A stretch of DNA of 64,000 nt from an uncultured Flavobacteriaceae bacterium (lineage in GTDB: Bacteria; Bacteroidota; Bacteroidia; Flavobacteriales; Flavobacteriaceae), in contig CANKZQ010000005.1 of NCBI GenBank assembly GCA_947488345.1, positions 62,001 through 126,000 of the forward strand, written 5' to 3'. A model generated the notes under the pieces. That model searched no databases, was not told where the DNA came from, and was given only the letters and a program-made list of their open reading frames with translations. This document shows, in pieces, positions 1-64,000 of the stretch. Position 1 is the stretch's first letter. Every line of letters starts with the position of its first letter. The position numbers and the translations under genes are program-made.

Positions 1-2391
1 TTCGGCTCCAATTTTAAAATCTTCTATGGTAGTGCCATCTGGAAGATACGTTTGTAGCCCGTTGAATAATAAATTTTGAATTTCATTACCCACTTCAATG
101 GCCGAATCATCTACCTTATATTTAGTGGTGATTTTTAACTGATTGGATGTACCATAGGTTTTCACTTCTGGAGCGTCACCAAAAACATCTTTAAGAGAGC
201 CTGCAACTTCGGTTGCACTTACACTTTGATCAAAACGAACCGTATATGTTCTACCACCGGTAAAATCAACTCCATAATTAAATCCTTGCGTAAAAATAGA
301 ACCTAAACCTAGAATAACGATGGCTCCAGAAATTACGTAAGCGATTTTACGTTTCTTTAAGAATTCAACATTGATATTTTGGAACCAGCCTTTAGTAATA
401 TTAGTATTAAATGTCATACTTCTATCTCGATCGGCATACCAATCAACTAGTAAACGTGTAATAAATACAGCTGTGATTAATGATGTGGCAATACCTATCA
501 TTAAAGTAGTGGCAAAACCTTTAATCGGACCTGAACCAAAAATGAATAGAATCGCTCCCGTTAAAAACGTAGTAACATTGGCATCAATAATTGCAGATAA
601 GGCTCCCTTTAAACTGAATCCTTCTTTCACGGCTTCTTTCAAAACCAAACCACGAGCTAAGGCTTCTTTAATACGCTCATAAATAATAACGTTCGCATCT
701 ACCGACATACCAATGGTAATAATGATACCTGCAATTCCAGGAAGTGTAAGTACAAAAGCACTCGGAGCTGAAGCAAAAATTCCAAAAATGAACAAAATAT
801 TTACCACTAATGCGATATCTGCAAAAATACCCGCCTTTCCATAATAGAAAAGCATCCAAATTAAAACTAATGAAAGTGCAATCAAAAATGCAATAGTACT
901 GCTATCAATGGCTTCTTGACCTAAAGAAGGTCCAACAACTGAAGATTGAATTATACGCGCCTTTGCTGGTAATTTTCCAGATTTTAAGGCAACTGCTAAA
1001 TCTTGAGCCTCTTTAATTGAGAACTGACCTGAGATTGATGTTCTACCGCCAGAAATAGGTTCGTTCACATTGGGTGCTGAGTAAACACTATTATCTAAAA
1101 CAACAGCTACAAACTTGCCAACATTCGTCTCAGTCATTTTTGCCCATTGCTTAGATGCTCTATTATTCATGGTCATGCTCACCTCTGGGTTTGCACCTAA
1201 CTGATCAAACACTTGACTAGCGTCGGCGATCACGTCTCCTTGAATTGGAGCGACATCTTCTCTGTTGGATTTTATCGCATATAAATTGATTAGCTCTGTT
1301 TCTTTAATTGGCTGAGCATCCCATAAAAATTTAGTATAGACCATGTCTTGTGGGAGCAATGCTCTCACTTCTGGCATGGCTAAGTATCCATTTATGGTGG
1401 CCGTATCTTTCACACTTGCATAAGCTACAATAGAACTTCGATCTTGCTGAGTTCTAGCAATGCTTGGATTCATCAATGCGAACAACGGATTTGCTGCTTT
1501 GGTGTCTATAGAGTCAGTCTCTTCACCTAATAAGGCATTTAACTCTTCTTCCTTCGCCGAAGCTGAATCAATTTCTTTTGTGATTTCAGTCGCAGTATCG
1601 TCCTTCAAAAGATCTGCTAAAACTGTATTGGCTTGAATAAAGAAAGTTCCTGTTTGTGTATTATCATATACCTCCCAAAATTGGAGTTCTGCAGTTTGAG
1701 TAATCAACTTTTTGATACGCTCAATGTCTTTGGCACCCGGTAATTCTATTAAAATTCTTCCTGATTCACCAATTTGAGAAATGTTTGGAGATGTCACTCC
1801 AAAACGATCAATTCTACTTCGTAATACCTCAAATGTCGTGCTTATTGAACTCTTTACTTCCTCTCTTAATTTAGCTTGAACTTCTTCATTTGAAGATTTA
1901 AAATTGATGTTTTTATCCTTAAATAAGATATTTCCAAAAATACTAGGATCACTTAATTTTACCGAACCATTACTTGCATTATCAAATGCATCAAAAAATA
2001 ACTCTAAATAATCACGATCACTATTTTTCTGTTCAGCGGTAGCATCGGCAATTGCTTTGTTAAAAATAGGGTTGGTTGAGTTGTTCGACATCCCAATTAA
2101 AAAATCAGCTACAGATATTTCTAAAGTGGCATCGATACCTCCTTTAAGATCGAGCCCTAAATTAATTGCTTTATCCTGTACTTCATTATAAGTGTACTTG
2201 GTAAATCCGTAATTAACTATTGGTAAATTGGCAATCGAATCTAAGTAAAATTGTTCTTTTACGGCATCGCCATTTCCATATAATTCAGCGTCACCTTCTA
2301 TGGTATTGTTGACCCATGTAAATGATAAGTAGTACACACATATAACACCAAATATAATGGCAAATGTTCTAATCAGTCCTTTGTTCTGCAT
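1..2391 (-). CDS. secDF: SecDF protein translocase subunit (fusion), partial, runs off left edge
   Basis: Reverse strand reads MQNKGLIRTFAIIFGVICVYYLSFTW...GLDLKGG..., a SecD N-terminus; continues without a SecD stop into SecF-like TM segments near the left edge. Not in the ORF track because it is open at the window edge. Confidence 0.9.
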   Translation of the reverse strand, partial: MQNKGLIRTFAIIFGVICVYYLSFTWVNNTIEGDAELYGNGDAVKEQFYLDSIANLPIVNYGFTKYTYNEVQDKAINLGLDLKGGIDATLEISVADFLIGMSNNSTNPIFNKAIADATAEQKNSDRDYLELFFDAFDNASNGSVKLSDPSIFGNILFKDKNINFKSSNEEVQAKLREEVKSSISTTFEVLRSRIDRFGVTSPNISQIGESGRILIELPGAKDIERIKKLITQTAELQFWEVYDNTQTGTFFIQANTVLADLLKDDTATEITKEIDSASAKEEELNALLGEETDSIDTKAANPLFALMNPSIARTQQDRSSIVAYASVKDTATINGYLAMPEVRALLPQDMVYTKFLWDAQPIKETELINLYAIKSNREDVAPIQGDVIADASQVFDQLGANPEVSMTMNNRASKQWAKMTETNVGKFVAVVLDNSVYSAPNVNEPISGGRTSISGQFSIKEAQDLAVALKSGKLPAKARIIQSSVVGPSLGQEAIDSSTIAFLIALSLVLIWMLFYYGKAGIFADIALVVNILFIFGIFASAPSAFVLTLPGIAGIIITIGMSVDANVIIYERIKEALARGLVLKEAVKEGFSLKGALSAIIDANVTTFLTGAILFIFGSGPIKGFATTLMIGIATSLITAVFITRLLVDWYADRDRSMTFNTNITKGWFQNINVEFLKKRKIAYVISGAIVILGLGSIFTQGFNYGVDFTGGRTYTVRFDQSVSATEVAGSLKDVFGDAPEVKTYGTSNQLKITTKYKVDDSAIEVGNEIQNLLFNGLQTYLPDGTTIEDFKIGAE

Positions 2392-2590
2392 TATCTCTCT
2401 GTTTAAATCTTCTATTTGTAATTAACGCGCAAATATAGTATTTCGAAAATGAATAGCCAATTGTTTTATATTTTTTTATCTATGTAAATAAATGGGTTAA
2501 ACAAATTGAAAACTCGTGACTTATGAAGTCAAATTTAGAAATTGTGAGAAGCAATTTTTACTATATTTACATAAGATAATTTAGGATACT

Positions 2591-4267
2591 ATGGCACACC
2601 TTTCAGATATTGAAATTGCACAACAAACGAAAATGCTGCATATTAAAGAAGTTGCAACAAAAATTAATGTCGATGAAGACGATCTAATTCTGTACGGAAA
2701 ACACAAGGCGAAACTACCTTTAGACTTAATTGATGAAGATCAAATTAAGAACAACAATTTAGTTCTTGTGACTGCCTTGACACCAACACCGGCAGGAGAA
2801 GGTAAAACGACGGTTTCTATTGGCTTAACGGAAGGTTTGAATAAGATAGGAAAACAAGCCACGGTGGTATTACGTGAACCGTCGCTAGGGCCAGTTTTTG
2901 GGATCAAAGGAGGTGCCGCTGGCGGAGGTTATTCGCAGGTAGTTCCGATGGAAGATATTAATTTACACTTTACTGGGGACTTTAACGCAGTAGAAAAGGC
3001 GAATAATTTGTTATCGGCTTTGATAGACAATAATCTGCAAAGTAAAACGAACAATCTTAATATAGACCCTCGAACAATTGCTTGGAAGCGCGTTATTGAC
3101 ATGAACGATCGAGCGCTTCGGCAAATAAACATTGGTCTCGGAGGAATATCAAACGGAATTCCGAGAGAAGATGGATTTAATATCACTCCAGCTTCTGAAG
3201 TCATGGCAATTTTATGTATGGCTAAAGATATGGAGGATTTAAAAAAGCGTTTAGGCGATATATTCGTTGGCTTCACGTTTGATAAAAAAGCAATTTTTGC
3301 GCGAGATTTGAAAGCCGAAAATGCTATGGCGATCTTACTAAAAGATGCCATCAAACCTAATTTAGTACAAACTTTAGAACATAATCCGGCGATTATTCAT
3401 GGAGGGCCATTCGCGAATATTGCGCAGGGTACAAATACAATTATTGCGACAAAAATGGGGCTGTCTTTATCTAATTATGTGGTGACAGAAGCAGGTTTTG
3501 GCGCTGATTTAGGCGCTGAGAAGTTTTTAAATATCAAGTCGGCTTATGCTGGATTGAACCCAAAATGTGTTGTATTGGTGGCTACCGTGAGAGCATTACG
3601 CCATCATGGAGGATCTCCAAAAGATGAATACAATACACCAAGTATAGAGCGCGTTTCTAGAGGTTTTGAAAATCTAGAAAAACATATTGAAAACATCCGA
3701 AAGTTTAATATTGAACCAGTAGTGGCTATCAACGCTTTTGTAAGTGATACGGAAGAAGAAGTGACACTAGTAAGACAAAAGTGTAGTGCATTGAAGGTGC
3801 AGGCAGTTGTTTCTAGAGGTTGGGCAGATGGTGGTGAGGGTACCAAAGAATTGGCTGCCGCTGTTGCGGATGTCGTTGAGAATAGGGCGACTCAGTTTAA
3901 GCCATTGTATGATTGGAAATCACCAGTCGTAGAAAAAATTGAAACTATTGCAAAGGAAATTTATGGAGCCGATGGTGTTGATTTTGACAATAAAGCCAAA
4001 CTAAATTTAAGACGTATTGAACGGCTTGGGTTTAATGATTTTGCCATTTGTATGGCTAAAACACAAAAATCATTTTCTGACAATGAAAAACTAACAGGTA
4101 GACCTAAAGGATTTACAATTACCGTACGTGAGATAGAAATTGCTGCAGGAGCTCAGTTTTTAATACCTATTTTAGGTAAAATGATGCGAATGCCAGGTTT
4201 ACCAAGTACGCCGGCCTCTGAGAATATGTCGATTGATAATGATGGTGTTATTTCTGGCTTGTCCTAA
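2591..4267 (+). CDS. fhs: Formate--tetrahydrofolate ligase
   Basis: 558 aa; TPTPAGEGKTTVSIGL P-loop and KGGAAGGGYSQVVPMEDINLHFTGD signature of the family. Confidence 0.97.
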   Translation: MAHLSDIEIAQQTKMLHIKEVATKINVDEDDLILYGKHKAKLPLDLIDEDQIKNNNLVLVTALTPTPAGEGKTTVSIGLTEGLNKIGKQATVVLREPSLGPVFGIKGGAAGGGYSQVVPMEDINLHFTGDFNAVEKANNLLSALIDNNLQSKTNNLNIDPRTIAWKRVIDMNDRALRQINIGLGGISNGIPREDGFNITPASEVMAILCMAKDMEDLKKRLGDIFVGFTFDKKAIFARDLKAENAMAILLKDAIKPNLVQTLEHNPAIIHGGPFANIAQGTNTIIATKMGLSLSNYVVTEAGFGADLGAEKFLNIKSAYAGLNPKCVVLVATVRALRHHGGSPKDEYNTPSIERVSRGFENLEKHIENIRKFNIEPVVAINAFVSDTEEEVTLVRQKCSALKVQAVVSRGWADGGEGTKELAAAVADVVENRATQFKPLYDWKSPVVEKIETIAKEIYGADGVDFDNKAKLNLRRIERLGFNDFAICMAKTQKSFSDNEKLTGRPKGFTITVREIEIAAGAQFLIPILGKMMRMPGLPSTPASENMSIDNDGVISGLS

Positions 4268-4277
4268 AAAAAAGAAT

Positions 4278-4313
4278 AAAAAGTCAGTCTCTTATCATAG
4301 AGACTGACTTTTT
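4278..4313. terminator. Bidirectional intrinsic terminator between convergent genes
   Basis: aaaaagtcagtctct-tatcat-agagactgacttttt perfect stem with A/T tracts on both sides. Confidence 0.9.
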
Positions 4314-4335
4314 ATTTTTAAAGGATTTTTTTAAT

Positions 4336-5049
4336 CTAAAGCCTCAAATACATATTGCCATTAATCGTTTTTAAACGTAATCTATTGGTGGCTTTGTTAA
4401 TTGTTCCATAAATCTTCTGACCAACATGGCGATTTTTGGATGTAAATTTCAATTTTTCATCAGCATAAATATCACCGTGAATAGTTTCTGCAACTAAGTC
4501 GGCATTGATCATCTTTAAATCAATTTCACCATTAATTGAACTTAAATCTAAATCTCCAGCGTATGTAGCAATTTCAATATCTCCATTAATAAGATCAGCC
4601 GTAAAATTACCTTCGATAATTTCTGATTTTAAATCTCCATTGATACTACTAATTTTAAATCGAGCATTTTTTGGAATATATATTGTGTAATTAAATTCAC
4701 ACAGATCTCCGGTATTGTAACAGTTTCTTTTTCTGTTGGGGTTTTTGTCTAAACAATCTTTACGATATGCTTTATATATTGGCTCTGCTTTAGAAGTGAT
4801 GTAAATGGCACTGTTAGATTCATCAACTTTAAGTTTATATAGGTTTTGAAAAGTATCATCTTCAGTATATATTGAAGCTTTGAAATATACCGTGGGCTTA
4901 TCCCAAGTTTTAACTTCAATATTGTTCGCAAATTTCACATCTATTTCGATAGTCTGATTACTATAATCGATGTTTTTTTCGATAATTTTTTGCGCGAGGG
5001 CTATGTTTGTTACGAGCAGAAATGCTATGATTGAGGTTAAGTTTTTCAT
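4336..5049 (-). CDS. Secreted DUF4097-like / adhesin-like beta-helical protein
   Basis: Signal peptide followed by repeating 'INGDLKSEIIEGNF..INGDIEIATYAGDLDLSSINGEI' beta repeats. Confidence 0.7.
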   Translation of the reverse strand: MKNLTSIIAFLLVTNIALAQKIIEKNIDYSNQTIEIDVKFANNIEVKTWDKPTVYFKASIYTEDDTFQNLYKLKVDESNSAIYITSKAEPIYKAYRKDCLDKNPNRKRNCYNTGDLCEFNYTIYIPKNARFKISSINGDLKSEIIEGNFTADLINGDIEIATYAGDLDLSSINGEIDLKMINADLVAETIHGDIYADEKLKFTSKNRHVGQKIYGTINKATNRLRLKTINGNMYLRL

Positions 5050-5840
5050 GATTTTTTTCTTAGGTAAATATTTCCATTAGTACTTCTTAATTTAATTTTT
5101 ACTCCTCCTTTGTTTATCGAGCCTCCAATTCGTTTAGAAGAAACAGATTTCAACCCATTTTTGGCAGGAACAGCCAAATCAAAATTCGTATAAATTTCAC
5201 CGTTCGTTGAACCCATCGTTAGATCTGCAGGCGTATTTTCTGGTAAACTAATATCTACGGCTCCATTGGTAGTGTATACAGTAACTGGTGAGCCTTGATT
5301 TACTTTAGAAAAAGTAACTTCGATAGTTCCGTTTAAAGCATTAGCTGTTAAAGGACCACTAATTTCTTCAATTTTAATACTTCCGTTTAATTCGGCATCA
5401 GCTTCCACTTCTCCTTTGAAGTTGTAAATTTTGATGTTACCATGCCAAGTGCTTTTGACAGATAAATTTTGATTCGCGGGTAAATAAATTTCTGCACTTC
5501 TAGATTTTCTTAAATTTTTTACGATTAAATTGTTTCCTTCTTTAATCACATAAAAGCCTACGTCAGTATTATCAGTGCCTCCTTCGCCAACTAATTTTAA
5601 TCCTTTAGCTCTTGATGAAGACCTTCCATAAGACTTCCCTGCTTTTATTAAAAGCTGATTGTTGCTATGAGTTTTAACTATTACATTTGCTTTTGATTCA
5701 ATTTTTACCCACTCAATTCCTTCGAGTGATTTAGTATAATCTGATTGCCCATTCATTGACACACAAAATAGAAGTGCGATAAATGCTATGGTTGAATTGA
5801 TCATTGAAGATCTATTGAGAGTATTCTTTATAGTGTTCAT
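5046..5840 (-). CDS. Secreted DUF4097-like protein (paralogous architecture to downstream gene)
   Basis: Signal peptide and 'ELNGSIKIEEISGPLTANALNGTIEV..STNGNIYLR' repeats; 4-nt overlap with the next gene. Confidence 0.7.
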   Translation of the reverse strand: MNTIKNTLNRSSMINSTIAFIALLFCVSMNGQSDYTKSLEGIEWVKIESKANVIVKTHSNNQLLIKAGKSYGRSSSRAKGLKLVGEGGTDNTDVGFYVIKEGNNLIVKNLRKSRSAEIYLPANQNLSVKSTWHGNIKIYNFKGEVEADAELNGSIKIEEISGPLTANALNGTIEVTFSKVNQGSPVTVYTTNGAVDISLPENTPADLTMGSTNGEIYTNFDLAVPAKNGLKSVSSKRIGGSINKGGVKIKLRSTNGNIYLRKKS

Positions 5841-5856
5841 AATTTTCTTTTTTAAT

Positions 5857-6639
5857 TTAAATGATATTCGTTAATGCTATTTCGATTTCCTTTTTTACAA
5901 AAGGTTGTGTTTCTTCTTTTTCTAATAAGTGTTGCATTGGTTTTAATGCTTTTTTTGCTTGAATTTTTACGAGTGCCTGAATCAGTGTCATTTGAATTGC
6001 AGGATCTTTTTCAGTATCTAGGGCTTTGATAAAACCATCTTTTACTTTTTCTGAACTAATGAAATTCTGTAATGCATTGACCGCGGTTAAACGCACGTTC
6101 GTATTTTCATCATTTAGCATACGCTTAACCAAAGCCTCGATAATTTCGGGGTCCAAATCTGTAAATTCTTCAACGTATTCAACACCTTGAATTCTTTTAC
6201 TTGCAGATTGATTATTCATCAAGGCAAGAATGGTGTTTTGTTTACTAATTAAACTTTCATTTTCCAATTTGGCAACCTCGGTTTGATGAAGTTCAGAATT
6301 TTGATATCTACCAATTAGGAAACTGCTAACAACTAATAAAATGGTAGCTGCAATTTGTAAATATGACTTCCAGTTAGTTTTTGGTTTTAATTTCACAACC
6401 TTTGTTCGTTGGAGTTCTTTTTCCTCGGCTATCATTTTCTCAAAATTCATCCGCAAATTCTTACTGGGTTGCTCTAATTCATCATCAGAAACTTTAGCTA
6501 AGAACTCCTGCATTTCCTTTAGCTCTATTTGACATTTGTTGCATGTTTCTAGATGAGTTTTCATTGCTGTGGTTTCATTTTCCGACATATTATTTTCTAT
6601 ATAGTCTACTATTCTATTTTGCACGTTATCACATTCCAT
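5857..6639 (-). CDS. Anti-sigma factor: zinc finger (zf-HC2), TM helix, C-terminal HEAT-like repeats
   Basis: MECDNVQNRIVDYIENNM...H..C..C zinc-binding motif, TM ILLVVSSFLIG, then HEAT-like 'NVRLTAVNALQNF', next to an ECF sigma gene. Confidence 0.8.
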   Translation of the reverse strand: MECDNVQNRIVDYIENNMSENETTAMKTHLETCNKCQIELKEMQEFLAKVSDDELEQPSKNLRMNFEKMIAEEKELQRTKVVKLKPKTNWKSYLQIAATILLVVSSFLIGRYQNSELHQTEVAKLENESLISKQNTILALMNNQSASKRIQGVEYVEEFTDLDPEIIEALVKRMLNDENTNVRLTAVNALQNFISSEKVKDGFIKALDTEKDPAIQMTLIQALVKIQAKKALKPMQHLLEKEETQPFVKKEIEIALTNII

Positions 6640-6640
6640 A

Positions 6641-7228
6641 TTATATACTTTGAAAATAAATTTCTTTTAATTTTTTTATTGCTCTATGCGTTCTAACTTT
6701 TACAGCACCTTCAGTGCTTCCAATGATTTCCGCTATTTCATGATATTTAATTTCTTGATAGCGATTCATGATTATCAATTCTCGATCATCTTGACTTAAT
6801 TTGTGGATGGCCCTTTGTAAATGATTTAGTTCTTCTTGATTTGAATTGGTCACTAAACTCTCATCTGCTTTCAGGGTATATTCATTTAATTCACCAGTAC
6901 TTTCCTTTTTTTGTTTTTGGTAGTAACTGGAAAAAATATTTCTAGCTACCGTATAAATCCATGCCGCAAAGTTTCCTTTTTTGTACGATGTTCGATACTT
7001 CATTACTTTATAAAAAACATCTTGTGTTAGGTCTTCACTGACTGATCTGTTATGAATCATCTTATTAAAAAAATTGAAGATACGCACATGATAGCGGTCA
7101 AATAACACAGTGAGCATATCTAACTTTTCATTAGAGACTCCTATCATTAATTCTTCATCTGTTAAATGCTTCAAACTATTTTGGTGGTTTTGGTTCGTTT
7201 CTATTTTTAAATACCAGCGATTTTTCAA
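6641..7228 (-). CDS. RNA polymerase ECF-type sigma-70 factor
   Basis: Region 2 'SEDLTQDVFYKVMKYRTSYKKGNFAAWIYTVARN' and region 4 'YQEIKYHEIAEIIGSTEGAVKVRTHRAIKKLK'. Confidence 0.93.
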   Translation of the reverse strand: MKNRWYLKIETNQNHQNSLKHLTDEELMIGVSNEKLDMLTVLFDRYHVRIFNFFNKMIHNRSVSEDLTQDVFYKVMKYRTSYKKGNFAAWIYTVARNIFSSYYQKQKKESTGELNEYTLKADESLVTNSNQEELNHLQRAIHKLSQDDRELIIMNRYQEIKYHEIAEIIGSTEGAVKVRTHRAIKKLKEIYFQSI

Positions 7229-7257
7229 TTGGTTACATTACCAGTCATTAAAATATA

Positions 7258-7296
7258 AAAAAAGCCCGAGCAATATGCTCGGGCCTTCATAATAAA
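7258..7296 (-). terminator. Intrinsic terminator of mscL
   Basis: gcccgagca-ata-tgctcgggc stem; on the minus strand it is followed by a T tract. Confidence 0.88.
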
Positions 7297-7312
7297 ATAG
7301 TCTATATCTATA

Positions 7313-7711
7313 TTATTTTTTCAATGCGTCTCTAATTTCAATTAAAAGATCGTTGTCAGATGGTCCAGCTGGTGGAGCATCCGGAGCTGGTTTTTTCATT
7401 TTGTTATATGCTTTTACAATCATAAACATTACGAATCCTACAATCAATAAATTAACAATTGTGTTTACCCATGAACCCCACATGATGGCGTTTTCTGGAA
7501 TAGCCTTACCTGCGGCGTCAACTGTAGCCTCGTCTAACACTATTTTTAGTGCTGCGAAATCCATACCCCCCGCAAAGTGTCCAACTACGGGCATTACAAT
7601 ATTGTTCACAAAACCGTTTACAACACCGCCAATAGCAGTAGCCATTATAACTGCAACGGCAAATTCAACGACGTTGCCAGTCATAATAAAATCCTTAAAT
7701 TCTTTTAACAT
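7313..7711 (-). CDS. mscL: Large-conductance mechanosensitive channel
   Basis: MLKEFKDFIMTGNVVEFAVAVIMATAIGGVVNGFVNNIVMP, canonical MscL N-terminus. Confidence 0.96.
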   Translation of the reverse strand: MLKEFKDFIMTGNVVEFAVAVIMATAIGGVVNGFVNNIVMPVVGHFAGGMDFAALKIVLDEATVDAAGKAIPENAIMWGSWVNTIVNLLIVGFVMFMIVKAYNKMKKPAPDAPPAGPSDNDLLIEIRDALKK

Positions 7712-7763
7712 GATTCTTAGTTTTTTAAATGGTTAATAAGCCGCAATATACAAAAATTAACAC

Positions 7764-8870
7764 TTATTTAACAATTCGCTTCACCCGTTGTGAAATGGCT
7801 GTTAGTAACTCATAGGAAATTGTATTTGCTTGTTCGGCAAGATCATTGACGGTTGTTTGATGGTCAAAAATAACAACTTCATCACCTTCTTTGCAGTCGA
7901 TCTTCGTAATATTTACCATAATCATATCCATGCATACATTGCCAATAATCGATGCTTTTTTGCCTTGAATAGTAACGTAGCCCTTGCCATTGCCTAAGGC
8001 TCTATGAATGCCATCGGCATGACCAATGGGGATGGTGGCTGTTTTCATAAACCCATCGGCTTTAAATGCTCGATTATATCCTACACTTTCATTTGGTTCA
8101 ATCATATGAATTTGAGAAATGATAGATTTTAGTGTTATTACATTCTTAAGTTGAGCAGTGATATGTTCGTCATTTGCAAATCCAAAGAGTCCAATACCCG
8201 CACGAACCATCTCAAATTGAGCTTCGTCGGCATAGTTTAAAATACCCGAAGTGTTTAGTTGGTGTAAGATGGGCTTATAGCCAATTTTTTGTTCAAATTC
8301 TAAGGCTGTTTTTTTAAATGATGTAATTTGGTTTTGAGTAAAATCCTTTTCATTAAGGTCTTCTGAAGCTGCTAAATGTGAAAACAATGATGTGACATGT
8401 ATAGCATTAGTATGCTGTAATTTTTCAATAATATAGTCTACATCCTTTTCCCAAAAGCCGAGACGGTTTAAGCCAGTATTGAATTTTACATGAATAGGAT
8501 ATTTTTCTTGCTTTTTAGCTTCCGCGACAGCGATAAAAGCATTTAAAACGCGCGCATTATAGAGATTGGGTTCTAAATGATGTTCTATAATTGTTTCAAA
8601 ATTGATAATTTGTGGGTGCAACACTAATATAGGTGTTTTCACACCGGCATTTCTTAAGGTAACGCCTTCATGAGTATAGGCAACCGCAAAATAATCTACA
8701 CGTAATTGTTGTAAATGGTTCGCAACAATAGCAGCATCACTGCCATATCCAAAAGCCTTTACTACCGCAAGAATTTTTGTCTTATTTCGCAGTTTAGATT
8801 TTATAAACTCAAAGTTGTGTTGTAAAGCATTTAGATCTATTTCGAGAATAGTTTCTTGAACTTGAGGCAT
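7764..8870 (-). CDS. alr: Alanine racemase
   Basis: AVVKAFGYGSDA PLP-lysine motif, GNVCMDMIMV motif. Likely start at 8870 (MPQVQETILEIDLNALQHN). Confidence 0.95.
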   Translation of the reverse strand: MPQVQETILEIDLNALQHNFEFIKSKLRNKTKILAVVKAFGYGSDAAIVANHLQQLRVDYFAVAYTHEGVTLRNAGVKTPILVLHPQIINFETIIEHHLEPNLYNARVLNAFIAVAEAKKQEKYPIHVKFNTGLNRLGFWEKDVDYIIEKLQHTNAIHVTSLFSHLAASEDLNEKDFTQNQITSFKKTALEFEQKIGYKPILHQLNTSGILNYADEAQFEMVRAGIGLFGFANDEHITAQLKNVITLKSIISQIHMIEPNESVGYNRAFKADGFMKTATIPIGHADGIHRALGNGKGYVTIQGKKASIIGNVCMDMIMVNITKIDCKEGDEVVIFDHQTTVNDLAEQANTISYELLTAISQRVKRIVK

Positions 8871-8871
8871 A

Positions 8872-9507
8872 TTATTCTTTTTTGGAAGAAATTTTTTCAA
8901 CACCTTCAACCTCAATTTTCACTATTTTTTCTTGCAAGCGTTCTTTGTAATATGCCGCTCTACTTAGCGGTTCATATTCTTCAGTTTCTCCTAAAAACAC
9001 TACGTTGTCGTTTTTCACTTTTCGATGACTGTAATGGGCCAAATTCCCCGTTTTTGTACATACTGCATGTACTTTTGTAACATATTCTGCTGTGGCCATT
9101 AGTGCTGGCATGGGGCCGAAAGGGTTTCCTTTAAAATCCATATCTAAGCCGGCCACAATTACACGTACTCCTCGATTTGCAAGGTCATTGCAAACAGCTA
9201 CAATTTCATCATCAAAGAATTGAGCTTCATCAATACCGACAACCTGAACATCATTGGCAAGAATCCTAATATTTGCAGCGGCGGGTACAGGAGTCGATCG
9301 AATTTCATTGGCATCATGAGAAACAACTTTTTCTTCGTCATAACGAATGTCAACAGCAGGTTTAAAAATCTCCACTTTCTGCTTGGCAAACTGAGCACGT
9401 TTGAGTCGTCTAATAAGTTCTTCGGTCTTGCCAGAGAACATAGAGCCACATATTACTTCTATCCAACCGAATTGTTCTGCGTGATTTACTGTATTTTCAA
9501 GAAACAT
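8872..9507 (-). CDS. tdk: Thymidine kinase
   Basis: [20 protein letters not shown]-loop, [12 protein letters not shown] Walker B. Start reassigned to [24 protein letters not shown] at 9507. Confidence 0.95.
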
Positions 9508-9606
9508 TTTGTAATTTTCGGCGTTGTAATGATTAAAAAAGAATTGTTGATCAAAAAACAAATTTATTAAAAATAGTAGTCCTTTTATAATTAAAGACAT
9601 CAATTT

Positions 9607-10320
9607 ATGCACAAAAAGTTAGAAGCAGAACTCGTGAGCCTAGCGCATCGAATTTTGCAAATGAAAAATAAAGATGAAGTAATCGCATTGCGGGACAAAG
9701 CAAAAGATGTTTATGAGCGATTGTCGGTGTTGGCTTTTGTTGATGAATATATTGCGACCTCAAATCAAGACATTGATAAAGCAGCAATCATACAACAAAT
9801 TGAGAAAGCTACCGAAAAGGTTGAAACTAAAGCAGCCCCTACAAAAGTTGAACCTGTAATTACTAAGAAAGAAGATGCTCGAATAGCCGAAGAAAAGCAA
9901 TCGAAAGAGGAGACGATATTCGTGCCCAAATTTGATTCTGTTAAAATTGATTTACAAAGTCTAAAATCAAATCAAATTAGCTCAAAGGAGGAATTTCGGG
10001 ACGCTATATCTGCAGATAAGACCTCCACATTATTTGAAGAAGATGATGACGATACTTTTAAGAAAGAGAAGAAAACCTTAAATGATAAATTAGTTAATAA
10101 TACCATAAAAGTCGGGTTGAACGATAGAATTGCTTTTGTAAAACATCTATTTAATCAGAGTCAAGCCGATTTTAATCGAGTTTTATCACAACTCAACACA
10201 TTCAAAACCGAAAAGGAAGCCAAAGACTTCATGTTAACCAAAGTGAAGCCAGAATATAATTGGCAAGGAAAAGAGGCCTACGAAGAGCGTTTGATGAATT
10301 TAATTGAACGTAAATTTTAA
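9607..10320 (+). CDS. Conserved hypothetical protein (flavobacterial type)
   Basis: 237 aa ORF with good start and tight spacing to the downstream gene; no recognised domain. Confidence 0.75.
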
Positions 10321-10338
10321 TAACCGTAACAACAAACA

Positions 10339-10941
10339 ATGAAAGCCCAAGAATATAATATTCTATTCGACAAAGTAATTAACAAGTATCATGTGCTTGA
10401 TAATGTAGATCAGCCATTCGAAAACCCATATAATAAAACAGAATTAGAACACCTTTTATATAGAAAATGCTGGATTGATACAGTGCAGTGGCATTTTGAA
10501 GATATTATTCGTTTACCAGACATTAACCCAGTAGAAGCACTAAAGCTTAAACGTAAAATTGATGCATCTAATCAAGATAGAACGGATATGGTTGAGTATG
10601 TGGATAGTTACTTTTTAGATCGCTATAAGAAGGTAGAGGTGCACAGTGACGCCACGATAAATACTGAAAGTCCCGCATGGGCGATAGATAGATTGTCAAT
10701 TTTAGCATTGAAAATTTATCATATGAAAGAAGAAGCAAATAGAGAAAGCGCTTCAGAAATTCATAGAAAAAATTGTAAAGATAAATTGAATGTTCTGTTA
10801 GAACAACGTAAAGACCTAACTACTGCTATCGACGATTTATTAATAGATATTTCGAGAGGAAAGAAATACATGAAAGTGTATAAGCAAATGAAGATGTACA
10901 ATGACGATGATTTAAACCCGATGCTGTACGCTAAAAAATAA
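10339..10941 (+). CDS. DUF4254 domain-containing protein
   Basis: 'WIDTVQWHFEDIIRLPDINPVEALKLKRKIDASNQDRTDMVE' pattern typical of DUF4254. Confidence 0.75.
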   Translation: MKAQEYNILFDKVINKYHVLDNVDQPFENPYNKTELEHLLYRKCWIDTVQWHFEDIIRLPDINPVEALKLKRKIDASNQDRTDMVEYVDSYFLDRYKKVEVHSDATINTESPAWAIDRLSILALKIYHMKEEANRESASEIHRKNCKDKLNVLLEQRKDLTTAIDDLLIDISRGKKYMKVYKQMKMYNDDDLNPMLYAKK

Positions 10942-10956
10942 ACACTTTATAACTAG

Positions 10957-11979
10957 ATGCGGTATTTGAGGAGTTATGTTTTTCAGGTGTTTGTTATTTT
11001 ACTACTATGTTCGAGTTGTAGAGTGACCTATCGTACATCTGATTTTAATGCCACAAGAATTCCTAAGAAACCAGATTATGAAAACGAATATAATTGGGCC
11101 GTATTACCTACAAAATACACACCTAAACTCGAAGCGGTAAGACGTACTGTTACTCAAGAATTAGAGGCAGATGTGTTTTATGTATATCCTACGTTAATTA
11201 CTGGTAAAAAAGATACGCGCTGGAATATTGCGATTAATGATGTCGAGCAACAAGAAAAAGTATTGAACAAGGCTGTTCATTTTCAAGCTTCGGCTTGGGC
11301 AACTTCTGGAAACGTATATGTTCCTTACTATAGACAGGCCCATATACGATCTTATCGTATGTTAGAGCAAGGAGGGAAGGAAGCGTTAATGCTAGCTTAC
11401 GAAGATGTAAAGGCGGCTTTCGAGGTGTATTTAGAAAAATACAATCAAGGAAGGCCTATTATTATTGCCAGTCACAGTCAGGGCACGACTCACACAAGTT
11501 TATTATTAAAAGATTTCTTTGACGATAAGCCCTTGCAAAAACGATTAGTAGCGGCGTACCTTATCGGAATCGGAATTGACAAGAATGAATTTAAAACCAT
11601 AAACGTCATGACCAAGCCAGAGGAAACAGGTGGTTTTGTATCTTGGAATACCTATAAAAAAAACAAACTCCCAAAAAAATATGAACGCTGGTACAAGGGT
11701 AAAGTTAGTTCAAACCCTGTAACCTGGGATACCTCCGCAACTAGCTCTCGAGATGATCACAAAGGTTTTTTGTTTAGTAATGATAAGATCTACGATAAGG
11801 CATTGAAGTTGCAAGTTATAGATGGTATGTTATGGACGACATTGCCTCGTTTTCCGTTGCGCGTTTTTATTATGTTCAAGAAGAATTATCATATTGGCGA
11901 TGTAAACTTGTTTTGGAAAGACATTCAGGAAAATGCAGAACTGAGAACTAAAAATTGGTTGAAAAAAGAAATTAATTGA
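10957..11979 (+). CDS. DUF3089-like alpha/beta-fold lipoprotein
   Basis: Lipobox LLLCSSC; 'ADVFYVYPTLIT' and 'RPIIIASHSQGTTH' nucleophile-elbow motif. Confidence 0.75.
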   Translation: MRYLRSYVFQVFVILLLCSSCRVTYRTSDFNATRIPKKPDYENEYNWAVLPTKYTPKLEAVRRTVTQELEADVFYVYPTLITGKKDTRWNIAINDVEQQEKVLNKAVHFQASAWATSGNVYVPYYRQAHIRSYRMLEQGGKEALMLAYEDVKAAFEVYLEKYNQGRPIIIASHSQGTTHTSLLLKDFFDDKPLQKRLVAAYLIGIGIDKNEFKTINVMTKPEETGGFVSWNTYKKNKLPKKYERWYKGKVSSNPVTWDTSATSSRDDHKGFLFSNDKIYDKALKLQVIDGMLWTTLPRFPLRVFIMFKKNYHIGDVNLFWKDIQENAELRTKNWLKKEIN

Positions 11980-12319
11980 GAAATGCTACAAGAGCCTCTA
12001 CATTTTTCTTAGCGTTTCCAATAAATATGTTACCATTAACGAGTACCACAGGTCTTTTTAAGAAAGTATACTCTTCTAAAATTAGTTGCTTATAATCTTG
12101 TTCTGTCAACGTTTGATTTTTTAAATCCATGGCAGCATATTTCCGAGATCGCCTGCTAAAGAGTGCTTCATAACTTTTAGACAAAGCCTTCATTTCTTCT
12201 ATCTGTTGTACTGTAATAGGTTGTGTTTTTATTTCTTGTAATTCAAATCCATCAAGCGGAATTTGTTTTAAAATACGTTTGCAGGTATCACAAGTTTTTA
12301 AGTAATATATTTTTTTCAT
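11972..12319 (-). CDS. ArsC/Spx-family thioredoxin-fold protein
   Basis: MKKIYYLKTCDTCKRIL N-terminal CxxC and 'LKRPVVLVNGNIFIGN' C-terminal motif. Confidence 0.8.
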   Translation of the reverse strand: MKKIYYLKTCDTCKRILKQIPLDGFELQEIKTQPITVQQIEEMKALSKSYEALFSRRSRKYAAMDLKNQTLTEQDYKQLILEEYTFLKRPVVLVNGNIFIGNAKKNVEALVAFLN

Positions 12320-12434
12320 GTTTGCCAAGTTTATTTTATCATTTGCTCTTTATATTACGAAACGGCGTTTCAAGGCATAAAAATAAATTGTTTTCAATAG
12401 AAAAAGCAATACTTTTATCGCAAATTTAATATTC

Positions 12435-12890
12435 ATGGACAAACAGTTCGAAATTTTGATTGCAAACAGAGCTCTAATTCTCAATATAGTTGAAAATCTG
12501 AATCTAGAGCAGTGCAATAAGATACCCAAGGGATTTAAGAATAATATCGCTTGGAACATTGCACATTTAGTCGTAACGCAACAATTATTGTGTTATGCTA
12601 AGTCAGAATTATCAGTTTTAGTAGCTGAAGATTTGATAGAAACGCATAAAAAAGGCACTGTACCAAATAGAGATCTCGTTCAAGAAGAATTAGATCATAT
12701 AAAAGAACAATTAATAGGTCTGCCAAATACTTTTAAGGAGGATTATTCAGCAGGTATTTTTAAAGTTTATAACAGTTATACAACGAGTGCAAATGTTACT
12801 TTAAATTCTATTGAAGATGCCATAGAGTTTAATAATTTCCATGAAGGGATTCATTTAGGAACAATTATGTCACTTAAAAAATTAGTTTAA
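12435..12890 (+). CDS. DinB-like domain protein
   Basis: [16 protein letters not shown] and HEGIHLGTI conserved His positions of DinB-like four-helix bundles. Confidence 0.75.
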
Positions 12891-12894
12891 TATC

Positions 12895-14127
12895 ATGGAT
12901 TATTTCGCAATTGCCACTGTGCTCATCGTTTTGTCTGCTGTTTTTGGTTATATCAATACTAAATTTATCAAACTGCCAGATACTATTGGTTTAATGGTCA
13001 TTACCATACTATTTACTTTTGCCGTATTTGTGTTGAGTTATTTTGATAGTACGTTGTTAGAAAAAGAAGTAGAACTCATAACCTCTATAGACTTTGAAAC
13101 GGTACTGTTAGATGTAATGTTAAGTTTTTTACTCTTTGCAGGAGCGTTGCACACTAATTTTCAACAATTAAAGATTCAACGAAAACCAATTTTAATATTT
13201 GCGACATTAGGAACCTTGGTGTCGACTTTTTTATCAGGCATTCTGGTGTATTATGTATTGCAGTTGATAGGGTTACCTGTAGATTTTATTTATTGTTTGT
13301 TGTTTGGAGCACTCATTTCTCCAACCGATCCTATCGCCGTGTTGGGAATTATGAAGAAAGTAGGCGCACCCAAAAAACTCGAAACAAAAATTGTGGGAGA
13401 ATCGTTATTTAATGATGGGGTAGGAGTTGTTATTTTCTTAACTATTTATCAGATAGCTAAAGGGGGTACAGAGATCTCTGTTACACATATAGCCGAGTTG
13501 TTTTTAGTTGAAGTATTGGGTGGTATTGCACTCGGGTTAGCCATAGGTTGGATTACATATCGATTGATGAAAAGCATTGATGATTACGACATTGAAGTGA
13601 TTATAACACTGGCGGCTGTTATGGGAGGTACTATGTTAGCACAGCAATTTCATGTTTCTGCTCCCTTAGCCATGGTCACGGCTGGATTAGTAGTTGGTAA
13701 TGATACAATTCGAAGTACTTCAATGAGTGAACTTACAGAACAGTATGTAGATAAATTTTGGGAGCTTATCGATGTGCTGCTAAACACGATTCTATTTGTA
13801 ATGATTGGTATGGAAATACTTATTCTAACATTCGACGGTAAATTTATTTTAGCAGGGTTTATTATTATTCCGGTGTTATTATTAGCGAGATATGTCTCTT
13901 TGTTATTGCCAATAAAGCTGTATGCCAAGAAGTTAGATTTTGTGCCAAGAACGAATTTAATTATGACTTGGGGAGGTTTACGAGGAGGTATTTCGATTGC
14001 TTTAGCATTAAGCCTGACCGAAGTTATGGAACGTGATTTATTTTTAGTCATTACGTATATCGTGGTGGTCTTTTCGATTATAGTGCAAGGATTAACAGTT
14101 GGAAAATTAATTAAGAAGTTTGCATAA
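12895..14127 (+). CDS. Cation:proton antiporter, CPA1/NhaP type
   Basis: About 12 TM segments, '[17 protein letters not shown]', '[14 protein letters not shown]', '[15 protein letters not shown]'. Confidence 0.92.
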
Positions 14128-14184
14128 CCTTAAAAATGTAAGGTTAATGTATTTTAGCAGACTTAAAAGCGAAAAATCTATAAA

Positions 14185-15330
14185 ATGAAATTCAATACAA
14201 AAACAATTCATGGAGGTCAAGAACACGATCCAGCTACAGGTGCGGTGATGCCTCCAATATATCAAACATCTACATACGCCCAGAGTAGTCCAGGAAAACA
14301 TAAAGGTTATGAATATTCGCGTGCTGCAAATCCGACAAGGACAGCCCTAGAAAATAATTTTGCCGCGATTGAAAACGGAACACACGGTTTTGCCTTTTCT
14401 TCAGGACTGGCAGCAATTGATTGCGTTTTAAAATTATTAAATCCGGGTGATGAAGTCATTGCAGGAGATGATCTTTACGGAGGAACTTATAGAATGTTTA
14501 CCCGTATGTTTGAGAAATATGGGTTGAAATTTCATTTTGTGAATATGGAAGAATCAGCTAATGTTGAAGCTTTGATCAATGACAACACAAAATTGATTTG
14601 GATTGAAACACCTACAAACCCGTTGATGAAAATTGCAGATATTCAAGAGATATCAACGTTAGTAAAAAGAAAAGACTCGAATATTTTAGTCGCCGTTGAT
14701 AATACTTTTGCAACACCTTATCTACAACTTCCTTTAGATTTAGGCGCTGATATTGTGATGCATTCGGCAACCAAATATTTAGGAGGTCACTCAGATTTAG
14801 TGATGGGTGCATTGATGGTAAAAGATAAAACATTAGCTGAGGAACTGCATTTTATTCAGTTTGCTGGCGGTGCTGTTGCTGGACCGCAAGATAGTTTTTT
14901 GGCCTTGAGAGGAATTAAAACCTTACATATACGCATGCAACGTCACTGTGAAAATGGAATGGCAATTGCAGAGTATCTAGAAACGCACCCTAAAATCGCA
15001 TCGGTTTTTTATCCTGGTTTAGAAAGTGATAAAAGCCATGAGATTGCGAAAAAGCAAATGAAAGATTTTGGAGGAATGGTATCTTTTAAACTGAAAGAAG
15101 AAAGTGAGGCAGCCGCGTTTAAAATCTTAGAAAGTTTCAAGGTGTTTACATTAGCAGAATCATTAGGCGGGGTTGAAAGCTTAGTAAACCATCCAATTAC
15201 AATGACACATGCCTCGATTCCTGCGAAAGAAAGAGAGAAAATCGGGATTACGAATTCTTTAATACGACTAAGTGTTGGTATCGAAGATATCGAAGATTTA
15301 TTAGCAGATTTAGAGCAGGCACTTCGATAG
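14185..15330 (+). CDS. Cystathionine gamma-synthase / gamma-lyase family PLP enzyme
   Basis: 'YEYSRAANPTRTALE', 'DLYGGTYRMF', 'HSATKYLGGHSDLVMG' PLP-binding motif. Confidence 0.92.
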   Translation: MKFNTKTIHGGQEHDPATGAVMPPIYQTSTYAQSSPGKHKGYEYSRAANPTRTALENNFAAIENGTHGFAFSSGLAAIDCVLKLLNPGDEVIAGDDLYGGTYRMFTRMFEKYGLKFHFVNMEESANVEALINDNTKLIWIETPTNPLMKIADIQEISTLVKRKDSNILVAVDNTFATPYLQLPLDLGADIVMHSATKYLGGHSDLVMGALMVKDKTLAEELHFIQFAGGAVAGPQDSFLALRGIKTLHIRMQRHCENGMAIAEYLETHPKIASVFYPGLESDKSHEIAKKQMKDFGGMVSFKLKEESEAAAFKILESFKVFTLAESLGGVESLVNHPITMTHASIPAKEREKIGITNSLIRLSVGIEDIEDLLADLEQALR

Positions 15331-15354
15331 CATTACGAGCATAAAATTAAAAAA

Positions 15355-15385
15355 CCCATTCTTTATTAAGATAATAGAGAATGGG
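15355..15385. terminator. Intrinsic terminator-like hairpin
   Basis: cccattctttatta-aga-taatagagaatggg stem between convergent genes. Confidence 0.7.
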
Positions 15386-15463
15386 AAATTGCTATGAAAA
15401 AGGGAAACTTTTTACAGTCTCCTATGAAATAGTCGTTGTATTCAGCTCTAACTTACATTAAAA

Positions 15464-16045
15464 TTATCCTTTAGGCTTAAATTCATATGAATTTTGGTTG
15501 ATGCCTGTGCCAGTAACATACTGATTATCGATATATCGACCTCCAATGTTCACACTTTCTTTATAGTAAAAGTTAGCAATACCGTGTTTTAAATTGTTTT
15601 GCCATGTACCTTCATAAATGCTCCCGTTGGCATAATAATAAATACCATACCCACTGCGAATTCCATGGCTGTAATTGCCTACATATTTAGAGCCATCATT
15701 CCAAATATATTGACCCTGACCATGTCTTTTATCATCTTGCCAATTACCACTATATACATCACCGTTCGTCCATTTATAACTCCCTTCACCATGTCTCAAT
15801 TTGTTTTTCCATTCCCCAAAGTAAGTACCACTCGTATAATTCATAGTGCCCGTACCATTCTCGCAATCTCCAGCAATACAAACGGGTTCTCGCACAATAG
15901 TTTGCTCTTTCTTTTCCGATAAATCGGATTTCACGGCCTCGGATGGCACCTCTTTTTTGACCTGGTCATCAACTTTTGGTGGATCTTTAACTTGGCCGTA
16001 CATTCCGATCGGGAGTAATAATAACAGTGTAATTATTTTTTTCAT
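15464..16045 (-). CDS. Secreted MORN-repeat protein
   Basis: Signal peptide MKKIITLLLLLPIGMYGQ and repeats 'GTYFGEWKNKLRHGEGSYKWTNGDVYSGNWQDDKRHGQGQYIWNDGSKYVGNY'. Confidence 0.85.
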   Translation of the reverse strand: MKKIITLLLLLPIGMYGQVKDPPKVDDQVKKEVPSEAVKSDLSEKKEQTIVREPVCIAGDCENGTGTMNYTSGTYFGEWKNKLRHGEGSYKWTNGDVYSGNWQDDKRHGQGQYIWNDGSKYVGNYSHGIRSGYGIYYYANGSIYEGTWQNNLKHGIANFYYKESVNIGGRYIDNQYVTGTGINQNSYEFKPKG

Positions 16046-16204
16046 CTTTTTGTTTATTGAACTATAACACAACCATAACGCAAAAAATGTACGAAATAGT
16101 ATGAACTTGTGGCTTGATAATGAATTATTTAGCGAATAAGTTAAATTTATTATAAAAATACATTTTATTCTGTTAACTAAATGCCTGATTGTATACTTTT
16201 GTGT

Positions 16205-16729
16205 ATGAGGTATTTTAAATTGGTGAAAGTTTTCATTGTTGTTTGTTTTGTATTCGTTATTTCTTCGTGTAAGAATGAAACGCAAACTGCTAAAAAATCT
16301 AAAGAAAACGACGTTATTGAAATCTATAATTTTAAAGAGTTAAAGCCATTATTAAATAGAACAGATGATAATAGAATCCATGTTGTTAATTTTTGGGCAA
16401 CATGGTGTGCTCCTTGTGTGAAAGAATTGCCATATTTTGAAGAATTACATACCTCGAATGAGGATGTTGAGGTCGTTTTGGTGAGTCTTGACTTTCCAGA
16501 TAAATTCGAATCTCAATTGATACCTTTTGTAAAGAAAAGAAATCTCAGTCCTCAAGTAATTTTATTAGATGACCCTAATGAGAATGAATGGATTGCTGAA
16601 ATCGATCCTTCATGGCAAGGGGCATTACCAGCAACGTTGATTTATTCGAAAGATAAAAGAGCTTTTTATGCGCAATCTTTTACTCGAGAAGATTTGTTAA
16701 AAGAAATAGAGAAATTCACTAAAATTTAA
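16205..16729 (+). CDS. TlpA/ResA-like thioredoxin-fold lipoprotein
   Basis: Lipobox VISSC; VNFWATWCAPCVKELPYFEEL. Confidence 0.88.
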   Translation: MRYFKLVKVFIVVCFVFVISSCKNETQTAKKSKENDVIEIYNFKELKPLLNRTDDNRIHVVNFWATWCAPCVKELPYFEELHTSNEDVEVVLVSLDFPDKFESQLIPFVKKRNLSPQVILLDDPNENEWIAEIDPSWQGALPATLIYSKDKRAFYAQSFTREDLLKEIEKFTKI

Positions 16730-16733
16730 TAGT

Positions 16734-17357
16734 ATGAAAAATATAAAATTATTATTGTTCGCTATAGTGGTACTATCAGCATCAGCATTTGGAGTTGATA
16801 AAGAGTCATCTATGCTAAAGGATGGGTATAAAGTTGGTGATATTGCCACCGACTTTAGTTTGAAAAATGTTGATGGTCAACTGGTATCACTCGCTGATTT
16901 TAAAGACGCCAAAGGATTCATTGTAATTTTCACCTGCAATACTTGCCCAGTTTCTGTGAGGAATGAAGATCGAATTTTGGCACTAGATAAAAAATATAAG
17001 AGCTTAGGATATCCTGTTATTGCCATCAATCCAAATAATCCGGCGGTACAGCCAGGAGATAGTTATGCGTTAATGAAGGTTAGAGCAAAAGAAAAGAGAT
17101 TCACGTTTCCCTACTTATTTGACGATGGTCAAAAAATATTTCCACAATACGGTGCTACAGCTACCCCACACACTTATATTTTGAAAAAAGAGAAAGACGG
17201 GTTACGGGTGAAGTATATAGGCGGAATTGATGATAGTTCTCGCAACGCGGCTAATGTCAAAACCAAATATGTTGAAGATGCTGTAGATGCTCTATTAGCA
17301 AACAAAGAGATAAAAGTAACTTCAACAAGAGCTATTGGTTGTTCGATAAAAGTATAA
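16734..17357 (+). CDS. Secreted AhpC/TSA-family thioredoxin-like protein
   Basis: 'VGDIATDFSLKNVDGQLVSLADFKDAKGFIVIFTCNTCPVS' peroxiredoxin-like core. Confidence 0.88.
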   Translation: MKNIKLLLFAIVVLSASAFGVDKESSMLKDGYKVGDIATDFSLKNVDGQLVSLADFKDAKGFIVIFTCNTCPVSVRNEDRILALDKKYKSLGYPVIAINPNNPAVQPGDSYALMKVRAKEKRFTFPYLFDDGQKIFPQYGATATPHTYILKKEKDGLRVKYIGGIDDSSRNAANVKTKYVEDAVDALLANKEIKVTSTRAIGCSIKV

Positions 17358-17419
17358 TGTATACAGAAAAAAGATGAATCAATAATGCGATTGCGTTTCT
17401 TTTAATACTTTTGAATGAG

Positions 17420-18496
17420 ATGAGCGTATTTAAAATTATTGGTTTAATGTCGGGCACTTCCCTTGACGGACTGGATTTGGCCTATTGTCAGATTGAACAA
17501 AAAAATGAGCAATGGTTTTTTGAGATTGTAAAGACAAAGAGCGTTTCTTATACTGAAGAAATGCGACTGCAATTACAAAATGCATTACATCTTCGAGCGG
17601 ATGAATTATTGACTTTTAATGCGAGTTATGGGACATGGCTAGGAACACAGTGCAATTTATTTATCGAACAATACGAATTAAAAGTAGATGCGATTGCTAG
17701 TCATGGTCATACGGTTCATCATCGACCTGAAAAAGGATTTACCTACCAAATAGGTTCTGGTCAGCACTTGGCAAATGTCACTGGGCATCAAGTGATTTGT
17801 GATTTTAGAACCAATGATGTGTCTTTAGGAGGGCAAGGTGCACCTTTAGTGCCTATTGGAGATCAATTACTATTCAGTCGATTTGATTTTTGCTTAAACC
17901 TTGGAGGAATTAGCAATATCTCATTTAATCATCAAGGAAAAAGGATTGCGTACGATATCGGTTTGGCAAATATGATATTAAATCATATTACCAAAAAAAT
18001 TAACCTATCATTCGATCATGATGGAATAATGGCAAGCCGTGGTGTTTTAAATGACGACATGTTAAAGCGACTAAATGCATTAGCATATTACGAACTCGAT
18101 TTTCCTAAATCTACCGGATATGAATGGTTTTTAAAAGAAGTCGTTCCAATAGTTGATAGTATTAATGATACCATCGAAAATTTATTGCACACTGCTGTAC
18201 ATCATATTTGCGAACAAATTAGTCATCAGATTTTACTATATACAAACAAACCTACAAGTACAATGCTTGTAACCGGTGGAGGTGCATTGAACTCATTTTT
18301 AATGAAAACACTGCAATCAAAGTTGAAGGGAAATATTGAAATTATTACATCAGATAAAATACTCATAGAGTTTAAAGAGACACTCGTTTTTGCATTTATG
18401 GGAGTACTTCGATTAGAGCAGAAAATAAATGTGTTGAGCTCTGTAACTGGCGCAAGGAAAGACTCTTCGAGTGGAGTTATTTTTGAACCCTCTTAA
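17420..18496 (+). CDS. anmK: Anhydro-N-acetylmuramic acid kinase
   Basis: IGLMSGTSLDGLDLA, 'SHGHTVHHRP', 'LGGQGAPLVPIGDQLLF', 'LNLGGISNISF'. ATG at 17420 preferred over TTG at 17411. Confidence 0.95.
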   Translation: MSVFKIIGLMSGTSLDGLDLAYCQIEQKNEQWFFEIVKTKSVSYTEEMRLQLQNALHLRADELLTFNASYGTWLGTQCNLFIEQYELKVDAIASHGHTVHHRPEKGFTYQIGSGQHLANVTGHQVICDFRTNDVSLGGQGAPLVPIGDQLLFSRFDFCLNLGGISNISFNHQGKRIAYDIGLANMILNHITKKINLSFDHDGIMASRGVLNDDMLKRLNALAYYELDFPKSTGYEWFLKEVVPIVDSINDTIENLLHTAVHHICEQISHQILLYTNKPTSTMLVTGGGALNSFLMKTLQSKLKGNIEIITSDKILIEFKETLVFAFMGVLRLEQKINVLSSVTGARKDSSSGVIFEPS

Positions 18497-18520
18497 CGGA
18501 GTAGATGTATTAAAACAAAA

Positions 18521-18552
18521 AACCAAGCTATACCCTATTCCATAGCTTGGTT
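18521..18552. terminator. Intrinsic terminator between convergent anmK and lipid-body locus
   Basis: aaccaagctat-accctattcc-atagcttggtt perfect 11-bp stem flanked by A-tract. Confidence 0.8.
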
Positions 18553-18582
18553 CATGATTAGTCTATTTAAAAAATATACCGT

Positions 18583-18873
18583 TTAGGCAAACAATTTTGT
18601 AAACCTTTTCTTGCCTTGCATCAATTGTGCTTTAAAAGTATCTAAAGCATCAAAAACGATATCTTGTTGATTAGATGCCAATTTAAAACCACTTGTGATT
18701 GCTTTTGTAGACACTTTTTGCCATTGTTCAGCGATTGTTAATGACTCATTAATAAGTTCTTCTGTTGACTGTAATGCTATGCTATTTACATTTTTCACAT
18801 TATTTTTAGTCGTATTCATAAGGGTAGCAATGTTATTTTTAACCGTAGCTACTTTTGATTTTTTTGCACTCAT
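18583..18873 (-). CDS. Small phasin-like protein (paralog 3)
   Basis: 'SLTIAEQWQKVSTKAITSGFKLASNQQDIVFDALDTFKAQLMQGKKRFTKLF' matches the core of the ORFs at 18895 and 19921. Confidence 0.65.
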   Translation of the reverse strand: MSAKKSKVATVKNNIATLMNTTKNNVKNVNSIALQSTEELINESLTIAEQWQKVSTKAITSGFKLASNQQDIVFDALDTFKAQLMQGKKRFTKLFA

Positions 18874-18894
18874 TTTTATTGAATTAAAAGGTGA

Positions 18895-19770
18895 TTATTT
18901 TACTGATTTGGCTTGATTAGCCCATGTAGATAAATCATACATTTTAGCATTCATTCCAGCATCAGCAAGTATTTTTTCTAAACTTGAAACAGTCGTTTTA
19001 CCTAGAGTTTCAAAAGATGAAATTCCGGCTGCATTCAATACTGTTTCCATTTTAGGACCGATACCTTTGATTGTTTTTAAATCATCATTTTTGCTAACTG
19101 TCTTTTTCGCTGGAGCTTTTTTAGCCACTGTTTTCTTTTCAGCCGCTTTTGTAACTGTAGCTTTCTTAGCAACTGATTTCTTAGCGACAACTTTCTTTTC
19201 TGCAACTTTCTTCGGAGTTGTTTTTTTCGTTGCTGGTTTTTTTGACGTTGCTTTCTTAGCTGTCTTTTTCTTCTTGTCTTTTCCTTTTAAAGCATCTTCA
19301 GTATAATCTTCAACTTTTTCTTTCACATCTTCAATAGTCTCAGTGATTTCCTTTTTTAATTTCGCTGTCATTTTTTCAGCTTTCTTTACTAAAGGATTGT
19401 CTGCAACTTCTTTTTTAAGCTTAATGGCCATATCATCAGCTTTTTTCGCTAATGGATTTTTAGCAACCATTTTCTTGGCTTTTTCAATCATTTTAGGATC
19501 ATACCCAACAAGATCTTTTAAACGTTCTGTACCACTTTCTAACTGACCTTTAATATTCTCTGCAGTATCAACGAACATATTAATTTGCTGCTTTGTTAAT
19601 GGCTCTGTTTTCTTAATCAATTTAGATGTTAATTTTTGCCATTTTTCTCCTGTCTTAACAGTAGTTTCGATAGCATCAAAAGAAGCATCAATTAAATCGC
19701 TATTAATTTTTTTAACGATAGCTTTAGCTTTTGCTATCTTGTTTTGTTTTTTACTTTTTTTCTTTGACAT
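18895..19770 (-). CDS. Phasin-like domain + Lys/Ala/Pro-rich histone-H1-like tail + C-terminal helix-hairpin-helix-like domain
   Basis: N-term 'TGEKWQKLTSKLIKK..LTKQQINMFVDTAENIKGQLESGTERLKDL'; middle 'KKKKTAKKATSKKPATKKTTPKKVAEKKVVAKK'; C-term 'DDLKTIKGIGPKMETVLNAAGISSFETLGKT'. Start set at MSKKKSK (19770). Confidence 0.7.
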   Translation of the reverse strand: MSKKKSKKQNKIAKAKAIVKKINSDLIDASFDAIETTVKTGEKWQKLTSKLIKKTEPLTKQQINMFVDTAENIKGQLESGTERLKDLVGYDPKMIEKAKKMVAKNPLAKKADDMAIKLKKEVADNPLVKKAEKMTAKLKKEITETIEDVKEKVEDYTEDALKGKDKKKKTAKKATSKKPATKKTTPKKVAEKKVVAKKSVAKKATVTKAAEKKTVAKKAPAKKTVSKNDDLKTIKGIGPKMETVLNAAGISSFETLGKTTVSSLEKILADAGMNAKMYDLSTWANQAKSVK

Positions 19771-19872
19771 GATATATCGTTTATTATGTTTATTTATTTT
19801 GAACACTGCAAAAATACAATGGCGGAGTTACAAATGAGTTACACCGTTCATTTTGCTCAGTGTAACACAAAA

Positions 19873-19902
19873 AAAACCAAGTATTATAAATACCTGGTTT
19901 TT
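19873..19902 (-). terminator. Intrinsic terminator after phasin-like gene
   Basis: On minus strand aaaaaccaggtatt-tat-aatacttggttttttttt. Confidence 0.75.
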
Positions 19903-19920
19903 AACATAAAACTTTTTCTC

Positions 19921-20190
19921 TTATTTTGTAAATAAGGCCTTAGACCTTTTAAAACCTTTAACAGCGTGTCCTTTGGCCGCTTCTAAAGTATTAAAAATAA
20001 TGTCCTGCTGTGTGTCAGCCAACTTTAATCCGCCTTTTAACGCCTTTTTAGACAAATCTTGCCATTGCGCAGTAAACTTGATAGCTCCAGAAACTACTTC
20101 TTCTGTAGATTTTAAAGCAAAAGCGTTTGCCTTGGTTGCTGTATTTTTAACTGTTTCTACTGTTTTAGTAACTACTTTTTTATTTGCCAT
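19921..20190 (-). CDS. Small phasin-like protein (paralog 1)
   Basis: 'FTAQWQDLSKKALKGGLKLADTQQDIIFNTLEAAKGHAVKGFKRSKALF'; same core as the two neighbours. Confidence 0.65.
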   Translation of the reverse strand: MANKKVVTKTVETVKNTATKANAFALKSTEEVVSGAIKFTAQWQDLSKKALKGGLKLADTQQDIIFNTLEAAKGHAVKGFKRSKALFTK

Positions 20191-20289
20191 AATTAACTAT
20201 ATTTTAGTGTTATTTTTTTACTAATTATGGTGCAAACGTACGATGGGTAAGTTACAGATGAGTTACAAACGACGAAATGATATAAATAT

Positions 20290-21093
20290 TTAGCTTATTT
20301 CTTGAATTTCCCTCATCAGTTCTTTGGTTTGCGGCAGTGGGTCAACCCCATATTCTGTATCTAAGACCTGTTCACATTTTTGAAATGTTTTAATCGCTTG
20401 TGGTCTGTTGCCTTTTGCTAAATAACCTTGCATTTGTAAGCGATATGCATCTTCCCAAGTAGGGTCGATGGCCAATGCATTTTGTGTTAGGCGTATTGTT
20501 TCTAGTGGATTTTCTTCCAGTAGAATTTCTGCTAGGCTTATGTAAGCGCTCAAAATAAGAAGCTGGGCTTTTTCACGTTCCTCTGACGACCAATCTTCGT
20601 AAATTCTATTGGGTAAGTAAGCACCTTGATAAACGGCTATAGCTAGCTTATAGGCCTTTTTAGCACAGCTATGATCGGTTCCGAAGGTTTCATTGCCAAT
20701 GACGATGTACTTTTCTAAGATGTCAATATCAATCCATATTTTTTCTAAGTTCAATTGATAACTCACTCCTTGTCTAATCACATAGGTTGGTTCTGTTCTA
20801 GAGGGTCTTTCAGGTTCCAAAACTTTGTGAATTCCATGCAACGCTACTTTAAAATCTCGATCATCACCTTCTTCCCATAAATTGTCCATAATTTTCTCTT
20901 TATGGAGTGCGTTTCGGCGGCGGTTAGAAATAAAGTACTGCAATAATTGAACGGTTTTATCTCTTCCCCATTCTTTGGGGTCAACTTTTTCACCAGTGCG
21001 CCAAATAGTAAATTGACCCAAGGTCTGAATGCGTATAGGCGCATGTTCCTGGAAAGCGATCAATTCTTCTAATTTTTTGATAGGTGTAGACAT
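20290..21093 (-). CDS. SARP/BTAD-like transcriptional activator
   Basis: OmpR-like DNA-binding 'IRIQTLGQFTIWRTGEKVDPKEWGRDKTVQLLQYFISNRRRNALHKEKIMDNLWEEGD' followed by TPR-like BTAD region. Confidence 0.8.
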   Translation of the reverse strand: MSTPIKKLEELIAFQEHAPIRIQTLGQFTIWRTGEKVDPKEWGRDKTVQLLQYFISNRRRNALHKEKIMDNLWEEGDDRDFKVALHGIHKVLEPERPSRTEPTYVIRQGVSYQLNLEKIWIDIDILEKYIVIGNETFGTDHSCAKKAYKLAIAVYQGAYLPNRIYEDWSSEEREKAQLLILSAYISLAEILLEENPLETIRLTQNALAIDPTWEDAYRLQMQGYLAKGNRPQAIKTFQKCEQVLDTEYGVDPLPQTKELMREIQEIS

Positions 21094-21104
21094 GTAAAAA
21101 CGGA

Positions 21105-21617
21105 TTACTTTTTACTGATATTGTCAATTTTGTTAGAGAGCTGTTTGATTTGCTCAGCGAGTTCGTTAATTGATTTTTTAACTTTTTTATAATCGGATCT
21201 CGAGGCATTTCGCCATTCGTCAATTTGTACTTTTTCACTTATTTCTTCTCCAATAGAGCTGATTTGCCCTTGAATTTGATCTTGAAATTGAGAAAGTTGT
21301 TTTTTAGGATCTTTGATGGTTTCCATTAAAACCTTGGGGCCGACTTCTTTCATGGTTTTCCACATGTACAAACTTTTCTGAAGAATACCTTCCTGTTGTT
21401 CTGTTGTCTTATCCTTTGTGGCTTCTTTGGTGAGATTTGCTAATTTCTCCTGCATAAAAATTAGCGCATCATTAAAATCAGTAAAGTTTTGCTCATCACC
21501 TTCTTGTACATGAGATATTTTACCCCGCCACTGTACTTTTGACTCACCGTCTTCTTCGAAAATTTGTTGGTTAAATCGCACCATGAACGAAGCCGTTTGA
21601 TCTTGTTTTTTACTCAT
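21105..21617 (-). CDS. Hypothetical, coiled-coil C-terminus; candidate granule/lipid-body associated protein
   Basis: N-term 'FMVRFNQQIFEEDGESKVQWRGKISHVQEGDEQNFTDFNDALIFMQEKL', C-term heptad-like helices; lies within the lipid operon. Confidence 0.6.
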   Translation of the reverse strand: MSKKQDQTASFMVRFNQQIFEEDGESKVQWRGKISHVQEGDEQNFTDFNDALIFMQEKLANLTKEATKDKTTEQQEGILQKSLYMWKTMKEVGPKVLMETIKDPKKQLSQFQDQIQGQISSIGEEISEKVQIDEWRNASRSDYKKVKKSINELAEQIKQLSNKIDNISKK

Positions 21618-21650
21618 AACAGTTGAGATTTTAGTTGTAACTATATGTTA

Positions 21651-22652
21651 TTATCCTGGCTCTCCTTCTGAACCTACTTCTATTTTTAATAACCCTTTAA
21701 AAGCATCATTGACGGTATTGCCTTCATAAAGTACTTTGTATACTTCGGTAGAAATTGGCATATCAACACCGTAATCTTTAGAAAGTTCCATAACAACTTT
21801 TGCTGTTTTTACGCCTTCCGCTACTTCTGACATTTCTTCAATAATTTGATCTAAACTTTTACCACGACCTATTTGGTATCCTACATGATGATTTCTACTT
21901 TTAGCACTTGAACAAGTAGCAACTAAATCTCCCATGCCTGCAAGTCCTGAGAATGTTCTGCGTTTACCACCCATAGCGACTCCTAAACGCGTCAATTCTG
22001 ACAGACCTCTTGTAATGACTGCTGCTCTTGTATTGTCACCAGCATTGGCACCGTCGCCCATACCAGAAGCGATGGCCATGATATTTTTTAAGGCGCCACC
22101 TAACTCACAACCAATAACATCATGATTGGTGTACACTCGAAATAGACCAGAACTAAATACCGATTGTAATCTTTTGGCGATGGTGTCATCGACCATTGCA
22201 ATCACTGCAGCAGCCGCTTTTCCATAGTGTATTTCTTTTGCTAGATTAGGACCGGTTAGAACGCCAGCGGGATGCCCAGGCATTTCTTCTTCAATAATTT
22301 CGGTCATTCTCATTTTAGTACCCATTTCTAAGCCTTTGGCTAAGCTAATGATAGGAATCCAAGGTCTTATAAACGGTTTTGCACTTTTCAAAACTTCCCT
22401 GAAGTTTTGCGAAGGAATTCCCATCACAATGACATCTGCATTTTGTACAGTTTCTTGAATTGAATTCGAAGCTTTTAAGTTTTTATGCAATTTGGCATCT
22501 GGTAAATACTTTCGATTGGTACCGTGCTCATTGATTTCTTGAACAGTTTCAGCATTTCGAGCCCATAAAACAACTTCGCTGTTTTTAGCTGTTAAGGAAG
22601 CCACCGTTGTACCCCACGAGCCTCCACCGAGTAATCCTACCTTTAATTTCAT
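21651..22652 (-). CDS. gpsA: Glycerol-3-phosphate dehydrogenase [NAD(P)+]
   Basis: GLLGGGSWGTTVA Rossmann motif, 'GCELGGALKNIMAIASGM', 'GLAGMGDLVATC'. Start moved to MKLKVGLLGG (22652). Confidence 0.95.
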   Translation of the reverse strand: MKLKVGLLGGGSWGTTVASLTAKNSEVVLWARNAETVQEINEHGTNRKYLPDAKLHKNLKASNSIQETVQNADVIVMGIPSQNFREVLKSAKPFIRPWIPIISLAKGLEMGTKMRMTEIIEEEMPGHPAGVLTGPNLAKEIHYGKAAAAVIAMVDDTIAKRLQSVFSSGLFRVYTNHDVIGCELGGALKNIMAIASGMGDGANAGDNTRAAVITRGLSELTRLGVAMGGKRRTFSGLAGMGDLVATCSSAKSRNHHVGYQIGRGKSLDQIIEEMSEVAEGVKTAKVVMELSKDYGVDMPISTEVYKVLYEGNTVNDAFKGLLKIEVGSEGEPG

Positions 22653-22753
22653 GTGTTTACATTTATTATTTTTTAAAGGATACATGCTGTTCGCTAAGAA
22701 TCCTTTCTCTGAGTATTAAACTTTTTAGTGTGCTCGATTCACAATGCGATAAA

Positions 22754-25700
22754 TTAATTTTCTAGTTCTTTTAAAAATAGATTCCGAACGTCTTCAACGT
22801 ATGTATTGATTTTCTTTAGTTTCCATTCAGAAGTATCAATTGGGTCTAATACGACGACTTCTATATGCGTTGGTTTAAAAAACTTACTGCCTTTAGGCAT
22901 GGCCATATAGGCATTTTTTATCACGATGGGAACGATAGGAACTCCACCCTGTATCGCCAGATGGAAAGCCCCTTTTTTAAAGGCTCCAAGTTCTTTACTT
23001 CCGCTTCTAGTGCCCTCGGGCGCAATAACAACGGAGATCCCATTTTTTAAGGCATCTACCGCTGGTTTCATAGCTTCTATGGCTTTCTTTTTGTCAGAAC
23101 GATCTACAAAAATAGCTCCCAATGCTTTAAAGATAGGACCGATGGGCGTGAATTCTAATTCTTTTTTAGCAACGCCCGTTATATCTTTGCGTAGCAGTTT
23201 CATTACAATAAAGAAGTCAGCCGAACTTTGATGGTTAAAACAAAAAACGGCGGGCCTGAAATCTTCCAGATTTTGTTTTCCCTTTACGTTAATATCTAAA
23301 CCAGCCAATTTAGTCCCTAGATCACCGATACTTGCAAATGTTGTATTGGCGGCTTCTTGTTTAGACATGGTTAAAACGCCTTTAGCGATACCTCTGAGTG
23401 CTGAAGGGTATATAGAGGCAGCCGCTAGTACGCTTCGAAATCCGTTTACTACCGGTTTTTCTTCATTGTCATCGAATCTTAAAATGGGCCAGCTATTTTC
23501 GAAAGCGAGCTGTGAGAGTCTATTATCCGGATTTGTAGCATGAGGTTTACCCACAATTTCTAAGAGCGGATAATCTTCAATACTATCTGTATAGAAAAAA
23601 CTTTTAGACAAATCAATATCATGCGCCTTGGCAAATTTCTTTCCAGCATTCGCTTTGCCTTCTCCCCAGCACATTTCTTTAATTGTACCGGTGAACTTCC
23701 CTTTTTTTACATCCATTTCGGTGCAAAAAATATCTTTAACCCCAAGCTCATCTGCTATTGGTTTGATTTGATAAATGGTGGCTGCGGAAACAATTACCAC
23801 TTTATGACCTTTTTCTAAATGCGAAGCAATAAGGGTTCTTGATTCGGGGTAAATAGTTGTTGCCAAATGGTCTGCGAACACATCCTCACCGAGATCAAAA
23901 AAGTCTTTTTCCTTAATGCCCTTCACTCCCAAGGCCGATATTTTTGTTAAGAATTCAAAATCTCGATTACCGGCGGCATAAGCGATGGCTGTCGCAAATT
24001 GGGATAGTAATTCCTTTGCTGTCGTTTTTCCACTTAAAATTCTTGATTGTACGAACTTCTTAGCAGAAAAATCATTGATTAGCGTTCTATCCAAATCAAA
24101 AAATGCGGCAATATGCGGACCTTCTTCTTGTTTTAAGATTTTATTAGAGAAACTATTAAAATCTGCGCCAGGAACTACTTCTGTTTCTTCGGTATCTTCG
24201 ATTTCCTTGGTCTTTTCAGCTGTTGTAATTTCAAGTTGTTGTAAAAAGTTTAATCTCTGAGTTAAGTCCTCCAGTAACAGCATCAACTCATCTATTTTAT
24301 CATAATCAATAGCGCCATCAACAGGAGTGAGATTACTATTTTTAGCAAAACGCAAGGCACTTACTAAAAAAGGTTTCGAGACACTATCTAAGCGACTAAT
24401 ACGTGTTTGCCAATGTAATTCTCGCCCCTTAAACAAGCATAAATCTACAAATTCATTATCAGAAAACTCGTCCTCTAGATCCCAACTTTTAAGGGTATGA
24501 CATACTACTTTATTCGCTTCTAGATAAATAATTAATAATGCTTTAGAAACAAAAAGTTCTTGTTTTGCCAATAGTTGTGAAATATCTTCAGCGGGGTTGT
24601 CAATAATAGTTCTCCAATTTTTGTCAAAAACAGATAGTTCTGCTTCAATTTCACTGCTAAATTGTGGTTTGTTTGTATAGAAAAATTCAAATTTGAATAA
24701 GTTTCTTAGGCGCATTATTTCTTCCCAGAAATGGAGAATTCTGTCAGAAGAAGTGTCATCTTTTATCTTCACCAATGCCATCTCTATAAAAGCGCGATGG
24801 TACAGGTGACCTGAGGCCATATTTGCATAATATGTGGCAGATAAATACTCGGTAGGAGCCAAGCTATACTGCACTTTTAGGCCGGCTTTACTTTTTCGAA
24901 TAATACGAGCACTCAGTAATAAATTCAATGCCTTCTGTATAGTAATACTAATACTATTTCCACGATCTATAAGTACATCTTTTTTACGATGTCCAATATA
25001 ATTCATGAGTTTGCTTACGTTGAGCTCTAATTCTTTTTTTGTTAAAGCAAAATTGTTCAATAATAAATTAGAAACCAAAGATACCGTTGTCACCGGTGTA
25101 ATCATATTGGCTTTGTGAATAAGCTCAAAAGCGAAACGCGGGAGGGTATTTTTGTCGGCGTAACTGTCATCTTCTAGGTCGGGTATTATAGCATTGTGAT
25201 GTTCGCTAACATCGACTGGTTCTCCGAATCTAATCGCTGCTCTTCCATGTTCATTCCCTAATTTTCTAATATAATTGACAAAAGTTTCTAAATTTTCACT
25301 CTTTTTCTCTTTGCCCTTGCCTTCTTCAGTCATTTCCTTCACATCTGGAATCAAGTCATAAACAATAGATACAGGTACATATTTGATCGCACGAGTGCTT
25401 TGACGTTCGCCCTCTAAGATATACTTTAATATACCCATTTGAGGATATACAATTTTACCCGTTCTCGAGCGCGTTCCTTCAATATTCCAAGTTAAATGAT
25501 CACCATTGTCGATGAGTGATGCGATGTAATGTCTCAAGGCAGCTTTGTACACTTTATTATCCTTAAAGCTTCTTCTAATGAAGATCAATCCAGAGTTCTT
25601 TCCCAATTGTTTTACTCCTGGCATGGCTAAGTTAATGCCACCAAAAGCATAAGGAATTGGCATTCCGTAATGAGCTAACGTGTTTATTAAAACAACGGTA

Positions 25701-25996
25701 TCTAAATAGGTTTTGTGTGTAAGTATGAAAGCGACAGAATCTTGTCGCATTAGTTTCATTAATTTTTTAATCTCCTTCGGATCAACATCAATTTTATCAC
25801 CATATGCCTTCGAAATCATATATCGAAACCCCTTTCCGGATACCATATTGGCTACGGGATGTTGGTGTGCATATAGTTCCTTGATGCAAAGTGCTCCCTC
25901 TTTTTGAACCTCGACAAGGTCCAATTTTTGAGTCACAGCAATTTCTTGAAGTTTTTCTTGAAATTTGGGATGATTAATGATTTTTTCTATCTGCAT
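22754..25996 (-). CDS. Tripartite PlsB-like acyltransferase - HAD-IB phosphatase-like - PlsC-like acyltransferase fusion
   Basis: 1080 aa: 'ILTHKTYLDTVVL' + 'IEGTRSRTGK' (first HX4D acyltransferase), 'AAFFDLDRTLINDFSAKKF' (HAD DxDxT), 'CFNHQSSADFFIVMKLL' + 'IAPEGTRSGSKEL' (second HX4D acyltransferase). Confidence 0.88.
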   Translation of the reverse strand: MQIEKIINHPKFQEKLQEIAVTQKLDLVEVQKEGALCIKELYAHQHPVANMVSGKGFRYMISKAYGDKIDVDPKEIKKLMKLMRQDSVAFILTHKTYLDTVVLINTLAHYGMPIPYAFGGINLAMPGVKQLGKNSGLIFIRRSFKDNKVYKAALRHYIASLIDNGDHLTWNIEGTRSRTGKIVYPQMGILKYILEGERQSTRAIKYVPVSIVYDLIPDVKEMTEEGKGKEKKSENLETFVNYIRKLGNEHGRAAIRFGEPVDVSEHHNAIIPDLEDDSYADKNTLPRFAFELIHKANMITPVTTVSLVSNLLLNNFALTKKELELNVSKLMNYIGHRKKDVLIDRGNSISITIQKALNLLLSARIIRKSKAGLKVQYSLAPTEYLSATYYANMASGHLYHRAFIEMALVKIKDDTSSDRILHFWEEIMRLRNLFKFEFFYTNKPQFSSEIEAELSVFDKNWRTIIDNPAEDISQLLAKQELFVSKALLIIYLEANKVVCHTLKSWDLEDEFSDNEFVDLCLFKGRELHWQTRISRLDSVSKPFLVSALRFAKNSNLTPVDGAIDYDKIDELMLLLEDLTQRLNFLQQLEITTAEKTKEIEDTEETEVVPGADFNSFSNKILKQEEGPHIAAFFDLDRTLINDFSAKKFVQSRILSGKTTAKELLSQFATAIAYAAGNRDFEFLTKISALGVKGIKEKDFFDLGEDVFADHLATTIYPESRTLIASHLEKGHKVVIVSAATIYQIKPIADELGVKDIFCTEMDVKKGKFTGTIKEMCWGEGKANAGKKFAKAHDIDLSKSFFYTDSIEDYPLLEIVGKPHATNPDNRLSQLAFENSWPILRFDDNEEKPVVNGFRSVLAAASIYPSALRGIAKGVLTMSKQEAANTTFASIGDLGTKLAGLDINVKGKQNLEDFRPAVFCFNHQSSADFFIVMKLLRKDITGVAKKELEFTPIGPIFKALGAIFVDRSDKKKAIEAMKPAVDALKNGISVVIAPEGTRSGSKELGAFKKGAFHLAIQGGVPIVPIVIKNAYMAMPKGSKFFKPTHIEVVVLDPIDTSEWKLKKINTYVEDVRNLFLKELEN

Positions 25997-26009
25997 ACTA
26001 AGTAATTTA

Positions 26010-27188
26010 TTACTTAAAAAAGAGGTTCGTAAATTTAGCTAGTCCCTTATCTTTCCAAAAACTAGGAAAGAACATGTCTTCAATACTGTGTGCGAAACGA
26101 CTTTCGAAAGGCTCTAAATTCAAATTCTCTCCCAAAGAATGTGCGACGGTAAATAGTATAGAAGCATTAGCACCCATGCCAATGTGACTACCATAGACTT
26201 CAATATTTTTGATATCACCTCGTAATGTTTCGGCTTCTTGGCAGTGTTTCCAAGGTAAAAGGCCATCTGTTTTTGTGTAAATACAGGTAATCGGTACTTT
26301 TGGAATATCTTCAAGCTCTTTTAAGAACTTTTCATTTCGTTCTCGTAGCGTTTTACCTCTTAAAAACTCTAGCATTTTTATTAAAGGCGTATTCATGTTT
26401 TTTACGCCCCAAACGGGTGAGCCAATGGTAATTAATTGCGCTACCTTGTCGGGATGCCTATTGGCGATTATCTTAGCGAACATGCCACCTCCACTCCAGC
26501 CAACGAGACTTACTTTTTCTTGATGCTCTTTATAAATTTCATCGAGTCGCTCCACGAGATTGGGTAAATATTTAGAATTCAACATGTTCACTCCTAAATC
26601 CCATTTATAGGTTTTAAACCCTAACGATGTGAGGTATTTTCTCACAAAACGAGTAGAAAAATCATTGCCTAAATAAGGAGGCATAATCAAGACAGGCTTC
26701 CCTTTCCCCTTTTTTCTTTTCGGAATAAAAGGATAGATATAGAAGATGGATGACCACTCTAATAAGCTCCGTGTTTCAAGTAATGCGTTATATGTTGGTG
26801 GGGCGTCAATCTTTTTATTGATGCGCTCAATTTCTTCTTTAAATCGATTCACGATAAAATCAACAATTTGTAATTTATCTTTTTTGACCTTTCTTGTTCG
26901 CATCGTTTGAGAAGTCACTTTTTCTAAAATCAATACCAAGGCAATATAATCCCTATCTGGACCAAAATCTTCGCAAACAACAATACTGTCGGCCAATAGC
27001 GGCTCTAATTCTTGATGCTTGTCATACTCAACTTTGGAGGCGTATTTCTTAATTTTTTTACTGTAAGGATGGTGGCTGAAACTTTCGTCAATAAGTGTTC
27101 TGGCCTCCTTAAGTTCAACTCCGCTTTTCATGGCTGCATGAATCGCTAGTTTTGTGAATGATTTGTATAGGGTTTTATTGTTTTCCAT
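26010..27188 (-). CDS. Alpha/beta hydrolase, PhaC-like overall but with serine nucleophile
   Basis: 'PVLIMPPYLGNDFSTRFVRKYLTSLGFKTYKWDLG' oxyanion region; nucleophile elbow G-W-S-G-G. Confidence 0.75.
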   Translation of the reverse strand: MENNKTLYKSFTKLAIHAAMKSGVELKEARTLIDESFSHHPYSKKIKKYASKVEYDKHQELEPLLADSIVVCEDFGPDRDYIALVLILEKVTSQTMRTRKVKKDKLQIVDFIVNRFKEEIERINKKIDAPPTYNALLETRSLLEWSSIFYIYPFIPKRKKGKGKPVLIMPPYLGNDFSTRFVRKYLTSLGFKTYKWDLGVNMLNSKYLPNLVERLDEIYKEHQEKVSLVGWSGGGMFAKIIANRHPDKVAQLITIGSPVWGVKNMNTPLIKMLEFLRGKTLRERNEKFLKELEDIPKVPITCIYTKTDGLLPWKHCQEAETLRGDIKNIEVYGSHIGMGANASILFTVAHSLGENLNLEPFESRFAHSIEDMFFPSFWKDKGLAKFTNLFFK

Positions 27189-27194
27189 GTTTCT

Positions 27195-28133
27195 TTAATG
27201 GGCTTCTATTTTTTCGTTAAGCCAATTCAATACGTCTTGTTCTACTTCCTCTTTATTTACTTCATTTAACATTTCGTGACGCCCACCTTTATACAATTTA
27301 AAAGTAAGATCATCAATACCTGCTTTTTCATATTGTCGCACCACTCTTTTGATACCTTTTCCCATTTCCCCTACAGGGTCCTTATCTCCAGAAAAAAGAA
27401 ATATAGGTAACTTCTTAGGAGTAGCATTAAAAGTGGTTTGTTTATTTATTTCTTTACTTCCTTTTAGGATATCTAAAAATATACTTAATGAAAAGTCTTC
27501 GATTCTGTAAGGATCTGCATCAAAAAGATCCACTTGATGTTCGTCGCTACTGATCCAATCGACCTTTGTTCTATTCGGTTTGAATTTTTTATTAAACTCA
27601 GAGAAAAAGACAGATTTTAACAAATTGTTACTTTTGGTTCTTCCTCTGAAAGTGCTAATAACTTTCGCACTAAATAACCCAATTTCACCGAGCCCTTTTA
27701 AAAAACCACCAGTACCTGATAAAATCAAGGCCTGTAGATCATCTCCATACTTAATAACGTATTTTCTGCTTAAAAGTGCACCCATACTATGTCCGAAGAG
27801 GATAATTTTCTTTTGGGGATGCTCTTTTTTGATGAGTAAGGTTAATTGTCGCATATCTTGGATAGCATCATCAAAATAATTTTCGCCATCATAAAACCCC
27901 ATTAGAGCTTTCGATTTTGCTGATCGTCCATGAACTCTATGATCGTTGGCATAAATGGTATAACCTTGCTGCTGTAATAAGGTAGCAATCGGTTGATATC
28001 TTCCAGCGTGCTCGCCAACGCCATGAGAAATTTGCACAATACCTTTCAAAGGAACATGAGGGTCATGTGTCCATTTATAATAAAAAATGGCATCGCCATT
28101 ACTGGCCGTAAAGGTATTGGTTGAATACTTCAT
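27195..28133 (-). CDS. Alpha/beta hydrolase, monoacylglycerol lipase-like
   Basis: 'VQISHGVGEHAGRYQPIATLLQQQGYTIYANDHRVHGRS', 'LFGHSMGALLSRKY', 'GGRHEMLNE'. Confidence 0.88.
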   Translation of the reverse strand: MKYSTNTFTASNGDAIFYYKWTHDPHVPLKGIVQISHGVGEHAGRYQPIATLLQQQGYTIYANDHRVHGRSAKSKALMGFYDGENYFDDAIQDMRQLTLLIKKEHPQKKIILFGHSMGALLSRKYVIKYGDDLQALILSGTGGFLKGLGEIGLFSAKVISTFRGRTKSNNLLKSVFFSEFNKKFKPNRTKVDWISSDEHQVDLFDADPYRIEDFSLSIFLDILKGSKEINKQTTFNATPKKLPIFLFSGDKDPVGEMGKGIKRVVRQYEKAGIDDLTFKLYKGGRHEMLNEVNKEEVEQDVLNWLNEKIEAH

Positions 28134-28135
28134 TC

Positions 28136-29956
28136 TTATCTTGCTAAAAATTGCGCTATAAAATCCATGAATTTTAATTCGTAAGCCTTAGCGCCCTCAA
28201 ATTTTAGACGCTCTTGAATTTTCAACTCTTTCAATAATAGTTTTTTATCATATAGTTGCTTCAAATAAACATCTTCTATATCAATTGTCGCATGCGATTT
28301 TGATGTTTTTCGCTTTCTTATAACGCCTTCTTTTTTTGTTAAGTCAATCAACCAACTCGCTTGTTTTTTATCGAGTTTGACGTTGATTTGATAAATGCCT
28401 TTATATTTTTTGTGCATTGTCGGATTCTTTTTAAGGTACCTTTTAAGGGCACTGAAAAAAGAATCACTCTCAAATTTTAACGCTGTAGATGGTGTTTTTT
28501 TTGTAGCTTTTTTCTTGATTAACTTCTCTAATTCATTGGCAGCATCTCTAATGTATCTAGAAAATTTGTCTGCGTCAGGCATGGTGTTGGCATCCGACGT
28601 TGTTGTAATTGTAACTTGCCCGTTATAGCTAAATGCGGCGATGATTAAACCAAAATTATCCAATACTGGCGTAAGTCCGAAGACTGAAACAATTTTATGT
28701 CCTTTTAAATACAGGAGACCTCTAGGGCCAGGTACATTGGTAATGGTCACATTAAACGGGGGTCTGTGTAATTCTTTAATATTGTATTTACTGTAAAGAC
28801 CTGCGGCCAAGTTTGCCAAACCGAAAGGAACAGAATCAGCCATTTTCGCCAAGGTTTTGGCGCCCATTGCTTTATGTCTTGTTTTTCCTTGAATTGTTTG
28901 TTCTTGGATGTATTCCAGACGTGCAATTGGGTCTTCGATATGCGTGGCAATGCGCACGAGCATATTCGAAATTTGATTATTCAATTCATCTTTACTACTT
29001 TCTGTTCGAATAGAAATAGGTACGTTAGCTACTAAGGGTTGAGAGGGTAGTTTTTCCCGCTCTTGCAAATATCTTCGAATCGCACCGGCACAAATTGCCA
29101 GTATAATATCATTAATGCTTACACCCATTATTTTTCTGAGAGCATTAATACGGTCGAAAGATAATATGGCTGTTCCCCATGTTCTTTTTGGAGATACCGA
29201 ACCGTTAAAAATAGTTTTGGGTACCGGAAAAGAAGGTTTGTTAAAGTCTTTTTTTCCGTTTAAAGTACTGTTCGCTCTTCCTTTTAGCATCGTGAGTACA
29301 GTCTCCCCTATGGTTACCGGAATTTTTAAGGGATTTTTTAAAAATTTATAGGAACTTTTGAGTAGTAGACTCAGTTCATCTGGTAGTGGGTCTGGCTCGT
29401 AGGGTTTGGGTGGTTTTATTTTTTCGTCATTATCAAATAAAACACCCATGATGCCAACACCTGAGCTGCCGTCGATCATTACATGATGCACCTTGGTAAC
29501 GATAGCTACTGATCCTTTTGGTAGCTGTGAAATCTCATCTAAACCCTCTATAAAACTAATAGACCATAAGGGTCTACGTAAATCTAATGAACCACTAAAA
29601 ATAGAGGAGGTTTGCTCTCTCAAGGTTTTCCAGTTGGCTGGATCTGGTAATTTTATTCTATTAATATGAAGGTCTAAATCGAAGTTCGGATCATCTACCC
29701 AATAGGGATAATCGAGATCGAAAGGAACGTTCATTAATCGTTGTCGAAACTTGGGAATTAAATGAAGTTTAGAAGCAATAATATCTTTAAAATCTTGATA
29801 CTTTAATGAATCTTCAACAATAATCAGGGAGCCCACATGCATCGGACTCGATGGAGATTCAGCATATAAAAATGTTGCATCAAAACCTGAGATTTGTTTT
29901 GCTGAAGTTTCAAGTGCATCTTGAACAATATCTTTAATAACCGTTTTTTTCGCCAT
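28136..29956 (-). CDS. WS/DGAT wax ester synthase / diacylglycerol acyltransferase with SCP2-like C-terminal extension
   Basis: 'VTKVHHVMIDGSSGVGIM' HHxxxDG; 'FNVTITNVPGPRGLLYLKGHKI'; final ~90 aa 'YQINVKLDKKQASWLIDLTKKEGVI..ATIDIEDVYLKQLYDKKLLLKELKIQERLKFEGAKAYELKFMDFI' resembles an SCP2 fold. Confidence 0.9.
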   Translation of the reverse strand: MAKKTVIKDIVQDALETSAKQISGFDATFLYAESPSSPMHVGSLIIVEDSLKYQDFKDIIASKLHLIPKFRQRLMNVPFDLDYPYWVDDPNFDLDLHINRIKLPDPANWKTLREQTSSIFSGSLDLRRPLWSISFIEGLDEISQLPKGSVAIVTKVHHVMIDGSSGVGIMGVLFDNDEKIKPPKPYEPDPLPDELSLLLKSSYKFLKNPLKIPVTIGETVLTMLKGRANSTLNGKKDFNKPSFPVPKTIFNGSVSPKRTWGTAILSFDRINALRKIMGVSINDIILAICAGAIRRYLQEREKLPSQPLVANVPISIRTESSKDELNNQISNMLVRIATHIEDPIARLEYIQEQTIQGKTRHKAMGAKTLAKMADSVPFGLANLAAGLYSKYNIKELHRPPFNVTITNVPGPRGLLYLKGHKIVSVFGLTPVLDNFGLIIAAFSYNGQVTITTTSDANTMPDADKFSRYIRDAANELEKLIKKKATKKTPSTALKFESDSFFSALKRYLKKNPTMHKKYKGIYQINVKLDKKQASWLIDLTKKEGVIRKRKTSKSHATIDIEDVYLKQLYDKKLLLKELKIQERLKFEGAKAYELKFMDFIAQFLAR

Positions 29957-30275
29957 GTATTTTGCTAAAATTGAATGATGCTAATGCCTTACAAATAAAG
30001 AGATCAACTCTTTGCAAGATAGATATTTTTTAGAATATAAATGTTTTTGGATACAACTCGGTTTTTGATAGGTTATAATAGAACGAAAGGTATAGACTTT
30101 AAAATTCTATTTGAGAGTGTACTAGTAATAGTATTATTACATTTTATTAACTTGATCGCACGTAAAAAAACTATACAAAATATACTAGTCTAGCAGAATT
30201 AACACATTAATCAAATACAAATCAGTATATTTAGAGATGTTTTTGAATTTAAATAACTATACATTGTTGTTGTAT

Positions 30276-33098
30276 ATGTCAACGAAAATGAAATTGCGTT
30301 TAATTTGGCTTTTAACACAGTTTCTGTTTTGTCTCAGTGGATTTAGCCAAGAGTTACCGCCGATTCAAAATTTTTCAACAAAAGATTATGACGCCGAAAA
30401 TCAAAATTGGGGAATTTCGCAGTCTTCAGAGAAATTGATTTATGTTGCTAATAATAAAGGATTGCTCGAATTTAACGGCGCAGAATGGAAATTATATGCT
30501 TTGCCGAACGAATCTATAGTACGATCGGTACATGTAGTTAAGGATCGCATTTATACGGGAAGTTTTATGGAGTTCGGTTATTGGCAGAAAGATGACTTGG
30601 GTGTACTAAATTTTACCTCCATCTCTCGGGAAATGAATATTGAAATGATCGAAGATGAAGAGTTTTGGCATATTTTAAATACAGATGACGGAATTGTTTT
30701 TCAATCTCTAAATAGAATTTATATATATAATGAAACGAGTGAAACGGTTGGCACTATAAATTCGTCCACGATTATTACAAATATTTTCAAGGTAAAACAG
30801 GACATTTATTTCCAACGGATAAATGAAGGAATATTTAAAATTGAAAATGGTAAAGATGTCTTAGTGTTCGATGATGCGATTATTAGAGATACCGATGTAA
30901 TTAATATTTTCCCTAATGGAGAGGGCTTACTTATTTTAACGCGAGACACTGGTTTTTATAGATTAGAAAATAAGGTACTAGAAAAATGGGATATTGAAGC
31001 TAAAGAAGTATTAGCAAAGGTTAGTGTATACAATGGCATTCGACTAAATAATAACGGTTATGCACTTGGAACAATATCGGATGGTCTGATCCAATTGGAT
31101 GAAAAAGGAGCGCTCATGTATCACATAGATCAAAACAAAGGAATATCTAATAATACTGTGTTGGCTGTTTTTGAGGACGCTGATGACACTATTTGGTTGG
31201 GTCTTGATAATGGGATAAGCTATGTAAATGTAAATTCTCCATTTAAAGAGTATAATGATGATAAAGGAATATTGGGAAGTGTATATACATCGGCCATTAT
31301 TGATACGACGCTGTACTTAGGAACAAATCAAGGGTTGTTTTTCAAGAAATTAGGTGAAGATGAATTTACATTTATTGAAGGAACTCAAGGGCAAGTATGG
31401 TTTTTGAAGCAAATACATCAAACGCTTTTTTGCGGACATAATTTAGGAACATTTATCGTTGAAGGAGATCAAGCAAAAAAGATATCAAACACTCAAGGAA
31501 CCTGGAATATAGACCGATTAGATGGTAAGCCCAATTTGCTGCTTCAAGGAAATTATGATGGATTGTATGTTCTTGAAAAATCTAATAATACTTGGAAATT
31601 GAGAAATAAGATAGATGGTTTTAATAATTCATCGAGATATTTTGAAGCTTTTGGAAATAAGATTTTTGTAAATCATGAATATAAAGGAGTTTTTAAACTA
31701 AGTGTAGATAGTACGTTTAATAGCGCCATAAATGTTTCGATTGATACCTTAATAAAAGGGTCTAATTCTGGAATAACAAAGTACAATAATGATTTGCTAT
31801 ACGCTTATCAAAATGGAATTTATAAGTATGAAGAAGCCAAAGAAAAATTCGTAAAGGATTCGTTATTAAGTAGGGCGTATGCGCGAGATGAATATAGTTC
31901 GGGTAAACTTATCGTAGACGAAGACAATACGCTATGGACATTTACGAATACAAATGTGAGTTATGTTTCTGCAGGAGGCTTAACAAGTACCCCAAAAATT
32001 AATAGTATTCCGTTAAAAAAAGACATCCGAAGAGGTGTTATCGGCTATGAAAATATCTTAAACCTTCAAGACAAATCAAAAGATATCTATTTAATGGGTA
32101 CAACTAGAGGTTATATTACGACCAATTTAAATGCCTTGCAGGTCGAAAATTTCCAAGTTCATATAGATGGTATTATCAAAGGAAGTAATAAAAAAGATGA
32201 TGAGATAAAGAAGAGACTCGATAAAAATTTAAAAGGAGATTTTAAAAGTGATGAGAATAATCTAGAGTTTTCCTATTACACACCCGAATTCAAGAAATTC
32301 TTAAGTCCGAATTATCAGTTTCAATTGCTAGGGATTTATAATGAATGGAGTTCTTGGAGCGAAAGTTCAACAACCATATTCGAAAACCTTCCTTTTGGAA
32401 AATATACTTTTAGAGTACGAGCAAAAATCGGCAATACGTTTTCAAATAATATCGCTTCTTATTCTTTTACCATTGCAAAACCATGGTATATTTCTAATGT
32501 AATGATTGGCCTCTACATTTTAGGCGTGTTACTTTTTTCTTTATTTATGCATAATTTATATAAGCGGCATTATAGCAAGCAAAAACAAAAACTCATAGAA
32601 ACGAATAAAAGAGAATTAGAACTAGCCCAGCTTCAAAACGAAAAGGAGATAATTAGAATTAAAAACGAACAATTAGAGGTTGACGTCAAAAATAAGAGTA
32701 AAGAGTTGGCGGCGTCAACAATGAGTATTATTAAAAAGAATGAGTTGTTGACAACAATTAAAGGTGAGCTTTACCATCTTAGTGACAATGATTTAGTGAA
32801 ACCTGTTCTACATATTATTGATAAAAGCTTACGACAAAATGATGATTGGGAATTCTTTCAAGAAGCATTTAATAACGCAGATAGTGGATTTCTAAAGAAA
32901 GTGAAAACCTTACACCCTTCATTGTCTCCAAATGATCTAAAACTATGTGCATATTTACGATTAAATTTGTCTTCTAAAGAGATCGCACCATTACTTAATA
33001 TTTCGTCGAGAAGTGTAGAAATAAAAAGATATAGGTTGCGAAAAAAACTAAATTTACTACACAAGGATAACCTTGTAAACTATATTCTAGAGCTTTAA
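30276..33098 (+). CDS. Membrane-anchored propeller sensor with Y_Y_Y domain and cytoplasmic LuxR-like HTH (PUL regulator)
   Basis: N-term signal/propeller repeats ('NTVLAVFEDADDTIWLGLDNGI'), 'FSYYTPEFKKFLSPNYQFQLLGIYNEWSSWSE..YTFRVRAK' Y_Y_Y, TM helix, coiled coil, C-term 'LKLCAYLRLNLSSKEIAPLLNISSRSVEIKRYRLRKKLNL'. Start nominally MSTKMKLRL (30276). Confidence 0.85.
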   Translation: MSTKMKLRLIWLLTQFLFCLSGFSQELPPIQNFSTKDYDAENQNWGISQSSEKLIYVANNKGLLEFNGAEWKLYALPNESIVRSVHVVKDRIYTGSFMEFGYWQKDDLGVLNFTSISREMNIEMIEDEEFWHILNTDDGIVFQSLNRIYIYNETSETVGTINSSTIITNIFKVKQDIYFQRINEGIFKIENGKDVLVFDDAIIRDTDVINIFPNGEGLLILTRDTGFYRLENKVLEKWDIEAKEVLAKVSVYNGIRLNNNGYALGTISDGLIQLDEKGALMYHIDQNKGISNNTVLAVFEDADDTIWLGLDNGISYVNVNSPFKEYNDDKGILGSVYTSAIIDTTLYLGTNQGLFFKKLGEDEFTFIEGTQGQVWFLKQIHQTLFCGHNLGTFIVEGDQAKKISNTQGTWNIDRLDGKPNLLLQGNYDGLYVLEKSNNTWKLRNKIDGFNNSSRYFEAFGNKIFVNHEYKGVFKLSVDSTFNSAINVSIDTLIKGSNSGITKYNNDLLYAYQNGIYKYEEAKEKFVKDSLLSRAYARDEYSSGKLIVDEDNTLWTFTNTNVSYVSAGGLTSTPKINSIPLKKDIRRGVIGYENILNLQDKSKDIYLMGTTRGYITTNLNALQVENFQVHIDGIIKGSNKKDDEIKKRLDKNLKGDFKSDENNLEFSYYTPEFKKFLSPNYQFQLLGIYNEWSSWSESSTTIFENLPFGKYTFRVRAKIGNTFSNNIASYSFTIAKPWYISNVMIGLYILGVLLFSLFMHNLYKRHYSKQKQKLIETNKRELELAQLQNEKEIIRIKNEQLEVDVKNKSKELAASTMSIIKKNELLTTIKGELYHLSDNDLVKPVLHIIDKSLRQNDDWEFFQEAFNNADSGFLKKVKTLHPSLSPNDLKLCAYLRLNLSSKEIAPLLNISSRSVEIKRYRLRKKLNLLHKDNLVNYILEL

Positions 33099-33325
33099 GA
33101 GCTTAACACTGCTACTTTTCACCTCAACATTCCCTATACAAACGCGAATTTAACACTTTGTTAAAGATTTTTTTAACAAAATTAAACAATCCTGTATTTA
33201 GTATTGAATTAACCAGAATAATACAAAAAAACCACTGTTTTTTTGACATGTATACTTTTTGTTTAGGTGTTTTTTATGGATTTGATAATATTCGATACTA
33301 AGTTTAATGTCTCAAATAGAAGCAC

Positions 33326-36300
33326 ATGAATACACTAAAAAACAATCTTCTAGTAATTACCCTTTTAGTATCGGTTATGACCACGTTCGCTCAAGTCGAA
33401 AAAGTGACAGTTGTAAATGATGACCAAGGATCTAAGTTAGTGGTAAACGGAAAAGACTTTATCGTTAATGGAATGAATTGGGATTATATTCCAATTGGAA
33501 CCAATACGGTGAATGCTAACTTTTGGAAGAAATCTGATGCTGTTATAAAAGCAGGATTGGACGGGGAAATGGGACTCTTAAAGAATATGGGTGTCAACGT
33601 AATACGTCAATATACAGGAGTGCCAGCAAAATGGATTAAATATATCTATGAGAACTACGGTATTTATACCATGTTGAATGATTCTTTTGGTCGTTACGGA
33701 CTTACTTTAGATGGCGTTTGGACACCAGTAACTGATTACTCAGACCCCAAAACACAACAGTACCTCTTAAGTGAAGTAGAAAAACTAGCAAAGGAATATA
33801 AAAATACTCCGGGTCTATTGCTATACCTCTTAGGGAATGAAAATAATTATGGCCTTTTTTGGGCAGGCGCAGAAACAGAAGATTTTCCTGACGAAGAAGA
33901 AAAGAAACAGGCGGTTGGAGAAAGTCGTGGGCGTCCAATGTATCGCTTGATGAACGAGGCCGCGAAATTAATAAAAGCTACCGACGCATCTCACCCTGTA
34001 GCCATTTGTAATGGAGATGTTTTATTCATCGACATTGTAGCCGAAGAATGTAAAGATGTAGATATTTATGGAACAAATACTTATCGAGGAGCCTCATTTG
34101 GAGATATGTTCCAAGTCGTGAAAGATAAACTGAATAAACCGCTGCTATTTACTGAGTTTGGTGCAGATGCCTTTAGTGCAACGAAGAATGCAGAAGATCA
34201 AGAATCTCAAGCCTACTATATGGTTGAGAACTGGAAAGAGATCTACGAGAATGCGGCTGGAGTTGGTAAAGTGGGAAATTCACTAGGAGGATTTACGTTT
34301 CAATTTAGTGATGGTTGGTGGAAATTCGGATTTGATAATAGAGAAAATGCAGATCAGCATGACAATAATGCTTCATGGTCGAATGGTGGATATGCGAGAG
34401 ATTTAGTAGGTAAAGAAAACAATATGAATGAGGAGTGGTTTGGTATTTGTGCCAAAGGTCCAACGGATGCTCGAGGATTATATGAACTCTATCCTAGAGC
34501 GGCCTATTATGCCTTAAAAGAAGCACATAAATTCAATCCTTATGACGAAAACACCAACGTAGAAACCGTTAAAAATCACTTTGATGATATTCAATTAATG
34601 GAGGCCGTTTTAAAGGCACGTGGTGACAAAGCCGCTTTGGAAGCTAAAAGTGGTGGAAAAATTCGTATTAGTCAATTAAGGGCAGAATTTACCACGTTTA
34701 ATACTGGAGGCAGTTTATTGGCAACACCCAGTACCGCCGACCCAGATAATATCGCATTTCCAAATGAAACCGGATTTGATCATATGCAATCATATTATGT
34801 CGGTGTTGAAGGTAGACCTTCACCGAACATGCGTGCGAATGTAAACTTTAATATTCTTGGTAACGTCGCTGCAAATCCAATTAATGAAATATTCTATGAA
34901 AATCGAGGAAGATCAATTTCAATAAACACTAATAATGGTGAAGTAACATTAGGAGATGCGAATAGAGTTCAAGTCTATAATGCCGAATTCGAATGGAAAA
35001 CTAAAGACGCTGATGTAAAAGGATTCTATCGAGTTGGTCACAACCATTGGGGCTATGAAGGTGATTTCTTTGGGTTATATCCAGAAGCTAACTATGGTCC
35101 AAATTTAGATATTTATAATGGTGAAATTTCAGGTCTAGAGATTGATGGAAAAAGATCCTTCAAAGGTTTAAAAGCAGCATTTGGTCCACAGCTTTGGTGG
35201 GGAGCGAACCCTGCGTTCTTAGTGAAGTATTCTAAAACAATCAAACATATTGACATTACAGGTATTTTTCATGAAGATATTGATGAACAAGGCGCTGCGG
35301 TTACTTCTATAGCGGTACCAGTACCTAAAACACGTCGAGCAACATTATACGCCAAAAGAGAATTTGGAGCCTTTGGTTTAGAGGTCGGAGGTATATGGGG
35401 TGGACAACCTTTAAACGGACGTGAATTTCAATTTGTGCAAGGCGAACCAGGAAATTACGTTGTTTTTAATGACAAAATAAATACCGATGACAATTGGGGG
35501 GCGAAGGCTAAAATAACATATGAAGGCGGAAAATTTAATTGGTATGCACTAGGAGCCACTGCAGGTTTGGTTGCAAATGGTGGTGCCGACCAAACTAGAA
35601 CATTTACAGGATGGAAATTAAAGGATAATGGTAGTGGTAACCAAAATAGTTTCCTTACCGGATTTACATATACCATTGGTGATCTTCAAATAGCACCAAA
35701 CTTTTTATGGCAAGAACCTCTAGTAGATGCAATACCAAATGATGTGGGCGGAGCAGGAAGACTTCGAAACATTCAAGACGATCCATTTGTTGTTAGATCA
35801 AATAGAAAAACAACAGCAGGTGAGATCTTATTGACATATGATCCAACCCCTGGGTCATGGTTTTATGAATGGGATAACGACCGAGCTGAAGATGCTAAAT
35901 TCGCCTTCAATCTTGGTTTTGTATATCGTCATTTACCAACAACTATGGATGCTGCCATTGGTTTCTTTGAAGGCTCTCGTATAGGTGCACCTTTCGCCAA
36001 TTCAGTACCAGCCCAAGATCTTTGGGAGGGAAGTTCACGTATTGTGTCAAAAATAAATCCAGATTTAGGCTTAATTGCAAATCTATATGTCGGTAACGGA
36101 CAGGCGAATGGTAGCGACGATAGAGTGATAAATAGAGCTGGAGGTGATGTACGATTAATTTATAAAAAATGGAAGGTTGAGTCTGCGGTCAAAATAAACG
36201 ATTGGGGACCATATGATTATCACCGTGATTTCAACTTAACATACCCGGTTCAATTAATGCTAGATATTTCAACCTCATTAGGAAAGCCAGATTGGTTTAT

Positions 36301-36487
36301 TCTACCTGACACAAAAATAGGTATTCGAGGTACGTGGCGCTCATTGAATGAATTTTCGCCACGCTTTTTACCAAATGTCGTAGCTCCAAATACATTTCCA
36401 CCAGAACCTATTCTCAGTCCTGTTGGGTTTGGTAATGGAAGCGAGTGGGAGATTAGAACATATGTACACATTAACATTGGAAAATAA
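33326..36487 (+). CDS. Secreted clan GH-A (GH2/GH5-like TIM barrel) glycosidase domain fused to C-terminal outer-membrane beta-barrel-like domain
   Basis: Signal peptide; 'LVVNGKDFIVNGMNWDY', 'LLLYLLGNENNYGLFW' (acid/base-like GNEN), 'PLLFTEFGADAF' (nucleophile-like E); from about residue 480, alternating amphipathic strands to the C-terminus '..WEIRTYVHINIGK'. Confidence 0.7.
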   Translation: MNTLKNNLLVITLLVSVMTTFAQVEKVTVVNDDQGSKLVVNGKDFIVNGMNWDYIPIGTNTVNANFWKKSDAVIKAGLDGEMGLLKNMGVNVIRQYTGVPAKWIKYIYENYGIYTMLNDSFGRYGLTLDGVWTPVTDYSDPKTQQYLLSEVEKLAKEYKNTPGLLLYLLGNENNYGLFWAGAETEDFPDEEEKKQAVGESRGRPMYRLMNEAAKLIKATDASHPVAICNGDVLFIDIVAEECKDVDIYGTNTYRGASFGDMFQVVKDKLNKPLLFTEFGADAFSATKNAEDQESQAYYMVENWKEIYENAAGVGKVGNSLGGFTFQFSDGWWKFGFDNRENADQHDNNASWSNGGYARDLVGKENNMNEEWFGICAKGPTDARGLYELYPRAAYYALKEAHKFNPYDENTNVETVKNHFDDIQLMEAVLKARGDKAALEAKSGGKIRISQLRAEFTTFNTGGSLLATPSTADPDNIAFPNETGFDHMQSYYVGVEGRPSPNMRANVNFNILGNVAANPINEIFYENRGRSISINTNNGEVTLGDANRVQVYNAEFEWKTKDADVKGFYRVGHNHWGYEGDFFGLYPEANYGPNLDIYNGEISGLEIDGKRSFKGLKAAFGPQLWWGANPAFLVKYSKTIKHIDITGIFHEDIDEQGAAVTSIAVPVPKTRRATLYAKREFGAFGLEVGGIWGGQPLNGREFQFVQGEPGNYVVFNDKINTDDNWGAKAKITYEGGKFNWYALGATAGLVANGGADQTRTFTGWKLKDNGSGNQNSFLTGFTYTIGDLQIAPNFLWQEPLVDAIPNDVGGAGRLRNIQDDPFVVRSNRKTTAGEILLTYDPTPGSWFYEWDNDRAEDAKFAFNLGFVYRHLPTTMDAAIGFFEGSRIGAPFANSVPAQDLWEGSSRIVSKINPDLGLIANLYVGNGQANGSDDRVINRAGGDVRLIYKKWKVESAVKINDWGPYDYHRDFNLTYPVQLMLDISTSLGKPDWFILPDTKIGIRGTWRSLNEFSPRFLPNVVAPNTFPPEPILSPVGFGNGSEWEIRTYVHINIGK

Positions 36488-36497
36488 TACGATAAAG

Positions 36498-37907
36498 ATG
36501 AAGAATATAAAACAAATAAAATTGAAAAACCTGTTTTTGATGTTAGTTTTTATGACATTGATTGGTTGCGAGAGAGAACTCTCTGGCGATGCTGAGTTTG
36601 CGACATTTTCTAAAACTGGAGAGATCTTTATTGATGCACCAGTAGGTCTTGGGAGTGATTTTTACTTTCCTTTTTTGGGTTCGAAAGCAACCGCTTTTTC
36701 AGTCGATCAAGATGTTGCTTATGAAAGCGCAGCCTCAATGCGAATTGATGTGCCGAATGCAAATGATCCCGAAGGGAGTTTTGCAGGTGCAATTTTTAGA
36801 GTGGAAGGTTCAGGACGTAACCTAACAGAATTTGATGCCCTTACTTTTTGGGCAAAAGCATCACAGGGTGTTACTATTGGAGAGATAGGATTTGGACAAG
36901 ACTTCGGAGAGAATAAATTTCAAGTGACAAGAACAAATGTAACACTCGGAACAAACTGGGTTAAATATATAATTCCCATTCCAGATCCTTCTAAGTTAAC
37001 CGAAGAGCGCGGAATGCTATGGTATGCTGCCGGAACACAAGACACAGATGGGTTTGGGTATACATTTTGGTTCGATGAAGTACAATTTGAAAAGTTAGGT
37101 ACTATTGCACAACCACAACCAGCAATATTGAACGGTGTTGACGTTGAACAAGACGCTTTTATCGATATCCCTATCGAGCTGTCGGGGCTTACTCAAACCT
37201 TTAACGGACCATCAGGAGAGAATATTACCGTACTAGCCAAACCTTCATACTATGAATTTACTTCTACAGATATTGATGTGGCAAGGGCAAATGAATTAGG
37301 TGTTGTATCTGTGGTTGGAACCGGTCAAGCGACCATATCGGCGACTTTAGGAAATGTCGCTGCTCAAGGATCGTTGGCACTCAATGTAAAAGGCACATTC
37401 GATTTTGCACCAATGCCTCCTCAGAGAAATGCGAACGACGTAATATCTGTATTTAGTGACGCTTATACGAATGTTTCCGTTGATTATTTTAATGGATTTT
37501 TCGCTCCTTTTCAAACTACTTTAGGAGGATCTCCACCTTTAGATGTAAATGGCGATGCAGTTATTAATTATACCGATCTAAATTTTGTAGGGATAGGAAC
37601 TTTTCAAGATGTTCCGTCAATTAATACTACAGAAATGACCCACCTTCATATTGATATAAAAGTCAATGAAAATATTGATGCAGGAGATTTTATTACCATA
37701 CAATTGCTCAACGCGGTTGGAGATAACGAAACTTCCGGTGAGGTTAGATTCGAAGCAGATACCTTCACAACAGATGAATGGATTAGTTTGGATATTCCAT
37801 TGACCGATTTCGGTCTTGCTGATCGTTCTCAAATAGGGCTCTTATTTTTTGTATCCGACGCTACGATTAGTGACATATTCGTTGATAATATCTATTACTA
37901 TAAATAG
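36498..37907 (+). CDS. Surface lipoprotein with carbohydrate-binding and bacterial Ig-like domains
   Basis: Lipobox FMTLIGC (start 36498, MKNIKQIK); 'FDALTFWAKASQGVTIGEIGFGQ..WFDEVQFE' CBM-like beta-sandwich; 'SVVGTGQATISATLGNVAAQGSL' Ig-like; second 'FVDNIYYYK' CBM-like domain. Confidence 0.7.
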   Translation: MKNIKQIKLKNLFLMLVFMTLIGCERELSGDAEFATFSKTGEIFIDAPVGLGSDFYFPFLGSKATAFSVDQDVAYESAASMRIDVPNANDPEGSFAGAIFRVEGSGRNLTEFDALTFWAKASQGVTIGEIGFGQDFGENKFQVTRTNVTLGTNWVKYIIPIPDPSKLTEERGMLWYAAGTQDTDGFGYTFWFDEVQFEKLGTIAQPQPAILNGVDVEQDAFIDIPIELSGLTQTFNGPSGENITVLAKPSYYEFTSTDIDVARANELGVVSVVGTGQATISATLGNVAAQGSLALNVKGTFDFAPMPPQRNANDVISVFSDAYTNVSVDYFNGFFAPFQTTLGGSPPLDVNGDAVINYTDLNFVGIGTFQDVPSINTTEMTHLHIDIKVNENIDAGDFITIQLLNAVGDNETSGEVRFEADTFTTDEWISLDIPLTDFGLADRSQIGLLFFVSDATISDIFVDNIYYYK

Positions 37908-37931
37908 GAGGTTAATTTTAAAATAAAGAAG

Positions 37932-38771
37932 ATGAACAGAAATAAAATATATACAAGAACAAAAGCCGTCGTAATTCCAGTTTTTCTATGCGCGATGCTA
38001 TTGGTTATCTCAAGTTGCAATACAGATGAAACGCAAACGGTAACCAATTTCACCAAGCTTGTTATGTCTGATGAATTCGACACAGAGGGTGCTCCGAATA
38101 GTACCATGTGGACTTTCGACATAGGCAGAGGACCCAATAATGACGGATGGGGAAATCAAGAGTTACAATACTATACGAATCGTACTGAGAACGTAAAAGT
38201 CGAAAATGGGTTTTTACTAATTACTGCTCAGGAAGAATCATTCGAAGGCGCATCCTACACTTCTGCTAGATTGAAAACAGAAGGATTGTTTGAACAGCAA
38301 TATGGGCGTTTTGAAGCTAGAATAAGACTACCATATGGTAAAGGCTTGTGGCCGGCATTTTGGTTGTTGGGGAATGATTGCGATACAAACATTTGGCCAC
38401 AATGTGGTGAGATAGATATCATGGAATATTTGGGAGATTCTCCAACAGTTGTGTTTGGAAGTGCTCACGGACCAGGATATTCTGCAGGAGAAGCAGAAAC
38501 AAAAGAATATGCCTTAGAGAATGATCGGTTTGATACAGGCTTCCACATCTTCGGAATAGAATGGGGGCCTAATTACATCAACTATTATGTAGATGATGTT
38601 TTATATAATCAAATAACACCCGAAGATGTTTCTGGAGAATGGGTATTTGATCATCCATTCTATATCATAATGAATGTTGCCGTTGGTGGTAGTTTTCCAG
38701 GATCACCTAACCCAGAAACAGTGTTCCCGCAAACCATGGTGGTAGATTATGTACGTGTATATCAACAATAG
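37932..38771 (+). CDS. GH16 family beta-glucanase (laminarinase-like) lipoprotein
   Basis: Lipobox VISSC; 'WPQCGEIDIMEYLG' GH16 catalytic ExDxxE motif; 'PYGKGLWPAFWLLG'. Confidence 0.95.
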   Translation: MNRNKIYTRTKAVVIPVFLCAMLLVISSCNTDETQTVTNFTKLVMSDEFDTEGAPNSTMWTFDIGRGPNNDGWGNQELQYYTNRTENVKVENGFLLITAQEESFEGASYTSARLKTEGLFEQQYGRFEARIRLPYGKGLWPAFWLLGNDCDTNIWPQCGEIDIMEYLGDSPTVVFGSAHGPGYSAGEAETKEYALENDRFDTGFHIFGIEWGPNYINYYVDDVLYNQITPEDVSGEWVFDHPFYIIMNVAVGGSFPGSPNPETVFPQTMVVDYVRVYQQ

Positions 38772-38799
38772 AAAGTAAACAATTAACTAATAAGAAATT

Positions 38800-41700
38800 A
38801 TGAAAGAATTAATCGAAAGAACTAAGATATTATGGTTATTCGTTATCGCAATATCCTTTGTAAGTTGCGAAAATGATGATGATGCTGTGTTGCCCGAACT
38901 CGTGGCAAGTTTTGCGCACACCATAAATGAAGATACAGGAGCAGTATCATTTATTAATTTATCCGAAAATGCCGATACCTATTCTTGGGATTTTGGTGAT
39001 GGAACATCCTCTACAGAAATTAACCCTATAAGAAGTTTTCCTACGGGCACTTATACTATAAAATTGTCGGCTGCAAATGCAGCAGGAGCATCGGGTTCTT
39101 TTGAGGATCAAATAGTGATAAATATTCCGCTTCCTATAAATATTCCAGTAACCTTTGATGATCCGAACGTAAATTACGAAGTATCCACTTTTAATGGGGC
39201 TTCTTTTATGATCGTAGACAATCCTGATGCTTCAGGTACGAATACAAGTACCTCAAAAGTTGGTGCAATCACTAATGTTGGTGCTGCATTTGAAGGTATT
39301 TTCTTTGATTTGGGTATGGGCATAGATTTAACAACGTTAAAATCCGTGCAAGCCAATTTTTGGTCAGAGACTCCAGTAGATGTGTTGTTGAAGCTTGAAG
39401 AAGGTACTGGTGCTGATATTGAAACAACAGCAAGTCATGGCGGTACAGGATGGGAAATGATCACGTTTAATTTCACATCCGATGCTAGTTATTCAAGATT
39501 TACAATGTTTGTTGACGGTCCAGGTACAGCAGCGGGAACTTTTTATATGGATGATATTGTGCAAATTGAGACACCACCTGCAACAAGTGGATGTACAGAA
39601 ACGCCAATAGCAGCAACCTCACTTCCATTGGATTTTGAAGGATGTGCAACTTTTCCTTCATCTGATAATTTCGGAGCAGGAATTACATCCGAATTGACGG
39701 TAAACCCTTCTAAAACTGGAATTAACACTTCGGATTTTGTTTTAAAAGTTGATAAGCCTACAGGGTCAGATTTCTTTGCAGGAATACAAAATACATTTGC
39801 GGAAAATTTTGACTTAACTACGACAGATATTTTTAAGGTGAAAGTATATTCGACAAAAGCGAATGTGGTTTTACGATTTGAATTATTGGCGAATCCAAAT
39901 GATGGAAGTATTGGTAATCCAGCTCCAGTATTCATAACCGTTCCTACGGCAAACGAATGGACAGAAGTTGAAGTTAACTTTACGGGATTACCGGCTGGAC
40001 CAATGGCATATAATCAACTGGTTATAAAACCAGACAATGACCAAAGCGATAGCGCTATTACCGCTGGTGGAACTTATTATTTTGATGATCTTACACTTAA
40101 TGAAAATGATCCAGGAAGTACATTTGATAGTGGTTTGTTGACGAATGGTGATTTTGAAAACGGAGCAGCACCATGGACAATTGGAGTTGGTACAGATCCT
40201 GTACCTGTAGTTACTGATGCCGGAAATAGTTTTTATTCGGTAGATGTTACCGCAGCTGGAAATCCATTTGATGTGAATATGAGTCAAAAACTAGAAATAA
40301 TTGAGAACTCGAGCTATATATTAACATTTGATGCCTGGTCTGACCGAGCAAGGTCGTTGGTCGCAGGAATAGGTCTTAGTGGAGGTAGCTTCGCTAATAC
40401 AACAGAGTCTGTTAATTTAACAACAACAAGAACAACATTCACGCTGACATTAACCGCTGCAGGATTTGGTGCTGCAGATGCTCGTGTTTTATTCGATTCT
40501 GGAGCAGAAGTTGGTGTCGTGAATATTGATAATGTTTCATTAGTATTAGATACTGGTTCAGGAGCAGACACAGAAGCTCCAGTTATTACTTTAAATGGAG
40601 ATGCTACCGTTACAGTAATTGTTGGTGATACCTTTACAGATCCAGGAGCTCAAGCGAACGATAATGTAGATGGAGACCTCACGGGAAGCATTACAGTAGG
40701 GGGAGATACGGTTGATACAAATACAATCGGAACATATATTATAACATACAACGTTAGTGATGCCGCTGGTAATGCCGCTGCTCAAGTGACTAGAACGGTA
40801 AATGTTGAAGCGCCGGCACCATTTAACAGTGGTTTATTGACCAATGGCGATTTTGAAAGTGGTGCAGCCCCTTGGACAATAGGAGTTGGTTCCGATCCAG
40901 TACCCGTTGTAACTGATGCGGGAAATAGTTTTTATTCAGTAGACGTTACAGCAGCGGGTAATTCGTTTGATGTAAATATGAGTCAAAAACTAGAAATAGT
41001 AGAGAACTCTACCTATAAATTAACTTTTGATGCTTGGTCAGATCGCGCAAGAACGATTATTGCAGGCATTGGTTTAAGTGGTGGTAGTTTTGCTAATACA
41101 AATGAAACCGTAAACCTAACAACAGATAGGCAAACATTTACACTTACCCTAACCGCTGCTGGATTTGGCGCAGCAGATGCACGTGTATTATTTGATTCAG
41201 GTGCCGAAGTAGGATTAGTCAACATCGATAATGTATCTCTAGAGTTAGACGGTGGTTCTACAGGAACTGGAGGGTGTAATGATACGCCAATTGCGGCTAC
41301 AGAACTTCCATTAGATTTTGAAGGATGCCAAACATTTATATCATCATTTTCGAGTATTGGTGATGGAGGTGTTACACCTAGTTTAGATGCCAATCCATCT
41401 AAATCTGGTATCAATACATCAGATAATGTGTTAAAGGTTGTTAGAGCTAGTGGTATTAATCGTTGGGGAGGTGTTCAAAATTCATTTCCAGCAGGAACTA
41501 TTGATATTACAACAAAGGTATTTAAAGTTAAGGTATATTCTAGCGTAGCAGACGTTACCTATCGATTTGAGTTGGCCTTAGACCCTCAAACAGATCCGGT
41601 TACTGGTAATCCTGCACCTCAATTTGTACAAGTGTCTGGAGGAGCTAATGAGTGGGTAGAAATAGAATTTACGTTTACTAACTTACCGGCTACGCCAACT

Positions 41701-41805
41701 ACATATAATCAATTGGTAATTAAACCAGATAATCCTGAAGGTTCTGATGGAGAAGTAACTTCAGAAGAACGTGTATTCTATTTTGACGATTTACGACTTG
41801 AGTAG
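38800..41805 (+). CDS. Multi-domain glycan-binding lipoprotein (PKD, CBM-like modules, DUF5011/HYR-like Ig) with internal mirror duplication
   Basis: Lipobox FVSC; 'TYSWDFGDGTSSTEINPIRSF' PKD; repeated modules 'TPIAAT.LPLDFEGC..' (2 copies) and 'GLLTNGDFE.GAAPWTIGVG.DPVPVVTDAGNSFYSVDVTAAGN' (2 copies) flanking 'APVITLNGDATVTVIVGDTFTDPGAQANDNVDGDLTG'. Confidence 0.8.
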   Translation: MKELIERTKILWLFVIAISFVSCENDDDAVLPELVASFAHTINEDTGAVSFINLSENADTYSWDFGDGTSSTEINPIRSFPTGTYTIKLSAANAAGASGSFEDQIVINIPLPINIPVTFDDPNVNYEVSTFNGASFMIVDNPDASGTNTSTSKVGAITNVGAAFEGIFFDLGMGIDLTTLKSVQANFWSETPVDVLLKLEEGTGADIETTASHGGTGWEMITFNFTSDASYSRFTMFVDGPGTAAGTFYMDDIVQIETPPATSGCTETPIAATSLPLDFEGCATFPSSDNFGAGITSELTVNPSKTGINTSDFVLKVDKPTGSDFFAGIQNTFAENFDLTTTDIFKVKVYSTKANVVLRFELLANPNDGSIGNPAPVFITVPTANEWTEVEVNFTGLPAGPMAYNQLVIKPDNDQSDSAITAGGTYYFDDLTLNENDPGSTFDSGLLTNGDFENGAAPWTIGVGTDPVPVVTDAGNSFYSVDVTAAGNPFDVNMSQKLEIIENSSYILTFDAWSDRARSLVAGIGLSGGSFANTTESVNLTTTRTTFTLTLTAAGFGAADARVLFDSGAEVGVVNIDNVSLVLDTGSGADTEAPVITLNGDATVTVIVGDTFTDPGAQANDNVDGDLTGSITVGGDTVDTNTIGTYIITYNVSDAAGNAAAQVTRTVNVEAPAPFNSGLLTNGDFESGAAPWTIGVGSDPVPVVTDAGNSFYSVDVTAAGNSFDVNMSQKLEIVENSTYKLTFDAWSDRARTIIAGIGLSGGSFANTNETVNLTTDRQTFTLTLTAAGFGAADARVLFDSGAEVGLVNIDNVSLELDGGSTGTGGCNDTPIAATELPLDFEGCQTFISSFSSIGDGGVTPSLDANPSKSGINTSDNVLKVVRASGINRWGGVQNSFPAGTIDITTKVFKVKVYSSVADVTYRFELALDPQTDPVTGNPAPQFVQVSGGANEWVEIEFTFTNLPATPTTYNQLVIKPDNPEGSDGEVTSEERVFYFDDLRLE
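40126..41259 (+). repeat. Intragenic direct duplication of a CBM-like module (40126-40560 and 40825-41259)
   Basis: Both copies read (N/D)SGLLTNGDFE(N/S)GAAPWTIGVG(T/S)DPVPVVTDAGNSFYSVDVTAAGN.. with many synonymous differences. Confidence 0.9.
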
Positions 41806-41836
41806 TTTAAGAATTAATAATATTATTTAAATTGGT

Positions 41837-41865
41837 TAAGGTCGAGAAGTAAAAGCTCGGCCTTA
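41837..41865 (+). terminator. Intrinsic terminator splitting the glucan locus
   Basis: taaggtcgag-aagtaaaag-ctcggcctta stem followed by ttttacc. Confidence 0.8.
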
Positions 41866-41902
41866 TTTTACCATAATATAGTAGAAAGAAGATATAGTAA
41901 AC

Positions 41903-44900
41903 ATGTTAATGGAGCATACCGAAATCAATAAAAAAGTTATTCTTGAGCATTTAAAAATTGATAATGAAGAGTTCTTCAAAATCTCTAACAATGATCACAT
42001 GCGTCCGTTTTTTATGAGCATAGTAAGTGATTCTAATCATTGGATGTTTATATCAAGTAACGGCGGTTTGACAGCGGGTCGACAAAATGCAGAATTCGCT
42101 CTGTTTCCCTATTACACAGACGATAAAATAACAGAATCGGCCGAAATTACAGGAAGTAAATCGATATTTCAAGTAGAAAAATTAGGAAAGATTCACGTTT
42201 GGGAACCCTTTTCTGAACGTTTTGAAGGCCGTTTTCATATTACAAGAAATCTATATAAAAATGTGTATGGAAATAAAGTGCTATTTGAAGAAATAAACCA
42301 TGATTTGCAGCTGGTATTTCGTTATCAATGGAACTCGAGCGATCTTTTCGGGTTTGTTAAAAAAAGTCAACTCATTAATATTGATAATGAAGATGTTAGA
42401 ATTACATTTTTAGATGGTATTCAAAACATCTTACCATATGGTGTGAGTAGTGATTTACAAAATGCTAGTAGTAATTTGGTTGATGCATACAAACGAAGTG
42501 AATTAGAAGAGAAAACAGGATTAGGTATTTTTGCTTTAAGTGCTATTATTGTTGATAAGGCAGAACCTAGTGAAGCACTCAAAGCTAATGTAGTATGGTC
42601 GTTGGGTTTAGAAAATATAACATACCTACTCTCCTCTGAACAACTTAAAAAATTTAGAAAGCAACAGCGAATCACGCAAGAAACTGATGTAAAGGCAGAA
42701 AAAGGAGCGTATTTTGTGCACACGGAAGTTTGTTTGACGCCAAATTCAGATAAACAGTGGAGTATTGTTGCCGATGTAAATAAAAATCACGCTGCAATTG
42801 CTGAGCTTTCAAAAAAAATAATTGAAGACTCAGAACTAGATGAAAAAGTCGATCGAGATATTGCCAGCGGTACTCAAAATCTGATTGCACTAGATGCAGC
42901 AGCGGACGGATTGCAATTAACTGCTGATTATTCTAGAGATAAAAGACATTTTGCAAATACGCTGTTTAACGTAATGCGTGGAGGTATCTTCGATGATAAT
43001 TATAATATAGAGCGCTGGGATTTTAAAAACTACATTACGAAGGCTAACAAGAAAGTGGCTCGAACTAATGAGGAAATTATTAATCAGTTACCAGAAGTTT
43101 TTTCAATTTTTGAATTGAAAGAATTAGCTAACCAAACGAATGATAAAAATTTTAGACGCTTATGTTTAGAATACATGCCACTAAAGTTTAGTCGCCGTCA
43201 TGGCGATCCTAGTCGTCCCTGGAATAAATTTTCTATCAACACCAAAAGTGAAATCGATGGATCGAAAATATTAGATTATGAAGGTAATTGGCGTGATATT
43301 TTTCAAAACTGGGAAGCGCTAGCGTTATCATATCCTGAGTTTATTGAGAGCATGATTCACAAGTTTTTAAATGCGACAACTTTCGATGGATATAACCCAT
43401 ATCGCGTCACTAAAGATGGTTTTGATTGGGAAGCTATTGAGCCAGATGACCCATGGAGTTATATTGGTTATTGGGGTGATCATCAAATCATATATTTATT
43501 AAAGTTCTTGGAGTTTTCGGAGAACTTAGCACCTAAAAAATTAGAGAGCTTATTTAATAAAGATCTATTTGTTTATGCAAATGTTCCTTATAAAATTAAG
43601 CCGTATCAAGATATTCTAAAGAACCCAAAAGATACTATAGATTTTGATGAAGACCTAGACCACAAAATACGAAATGAGCGTAATGAATTAGGGGCAGATG
43701 GAGCGCTGTTGCGAGATGAAAACCGATTTATAGTGAAGGTTAATTTCATTGAAAAAATCCTGGCTACTGCATTGGCGAAATTGTCAAATTTTATTCCCGA
43801 GGGTGGTATTTGGATGAACACGCAAAGACCCGAATGGAATGATGCAAATAACGCGCTAGTTGGTAACGGCGTATCGATGGTAACTTTATATTATTTACGT
43901 CGCTTCTTTCATTTTTTTGAGAATGTATTTGCGAATTCTAAAACTGACGAGATTGAAGTTTCTAAAGAACTAGTAAGTTTCTTTAACGCTGTTGTTTCAA
44001 CATTCGAAAAGCATCAACACATCTTATCTGATGCTATAAGTGATGTACAACGTAAAGAAGTCTTGGATGGTCTTGGTCAGGCGGGTAGTGACTACAGAGA
44101 TCAAATTTATACACACGCTTTTTCTGGTAGAAAAGAAGTTTTAACTACAGAAGCGTTAAAGCATTTTGTTCACATTAGTTTAACGTATTTAGAACATGCC
44201 ATTAACGCAAATAAGCGGGCTGATAATTTATACCATGCCTATAACTTAATGACCGTAAATGACAACAAGGTTTCAATCTCAAACTTAGATGAGATGTTAG
44301 AAGGTCAAGTTGCTGCTTTAAGTTCAAAATACCTTACATCTCAGGAGGTGCTGTCGGTTTTAGATGCTATGAAGAATAGCGCACTATTTAGAAGAGATCA
44401 ATATAGTTATTTGTTATATCCATACAAAAATCTAAAGGGCTTTATTGCTCGAAATACCATTGCACATGAGGCTATAAAAGAATCTGATTTATTACAACGA
44501 CTTGTGTCGGATGGGAATATAAAGATTGTAGAGAAAGATGTCAAGGGAGAGTATCATTTTAATGGAAACTTTAGAAATGCAAGCGATCTCAAAAATGCCT
44601 TAGATGAACTTCCAATCGACTACGAAATACAACTTAAGAAAGAAGAATCTAAAGTTTTGGATCTCTTTGAAGAAGTGTTTAATCACAAAGCATTTACTGG
44701 ACGATCAGGTACTTTTTATGGTTATGAAGGTTTAGGTTCTATCTATTGGCACATGGTTTCTAAACTTCAATTAGCCGTTCAAGAGTGTTGTTTAAAAGCA
44801 ATTGATGATAAGGAAAGTGATGAGGTAGTAGGGAGATTGTTAGCACACTATTATGAAATTAATGAAGGGATAGGAGTGCATAAATCACCAGAACTTTATG

Positions 44901-45346
44901 GTGCATTTCCAACAGATCCGTATTCACATACGCCAGCTGGAAAAGGAGCACAACAACCTGGGATGACAGGACAAGTAAAAGAAGATATTCTAAGCCGATT
45001 TGGAGAACTTGGGGTTTTTGTTCAAGACGGAAAATTATACTTCAACCCGTGTTTATTAAGAAAGGATGAGTTTTTAAAAGAGCCAACAACTTTCAACTAT
45101 GTATCAATTTCTAAAAAGAAAGAGGTGATTCTTTTACAAGAAAGCTCACTATGCTTTACATATTGTCAAATCCCGGTGGTGTATAAAGCAGGAGTGAAAG
45201 AAATGTTGAAAGTGACATTTAGAGATAATAGCACAAGAGAATTCGAAAATCTAAGCTTAGATAGAGCTACAAGCAAGTATGTATTTGGTCGTTCGGGCGA
45301 AGTACTTCGAATTGATGTCAATATAAAAACAAGTGATTTAAAATAA
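41903..45346 (+). CDS. GH149-like beta-1,3-glucan / oligosaccharide phosphorylase, cytoplasmic
   Basis: 1147 aa without signal peptide; 'GGLTAGRQNAEFALFPYYTDDKI', 'EGNWRDIFQNWEAL', 'YWGDHQIIYLL', 'GGIWMNTQRPEWNDANNALVGNGVSMVTLYYLRR', phosphorylase-like (alpha/alpha)6 features; beta-1,3-glucan gene context. Confidence 0.78.
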   Translation: MLMEHTEINKKVILEHLKIDNEEFFKISNNDHMRPFFMSIVSDSNHWMFISSNGGLTAGRQNAEFALFPYYTDDKITESAEITGSKSIFQVEKLGKIHVWEPFSERFEGRFHITRNLYKNVYGNKVLFEEINHDLQLVFRYQWNSSDLFGFVKKSQLINIDNEDVRITFLDGIQNILPYGVSSDLQNASSNLVDAYKRSELEEKTGLGIFALSAIIVDKAEPSEALKANVVWSLGLENITYLLSSEQLKKFRKQQRITQETDVKAEKGAYFVHTEVCLTPNSDKQWSIVADVNKNHAAIAELSKKIIEDSELDEKVDRDIASGTQNLIALDAAADGLQLTADYSRDKRHFANTLFNVMRGGIFDDNYNIERWDFKNYITKANKKVARTNEEIINQLPEVFSIFELKELANQTNDKNFRRLCLEYMPLKFSRRHGDPSRPWNKFSINTKSEIDGSKILDYEGNWRDIFQNWEALALSYPEFIESMIHKFLNATTFDGYNPYRVTKDGFDWEAIEPDDPWSYIGYWGDHQIIYLLKFLEFSENLAPKKLESLFNKDLFVYANVPYKIKPYQDILKNPKDTIDFDEDLDHKIRNERNELGADGALLRDENRFIVKVNFIEKILATALAKLSNFIPEGGIWMNTQRPEWNDANNALVGNGVSMVTLYYLRRFFHFFENVFANSKTDEIEVSKELVSFFNAVVSTFEKHQHILSDAISDVQRKEVLDGLGQAGSDYRDQIYTHAFSGRKEVLTTEALKHFVHISLTYLEHAINANKRADNLYHAYNLMTVNDNKVSISNLDEMLEGQVAALSSKYLTSQEVLSVLDAMKNSALFRRDQYSYLLYPYKNLKGFIARNTIAHEAIKESDLLQRLVSDGNIKIVEKDVKGEYHFNGNFRNASDLKNALDELPIDYEIQLKKEESKVLDLFEEVFNHKAFTGRSGTFYGYEGLGSIYWHMVSKLQLAVQECCLKAIDDKESDEVVGRLLAHYYEINEGIGVHKSPELYGAFPTDPYSHTPAGKGAQQPGMTGQVKEDILSRFGELGVFVQDGKLYFNPCLLRKDEFLKEPTTFNYVSISKKKEVILLQESSLCFTYCQIPVVYKAGVKEMLKVTFRDNSTREFENLSLDRATSKYVFGRSGEVLRIDVNIKTSDLK

Positions 45347-45363
45347 CATTTAACAGCGTAATT

Positions 45364-46656
45364 ATGAGAGCTATAAAACAACTATTCTTTTTATTAATGG
45401 TATGTGGTATAATAGTATCTTGTAAAAAAACTCAAGATAAAGAGAACATAGCAATACAAAAAACACAAAAAGAAGTGACGGCAAAAGACATTTTAGGAAA
45501 CCCAGAATACTTGGCGATTTCATATGGTGGGTACAGGCATAGTGACCATGGTATTGAGCCAACCTTAGAAGAATTAAAAGAAGATATGAGAATCTTGGCT
45601 GTTATGGGTATTAAAGTACTTCGAACATATAAAGTACACAAACCTCATGCAGCTAATGTGCTAAAAGCCATTCGTGAATTAAAAAAAGAAGATCCTAGTT
45701 TCGAAATGTATGTCATGTTAGGGATTTGGATGGATTGTAAAAATGCCTGGACCGAATTACCTCCAAATCACGAAGAAGAAAGTGAACGAAATAAAACCGA
45801 AATAGAAACAGCCGTTAAATTAGCTCAAGAATACCAAGATATTGTGAAAGTATTGGCCGTGGGTAATGAAGCTATGGTGAAATGGGCTACGAGCTATTTT
45901 GTACAACCCTGGGTAATCTTAAAATGGGTGAACTATTTACAAGATTTAAAAAAGAAGGGTGAATTATCAAAAGACCTTTGGATTACCAGTTCAGATAATT
46001 TTGCTTCTTGGGGAGGTGGTGACAATGAATACCATGTTGAGGATTTGAATAAATTGATAAAAGCGGTCGACTTTATTTCGATGCATACCTATCCAATGCA
46101 TGATACGCATTACAATCCACAGTTTTGGGGTGTACTAGAGGATGAAAAAGAGATGTCTGATATAGAAAAGATTGAGAAAGCCATGGAACGTTCCTTAGAA
46201 TATTCTAAAGCGCAGTATGAAAGTGTGAAACAATACATGAATAGTGTAGGCGCGAATAAACCGATTCATATTGGGGAAACTGGTTGGGCGAGCTATTCGA
46301 ATGGTCATTACGGTAATGATGGTTCTAAGGCTACTGATGAATTTAAAGAAGCATTATTCTATACCCTAATGCGTAATTGGACAAACGCAAACAAAATTGC
46401 CTGTTTTTACTTCGAAGCTTTTAATGAACCGTGGAAAGATGCCGCCAATCAAGGGGGATCAGAAAACCACTTCGGATTGTTTACAGTAGATGGTGAAGCG
46501 AAATACGTTGTTTGGGATCTAGTAGATGACCAAACTTTTGACGGATTAACACGAGGAGGGAATCCTATTACAAAAACCTACGATGGGAATAAAGAGTTAT
46601 TGCTGAAAGAAGTCTTAGTCCCCGCTATTAAGGACTCATTAGCTGTTAGTTTTTAG
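45364..46656 (+). CDS. GH17-family lipoprotein (beta-1,3-glucan-active)
   Basis: Lipobox GIIVSC; 'GIKVLRTYKVHKPHAANVLKAIRELKK', 'VLAVGNEAMVKW' (acid/base E), 'PIHIGETGWAS' (nucleophile E), 'CFYFEAFNEPWK'. Confidence 0.88.
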   Translation: MRAIKQLFFLLMVCGIIVSCKKTQDKENIAIQKTQKEVTAKDILGNPEYLAISYGGYRHSDHGIEPTLEELKEDMRILAVMGIKVLRTYKVHKPHAANVLKAIRELKKEDPSFEMYVMLGIWMDCKNAWTELPPNHEEESERNKTEIETAVKLAQEYQDIVKVLAVGNEAMVKWATSYFVQPWVILKWVNYLQDLKKKGELSKDLWITSSDNFASWGGGDNEYHVEDLNKLIKAVDFISMHTYPMHDTHYNPQFWGVLEDEKEMSDIEKIEKAMERSLEYSKAQYESVKQYMNSVGANKPIHIGETGWASYSNGHYGNDGSKATDEFKEALFYTLMRNWTNANKIACFYFEAFNEPWKDAANQGGSENHFGLFTVDGEAKYVVWDLVDDQTFDGLTRGGNPITKTYDGNKELLLKEVLVPAIKDSLAVSF

Positions 46657-46666
46657 TATTAGAATT

Positions 46667-48154
46667 ATGTTCAAAAAAACCTGTTTAATCATATTAATTT
46701 GTTTTATGTCAAGTGCCTGTTCAAAAAAGGAACAACATTTAAACGTCGAGGTATTCGAAACTTCTGCCAATGGGAATAAGCTAACGCCTGTGACCAAATT
46801 TTCTAAAAATGAAGGCGCAACTTTAGTTAAATTATTTCCTGCCAAAGAGAAACAAACAATAACAGGTTTTGGAGGTTCTTTTACCGAATCTTCGGCGTAC
46901 TTACTGAATAAATTGGGGGAAGAAAACCGAAAAAAAATAATAGATGCCTATTTCGGACCTAATGGTGCTAAATATTCTTTAACAAGAACACATATGAATT
47001 CTTGTGACTTTTCATTAAGTCAGTATTCGTATGCACCGACTAAAGATAAAGAGCTAAGTGATTTCTCCGTAAAGGAAGACAAAGAAGATATCATTCCTTT
47101 TATCAAAGAAGCAATGGCCGCTTCCGAAGACGGATTTAAGATACTTTCTTCTCCTTGGACAGCTCCACCATGGATGAAAGATAATAATAGTTGGGTTGGA
47201 GGTAAATTGCTTCCAGAATATTATGATACTTGGGCGTTGTTTTTCTCAAAATATGTAGATGCGTATAAATCGGAAGGTATTGATATATGGGGATTTACAG
47301 TAGAAAATGAGCCTCTCGGAAATGGGAACAATTGGGAAAGTATGCATTATACACCTGACGAAATGACCAACTTTGTTCAGAATCATTTGGGACCAAAACT
47401 AGCAGCAGATGGAAAAGGAGAGGTAAAAATTTTAGGTTATGATCAAAACAGAGAGCATTTAAAAGAATGGATAGATGCTCAATATAAAAATGAAGAGACT
47501 TCAAAATTTTTTGATGGTACTGCGATACATTGGTATGCGAGTACCTATGATTATTTTGCTGAAGAATTACAATATGCACACGAAAAAGCTCCACAAAAGT
47601 ACTTGATACAATCTGAGGCCTGTGTGGATGCCGAAAAACCAAAATGGCAAGATGACGCTTGGTATTGGAGCAAAGAAGCAACAGATTGGGGATGGGATTG
47701 GGCGCCAGAAAAAGATAAACCGATGCACCCAAAATACGTGCCTGTCTATAGATATGCACGAGATATCATTGGTTGCTTGAATAACTGGGTTGATGGATGG
47801 GTAGATTGGAATATGGTACTCGATACGAATGGAGGGCCTAATTGGTTCAAAAATTGGTGTGTAGCTCCCGTGATTGTGGACCCTGAAAAAGATGAGGTGT
47901 ATTTTACACCCTTGTACTATACATTGACACATTTTAGTAGATATATACGCCCTCAAGCGAAGGTAATCGAAGTGGAAAATTCAGATGATGAGCTTTTAGT
48001 GACAGCAGCAAAGAATGAGAACGATTCCTTAGTTGTAGTGGTGTTGAATCAAAACTTTGATAAAAAATATATAACTGTATCATTAGGTGAAAAAGCTATT
48101 GATGTAGAGATAAGTGCACAAGCAATCCAAACGATTATTATTACAAAATCATAG
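46667..48154 (+). CDS. GH30-family lipoprotein (probable beta-1,6-glucanase / glucosylceramidase-like)
   Basis: Lipobox MSSAC; 'KQTITGFGGSFTESSAYLLNKL', 'ILSSPWTAPPWMKDN', 'GFTVENEPLG', 'KYLIQSEACVD'. Confidence 0.92.
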   Translation: MFKKTCLIILICFMSSACSKKEQHLNVEVFETSANGNKLTPVTKFSKNEGATLVKLFPAKEKQTITGFGGSFTESSAYLLNKLGEENRKKIIDAYFGPNGAKYSLTRTHMNSCDFSLSQYSYAPTKDKELSDFSVKEDKEDIIPFIKEAMAASEDGFKILSSPWTAPPWMKDNNSWVGGKLLPEYYDTWALFFSKYVDAYKSEGIDIWGFTVENEPLGNGNNWESMHYTPDEMTNFVQNHLGPKLAADGKGEVKILGYDQNREHLKEWIDAQYKNEETSKFFDGTAIHWYASTYDYFAEELQYAHEKAPQKYLIQSEACVDAEKPKWQDDAWYWSKEATDWGWDWAPEKDKPMHPKYVPVYRYARDIIGCLNNWVDGWVDWNMVLDTNGGPNWFKNWCVAPVIVDPEKDEVYFTPLYYTLTHFSRYIRPQAKVIEVENSDDELLVTAAKNENDSLVVVVLNQNFDKKYITVSLGEKAIDVEISAQAIQTIIITKS

Positions 48155-48182
48155 AGATGAGTACTAACTAAACCCAATTATT

Positions 48183-49613
48183 ATGTCAAATATAAAAACA
48201 GCTGCGAAAGATAGAGTTCCTTTAGGTCAAAAAGCTGCCTTTGGGGCAGGACATTTGGTTTTGAACTTATATCCTGGAGCCTTAGGGTTCTTCATGTTCT
48301 TCTTACTAACTGCTTTTGGTATGGATCCATTTTTGGCAGGGCTTTTAGGAGGATTACCTCGATTTTTTGATGCAATTACTGATCCAATTATGGGGTTTAT
48401 ATCTGATAATACCAGTTCAAAATGGGGTCGGAGAAGACCCTATATTTTAGTTGGAGGCATTTTAAGTGCGATAACATTTGTGTTGCTTTGGCAACTTGAT
48501 GAAACTAATTCTTCAGATTATAATTTTTGGTACTTTTTGATTATGTCTATGGTTTTTCTTATCGGAAATACAATGTTTGCGACGCCATTGGTTGGGCTAG
48601 GTTACGAAATGACTTCTGATTATAATGAGCGCACACGTTTAATGGCATTTTCGCAAACAGTTGGTTTATTAGCTTGGGTAATTGTACCTTGGTTTTGGGT
48701 AATTATTGCAGACCCCACTATTTTTAGTAATCAAGCTGAAGGTGTTAGGACAATGGCCTTGTATGTTGGAATTGCTTGCTTATTCCTCGGACTTTTACCT
48801 GCTATTTTTTGTAGAGGAAAAGATCCAGGCAAGATGGAAAATAGAAAAAAACTAACACTTACCTCTATATTTAGTAATTTAAAAGATTTATTTACCAGTA
48901 TAAAAGAAGCGGTAAAAAATAAGCCCTTCATGAAACTATGTGGCGCTACTTTTTTAGTGTTTAATGGGTATCAAATAGTAGCATCTTTTAGTTTCTTTAT
49001 TTTCGTTTTTTATATTTTTAACGGAAGTTACGATGCCACTTCAACTTGGCCCGCTTGGTTTAGCTCAATTGGAGCATTAGTTTCAGCATTTTTAGTGATT
49101 CCAATTGTTTCAAAAATGGCTACAAAATGGGGTAAAAAGAAGGCTTTTATAATTTCGACTGCCCTCTCTATTGTGGGATATGCAATGAAATGGTGGGCCT
49201 TTACTCCAGAGAATGTATGGTTGTCTTTTATTCCAATACCTTTAATGTCATTTGGTTTGGGAAGTTTATTTACTTTAATGATGAGTATGACGGCAGATGT
49301 TTGTGATTTAGATGAACTAACTAACGGAGTACCGAGAAAAGAAGGTACGTTTGGAGCCTTATATTGGTGGGTTGTAAAACTCGGACAAGGATTGGCCTTG
49401 GTCTTAGGAGGCTTGGTATTAAAGCTAATAGGATTTGATGGAAATGCAGCCACTCAATCGGCCGAAACCTTAACAAATCTAAGAGTTGCAGATATTGTTA
49501 TTCCGGTAATAACCGCCGGATTGGCTATTTGGGTTATGTGGAAATACGACCTTTCTGAAGAAAGAGCAAAAGATATTAAATCTCAATTAGAAGAAAGAAG
49601 AGGTGTCTTATAA
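48183..49613 (+). CDS. MFS transporter, GPH (glycoside-pentoside-hexuronide) cation symporter type
   Basis: 'FFDAITDPIMGFISDNTSSKWGRRRPYILVGG'; 12 TM-like segments; 'LMMSMTADVCDLDEL'. Confidence 0.92.
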   Translation: MSNIKTAAKDRVPLGQKAAFGAGHLVLNLYPGALGFFMFFLLTAFGMDPFLAGLLGGLPRFFDAITDPIMGFISDNTSSKWGRRRPYILVGGILSAITFVLLWQLDETNSSDYNFWYFLIMSMVFLIGNTMFATPLVGLGYEMTSDYNERTRLMAFSQTVGLLAWVIVPWFWVIIADPTIFSNQAEGVRTMALYVGIACLFLGLLPAIFCRGKDPGKMENRKKLTLTSIFSNLKDLFTSIKEAVKNKPFMKLCGATFLVFNGYQIVASFSFFIFVFYIFNGSYDATSTWPAWFSSIGALVSAFLVIPIVSKMATKWGKKKAFIISTALSIVGYAMKWWAFTPENVWLSFIPIPLMSFGLGSLFTLMMSMTADVCDLDELTNGVPRKEGTFGALYWWVVKLGQGLALVLGGLVLKLIGFDGNAATQSAETLTNLRVADIVIPVITAGLAIWVMWKYDLSEERAKDIKSQLEERRGVL

Positions 49614-49653
49614 CACAAACTAATTAGATTGTAAAAATTAAAAAATCAGTAAT

Positions 49654-50289
49654 ATGTCAACAAAAATAATAATCCTATCAATAGGAGCTTTACTTACGTT
49701 AGTTGCAATACTTGGTAGTAGAAAAAGTAATTCAGGAAAAAGATTGCTCGACACAAAATTTATAATGTCTTTAGGAATCATTGGTATCTTAATGATGATA
49801 TATGGCAGCTATTCATCCGAATTGGTCAATTATAATAGCCAAATGGAACAAGTTTCTATAGGTAAAAAACTAAAAATTGAAGGACCAATAAGTACTGTAA
49901 AAGTGGTATCTCCAATAGATAAAGATTCTGTAGATTGTCGAATTTTAACAATGGGAGTATATCCGAAATCCCATACAAAGGATATATGGGTAATGATCAG
50001 ACCTACGGACGACAGATATTATCCGCAATCAGATCATACCAATACCTCATACAAAAGAGATGGCGAATGGCAGGTGGTTACGCGTTTCGGCGGAGATATG
50101 GGAGAAGCATATGATTTGATTATTTATGAAGCAGACTCTATTGCCTCATCATTTTTTAGTTCTACTATTGAAAAATGGAAAGAAACTGAGGACTATCCTG
50201 GGTTGAAATTGGAAGAATTACCACCTGGTGCGAAAGAGATGGAACGTTTAAAGGTGTATTCAAGAAAAAACTGTAGAGGAGTATTTTAA
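49654..50289 (+). CDS. Hypothetical membrane-anchored protein within the glucan locus
   Basis: Two N-terminal TM helices then a soluble domain 'IEGPISTVKVVSPIDKDSVDCRILTMGVYPKSHTKDIWVMIRPTDDRYYPQ'; sandwiched between the two MFS genes. Confidence 0.75.
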   Translation: MSTKIIILSIGALLTLVAILGSRKSNSGKRLLDTKFIMSLGIIGILMMIYGSYSSELVNYNSQMEQVSIGKKLKIEGPISTVKVVSPIDKDSVDCRILTMGVYPKSHTKDIWVMIRPTDDRYYPQSDHTNTSYKRDGEWQVVTRFGGDMGEAYDLIIYEADSIASSFFSSTIEKWKETEDYPGLKLEELPPGAKEMERLKVYSRKNCRGVF

Positions 50290-50343
50290 TATATTTTGGT
50301 AGAAAGATATATCAAAAAGTCAAATAAATAAAAAACAACCAAC

Positions 50344-51771
50344 ATGTCTGAAACCGTAGTGAATAAAGTACCATATAGTCAAAAAATAGCCTTTGGTATT
50401 GGTATGCTGGCCAATCAAATGTTTCCTGCAATACTTAGTATTTTCATGGTAGTTTTGGTTCAGGACCTTGGTTTTCCGGGATGGATGTGGGCGCTCGTAT
50501 ATTTTTTTCCAAGAATATTTGACGCTATTACCGACCCGATTATGGGTTATATTTCAGATAATACAAAATCAAAATGGGGAAGACGACGACAATACGTTTT
50601 GATAGGTGGGCTGATTATGGGGATATCTTATATTTTTATGTGGCAACTTTTTAAAGAGAATTCGCTGCAATTTAATTTTTGGTATTTCTTTTTATGGTCT
50701 ATAATATTTTATTTAGGCCTTACTATTTTTAGCGTTCCCTATGTCGCAATGGGTTATGAAATGAGTGACGATTTTCATGAAAGAACTAACATTATGGCCG
50801 TTGCCCAATGGATAGGTCAGTGGGCATGGGTTATTGCACCTTGGTTTTGGGTGATTATGTACGACCCTGATTGGTTTCCGTCTGCCGATGTGGCCGCAAG
50901 AACACTTGCAATATGGGTAGCTATTCCATGTGCAATTTGCGCTATCGTTCCAGCGCTATTTATTAAGAGTGAGTCAACTCTTCATAAAGATTATGAAACG
51001 TTGAATGTTACAACTATTGGAAGCAGTTTAAATAATATTTTCAAGAGTTTTAGAGAAGCTTTTAAAATTAAAGAGTTTAGAAAGCTATGTGGAGCCACAT
51101 TTTTCGTTTATAATGCTTTTAATACCGTTGCGTCACTCACTTTTTTTGTGATTGTTTACAAGCTTTTTAATGGTGATCCAGATGCTAGTGGGATTTGGGT
51201 ATCACTGTTTGGCTGTATAGGCGCCTTAGGAACAACATTTATTGTTATTCCTGTCGTTACTTGGATGTCAAAAGTCCTAGGAAAGAAAAAAGCATTTTTG
51301 TTATCACAAGGTATTTCCGTTATAGGCTATATCATGTTATATTTTTTATTCATTCCTGGTCGACCTTGGATGTATATTATAGCCTTACCGTTGTTTTCTT
51401 TTGGAATAGGAAGTTTATTCACGATAATGATGTCGATGACAGCTGACGTTATAGATATTGATGAATTAAATTCTGGAAAACGACGAGAAGGGATTTTTGG
51501 AGCTATTTATTGGTGGATGGTGAAAGTTGGATTCGCCATAGCTGGGGCGCTGAGTGGTGTAATTATTGCCATCGTAGGGTTTAATCCAGATTTGGTAACT
51601 ACTGACCAACAATCTGCTGTTGACGGATTACATGCTTTCTTTTGTTTTTTTCCCATGGTAGGTACATTGATTGCAATGTTTATAATGAAGGATTATGATG
51701 TTGATGAACAAAAGGCTACGAAAATTAAAGAAGAATTGATAAAGCGTAGAGGAGAACTGCAAAAAAATTAA
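50344..51771 (+). CDS. Second GPH-type MFS transporter, paralog of 48183..49613
   Basis: 'IFDAITDPIMGYISDNTKSKWGRRRQYVLIGG', 'MMSMTADVIDIDELNSGKRREGIFGAIYWW'. Confidence 0.92.
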   Translation: MSETVVNKVPYSQKIAFGIGMLANQMFPAILSIFMVVLVQDLGFPGWMWALVYFFPRIFDAITDPIMGYISDNTKSKWGRRRQYVLIGGLIMGISYIFMWQLFKENSLQFNFWYFFLWSIIFYLGLTIFSVPYVAMGYEMSDDFHERTNIMAVAQWIGQWAWVIAPWFWVIMYDPDWFPSADVAARTLAIWVAIPCAICAIVPALFIKSESTLHKDYETLNVTTIGSSLNNIFKSFREAFKIKEFRKLCGATFFVYNAFNTVASLTFFVIVYKLFNGDPDASGIWVSLFGCIGALGTTFIVIPVVTWMSKVLGKKKAFLLSQGISVIGYIMLYFLFIPGRPWMYIIALPLFSFGIGSLFTIMMSMTADVIDIDELNSGKRREGIFGAIYWWMVKVGFAIAGALSGVIIAIVGFNPDLVTTDQQSAVDGLHAFFCFFPMVGTLIAMFIMKDYDVDEQKATKIKEELIKRRGELQKN

Positions 51772-51778
51772 GTAAAAA

Positions 51779-52687
51779 ATGTCATATCGAATTGAAGATT
51801 ATCATGCCTATAGTGGTGTAAATTTTTTAGAACACTCAGGTATAGATTTTAGCGAACACACTGCCGAAGATTTGATTAGGTTGTGGAGGGCCACACTTAA
51901 TAAAGGAATGCATGGCATATGCTTTAGTATGTATGAAGATGGTCAACAACCAGGAGATACCATTACCGAAGCGCAAGTAGAGAGACGTGTAAAGATTTTA
52001 AAACCATATGCTAAATGGATACGTTCATTTTCGTGCATTGAAGGTAACGAACATGTACCTCGTATTGCCCATAAAAATGGAATGAAGACCCTGGTAGGAG
52101 CATGGTTAAGTGACAACAAAGATGATAACGAGAAAGAGATTGAAGGTCTCATTCAATTAGCGAAAGAAGGGTGTGTTAACATTGCCGCTGTTGGTAATGA
52201 GGTATTGTATAGAAATGATTTAACCTTAGAAGAGCTACTTGGTTATATAAGACGTGTTAAGGAAGCTATGCCAGATATTCCTGTTGGTTATGTTGACGCC
52301 TACTACGAATTTTCAAAACATCCTGAGCTCGTTGAAATTAGTGATGTCATATTGAGTAATTGTTACCCTTATTGGGAAGGTTGTCATATAGATGGATCAT
52401 TGGGTCATATGGAACAAATGTTTGGTCAAGCAACGGATGCGGCGCAAGGCAAGAAAGTTATTATTACAGAAACTGGATGGCCAAGTGAAGGAGGAAGCTT
52501 TAAAGGAGCCGATTCATCAGAAGAAAATGCCATAAAGTATTTTATAAATACCCAAGTCTGGGCTAAAAAACAAAATGTGGAGGTGTTTTATTTTTCTTCA
52601 TTTGATGAATCTTGGAAAACTGGAGATGAAGGTGATGTTGGCGCATATTGGGGGCTTTGGGATAAAGATGAAAATTTGAAATTTTAG
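51779..52687 (+). CDS. GH17-family enzyme without signal peptide (predicted cytoplasmic)
   Basis: 'AAVGNEVLYRNDLT' acid/base, 'VIITETGWPSEGGSF' nucleophile motif, N-term MSYRIEDYHAYSGVNF is not a signal sequence. Confidence 0.88.
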   Translation: MSYRIEDYHAYSGVNFLEHSGIDFSEHTAEDLIRLWRATLNKGMHGICFSMYEDGQQPGDTITEAQVERRVKILKPYAKWIRSFSCIEGNEHVPRIAHKNGMKTLVGAWLSDNKDDNEKEIEGLIQLAKEGCVNIAAVGNEVLYRNDLTLEELLGYIRRVKEAMPDIPVGYVDAYYEFSKHPELVEISDVILSNCYPYWEGCHIDGSLGHMEQMFGQATDAAQGKKVIITETGWPSEGGSFKGADSSEENAIKYFINTQVWAKKQNVEVFYFSSFDESWKTGDEGDVGAYWGLWDKDENLKF

Positions 52688-52769
52688 TAGGAGAGTATGT
52701 TCATCACCTTGATCGTATTACTTTTGAAATAAATGAATTGCCTATATTTGAGGTAAACGGTATGATGTA

Positions 52770-53537
52770 ATGAGGCATTTAAAAATCAAATTATTTTTAC
52801 TAAGTTTTTTTTGGGTACTAGTCATTAATGCACAAGAGAGAAAACTAGTCTGGGAGGAAAATTTTGATGGAACACAATTAAATAAGAAATCCTGGAACTT
52901 TGAGCGCGGTGATGGTTGTCCGAATCTTTGCGGTTGGGGCAATGCTGAAAAACAACGATATACTAAGAAAAATCATCGTTTAAAAGATGGTTTTTTAACG
53001 ATCAATATCCTTAAAGAAGGAACGAACTACACCTCAACTCGCATTACAACAAAAGGGAAACACCGATTTAAATATGGATATGTTGAGATCCGAGCAAAAC
53101 TACCTACTGGTAAGGGTATCTGGCCGGCTTTTTGGATGCTAGGCAAGAATATTAAGAAAGTAGGGTGGCCCACTTGTGGAGAGATTGATATTTTGGAATA
53201 TGTTGGTAAAGAACCGAACACCATTTATACTTCATTGCATACAAAAGCAAGCCATGGAAATACCATTAATAGTAAAAAAACCAAGATTGAAAATATTGAA
53301 GAGGGTTTTCATGTGTATGCTATTGACTGGACAAAAGAGAAGATTGCTTTTTATATAGATCACAAGCTTGTATATACTTTTCAGCCAAAAGATAAAAACA
53401 AGGAAACTTGGCCCTTTAAACAACCCTTTTATTTGATTTTAAATGCCGCTGTAGGAGGTAATTTCGGAGGTCCTGAGATTGACGATTCTATATTCCCACA
53501 AGAGTTTGTGATTGATTATATTCGGGTTTATAAGTAA
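52770..53537 (+). CDS. Secreted GH16-family beta-glucanase
   Basis: Signal peptide LFLLSFFWVLVINAQ; 'PTGKGIWPAFWMLG', 'WPTCGEIDILEYVG'. Confidence 0.95.
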   Translation: MRHLKIKLFLLSFFWVLVINAQERKLVWEENFDGTQLNKKSWNFERGDGCPNLCGWGNAEKQRYTKKNHRLKDGFLTINILKEGTNYTSTRITTKGKHRFKYGYVEIRAKLPTGKGIWPAFWMLGKNIKKVGWPTCGEIDILEYVGKEPNTIYTSLHTKASHGNTINSKKTKIENIEEGFHVYAIDWTKEKIAFYIDHKLVYTFQPKDKNKETWPFKQPFYLILNAAVGGNFGGPEIDDSIFPQEFVIDYIRVYK

Positions 53538-53851
53538 TTTTACCTGATTTTTAACGAAAAACGGCAATTTACCATAACATACCGGCTAGTTTGTTTTTTG
53601 ATGAAGAATTGATTTACATAAGGGTAATTCGCAAAAAAAAATACTATGTAGTCTTTCGAGGATGTTCGGACTAAAGCATCGTCAGTCTGACAAAGAGAAG
53701 AATAAGACTAAGATCAACAATACAAGTTAAGTTATTAAGTGTAAAAAAAGTATTCAAATTATCAAAAGAGTACAAGGAAAATCAATAAAATTAATGTCGA
53801 GATTTAGAAACGACATTTGTTAAGTCGCGTTTAACTATATTTATCTTTCAA

Positions 53852-54742
53852 TTGAAAAAATTAATATACATATCGATATTATTATTACTTACATCTTGTC
53901 CTGAAAAGAAGAAAGCGATTTTAGAAGAAGAATCTATTGTTGTTAAGGGACATCAAAAAATTGAATCGGGTTATTTAGATTTTAAAAAGACGACTCTAAA
54001 AAAGTGGGAAAAGCAAAATATTATTATCAAAGACTATGATAGTCTTGGGCTACAATTCCATACATCTGATTTGTTAATTAATTTAGGCAAAGTAACTGTT
54101 GAGCAAAATGAAAATGTTACTAAATATGATGGCTCAAAGGCATTTTCAATTGCAACCGACATTCGTCAATTAGAACATGGTAATACATTACTTTTAGACA
54201 CTTTAATAGCATTAAAACCTAAAGGTAATTTTATGTTCTTACAGAACTTAAAAAAGGCTAGAGTGGGATATGTTTTTTCTGATGGGGCGGGATATAAAGA
54301 AAAGCCTTATTCGAACGCTGTAACCTTCCTTAAAATTGATAATGCCATTACTAACAAAGGGGATCGTAGAAATGTAAATTATAAGAAGATTGAGTTTAAA
54401 AATAGTCACTACAAGAACTTTAAGAACTTCGTTGCTTCTTGCTTTATTGATGAAGGTACTCGGAATGTAACCATAGATTCATTACTGATTGATTTACCTT
54501 TTAAATCAACTAAAAAGAAAGGGTCTGGAGGTCATGGTTTAAAATATGGACACTTAAAAAATAAACTATCAAAAAGGGCAAGTACATTTTACGACTTTGA
54601 TATAGGTACTATCTATCTGGATAGCACTAAAGTAATTTTCGAAAATTGCAGAATAGATACGTTAATTTCTAAGGGTTCAATTTATACCTTAATTAACACC
54701 AAACCAAAGCATATTATTGACCTAAAGAATAAACTTGAATAA
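53852..54742 (+). CDS. Hypothetical lipoprotein, TTG start
   Basis: TTG-initiated MKKLIYISILLLLTSC lipobox; no recognised domain; followed by a hairpin terminator. Confidence 0.65.
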   Translation: MKKLIYISILLLLTSCPEKKKAILEEESIVVKGHQKIESGYLDFKKTTLKKWEKQNIIIKDYDSLGLQFHTSDLLINLGKVTVEQNENVTKYDGSKAFSIATDIRQLEHGNTLLLDTLIALKPKGNFMFLQNLKKARVGYVFSDGAGYKEKPYSNAVTFLKIDNAITNKGDRRNVNYKKIEFKNSHYKNFKNFVASCFIDEGTRNVTIDSLLIDLPFKSTKKKGSGGHGLKYGHLKNKLSKRASTFYDFDIGTIYLDSTKVIFENCRIDTLISKGSIYTLINTKPKHIIDLKNKLE

Positions 54743-54806
54743 CTTTTGAAGTTTACTTTTTCTTATATATTGGGCTTCGCAAAATAGCATTCATGACCAA
54801 TCCTGC

Positions 54807-54844
54807 AAAACAAAAATCCACAAAGCCATGCGGACTTTTGTTTT
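54807..54844 (+). terminator. Intrinsic terminator
   Basis: aaaacaaaaatcc-acaaagccatgc-ggacttttgtttt stem and T-rich tail. Confidence 0.75.
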
Positions 54845-54848
54845 AATT

Positions 54849-55197
54849 GTGTAGACGTAGAGATTGACTCATGGTATTCGTCCTGCCCTTTTGTCTTCAG
54901 TCCTGTAAATGTAAATAGTCGCCTCTACAAGTCAAACACTTATAAACAATAAAGCCCAATCAAGTAAACTTGTTGAGCTTTTCTATGTTTAAAGTGTAAT
55001 CTATTTACGCTTAATCGTCGAGACGGAGGGATTCATTGTGTCAAGCACAATGGGCCCTAGTGCCTTTCATACTGAAAATCAAATATCCGCAACATACTGT
55101 TGCTAATTTTCTACAAACACACTTAAGAATGTAAACTTTCTATGTGTACTTTTTAGAATTTTTTTTGATATTTAATTCATTTGTGGAGACGGAGGGA
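54849..55197. repeat. Three imperfect copies of a tRNA/tmRNA-3'-end-like att sequence (54849-54863, 55017-55031, 55183-55197)
   Basis: gtgtagacgtagaga / gtcgagacggaggga / gtggagacggaggga; reverse complement TCCCTCCGTCTCCAC resembles a T-arm + acceptor 3' end; lies just upstream of the integrase. Confidence 0.6.
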
Positions 55198-55381
55198 CTA
55201 TAACAACACAATTTAACTATTTTTAAATCTTATCTTAAAAACATCGTGTTAAGCTTATAATTCAATTAACAAGCACAAAAAAAAACAATTTGTATACTCT
55301 AATTTGATTTAATAAGATTTAATAGCGTCTAAATAATGTTGACTAAACGCTGACTAAATAAAACATTTTGACTATATTTGA

Positions 55382-56740
55382 TTGTTCAAATGTTATTTTA
55401 TGGCTACGGTTAAATATCTACTACAAAGTGCTTCTGATAATGCTCAAATCTATTTGAGGTTATCATTAGGTCGAAGTAAGTCTATAAAGCGAAAAACAGG
55501 CTTAGCAACTAGCTGTAAAGATTGGAGTGCTAAAACTGGTCTTCCCAAACAGAACAATGCAAATAATAAGAAACTTTCTTCAAGTCTTAAATCTTTAGAA
55601 GCTTTTATTCAGAATGAGCTTAATGAGGCAAATAGTACAGGGGTTGAGGTTGATGGAAATTGGTTATTGGTTAAAATTGAAAAGCATTTTAATAGAGTAA
55701 CACCAACCGATTTGAATAAGTTAGTCAACTATGCAAATCATTTTCTTAAAAACCTACAATATAGAGTAACAGAACAAGGAAAAAAGGGAGTTGCAATTGC
55801 TACCTACAAAAAATATAAGACAATATTAAATAAGTTAATCGCTTTTGAAAAATATTCAAAGACTCAATATTTAGTGAAGAATGTAGATAGGAAATTTAGA
55901 GCATCATTTATTGATTATCTAAAAGAAGAAGAGAACTTAGGGGATAATACGATAGGACGCTATTTGAAATTTGTAAAAAGTATTTGCCTAGATGCCGCTA
56001 AGAGTGGTCTAGAGATTAGTAATAAACTCGAACATTTTAAAGGATTTACAGTAAAAGCCCCAAAGGTGGTATTGTCGTTTGATGAATTAGAGCAAATAAA
56101 AAACACTAAATTTTCAAACGAAAATCATGACATAGCTAGAGATTGGTTAATAATTGGCTGCTATACAGGTCAAAGAGTTTCTGATTTATTAAGAATGGAA
56201 AGTAGTTTCATTGAATCAATCCAGAAATTTAAATTCATAGTACTTGAGCAAATTAAAACAGGCAAAACAGTTCAAATTCCCATACACGAAGAAGTTAAGA
56301 AAATACTAGATAAACGAAATGGAGAGTTTCCTCCAACTTTTACTAAAAACGCTGATAGTAATATGTCTTTGTTTAATAGATATTTAAAACAACTATCCAA
56401 ACTTGCAAAAATTAATAGTGTTGTTGAGGGTAACGCATACAATGCAAAAACTAAACGAACAGAAAACGGAAAGTATGAAAAGCATTTATTAGTGTCGTCA
56501 CATATTTGCAGAAGGTCATTCGCTACAAATTTCTACGGAGACCCTAAATACCCAACACCTCTATTAATGAATATAACTGCTCATAGTACAGAAAAGATGT
56601 TCTTGGAGTATATAGGTAAAAAACCAATTGATTACGGGTTACAACTAGCTAAAATATGGGCAAATGAAGCTCTTAAAAAAGAAAAAAAACCTCAACTAAA
56701 AATTGTCAAGAAAGTATCTGTAAATAACTATAAGTTATAG
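55382..56740 (+). CDS. Tyrosine recombinase/integrase
   Basis: N-terminal arm-binding/SAM-like region; 'IIGCYTGQRVSDLLRM' (catalytic R), 'HICRRSFATNFYG' (HxxR), 'THSTEKMFLEYIG'-like C-term (HSTEKMFLEYIG, catalytic Y). Probable start MATVKYLLQ. Confidence 0.95.
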   Translation: MFKCYFMATVKYLLQSASDNAQIYLRLSLGRSKSIKRKTGLATSCKDWSAKTGLPKQNNANNKKLSSSLKSLEAFIQNELNEANSTGVEVDGNWLLVKIEKHFNRVTPTDLNKLVNYANHFLKNLQYRVTEQGKKGVAIATYKKYKTILNKLIAFEKYSKTQYLVKNVDRKFRASFIDYLKEEENLGDNTIGRYLKFVKSICLDAAKSGLEISNKLEHFKGFTVKAPKVVLSFDELEQIKNTKFSNENHDIARDWLIIGCYTGQRVSDLLRMESSFIESIQKFKFIVLEQIKTGKTVQIPIHEEVKKILDKRNGEFPPTFTKNADSNMSLFNRYLKQLSKLAKINSVVEGNAYNAKTKRTENGKYEKHLLVSSHICRRSFATNFYGDPKYPTPLLMNITAHSTEKMFLEYIGKKPIDYGLQLAKIWANEALKKEKKPQLKIVKKVSVNNYKL

Positions 56741-56780
56741 CCAATTTATATGATAGATCGGTAAAACAAACAGCGTTTAA

Positions 56781-57281
56781 ATGGAAGTTAAAGTTATTAT
56801 TAGTTATTTGATCGATAGAAATTCGAACCAACGAAAGTATAACAAGTTAAGTGTAATTGAACTATGCTATATTAGAGACTTTATAATGAATAATTTCACA
56901 ACTGAAAGGGGTAATTGGTCAATGAAGAAAGTAGATGATTTTTGTGAGATATATGAATGGAGAGTACATTTTATTCTTTCAAATGTTCGATCCTTTTATA
57001 AGGAATATTCAAAAAGGAAAAAAGTTGTAAAAAAAATAGAGAATTTTATTGCAAAATTAACAAAACATGAACGAATATTAACTGACAAAAGACATGGATT
57101 CAATAAAAAAACCTTGAGTCTAAAACCTGACAAGGACATCAAAGTTTTTCTTAGTGCAATGAAAGATTTCAAACAAAAATATTTTGTTGGAAGTGATGAT
57201 ATTTTAATTGAAATTTTAGCATTGAAAATTAAAACGGGATATTCAAAATCTACACTTCGGAATTATTATTACAACAGTTGA
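56781..57281 (+). CDS. Hypothetical mobile-element protein
   Basis: 166 aa ORF following the integrase; no recognised domain. Confidence 0.55.
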   Translation: MEVKVIISYLIDRNSNQRKYNKLSVIELCYIRDFIMNNFTTERGNWSMKKVDDFCEIYEWRVHFILSNVRSFYKEYSKRKKVVKKIENFIAKLTKHERILTDKRHGFNKKTLSLKPDKDIKVFLSAMKDFKQKYFVGSDDILIEILALKIKTGYSKSTLRNYYYNS

Positions 57282-57340
57282 CTAATTATTATCTAAAAAA
57301 TAAACTTAATATATTCATTATCATTTATATACTTAATAAT

Positions 57341-57357
57341 GATGATGATGATGATGA
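57341..57357 (+). repeat. GAT trinucleotide microsatellite
   Basis: gatgatgatgatgatga, intergenic. Confidence 0.9.
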
Positions 57358-57586
57358 CAGCAATAGGAAATTAACATCTTGATTATCAATTAATATAATT
57401 AAGCGTACCATACCTTTATAGTTTGTTCTAATTTGATTTAATCATATTAAATTTGTCGTATCAAAAAAGAGCAAGAGACCTACCTAAGTAAAATCTAATG
57501 CCCTCGTTTTCGTACTTCAAAGGTATAAATTATTTTATTGAATGGTAGGTTTTAGCTAATTGTTTAACATTTCTAAAACTTATTTA

Positions 57587-57865
57587 ATGAAAACGGTACA
57601 ATTTATTCAAACAACACCTGATCTACTTCAGGATAAAATTCTTCAAGGCGTAAAAACCCAATTAGACGACCTTAAAAAGACATTTCAACCTAAAGAACCT
57701 AATGAATACTTGACTCGAAATGAAGTCGCAGAAATGCTCAAGATTGACCTCAGCACTGTTCACAATTGGACTAAGAGTAGTAAGCTTAGGAGCTACGGTA
57801 TTGGAGGTCGTGTGTACTACAAAAGAGCAGAGGTTGAGGAATCTATTGTTGAACTTAATAATTAG
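57587..57865 (+). CDS. Excisionase-like / MerR-type HTH_17 DNA-binding protein
   Basis: 'YLTRNEVAEMLKIDLSTVHNWTKSSKLRSYGIGGRVYYKRAEVEESI'. Start MKTVQFIQ (57587). Confidence 0.88.
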   Translation: MKTVQFIQTTPDLLQDKILQGVKTQLDDLKKTFQPKEPNEYLTRNEVAEMLKIDLSTVHNWTKSSKLRSYGIGGRVYYKRAEVEESIVELNN

Positions 57866-57870
57866 AAGTT

Positions 57871-58191
57871 ATGAGTTTTGGCAAAAGCAAAAAAGTGAGT
57901 TATACCTCCATTTTAAGCTATAGAGAGTTAATTAAAAATGGTCAAGGTGTAACTGAAAGCAAAAGAGTTTTAGCATATCTTTTGGACAAAGAGCCTCACA
58001 CCAGCAGAAAACTTAGTACTATTTTTAAGATAGAGAGAACAAATATTACTCGTACTCTTTCTGATTTACTGCGTGATGAGATTGTTGAGGTTTCTTTTAT
58101 AGAAAAATGCCCAATTACAAAGCGACCTGTTCAGCATTACGGATTAATAGAAAAGTTTAAATCTCCAGAGCAAAAGAAAGAGGGAAATTAA
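57871..58191 (+). CDS. Winged-helix DNA-binding protein
   Basis: 'ESKRVLAYLLDKEPHTSRKLSTIFKIERTNITRTLSDLLRDEIVEVSF' HTH/wing pattern. Confidence 0.65.
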   Translation: MSFGKSKKVSYTSILSYRELIKNGQGVTESKRVLAYLLDKEPHTSRKLSTIFKIERTNITRTLSDLLRDEIVEVSFIEKCPITKRPVQHYGLIEKFKSPEQKKEGN

Positions 58192-58200
58192 TCCCTCTTT
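58177..58200 (+). terminator. Terminator hairpin overlapping the stop codon of the wHTH gene
   Basis: aaagaggga-aattaa-tccctcttt followed by aattgtt. Confidence 0.7.
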
Positions 58201-58296
58201 AATTGTTCAAATGTTTGCGTTTTGGCAATGCAAACTAAGAGACAAATATAAGCATTATCCACCCTTTTCTAATTCTTCCAAAATGATTAAAACTTC

Positions 58297-58339
58297 AGTA
58301 TATATAATAATACTTAAAAAAGTATTAAAAATTAATACT
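58297..58339 (+). promoter_or_regulatory. Alternating inverted-repeat array upstream of Rep-like gene
   Basis: agtat..(a)atact..agtatt..aatact arms at 58297-58301, 58309-58314, 58321-58326 and 58334-58339. Confidence 0.6.
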
Positions 58340-58352
58340 CCTGACTAAATAG

Positions 58353-59321
58353 GTGACTAGTTTCGATACCATAGAATTTAGTACCAAAACGGACTTTATT
58401 GATTGTATGAATAAAAGTAATTTTAGACATATTGAGATTAAGAATCCTAATGGTTTAATAATACATAATTGGACATTGCAAAATAAAAGAATAGGTACAG
58501 ATAAAGTTAGTATAAACGAAACCTTTGGCACGGTTAAAATAAAAGCCAGCAGTAAGCTTTTAGGTGCTAACTACAAAAAAGGAATATGTTTCGATACCTT
58601 AGATCAATTCATAGATGAAATCGAACACCAAGGGTTAAAACTAAAAAAGAATTTTGTCAATGAAGCGGAATTAAAAAGAGTGGATATTAAAAGTGACCTA
58701 AGCCTCAATAATAACATTGATGAATATTTGAACGTTCTAAATCATTTAATAGCTCCTAAGTACACTAAAACACGTTATGATTCAAGTATCGTATTCAATG
58801 AAGAAATAAAAACAACTCCAATTAGATTTCTGGGCTATAATAAGCAATATGAGATTAGTTCGAATCCGAAATTCTATAAAGAATACCCTGAATTAAAAAA
58901 CAGCTTTAATAATATACTTAGAATAGAAAGTAGATACTCTAAACCTGGAACAATAAAGAAACATTTTAAAAGTAATATTCTCACGGATGTTCTTGAACAA
59001 ATCAATGTGAACTATAATTTACTGACCAAAATAATTGGAAATCAAACAAAGTTTAACCTATTAACTAATATACAAGAGATGACGAATAGTGAAGAAAAAA
59101 ACTACGCTCACATTTATTATTTGAATAGCTACTACAACGGAGATTATAACAGCATTATAAGGCATATTAAAAGTAGGTTAGGAGATAATACAAAGGCTTC
59201 TTATCAACGAGAAAAGGTAAAAAAGTACTTAGCTATGATAAATAATAAAGAGATAAAGATGGATAAACTAAATGAATTGCTGAATAAGCTATTAGATGCA
59301 AAAAACCACAACTTGTCCTAA
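58353..59321 (+). CDS. Phage/plasmid replication initiator-like protein (filamentous-phage gene II/X-type), GTG start
   Basis: 'GTVKIKASSKLLGANYKKG', 'LKRVDIKSDLSLN', 'FLGYNKQYEI', 'ILRIESRYSKPGTIKK': ordering like gene II/X Rep proteins. Confidence 0.6.
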   Translation: MTSFDTIEFSTKTDFIDCMNKSNFRHIEIKNPNGLIIHNWTLQNKRIGTDKVSINETFGTVKIKASSKLLGANYKKGICFDTLDQFIDEIEHQGLKLKKNFVNEAELKRVDIKSDLSLNNNIDEYLNVLNHLIAPKYTKTRYDSSIVFNEEIKTTPIRFLGYNKQYEISSNPKFYKEYPELKNSFNNILRIESRYSKPGTIKKHFKSNILTDVLEQINVNYNLLTKIIGNQTKFNLLTNIQEMTNSEEKNYAHIYYLNSYYNGDYNSIIRHIKSRLGDNTKASYQREKVKKYLAMINNKEIKMDKLNELLNKLLDAKNHNLS

Positions 59322-59360
59322 GGATTTAGGTTATTAAAATAAAAATATTGGAAAATCACA

Positions 59361-59984
59361 ATGGGAAGATCATATTTAGCAAGAGAAACAACAAAGGAAT
59401 GTAGGAGAATTGAAATGTCTTTTATGCTGAAATATGGTTACATAAAAAAAGGATGTCATCTGTCTGGAACTATGGAATGGGTGCGTGGAGGTTCTGCGGG
59501 ATTCGAAAGTAAATATTTAGAGAATGAACGATATTTAAGAATTTCTTACATTCTAACTGATAGGAGAGGTAAAGAAACTTCGTACGATTATAAAATATAT
59601 TTTGATACAGTACCTAGCAACTTAGGTAAAGGCGAAGTATTATATTTCGTATGCCCCGAAAGTTACAAACGTGCTAGAGTTCTGTATATGGCTTATGGAT
59701 ACAGCAAATATGTTCATAGAGATTGGTACGAAGATGCAAAAGGTGTTCGGTTGTTTTATCCAAGTCAGATCGTGTCAAATAACGACTATCCTAATAGAAT
59801 GTATTGGTATTTGAAAAGGAGAGCAGACACTGTAAATGAAGAATTGAATGTCAAACATCGAAAGAAGCACTACAAGGGTAAATTGACTAGAGATAGTTTA
59901 AAATTAGCCAAATTACAATCAAAAGTTGCCTACTATGATACAAAGAGATGTGAAATGTTATCCAAGATTTTAGGATCATTTTAA
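59361..59984 (+). CDS. Conserved hypothetical protein of Bacteroidota mobile elements
   Basis: 207 aa ORF following Rep; 'KKGCHLSGTMEWVRGGS'; no named domain. Confidence 0.65.
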   Translation: MGRSYLARETTKECRRIEMSFMLKYGYIKKGCHLSGTMEWVRGGSAGFESKYLENERYLRISYILTDRRGKETSYDYKIYFDTVPSNLGKGEVLYFVCPESYKRARVLYMAYGYSKYVHRDWYEDAKGVRLFYPSQIVSNNDYPNRMYWYLKRRADTVNEELNVKHRKKHYKGKLTRDSLKLAKLQSKVAYYDTKRCEMLSKILGSF

Positions 59985-60002
59985 TGCGAAATTGAACAAC
60001 TA

Positions 60003-60108
60003 CGCGCGCGCGCGAGGAAGCAACTTTAATTGACAAAGTTTTCGAACGCAAAATAAAGGAATAGTCAACAATGAGTTTAATAGCTAATCATAACACTAAT
60101 ACGCGCGA
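60003..60108. other. CG-alternating tracts in AT-rich intergenic DNA (60003-60012 and 60100-60108)
   Basis: tacgcgcgcgcga and tacgcgcga, about 90 bp apart. Confidence 0.85.
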
Positions 60109-60272
60109 AGGTTTATACCAGTTATGGCTTTTATAATAAGTTTTATGGAAGCTTGTTGAGCGCACACGAAGCTTAGTTTTGGATTACGTTTGGAAAAAAG
60201 AGAATCAAGTATATTTTCATTTTGCTACAATTTGTATCAATCATTTATAAAGATGATTTATAACTTGGTGGT

Positions 60273-60545
60273 ATGAATTATTTGCGTGAAATAAATTTCT
60301 TAATCGAAGAACAAGGATATAAAAGTTTGTCGCCAATACAGATGAAGAGAGTGCTTAACGCTGCTGCTGCTGCATATTGTGAATATCGGTTAAAATCTAT
60401 GAAGAGAAAGAATGGAAGACCACAAGACTATGATAAATACGATGAGCAGGTAAATGAAGAGAGACGGAAATTATTAGAGGTCGTAAACCAAAATGAACCA
60501 AAGGCATTTATTCGAGAAATTTACGCCTTATCACAAAAAGATTAA
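60273..60545 (+). CDS. Small hypothetical protein
   Basis: 90 aa ORF; no recognised domain. Confidence 0.55.
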   Translation: MNYLREINFLIEEQGYKSLSPIQMKRVLNAAAAAYCEYRLKSMKRKNGRPQDYDKYDEQVNEERRKLLEVVNQNEPKAFIREIYALSQKD

Positions 60546-60583
60546 TTTTTTTATCTTAGTAGCATACTAAACCCCCTACAACC

Positions 60584-61450
60584 TTGTGCTACAACACCAA
60601 ACAAACTAAAAAAGTTGCGAACCTTGAAAGTTATTATAGAATTGGTCTAATCAAAAAAGGAGAGGACTTACCAAGTTTACGCGATGCTTTTGACGTACCA
60701 ATGTATCAATTAAACGGTTTCGACCACCCTTTGATGCTAATAATCACTTCTGAATTTCCCGAATATTTAGTGCCTGCGAAATGGGGAATTGCGCCTGAAT
60801 TAGATGAATATGGAAATCCTTTTGAAATTGAAAATTTAGATAACTATTATAAAAAACAATTAGGTTATACTCTTAATGCACAAGCGGAGAAGGCGTTCAA
60901 GTATAAACTATATTATGATTCTATATTCGAACGTAGATGTGTGATACCAGTAGACGGTTTCTATGAGCCTCATACATTGCCAAGTATGACTAAGAAAAAA
61001 GAAAAAGTACCGTTCGTTTTTGAATATGAAGATAAAAGTCCTATCTCATTGGCAGGCATTTACAATGTACTGCATCGAGAGGAAAGTAATGAATCGCTCG
61101 TGACTTTCACGATTTTTACCAAAGAAGCAAATGAATTGTTTAAAGAGGTTCATAATGTACCAAATAAAGAAGGTAAACATCGAATGCCATTAATTTTAAA
61201 TGACGAACTTATCAATGATTGGTTGGATGAGGAAATAACATCGGCTTATTTAAAAGATTTGTTCCTAACGGAACCTTCAAAGGAAATAGTTGCTAGACCA
61301 GTTACAAGAGATATTTATAAACGTGTTGATTCAAATTATGAAGGTGTAGACAACTTCCATGACTATCATAAAGATTCTCAAGGGTTGAGGTTTGATTTTG
61401 ACGGATACAAACCGCACTTTTTCGGAGAAGAAAACAATTTATTTAACTAA
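60584..61450 (+). CDS. SOS response-associated peptidase (SRAP, YedK/HMCES family), TTG start
   Basis: Starts M-C2-Y (catalytic Cys2), 'PAKWGIAPE', 'RRCVIPVDGFYEPH', 'HRMPLIL'. Confidence 0.92.
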   Translation: MCYNTKQTKKVANLESYYRIGLIKKGEDLPSLRDAFDVPMYQLNGFDHPLMLIITSEFPEYLVPAKWGIAPELDEYGNPFEIENLDNYYKKQLGYTLNAQAEKAFKYKLYYDSIFERRCVIPVDGFYEPHTLPSMTKKKEKVPFVFEYEDKSPISLAGIYNVLHREESNESLVTFTIFTKEANELFKEVHNVPNKEGKHRMPLILNDELINDWLDEEITSAYLKDLFLTEPSKEIVARPVTRDIYKRVDSNYEGVDNFHDYHKDSQGLRFDFDGYKPHFFGEENNLFN

Positions 61451-61460
61451 AATTACCTTT

Positions 61461-62129
61461 ATGAAACAAATCTTTTTTACATTCTTATTTCTATTTTCAT
61501 TCACTTCTTTTTCTCAAATTAAAGGTGCTGACAAAATTCCTTCAGGAGGAATCTTTTTACCAAAAAATCAGCCATCTGCTACTGTCGTTGAGGGTAATGT
61601 TAGGAGAATATGGAAAATAACTAATGGATTGGCGAAGCCAGGAGAACAAGTGCACAGAAACTTATGGATTATAACAAGTAGAGGAAATGTTACCCTGCCT
61701 AATAAAAGTAATTTATGGCTTTATCCCGAAGGTAGTGCGTTATTAGAGACTGCTAGAATCCATGTGCAACATCCTGCAACGGAAACTAAACGAACAAAAG
61801 TTCTATCTTATGATTTTTATGAAAGAGGGAATAACATTATTTATAATGGGCAATGGGCTATTAAAGGAAATAAGGGTCCAGCGTTAATAGCAGATTTGGT
61901 AAAGCCGAGGAATTTTAGAATCATAATAAAGAAGAGGTTTCCAACTGGACGCGATAAGAATTTTAGTTTTATTCTTTATGTTGATGGACAGCCAAGTTTA
62001 GTAAAGAAACTCAATAATAGTTCATCAGTTGATGTTTATGGTAAACAAGTTGCTATTGCATTAAGTAGTTACCCTCCATCGCCGACATTGCAAGAGGTCA
62101 AAGGGGAATATTATGTCTGGGATAATTGA
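61461..62129 (+). CDS. Hypothetical secreted protein
   Basis: Start moved to MKQIFFTFLFLFSFTSFSQ (61461), a clear signal peptide. Confidence 0.65.
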   Translation: MKQIFFTFLFLFSFTSFSQIKGADKIPSGGIFLPKNQPSATVVEGNVRRIWKITNGLAKPGEQVHRNLWIITSRGNVTLPNKSNLWLYPEGSALLETARIHVQHPATETKRTKVLSYDFYERGNNIIYNGQWAIKGNKGPALIADLVKPRNFRIIIKKRFPTGRDKNFSFILYVDGQPSLVKKLNNSSSVDVYGKQVAIALSSYPPSPTLQEVKGEYYVWDN

Positions 62130-62162
62130 GTTTAAGAACTGTCTTTATTTAAAATTTAATTA

Positions 62163-62576
62163 ATGACTTTATCAGCGTTTTCTGTAATTGGAATATTACT
62201 AGTTGTACTAGAAATATATTTCCCCAAGCATGCTGATACGTTGCAAAAATTCATAATCGATCTGCCTTCGTATATTATGGCATTTTTTTACACAATTGTG
62301 TTCTATAAAGGAAAGTCAAGGTTATGGTTTTTTAAATTGCTTGGATTAATAGTAGTTGTAATATCTGTTTTAGTTGCCTTGTATGGTTCAAGAGAACATA
62401 TGGAAATTGCATTAGATGTAATGGTTATCGGAATGTGGATACCTGCCTCCTTTGGTGTAGTTATGGTTTGGGGGCCTGTTGCATCGTGGATATTTAAAAT
62501 ATTTGACTATATAACCAGAAAAAAGGCACTAGCAGGAATTGGTATAATATTGACCGTTATGGACAATATTTTCTAA
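62163..62576 (+). CDS. Hypothetical small membrane protein
   Basis: Four hydrophobic segments. Confidence 0.65.
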   Translation: MTLSAFSVIGILLVVLEIYFPKHADTLQKFIIDLPSYIMAFFYTIVFYKGKSRLWFFKLLGLIVVVISVLVALYGSREHMEIALDVMVIGMWIPASFGVVMVWGPVASWIFKIFDYITRKKALAGIGIILTVMDNIF

Positions 62577-62688
62577 TTAAAACACCAATGATTGTGGACT
62601 TTATTCTTTAGGTAATTCTAGTTAATATATTCTATAATTCCTTAATGTAAGTTTAAATAAAGTGCAGAATCAACCCTAATAACATTAT

Positions 62689-63525
62689 ATGAAATCAATT
62701 ATTAAACATACATTTTTATCCCTTATTGCAGTGTTATTTTTCAGTTGTAATCAAAAATGGGGGTCATCTGATTTAAAACAGGAGTATCGTAAAAAGATTG
62801 TGATGAAGACGAATTATGGTACTTTGATTCTTGAACTATATAATGAGACACCTTTACATAGAGATAATTTTATCAAACATGTGAATAATAATTCCTATGA
62901 CAGCCTTCTTTTTCATAGAGTAGTGAATAAATTTATTATTCAAGGAGGTGCTCCTGAAAGTAGAGAAGCAAAACCAAATGAGTTGTTAGGAGCCAGAGAT
63001 TTACCTTACGTTATTGAACCTGAATTTAATGCTGATCTATTTCACAAAAAAGGAGCATTAGCAGCAGCCGAAAGTGGTGGTCTTGATAAGACATCGCATG
63101 GTATGCAATTCTACATAGTACAAGGGAAAATTAATAGTGTAAGCCGTCTGGACAGAATCCAAAAATATAAAAATGAAGATATTGCTAAAGCGTTTTTTAC
63201 AAATGACACTACGAAAAGAGTCTTAATTGACTCAATAAATTATTATGAGAGTGAAGAAAATTCAGATCGGTATAATAAACTAATGGATAGTATTTTAAAT
63301 ATAGCAATGGGGAATAAAGATTTTAAGACATATAGTATACCAAAAGCGCATAAAGAAGTCTATAAATCGATTGGTGGTGCTCCATTTTTAGATCAAAGTT
63401 ATACTGTTTTTGGAGAGGTCATTGAAGGTTTAAATGTAATTGATTCGATTGCAAGTGTCGCAACCAATTCAGATGACAGACCTCTCAAAGATGTGAGAAT
63501 ATTGAGTGTTAAATTTATAAAATAA
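62689..63525 (+). CDS. Cyclophilin-type peptidyl-prolyl cis-trans isomerase lipoprotein
   Basis: Lipobox LFFSC; 'TNYGTLILELYNETPLHRDNFIKHVNNNSYDSLLFHRVVNKFIIQGGAP', 'SHGMQFYIVQG', 'YTVFGEVIEGLNVIDSIA'. Confidence 0.93.
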   Translation: MKSIIKHTFLSLIAVLFFSCNQKWGSSDLKQEYRKKIVMKTNYGTLILELYNETPLHRDNFIKHVNNNSYDSLLFHRVVNKFIIQGGAPESREAKPNELLGARDLPYVIEPEFNADLFHKKGALAAAESGGLDKTSHGMQFYIVQGKINSVSRLDRIQKYKNEDIAKAFFTNDTTKRVLIDSINYYESEENSDRYNKLMDSILNIAMGNKDFKTYSIPKAHKEVYKSIGGAPFLDQSYTVFGEVIEGLNVIDSIASVATNSDDRPLKDVRILSVKFIK

Positions 63526-63872
63526 AACTATTAACTAAAGGCAGGAATTTTTCGACATAACTTGTATTAAGAACTGTAAGAGACACTCTTCTTTCCCCAT
63601 TTAATAAAGAAATAAGTCAAAAGAAGCGCTAATATTTTAATCTCAGCATAATCAGTGATTTAACCTTTTTGGTAAGCAGTTAAATCAGAAGAAAACAATC
63701 TGAATAAATTTGAAAAGTCTCTAATGTACTCTTGCTATATCCAAATAACAGAAATGATAGCATAATGCTGATTTAATAATAAATATGACCTAAGAATTTA
63801 ATTATTAATTGGGAAAAATTAAATTCTTTCCATGAATCAGAATATATTGATTTATTTTAATAGGGTAAAATC

Positions 63873-64000
63873 TTATTCAGGGTTATAGTTTTTTAGGTAA
63901 TCAAGGTATTGATCACTAAAATTAATTTTGATTTCTACCCAAAGAGGTAAATGATCACTAGCCTGGAAAGTTTTCCACTGGTTGTAATATTTTTTAAGTG
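63873..64000 (-). CDS. Endonuclease/exonuclease/phosphatase (EEP) family protein, C-terminal fragment running off right edge
   Basis: Reverse strand reads ..LKKYYNQWKTFQASDHLPLWVEIKINFSDQYLDYLKNYNPE*, containing the EEP C-terminal SDHxP motif. Confidence 0.7.
   Translation of the reverse strand, partial: LKKYYNQWKTFQASDHLPLWVEIKINFSDQYLDYLKNYNPE

Follow-up and report, generated by a model that had tools for sequence, protein, structure and literature searches.

Does a marine flavobacterium carry in one place the genes for making, coating and reusing its own neutral lipid? The question is raised by a stretch of 64,000 nucleotides (the window; positions 62,001 to 126,000 of the forward strand of contig CANKZQ010000005.1, assembly GCA_947488345.1) from an uncultured marine Flavobacteriaceae bacterium. 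An earlier note described seven genes at 20290-29956 as a candidate operon for triacylglycerol (TAG) or wax ester biosynthesis. All seven are present, they are co-directional on the minus strand and their catalytic motifs are intact (Table 1). From the WS/DGAT gene to the SARP gene the intergenic gaps are 2, 6, 13, 101, 33 and 11 nt, the first of these separating WS/DGAT from abH1. The core genes stand as described, but the boundary was too narrow. The cassette runs on to 18583 with three more genes for small lysine-rich phasin/apolipoprotein-like proteins, one of which has a histone-H1-like tail and a helix-hairpin-helix (HHH) domain, and as a whole it is a compact group of about ten neighbouring genes. 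Judged from its sequence, the locus is probably a neutral-lipid storage cassette made up of two modules.

Table 1. Features of the cassette, listed from the WS/DGAT end; positions are those of the window.
Feature	Position	Strand	Basis or remark
WS/DGAT acyltransferase, 606 aa	28136..29956	-	WS_DGAT_cat PF03007, WS_DGAT_C PF06974, C-terminal SCP2 PF02036
abH1, Hydrolase_4 alpha/beta hydrolase (monoacylglycerol-lipase/lysophospholipase-like)	27195..28133	-	PF12146 168 bits; GHSMG / GDKD / RHE
abH2, alpha/beta hydrolase, subfamily unclear	26010..27188	-	weak PGAP1/Abhydrolase matches; GWSGG box
PlsB (GPAT) - HAD-IB phosphatase - PlsC (AGPAT) fusion, 1080 aa, single ORF	22754..25996	-	GPAT_C + HAD-IB + PlsC
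GpsA, NAD(P)H glycerol-3-phosphate dehydrogenase	21651..22652	-	NF009098 497 bits (cut-off 436)
CC170, cassette-specific protein, family A3	21105..21617	-	N-terminal beta-beta-beta-alpha domain + long amphipathic helices
SARP/BTAD-type transcriptional regulator	20290..21093	-	PF03704 58.3 bits (cut-off 22.1)
Phasin-like small protein 1, 89 aa, family A4	19921..20190	-	net charge +10; amphipathic p = 0.004 (33-residue window)
Terminator-like hairpin	19872..19902	-	14 pairs + T-run; 3' of first phasin-like gene
HC2-like protein, 291 aa	18895..19770	-	phasin/apolipoprotein-like helix, K/A-rich histone-H1-like tail, C-terminal HHH domain
Phasin-like small protein 2, 96 aa, family A4	18583..18873	-	last cassette gene
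Terminator-like hairpin	18520..18553	-	13 pairs + T-run; end of cassette

Module B (WS/DGAT, abH1, abH2, the PlsB-HAD-PlsC fusion and GpsA) would carry out TAG synthesis and turnover. Pfam/InterPro-type searches recovered the expected domains and, in WS/DGAT, an SCP2 domain missing from the earlier note. The domains and motifs of every step support the predicted route from DHAP through G3P, PA and DAG to neutral lipid, with linked hydrolases. GpsA would reduce DHAP to G3P; its start is most likely 22652 rather than 22685, giving the 333 aa found in nearly all homologues. The genome encodes a second, housekeeping GpsA elsewhere, with 31% identity to the cassette enzyme, and the genus-mate has the distant GpsA copy only. 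This second genomic copy rules out the cassette GpsA as the sole housekeeping enzyme; it is a dedicated second copy. The fusion is proposed to convert G3P to lyso-PA, PA and DAG on one polypeptide, in that two acyl-CoA acylations would be followed by dephosphorylation of PA, possibly without release of intermediates. Its Pfam scores are 200.8 bits (PF19277), 114.6 (PF12710) and 155.3 (PF01553). The PlsB part has the four GPAT motifs (HKTYLD, FIRRS, EGTRSR and PVSIVY) and falls below the equivalog cut-offs (PRK03355, 449 bits against 721; E. coli-type TIGR03703, 168 against 618.5). The HAD-IB part reaches 159 bits with TIGR01490 (cut-off 98.3) and its DxDxT motif reads DLDRT, and the PlsC part reaches 127 bits with TIGR00530 (cut-off 103), with NHQSSAD as NHxxxxD and the EGTRS motif within PEGTRS. 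PF19277 GPAT was found in 1 of 398 sampled Bacteroidota; in this sample a PlsB-type acyltransferase is otherwise almost absent. The phosphatase activity of HAD-PlsC proteins is still putative in Actinobacteria too (PMC4850399, PMC10351704), which counts against the storage reading. WS/DGAT is proposed to catalyse the final step, DAG and acyl-CoA to TAG, adding the third acyl group with the assistance of its SCP2 domain. In profile searches it scores 183.8 bits with PF03007 (cut-off 23.6) and 418 bits with TIGR02946 (cut-off 310), its HHxxxDG active-site motif is HHVMIDG at residue 157, and it has relatives 7nxg and 6chj in the PDB. The two hydrolases would free fatty acids again from TAG, abH2 being a candidate TAG/DAG lipase or acyl hydrolase.

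Module A (CC170, SARP and the phasin-like and HC2-like proteins, joined in many relatives by a TetR-like protein and an ABC1 kinase) may coat the droplets, use the histone-like tail and HHH domain to attach them to the nucleoid, and control expression. CC170 had been described as a coiled-coil hypothetical protein. This fits its C-terminal part only; in the predicted model the N-terminus folds as a small beta-rich domain, which is conserved. The AlphaFold2 pLDDT is about 80 in the N-domain and about 50 in the C-terminal helices, overall confidence is low, and no PDB structure matched the model better than E 0.6. The helices are amphipathic (p = 0.002-0.01), and some CC170 homologues carry a K/A-rich tail. 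The SARP gene adjoins that of CC170 in 53 of the 53 loci holding both, and its product has a weak match to an N-terminal OmpR-type winged helix (Trans_reg_C, 16.9 bits against a cut-off of 26.2). The HC2-like protein, proposed as a droplet-to-DNA tether, scores 39.9 bits with HC2 (cut-off 40) and E 6e-4 with HHH_5, and its HHH region is modelled with pLDDT mostly 86-95. Its 35 homologues include 22 with HHH_5, 15 with Apolipoprotein and five with a weak PF05597 Phasin match. Weak Phasin matches also occur among homologues of the phasin-like proteins, and two of 32 have a weak Phasin_2 match. The phasin-like and HC2-like proteins of the window gave no match above the PF05597 or PF09361 gathering scores, the phasin-like profile matched only designed bundles among structures (E >= 0.1), and a PADLOC scan of three small or unknown proteins gave no match. 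Lysine-rich composition can inflate HC2 and phasin matches, and this counts against the storage reading. The two terminator-like hairpins suggest that the small genes are possibly on separate transcripts; 10 such hairpins were found in the region against 8.5 expected, which as a set is not significant. The intergenic stretch 5' of the cassette has no copy of the flavobacterial promoter motif TTG-N17-22-TAnnTTTG, of which the window has 11 against 13 expected. The hairpins and the missing promoter motif also count against the storage reading.

Short gaps between bacterial genes are commonplace, and taken alone they would fit ordinary lipid genes lying side by side by accident. Such an accident is barely credible here. 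Co-occurrence was assessed in 151 Flavobacteriaceae genomes and linkage in 48 fully flanked loci, and the genome scan retained 80 of 373 relatives. WS/DGAT, the full-length fusion and CC170 are found in exactly the same five of the 151 genomes; the chance of two random five-genome sets coinciding is about 1 in 6e8, phylogeny ignored. WS/DGAT, abH2 (43), CC170, SARP, the phasin-like proteins and HC2 are linked in 41-45 of the 48 loci, GpsA in 37 and abH1 in 34, and nearly every complete locus encodes the fusion as one ORF of 1,075-1,134 aa. The modules stay neighbours in either order (22 loci have GpsA next to CC170 and 22 have ABC1 next to WS/DGAT) and also when inverted, as in Saprospiraceae, and identity matrices are correlated between the gene families (rho 0.67-0.93). 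These counts indicate that the arrangement is not due to chance, which at the present sampling is refuted by the identical distribution and by linkage that survives rearrangement. Independent distribution of the genes, which the earlier note had named as refuting its idea, was looked for, and the neighbourhood proved to be conserved in Bacteroidota. About half of the fully flanked loci have the TetR_C_23 and ABC1-kinase pair linked to the cassette, whereas here the pair is not linked to it. In one relative a GlpK-GlpD fusion lies directly upstream of the cassette, which fits glycerol recycling. The genus-mate and most of Flavobacteriaceae are without the cassette; it is therefore accessory, and this counts against the storage reading. 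Synteny does not extend to the flanking genes, so no clean empty site was found in the genus-mate. Related cassettes are present in Polaribacter, Winogradskyella, Tenacibaculum, Ulvibacter, Dokdonia and Saprospiraceae, all of them processors of marine algal carbon; cultured carriers include Polaribacter glomeratus, Ulvibacter antarcticus and Dokdonia sinensis.

The remaining alternatives concern the product. WS/DGAT enzymes are often bifunctional, and the locus could store wax ester, with WS/DGAT esterifying fatty alcohols and the glycerolipid genes serving membranes or a side route. This is unlikely, as the linked GpsA and GPAT-HAD-AGPAT would give DAG and not an alcohol. The genome yielded no convincing fatty-acyl reductase, only ordinary short SDR-like matches to PF07993, an unspecific profile with matches in all 14 control genomes; the best, a 333-aa SDR, has counterparts with similar scores in the relatives. 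Wax ester as the main product was therefore set aside. The phasin-like proteins, and the weak similarity of abH2 to PHA synthase and depolymerase in profile searches, could instead mean that the locus serves PHA granules, with phasins and hydrolases akin to depolymerases. However, the PHA synthase PhaC (PF07167) is absent from the genome, the abH2 box is of the serine lipase type and the cassette has no PHA precursor genes. This very improbable reading was rejected on the absence of PhaC. Without a PHA synthase or a convincing reductase, triacylglycerol is the favoured product, and the "TAG or wax ester" of the earlier note is retained as neutral lipid and narrowed towards TAG. There is also a small chance that the cassette remodels membranes, the fusion supplying PA and DAG for membrane lipids while WS/DGAT merely buffers surplus acyl-CoA. 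Two points favour this: a search of four genomes for PlsY (PF02660), the housekeeping comparator for the first acylation step, gave no match, and the related RHA1 operon is expressed during growth (PMC4850399). In contrast, nearly all relatives, the genus-mate included, live without the fusion, which is therefore not the general phospholipid route, and the linkage to WS/DGAT and coat-like proteins speaks for storage.

Parts of the storage cassette are already known. In atf9-plsB-plsC of Rhodococcus jostii RHA1 and Rv2482c-Rv2485c of M. tuberculosis, WS/DGAT lies beside PlsB and HAD-PlsC, as it does here, and in the mycobacterial cluster a carboxylesterase is adjacent (PMC4850399, PMC10699116). 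Expression of atf9-plsB-plsC, the nearest Actinobacterial operon, is highest under nitrogen excess (PMC4850399). On a M. paragordonae plasmid WS/DGAT, an alpha/beta hydrolase, HAD-PlsC and PlsB are adjacent. PlsB and HAD-PlsC are separate genes in the Actinobacterial clusters (in the opposite order in M. paragordonae), with about 31-32% identity, whereas they are fused in the cassette. Its GpsA, SARP and coat module are not reported for the atf9-plsB-plsC/Rv2482c-Rv2485c cluster and were not seen in the M. paragordonae stretch. Galvan et al. (2023) called Bacteroidota neutral lipid unexplored and described, in marine Bacteroidota, an enzyme of the same type, WS/DGAT-SCP2, of about 613 aa with an SCP2 C-terminus and a neighbouring acyltransferase/hydrolase gene (PMC10351704). 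Their genera overlap with ours in Polaribacter, Ulvibacter, Dokdonia, Winogradskyella, Lacinutrix and Tenacibaculum, and their main text leaves undescribed the PlsB part, GpsA, the hydrolases, the regulator and the phasin-like and histone-like genes. The MLDS/MLDSR tether of R. jostii RHA1 likewise has a lysine/alanine-rich histone-like DNA-binding tail on a droplet protein encoded beside a regulator (PMC5504291). This likeness is one of description: in the cassette an HHH domain follows the tail, the regulator belongs to BTAD/SARP where MLDSR is XRE, the HC2-like protein has 0 exact PAKKA motifs and 7 AKK, and the genes sit with biosynthetic genes. The PHA phasins PhaF/PhaH (PF05597, PF09361) are also small lysine-rich helical proteins, but the window proteins lie below the family cut-offs in a genome without PHA synthase. 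Chloroplast plastoglobules, lipid droplets with ABC1 kinases, coat proteins and a triacylglycerol/phytyl-ester synthase (PMC9725166), offer analogy only; their coat and synthase families differ, and the flavobacterial ABC1 gene is here not linked to the cassette.

What is apparently new is the predicted single-protein Kennedy pathway, the dedicated GpsA and the linked droplet-coat, DNA-tether and regulatory module; the WS/DGAT-SCP2 with acyltransferase/hydrolase of marine Bacteroidota and the unfused atf9-plsB-plsC of Rhodococcus and Mycobacterium are known already. We hold only tentatively, as something that may well prove wrong, that the cassette represents a self-contained lipid-droplet organelle system, widespread in marine Bacteroidota and passed on whole by inheritance or transfer, in which a Kennedy pathway would channel G3P to DAG on one polypeptide with its own G3P supply, a coat would tie droplets to the chromosome, CC170 and SARP would sense droplet status and the ABC1 kinase would act as a regulator. 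The single-chain PlsB-HAD-PlsC bears directly on whether the PA phosphatase still missing from the bacterial pathway is a HAD-PlsC protein, and the HC2-like protein bears on whether droplet-DNA tethering evolved outside Actinobacteria. Should the proposal hold, one diagnostic fusion gene would suffice to recognise, from its genome, a bacterium able to store carbon as oil.

All seven genes that the earlier note had placed at 20290-29956 are present, on the minus strand and with short gaps between them. Pfam and NCBIfam gave the identities of the WS/DGAT, the two alpha/beta hydrolases (abH1 and abH2), the acyltransferase-HAD fusion, GpsA and the SARP-like regulator. These searches also revealed an additional SCP2 domain in the WS/DGAT, resolved the 1080-aa fusion into PlsB-type GPAT, HAD-IB and PlsC, and assigned the regulator to the BTAD/SARP type. 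The 170-aa coiled-coil protein, CC170, had no match in either database. Where inspected, the catalytic motifs of the enzymes were all intact. The cassette continues beyond this segment with three more minus-strand genes, encoding two phasin-like proteins and a histone-like (HC2-like) protein. The K/A-rich tail of the latter scored 39.9 bits against histone-like HC2 (cut-off 40), and among 35 homologues HHH_5 matched 22, an apolipoprotein family 15 and PF05597 (Phasin) 5. One terminator-like hairpin lies 3' of the first small gene and another closes the cassette; both are suggestive only, because the scan found 10 such hairpins in total against 8.5 expected. On the opposite strand, a polysaccharide-utilisation region begins immediately upstream of the cassette; it encodes a Y_Y_Y-domain regulator, GH16 (beta-glucanase type), a CBM4_9/PKD protein, GH30 and two MFS_2 sugar transporters. 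The adjacency of a beta-glucan feeding locus and a storage locus may be coincidence.

Positions of the features discussed (window positions, or positions in a numbered locus: L016 and L017 from relatives, L102 from the source genome)
Feature	Position	Strand	Remarks
Cassette	18583-29956	minus	
Fusion	22754-25996	minus	
Phasin-like proteins, two		minus	89 aa and 96 aa
HC2-like protein	18895-19770	minus	291 aa; helical N-terminal part, K/A-rich tail, C-terminal helix-hairpin-helix region
Polysaccharide-utilisation region	30237-51771	plus	
TetR_C_23 and ABC1-kinase pair	L102:4313-6286		contig C6
Flavin-reductase-like protein and NmrA/SDR-DUF2867 fusion	L102:2257-4313	minus	
GlpK-GlpD fusion	L016:13535-16711	minus	1058-aa ORF
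Tyrosine recombinase/integrase-like protein	L017:18197-19267	plus	judged by eye

In a survey of 151 Flavobacteriaceae genomes, about one per genus, WS/DGAT was found in five, and the full-length fusion (in one genome divided over contigs) and CC170 were found in the same five. The other species of the source organism's genus lacks WS/DGAT, the fusion and CC170. Scanning named genomes for the fusion, with 80 of 373 relatives retained, gave 80 loci in Flavobacteriaceae, Saprospiraceae, Microscillaceae, related Bacteroidota and one MAG labelled Anaerolineales, which may be mis-binned. At the 48 fully flanked loci, WS/DGAT was present in 45 and abH2 in 43; CC170, SARP, phasin-like and HC2-like genes were each present in 41, GpsA in 37, abH1 in 34, and TetR and ABC1 in 26 each. 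A conserved neighbourhood in Bacteroidota, for which the earlier note suggested a synteny search, is borne out by this linkage and by the co-occurrence in the same 5 of 151 genomes.

The genes fall into two modules, WS/DGAT-abH1-abH2-fusion-GpsA (module B) and CC170-SARP-phasin-HC2-phasin (module A), the latter followed by TetR-ABC1 in many loci. Module B precedes module A in about 22 loci, including that of the window, and the order is reversed in about 22 others; in Saprospiraceae, WS/DGAT and module A are mostly on the strand opposite to the fusion. That the genes stay linked despite rearrangement argues for functional association and against shared descent alone. The identity matrices of the cassette gene families are correlated pairwise (rho 0.67-0.93), which would also be expected from vertical inheritance alone. 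In one relative, an integrase-like protein about 3.5 kb outside the cassette is a possible sign of mobility. Five Saprospiraceae-labelled MAGs (L058, L060, L064, L066 and L071) have a Flavobacteriaceae-like fusion (59-65% identity), and most others so labelled have one of the 49-53% type in a different layout; the former may reflect transfer or mis-binning. The source genome has its TetR-ABC1 pair on another contig, unlinked to the cassette, and ABC1 had no match in the other species of the genus. The pair is followed downstream by genes for a flavin-reductase-like protein and an NmrA/SDR-DUF2867 fusion, which occur in identical order in a relative (G086, locus L103).

The cassette GpsA is a dedicated and not a housekeeping copy. 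A second, distant GpsA with 31% identity to it is encoded elsewhere in the genome, and the other species of the genus has only the distant type. PlsB-type GPAT (PF19277) was detected in 1 of 398 sampled Bacteroidota, namely the source genome, whereas 22 of the 398 have some WS/DGAT; the other WS/DGATs of the phylum therefore stand outside such a cassette. A profile search for PlsY (PF02660) was negative in the source genome and three relatives (G000, G120, G086 and G077) and positive in 8 of 14 control genomes. Since PlsB-type GPAT is also rare among the sampled Bacteroidota, these profiles indicate no route of membrane G3P (glycerol-3-phosphate) acylation in these four.

From the observed gene content, motifs, linkage and co-occurrence we infer every activity in the following scheme. 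GpsA would supply G3P, the fusion would convert it to diacylglycerol in three steps, WS/DGAT would form triacylglycerol (TAG), and the hydrolases would recycle it. The small proteins may coat the droplet, with the HC2-like protein as a putative droplet-to-DNA tether, and CC170 and SARP may act in regulation. Storage of PHA instead of neutral lipid is disfavoured at the gene level, as PhaC was not found in the genome, and wax ester is disfavoured as the product relative to TAG. The gene order of one relative, with a fusion of GlpK (glycerol kinase) and GlpD (FAD-dependent G3P dehydrogenase) as the immediate upstream neighbour of WS/DGAT, is consistent with glycerol recycling.

Among known systems, the closest is the atf9-plsB-plsC cluster of Actinobacteria, in which plsB and HAD-plsC are separate genes and the HAD domain has been proposed, but not proven, to be a phosphatidic acid phosphatase (PMC4850399). 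The Mycobacterium tuberculosis counterpart, Rv2482c-Rv2485c, has LipQ (PMC10699116), and an M. paragordonae plasmid carries the same gene set, but unfused and in reversed order. Rhodococcus MLDS/MLDSR (PMC5504291) would be a functional parallel to the HC2-like protein and regulator. Galvan et al. 2023 (PMC10351704) had already described, from several of the same Flavobacteriaceae genera, WS/DGAT-SCP2 proteins about 613 aa long whose genes adjoin one for an acyltransferase/hydrolase, so the window cassette extends that earlier report rather than being the first of its kind to be seen. In the open-access main texts searched, the coat, tether and regulator module, the dedicated GpsA and the one-chain Kennedy pathway appear to be undescribed. 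The cassette is real and conserved, with a core that was already partly known.
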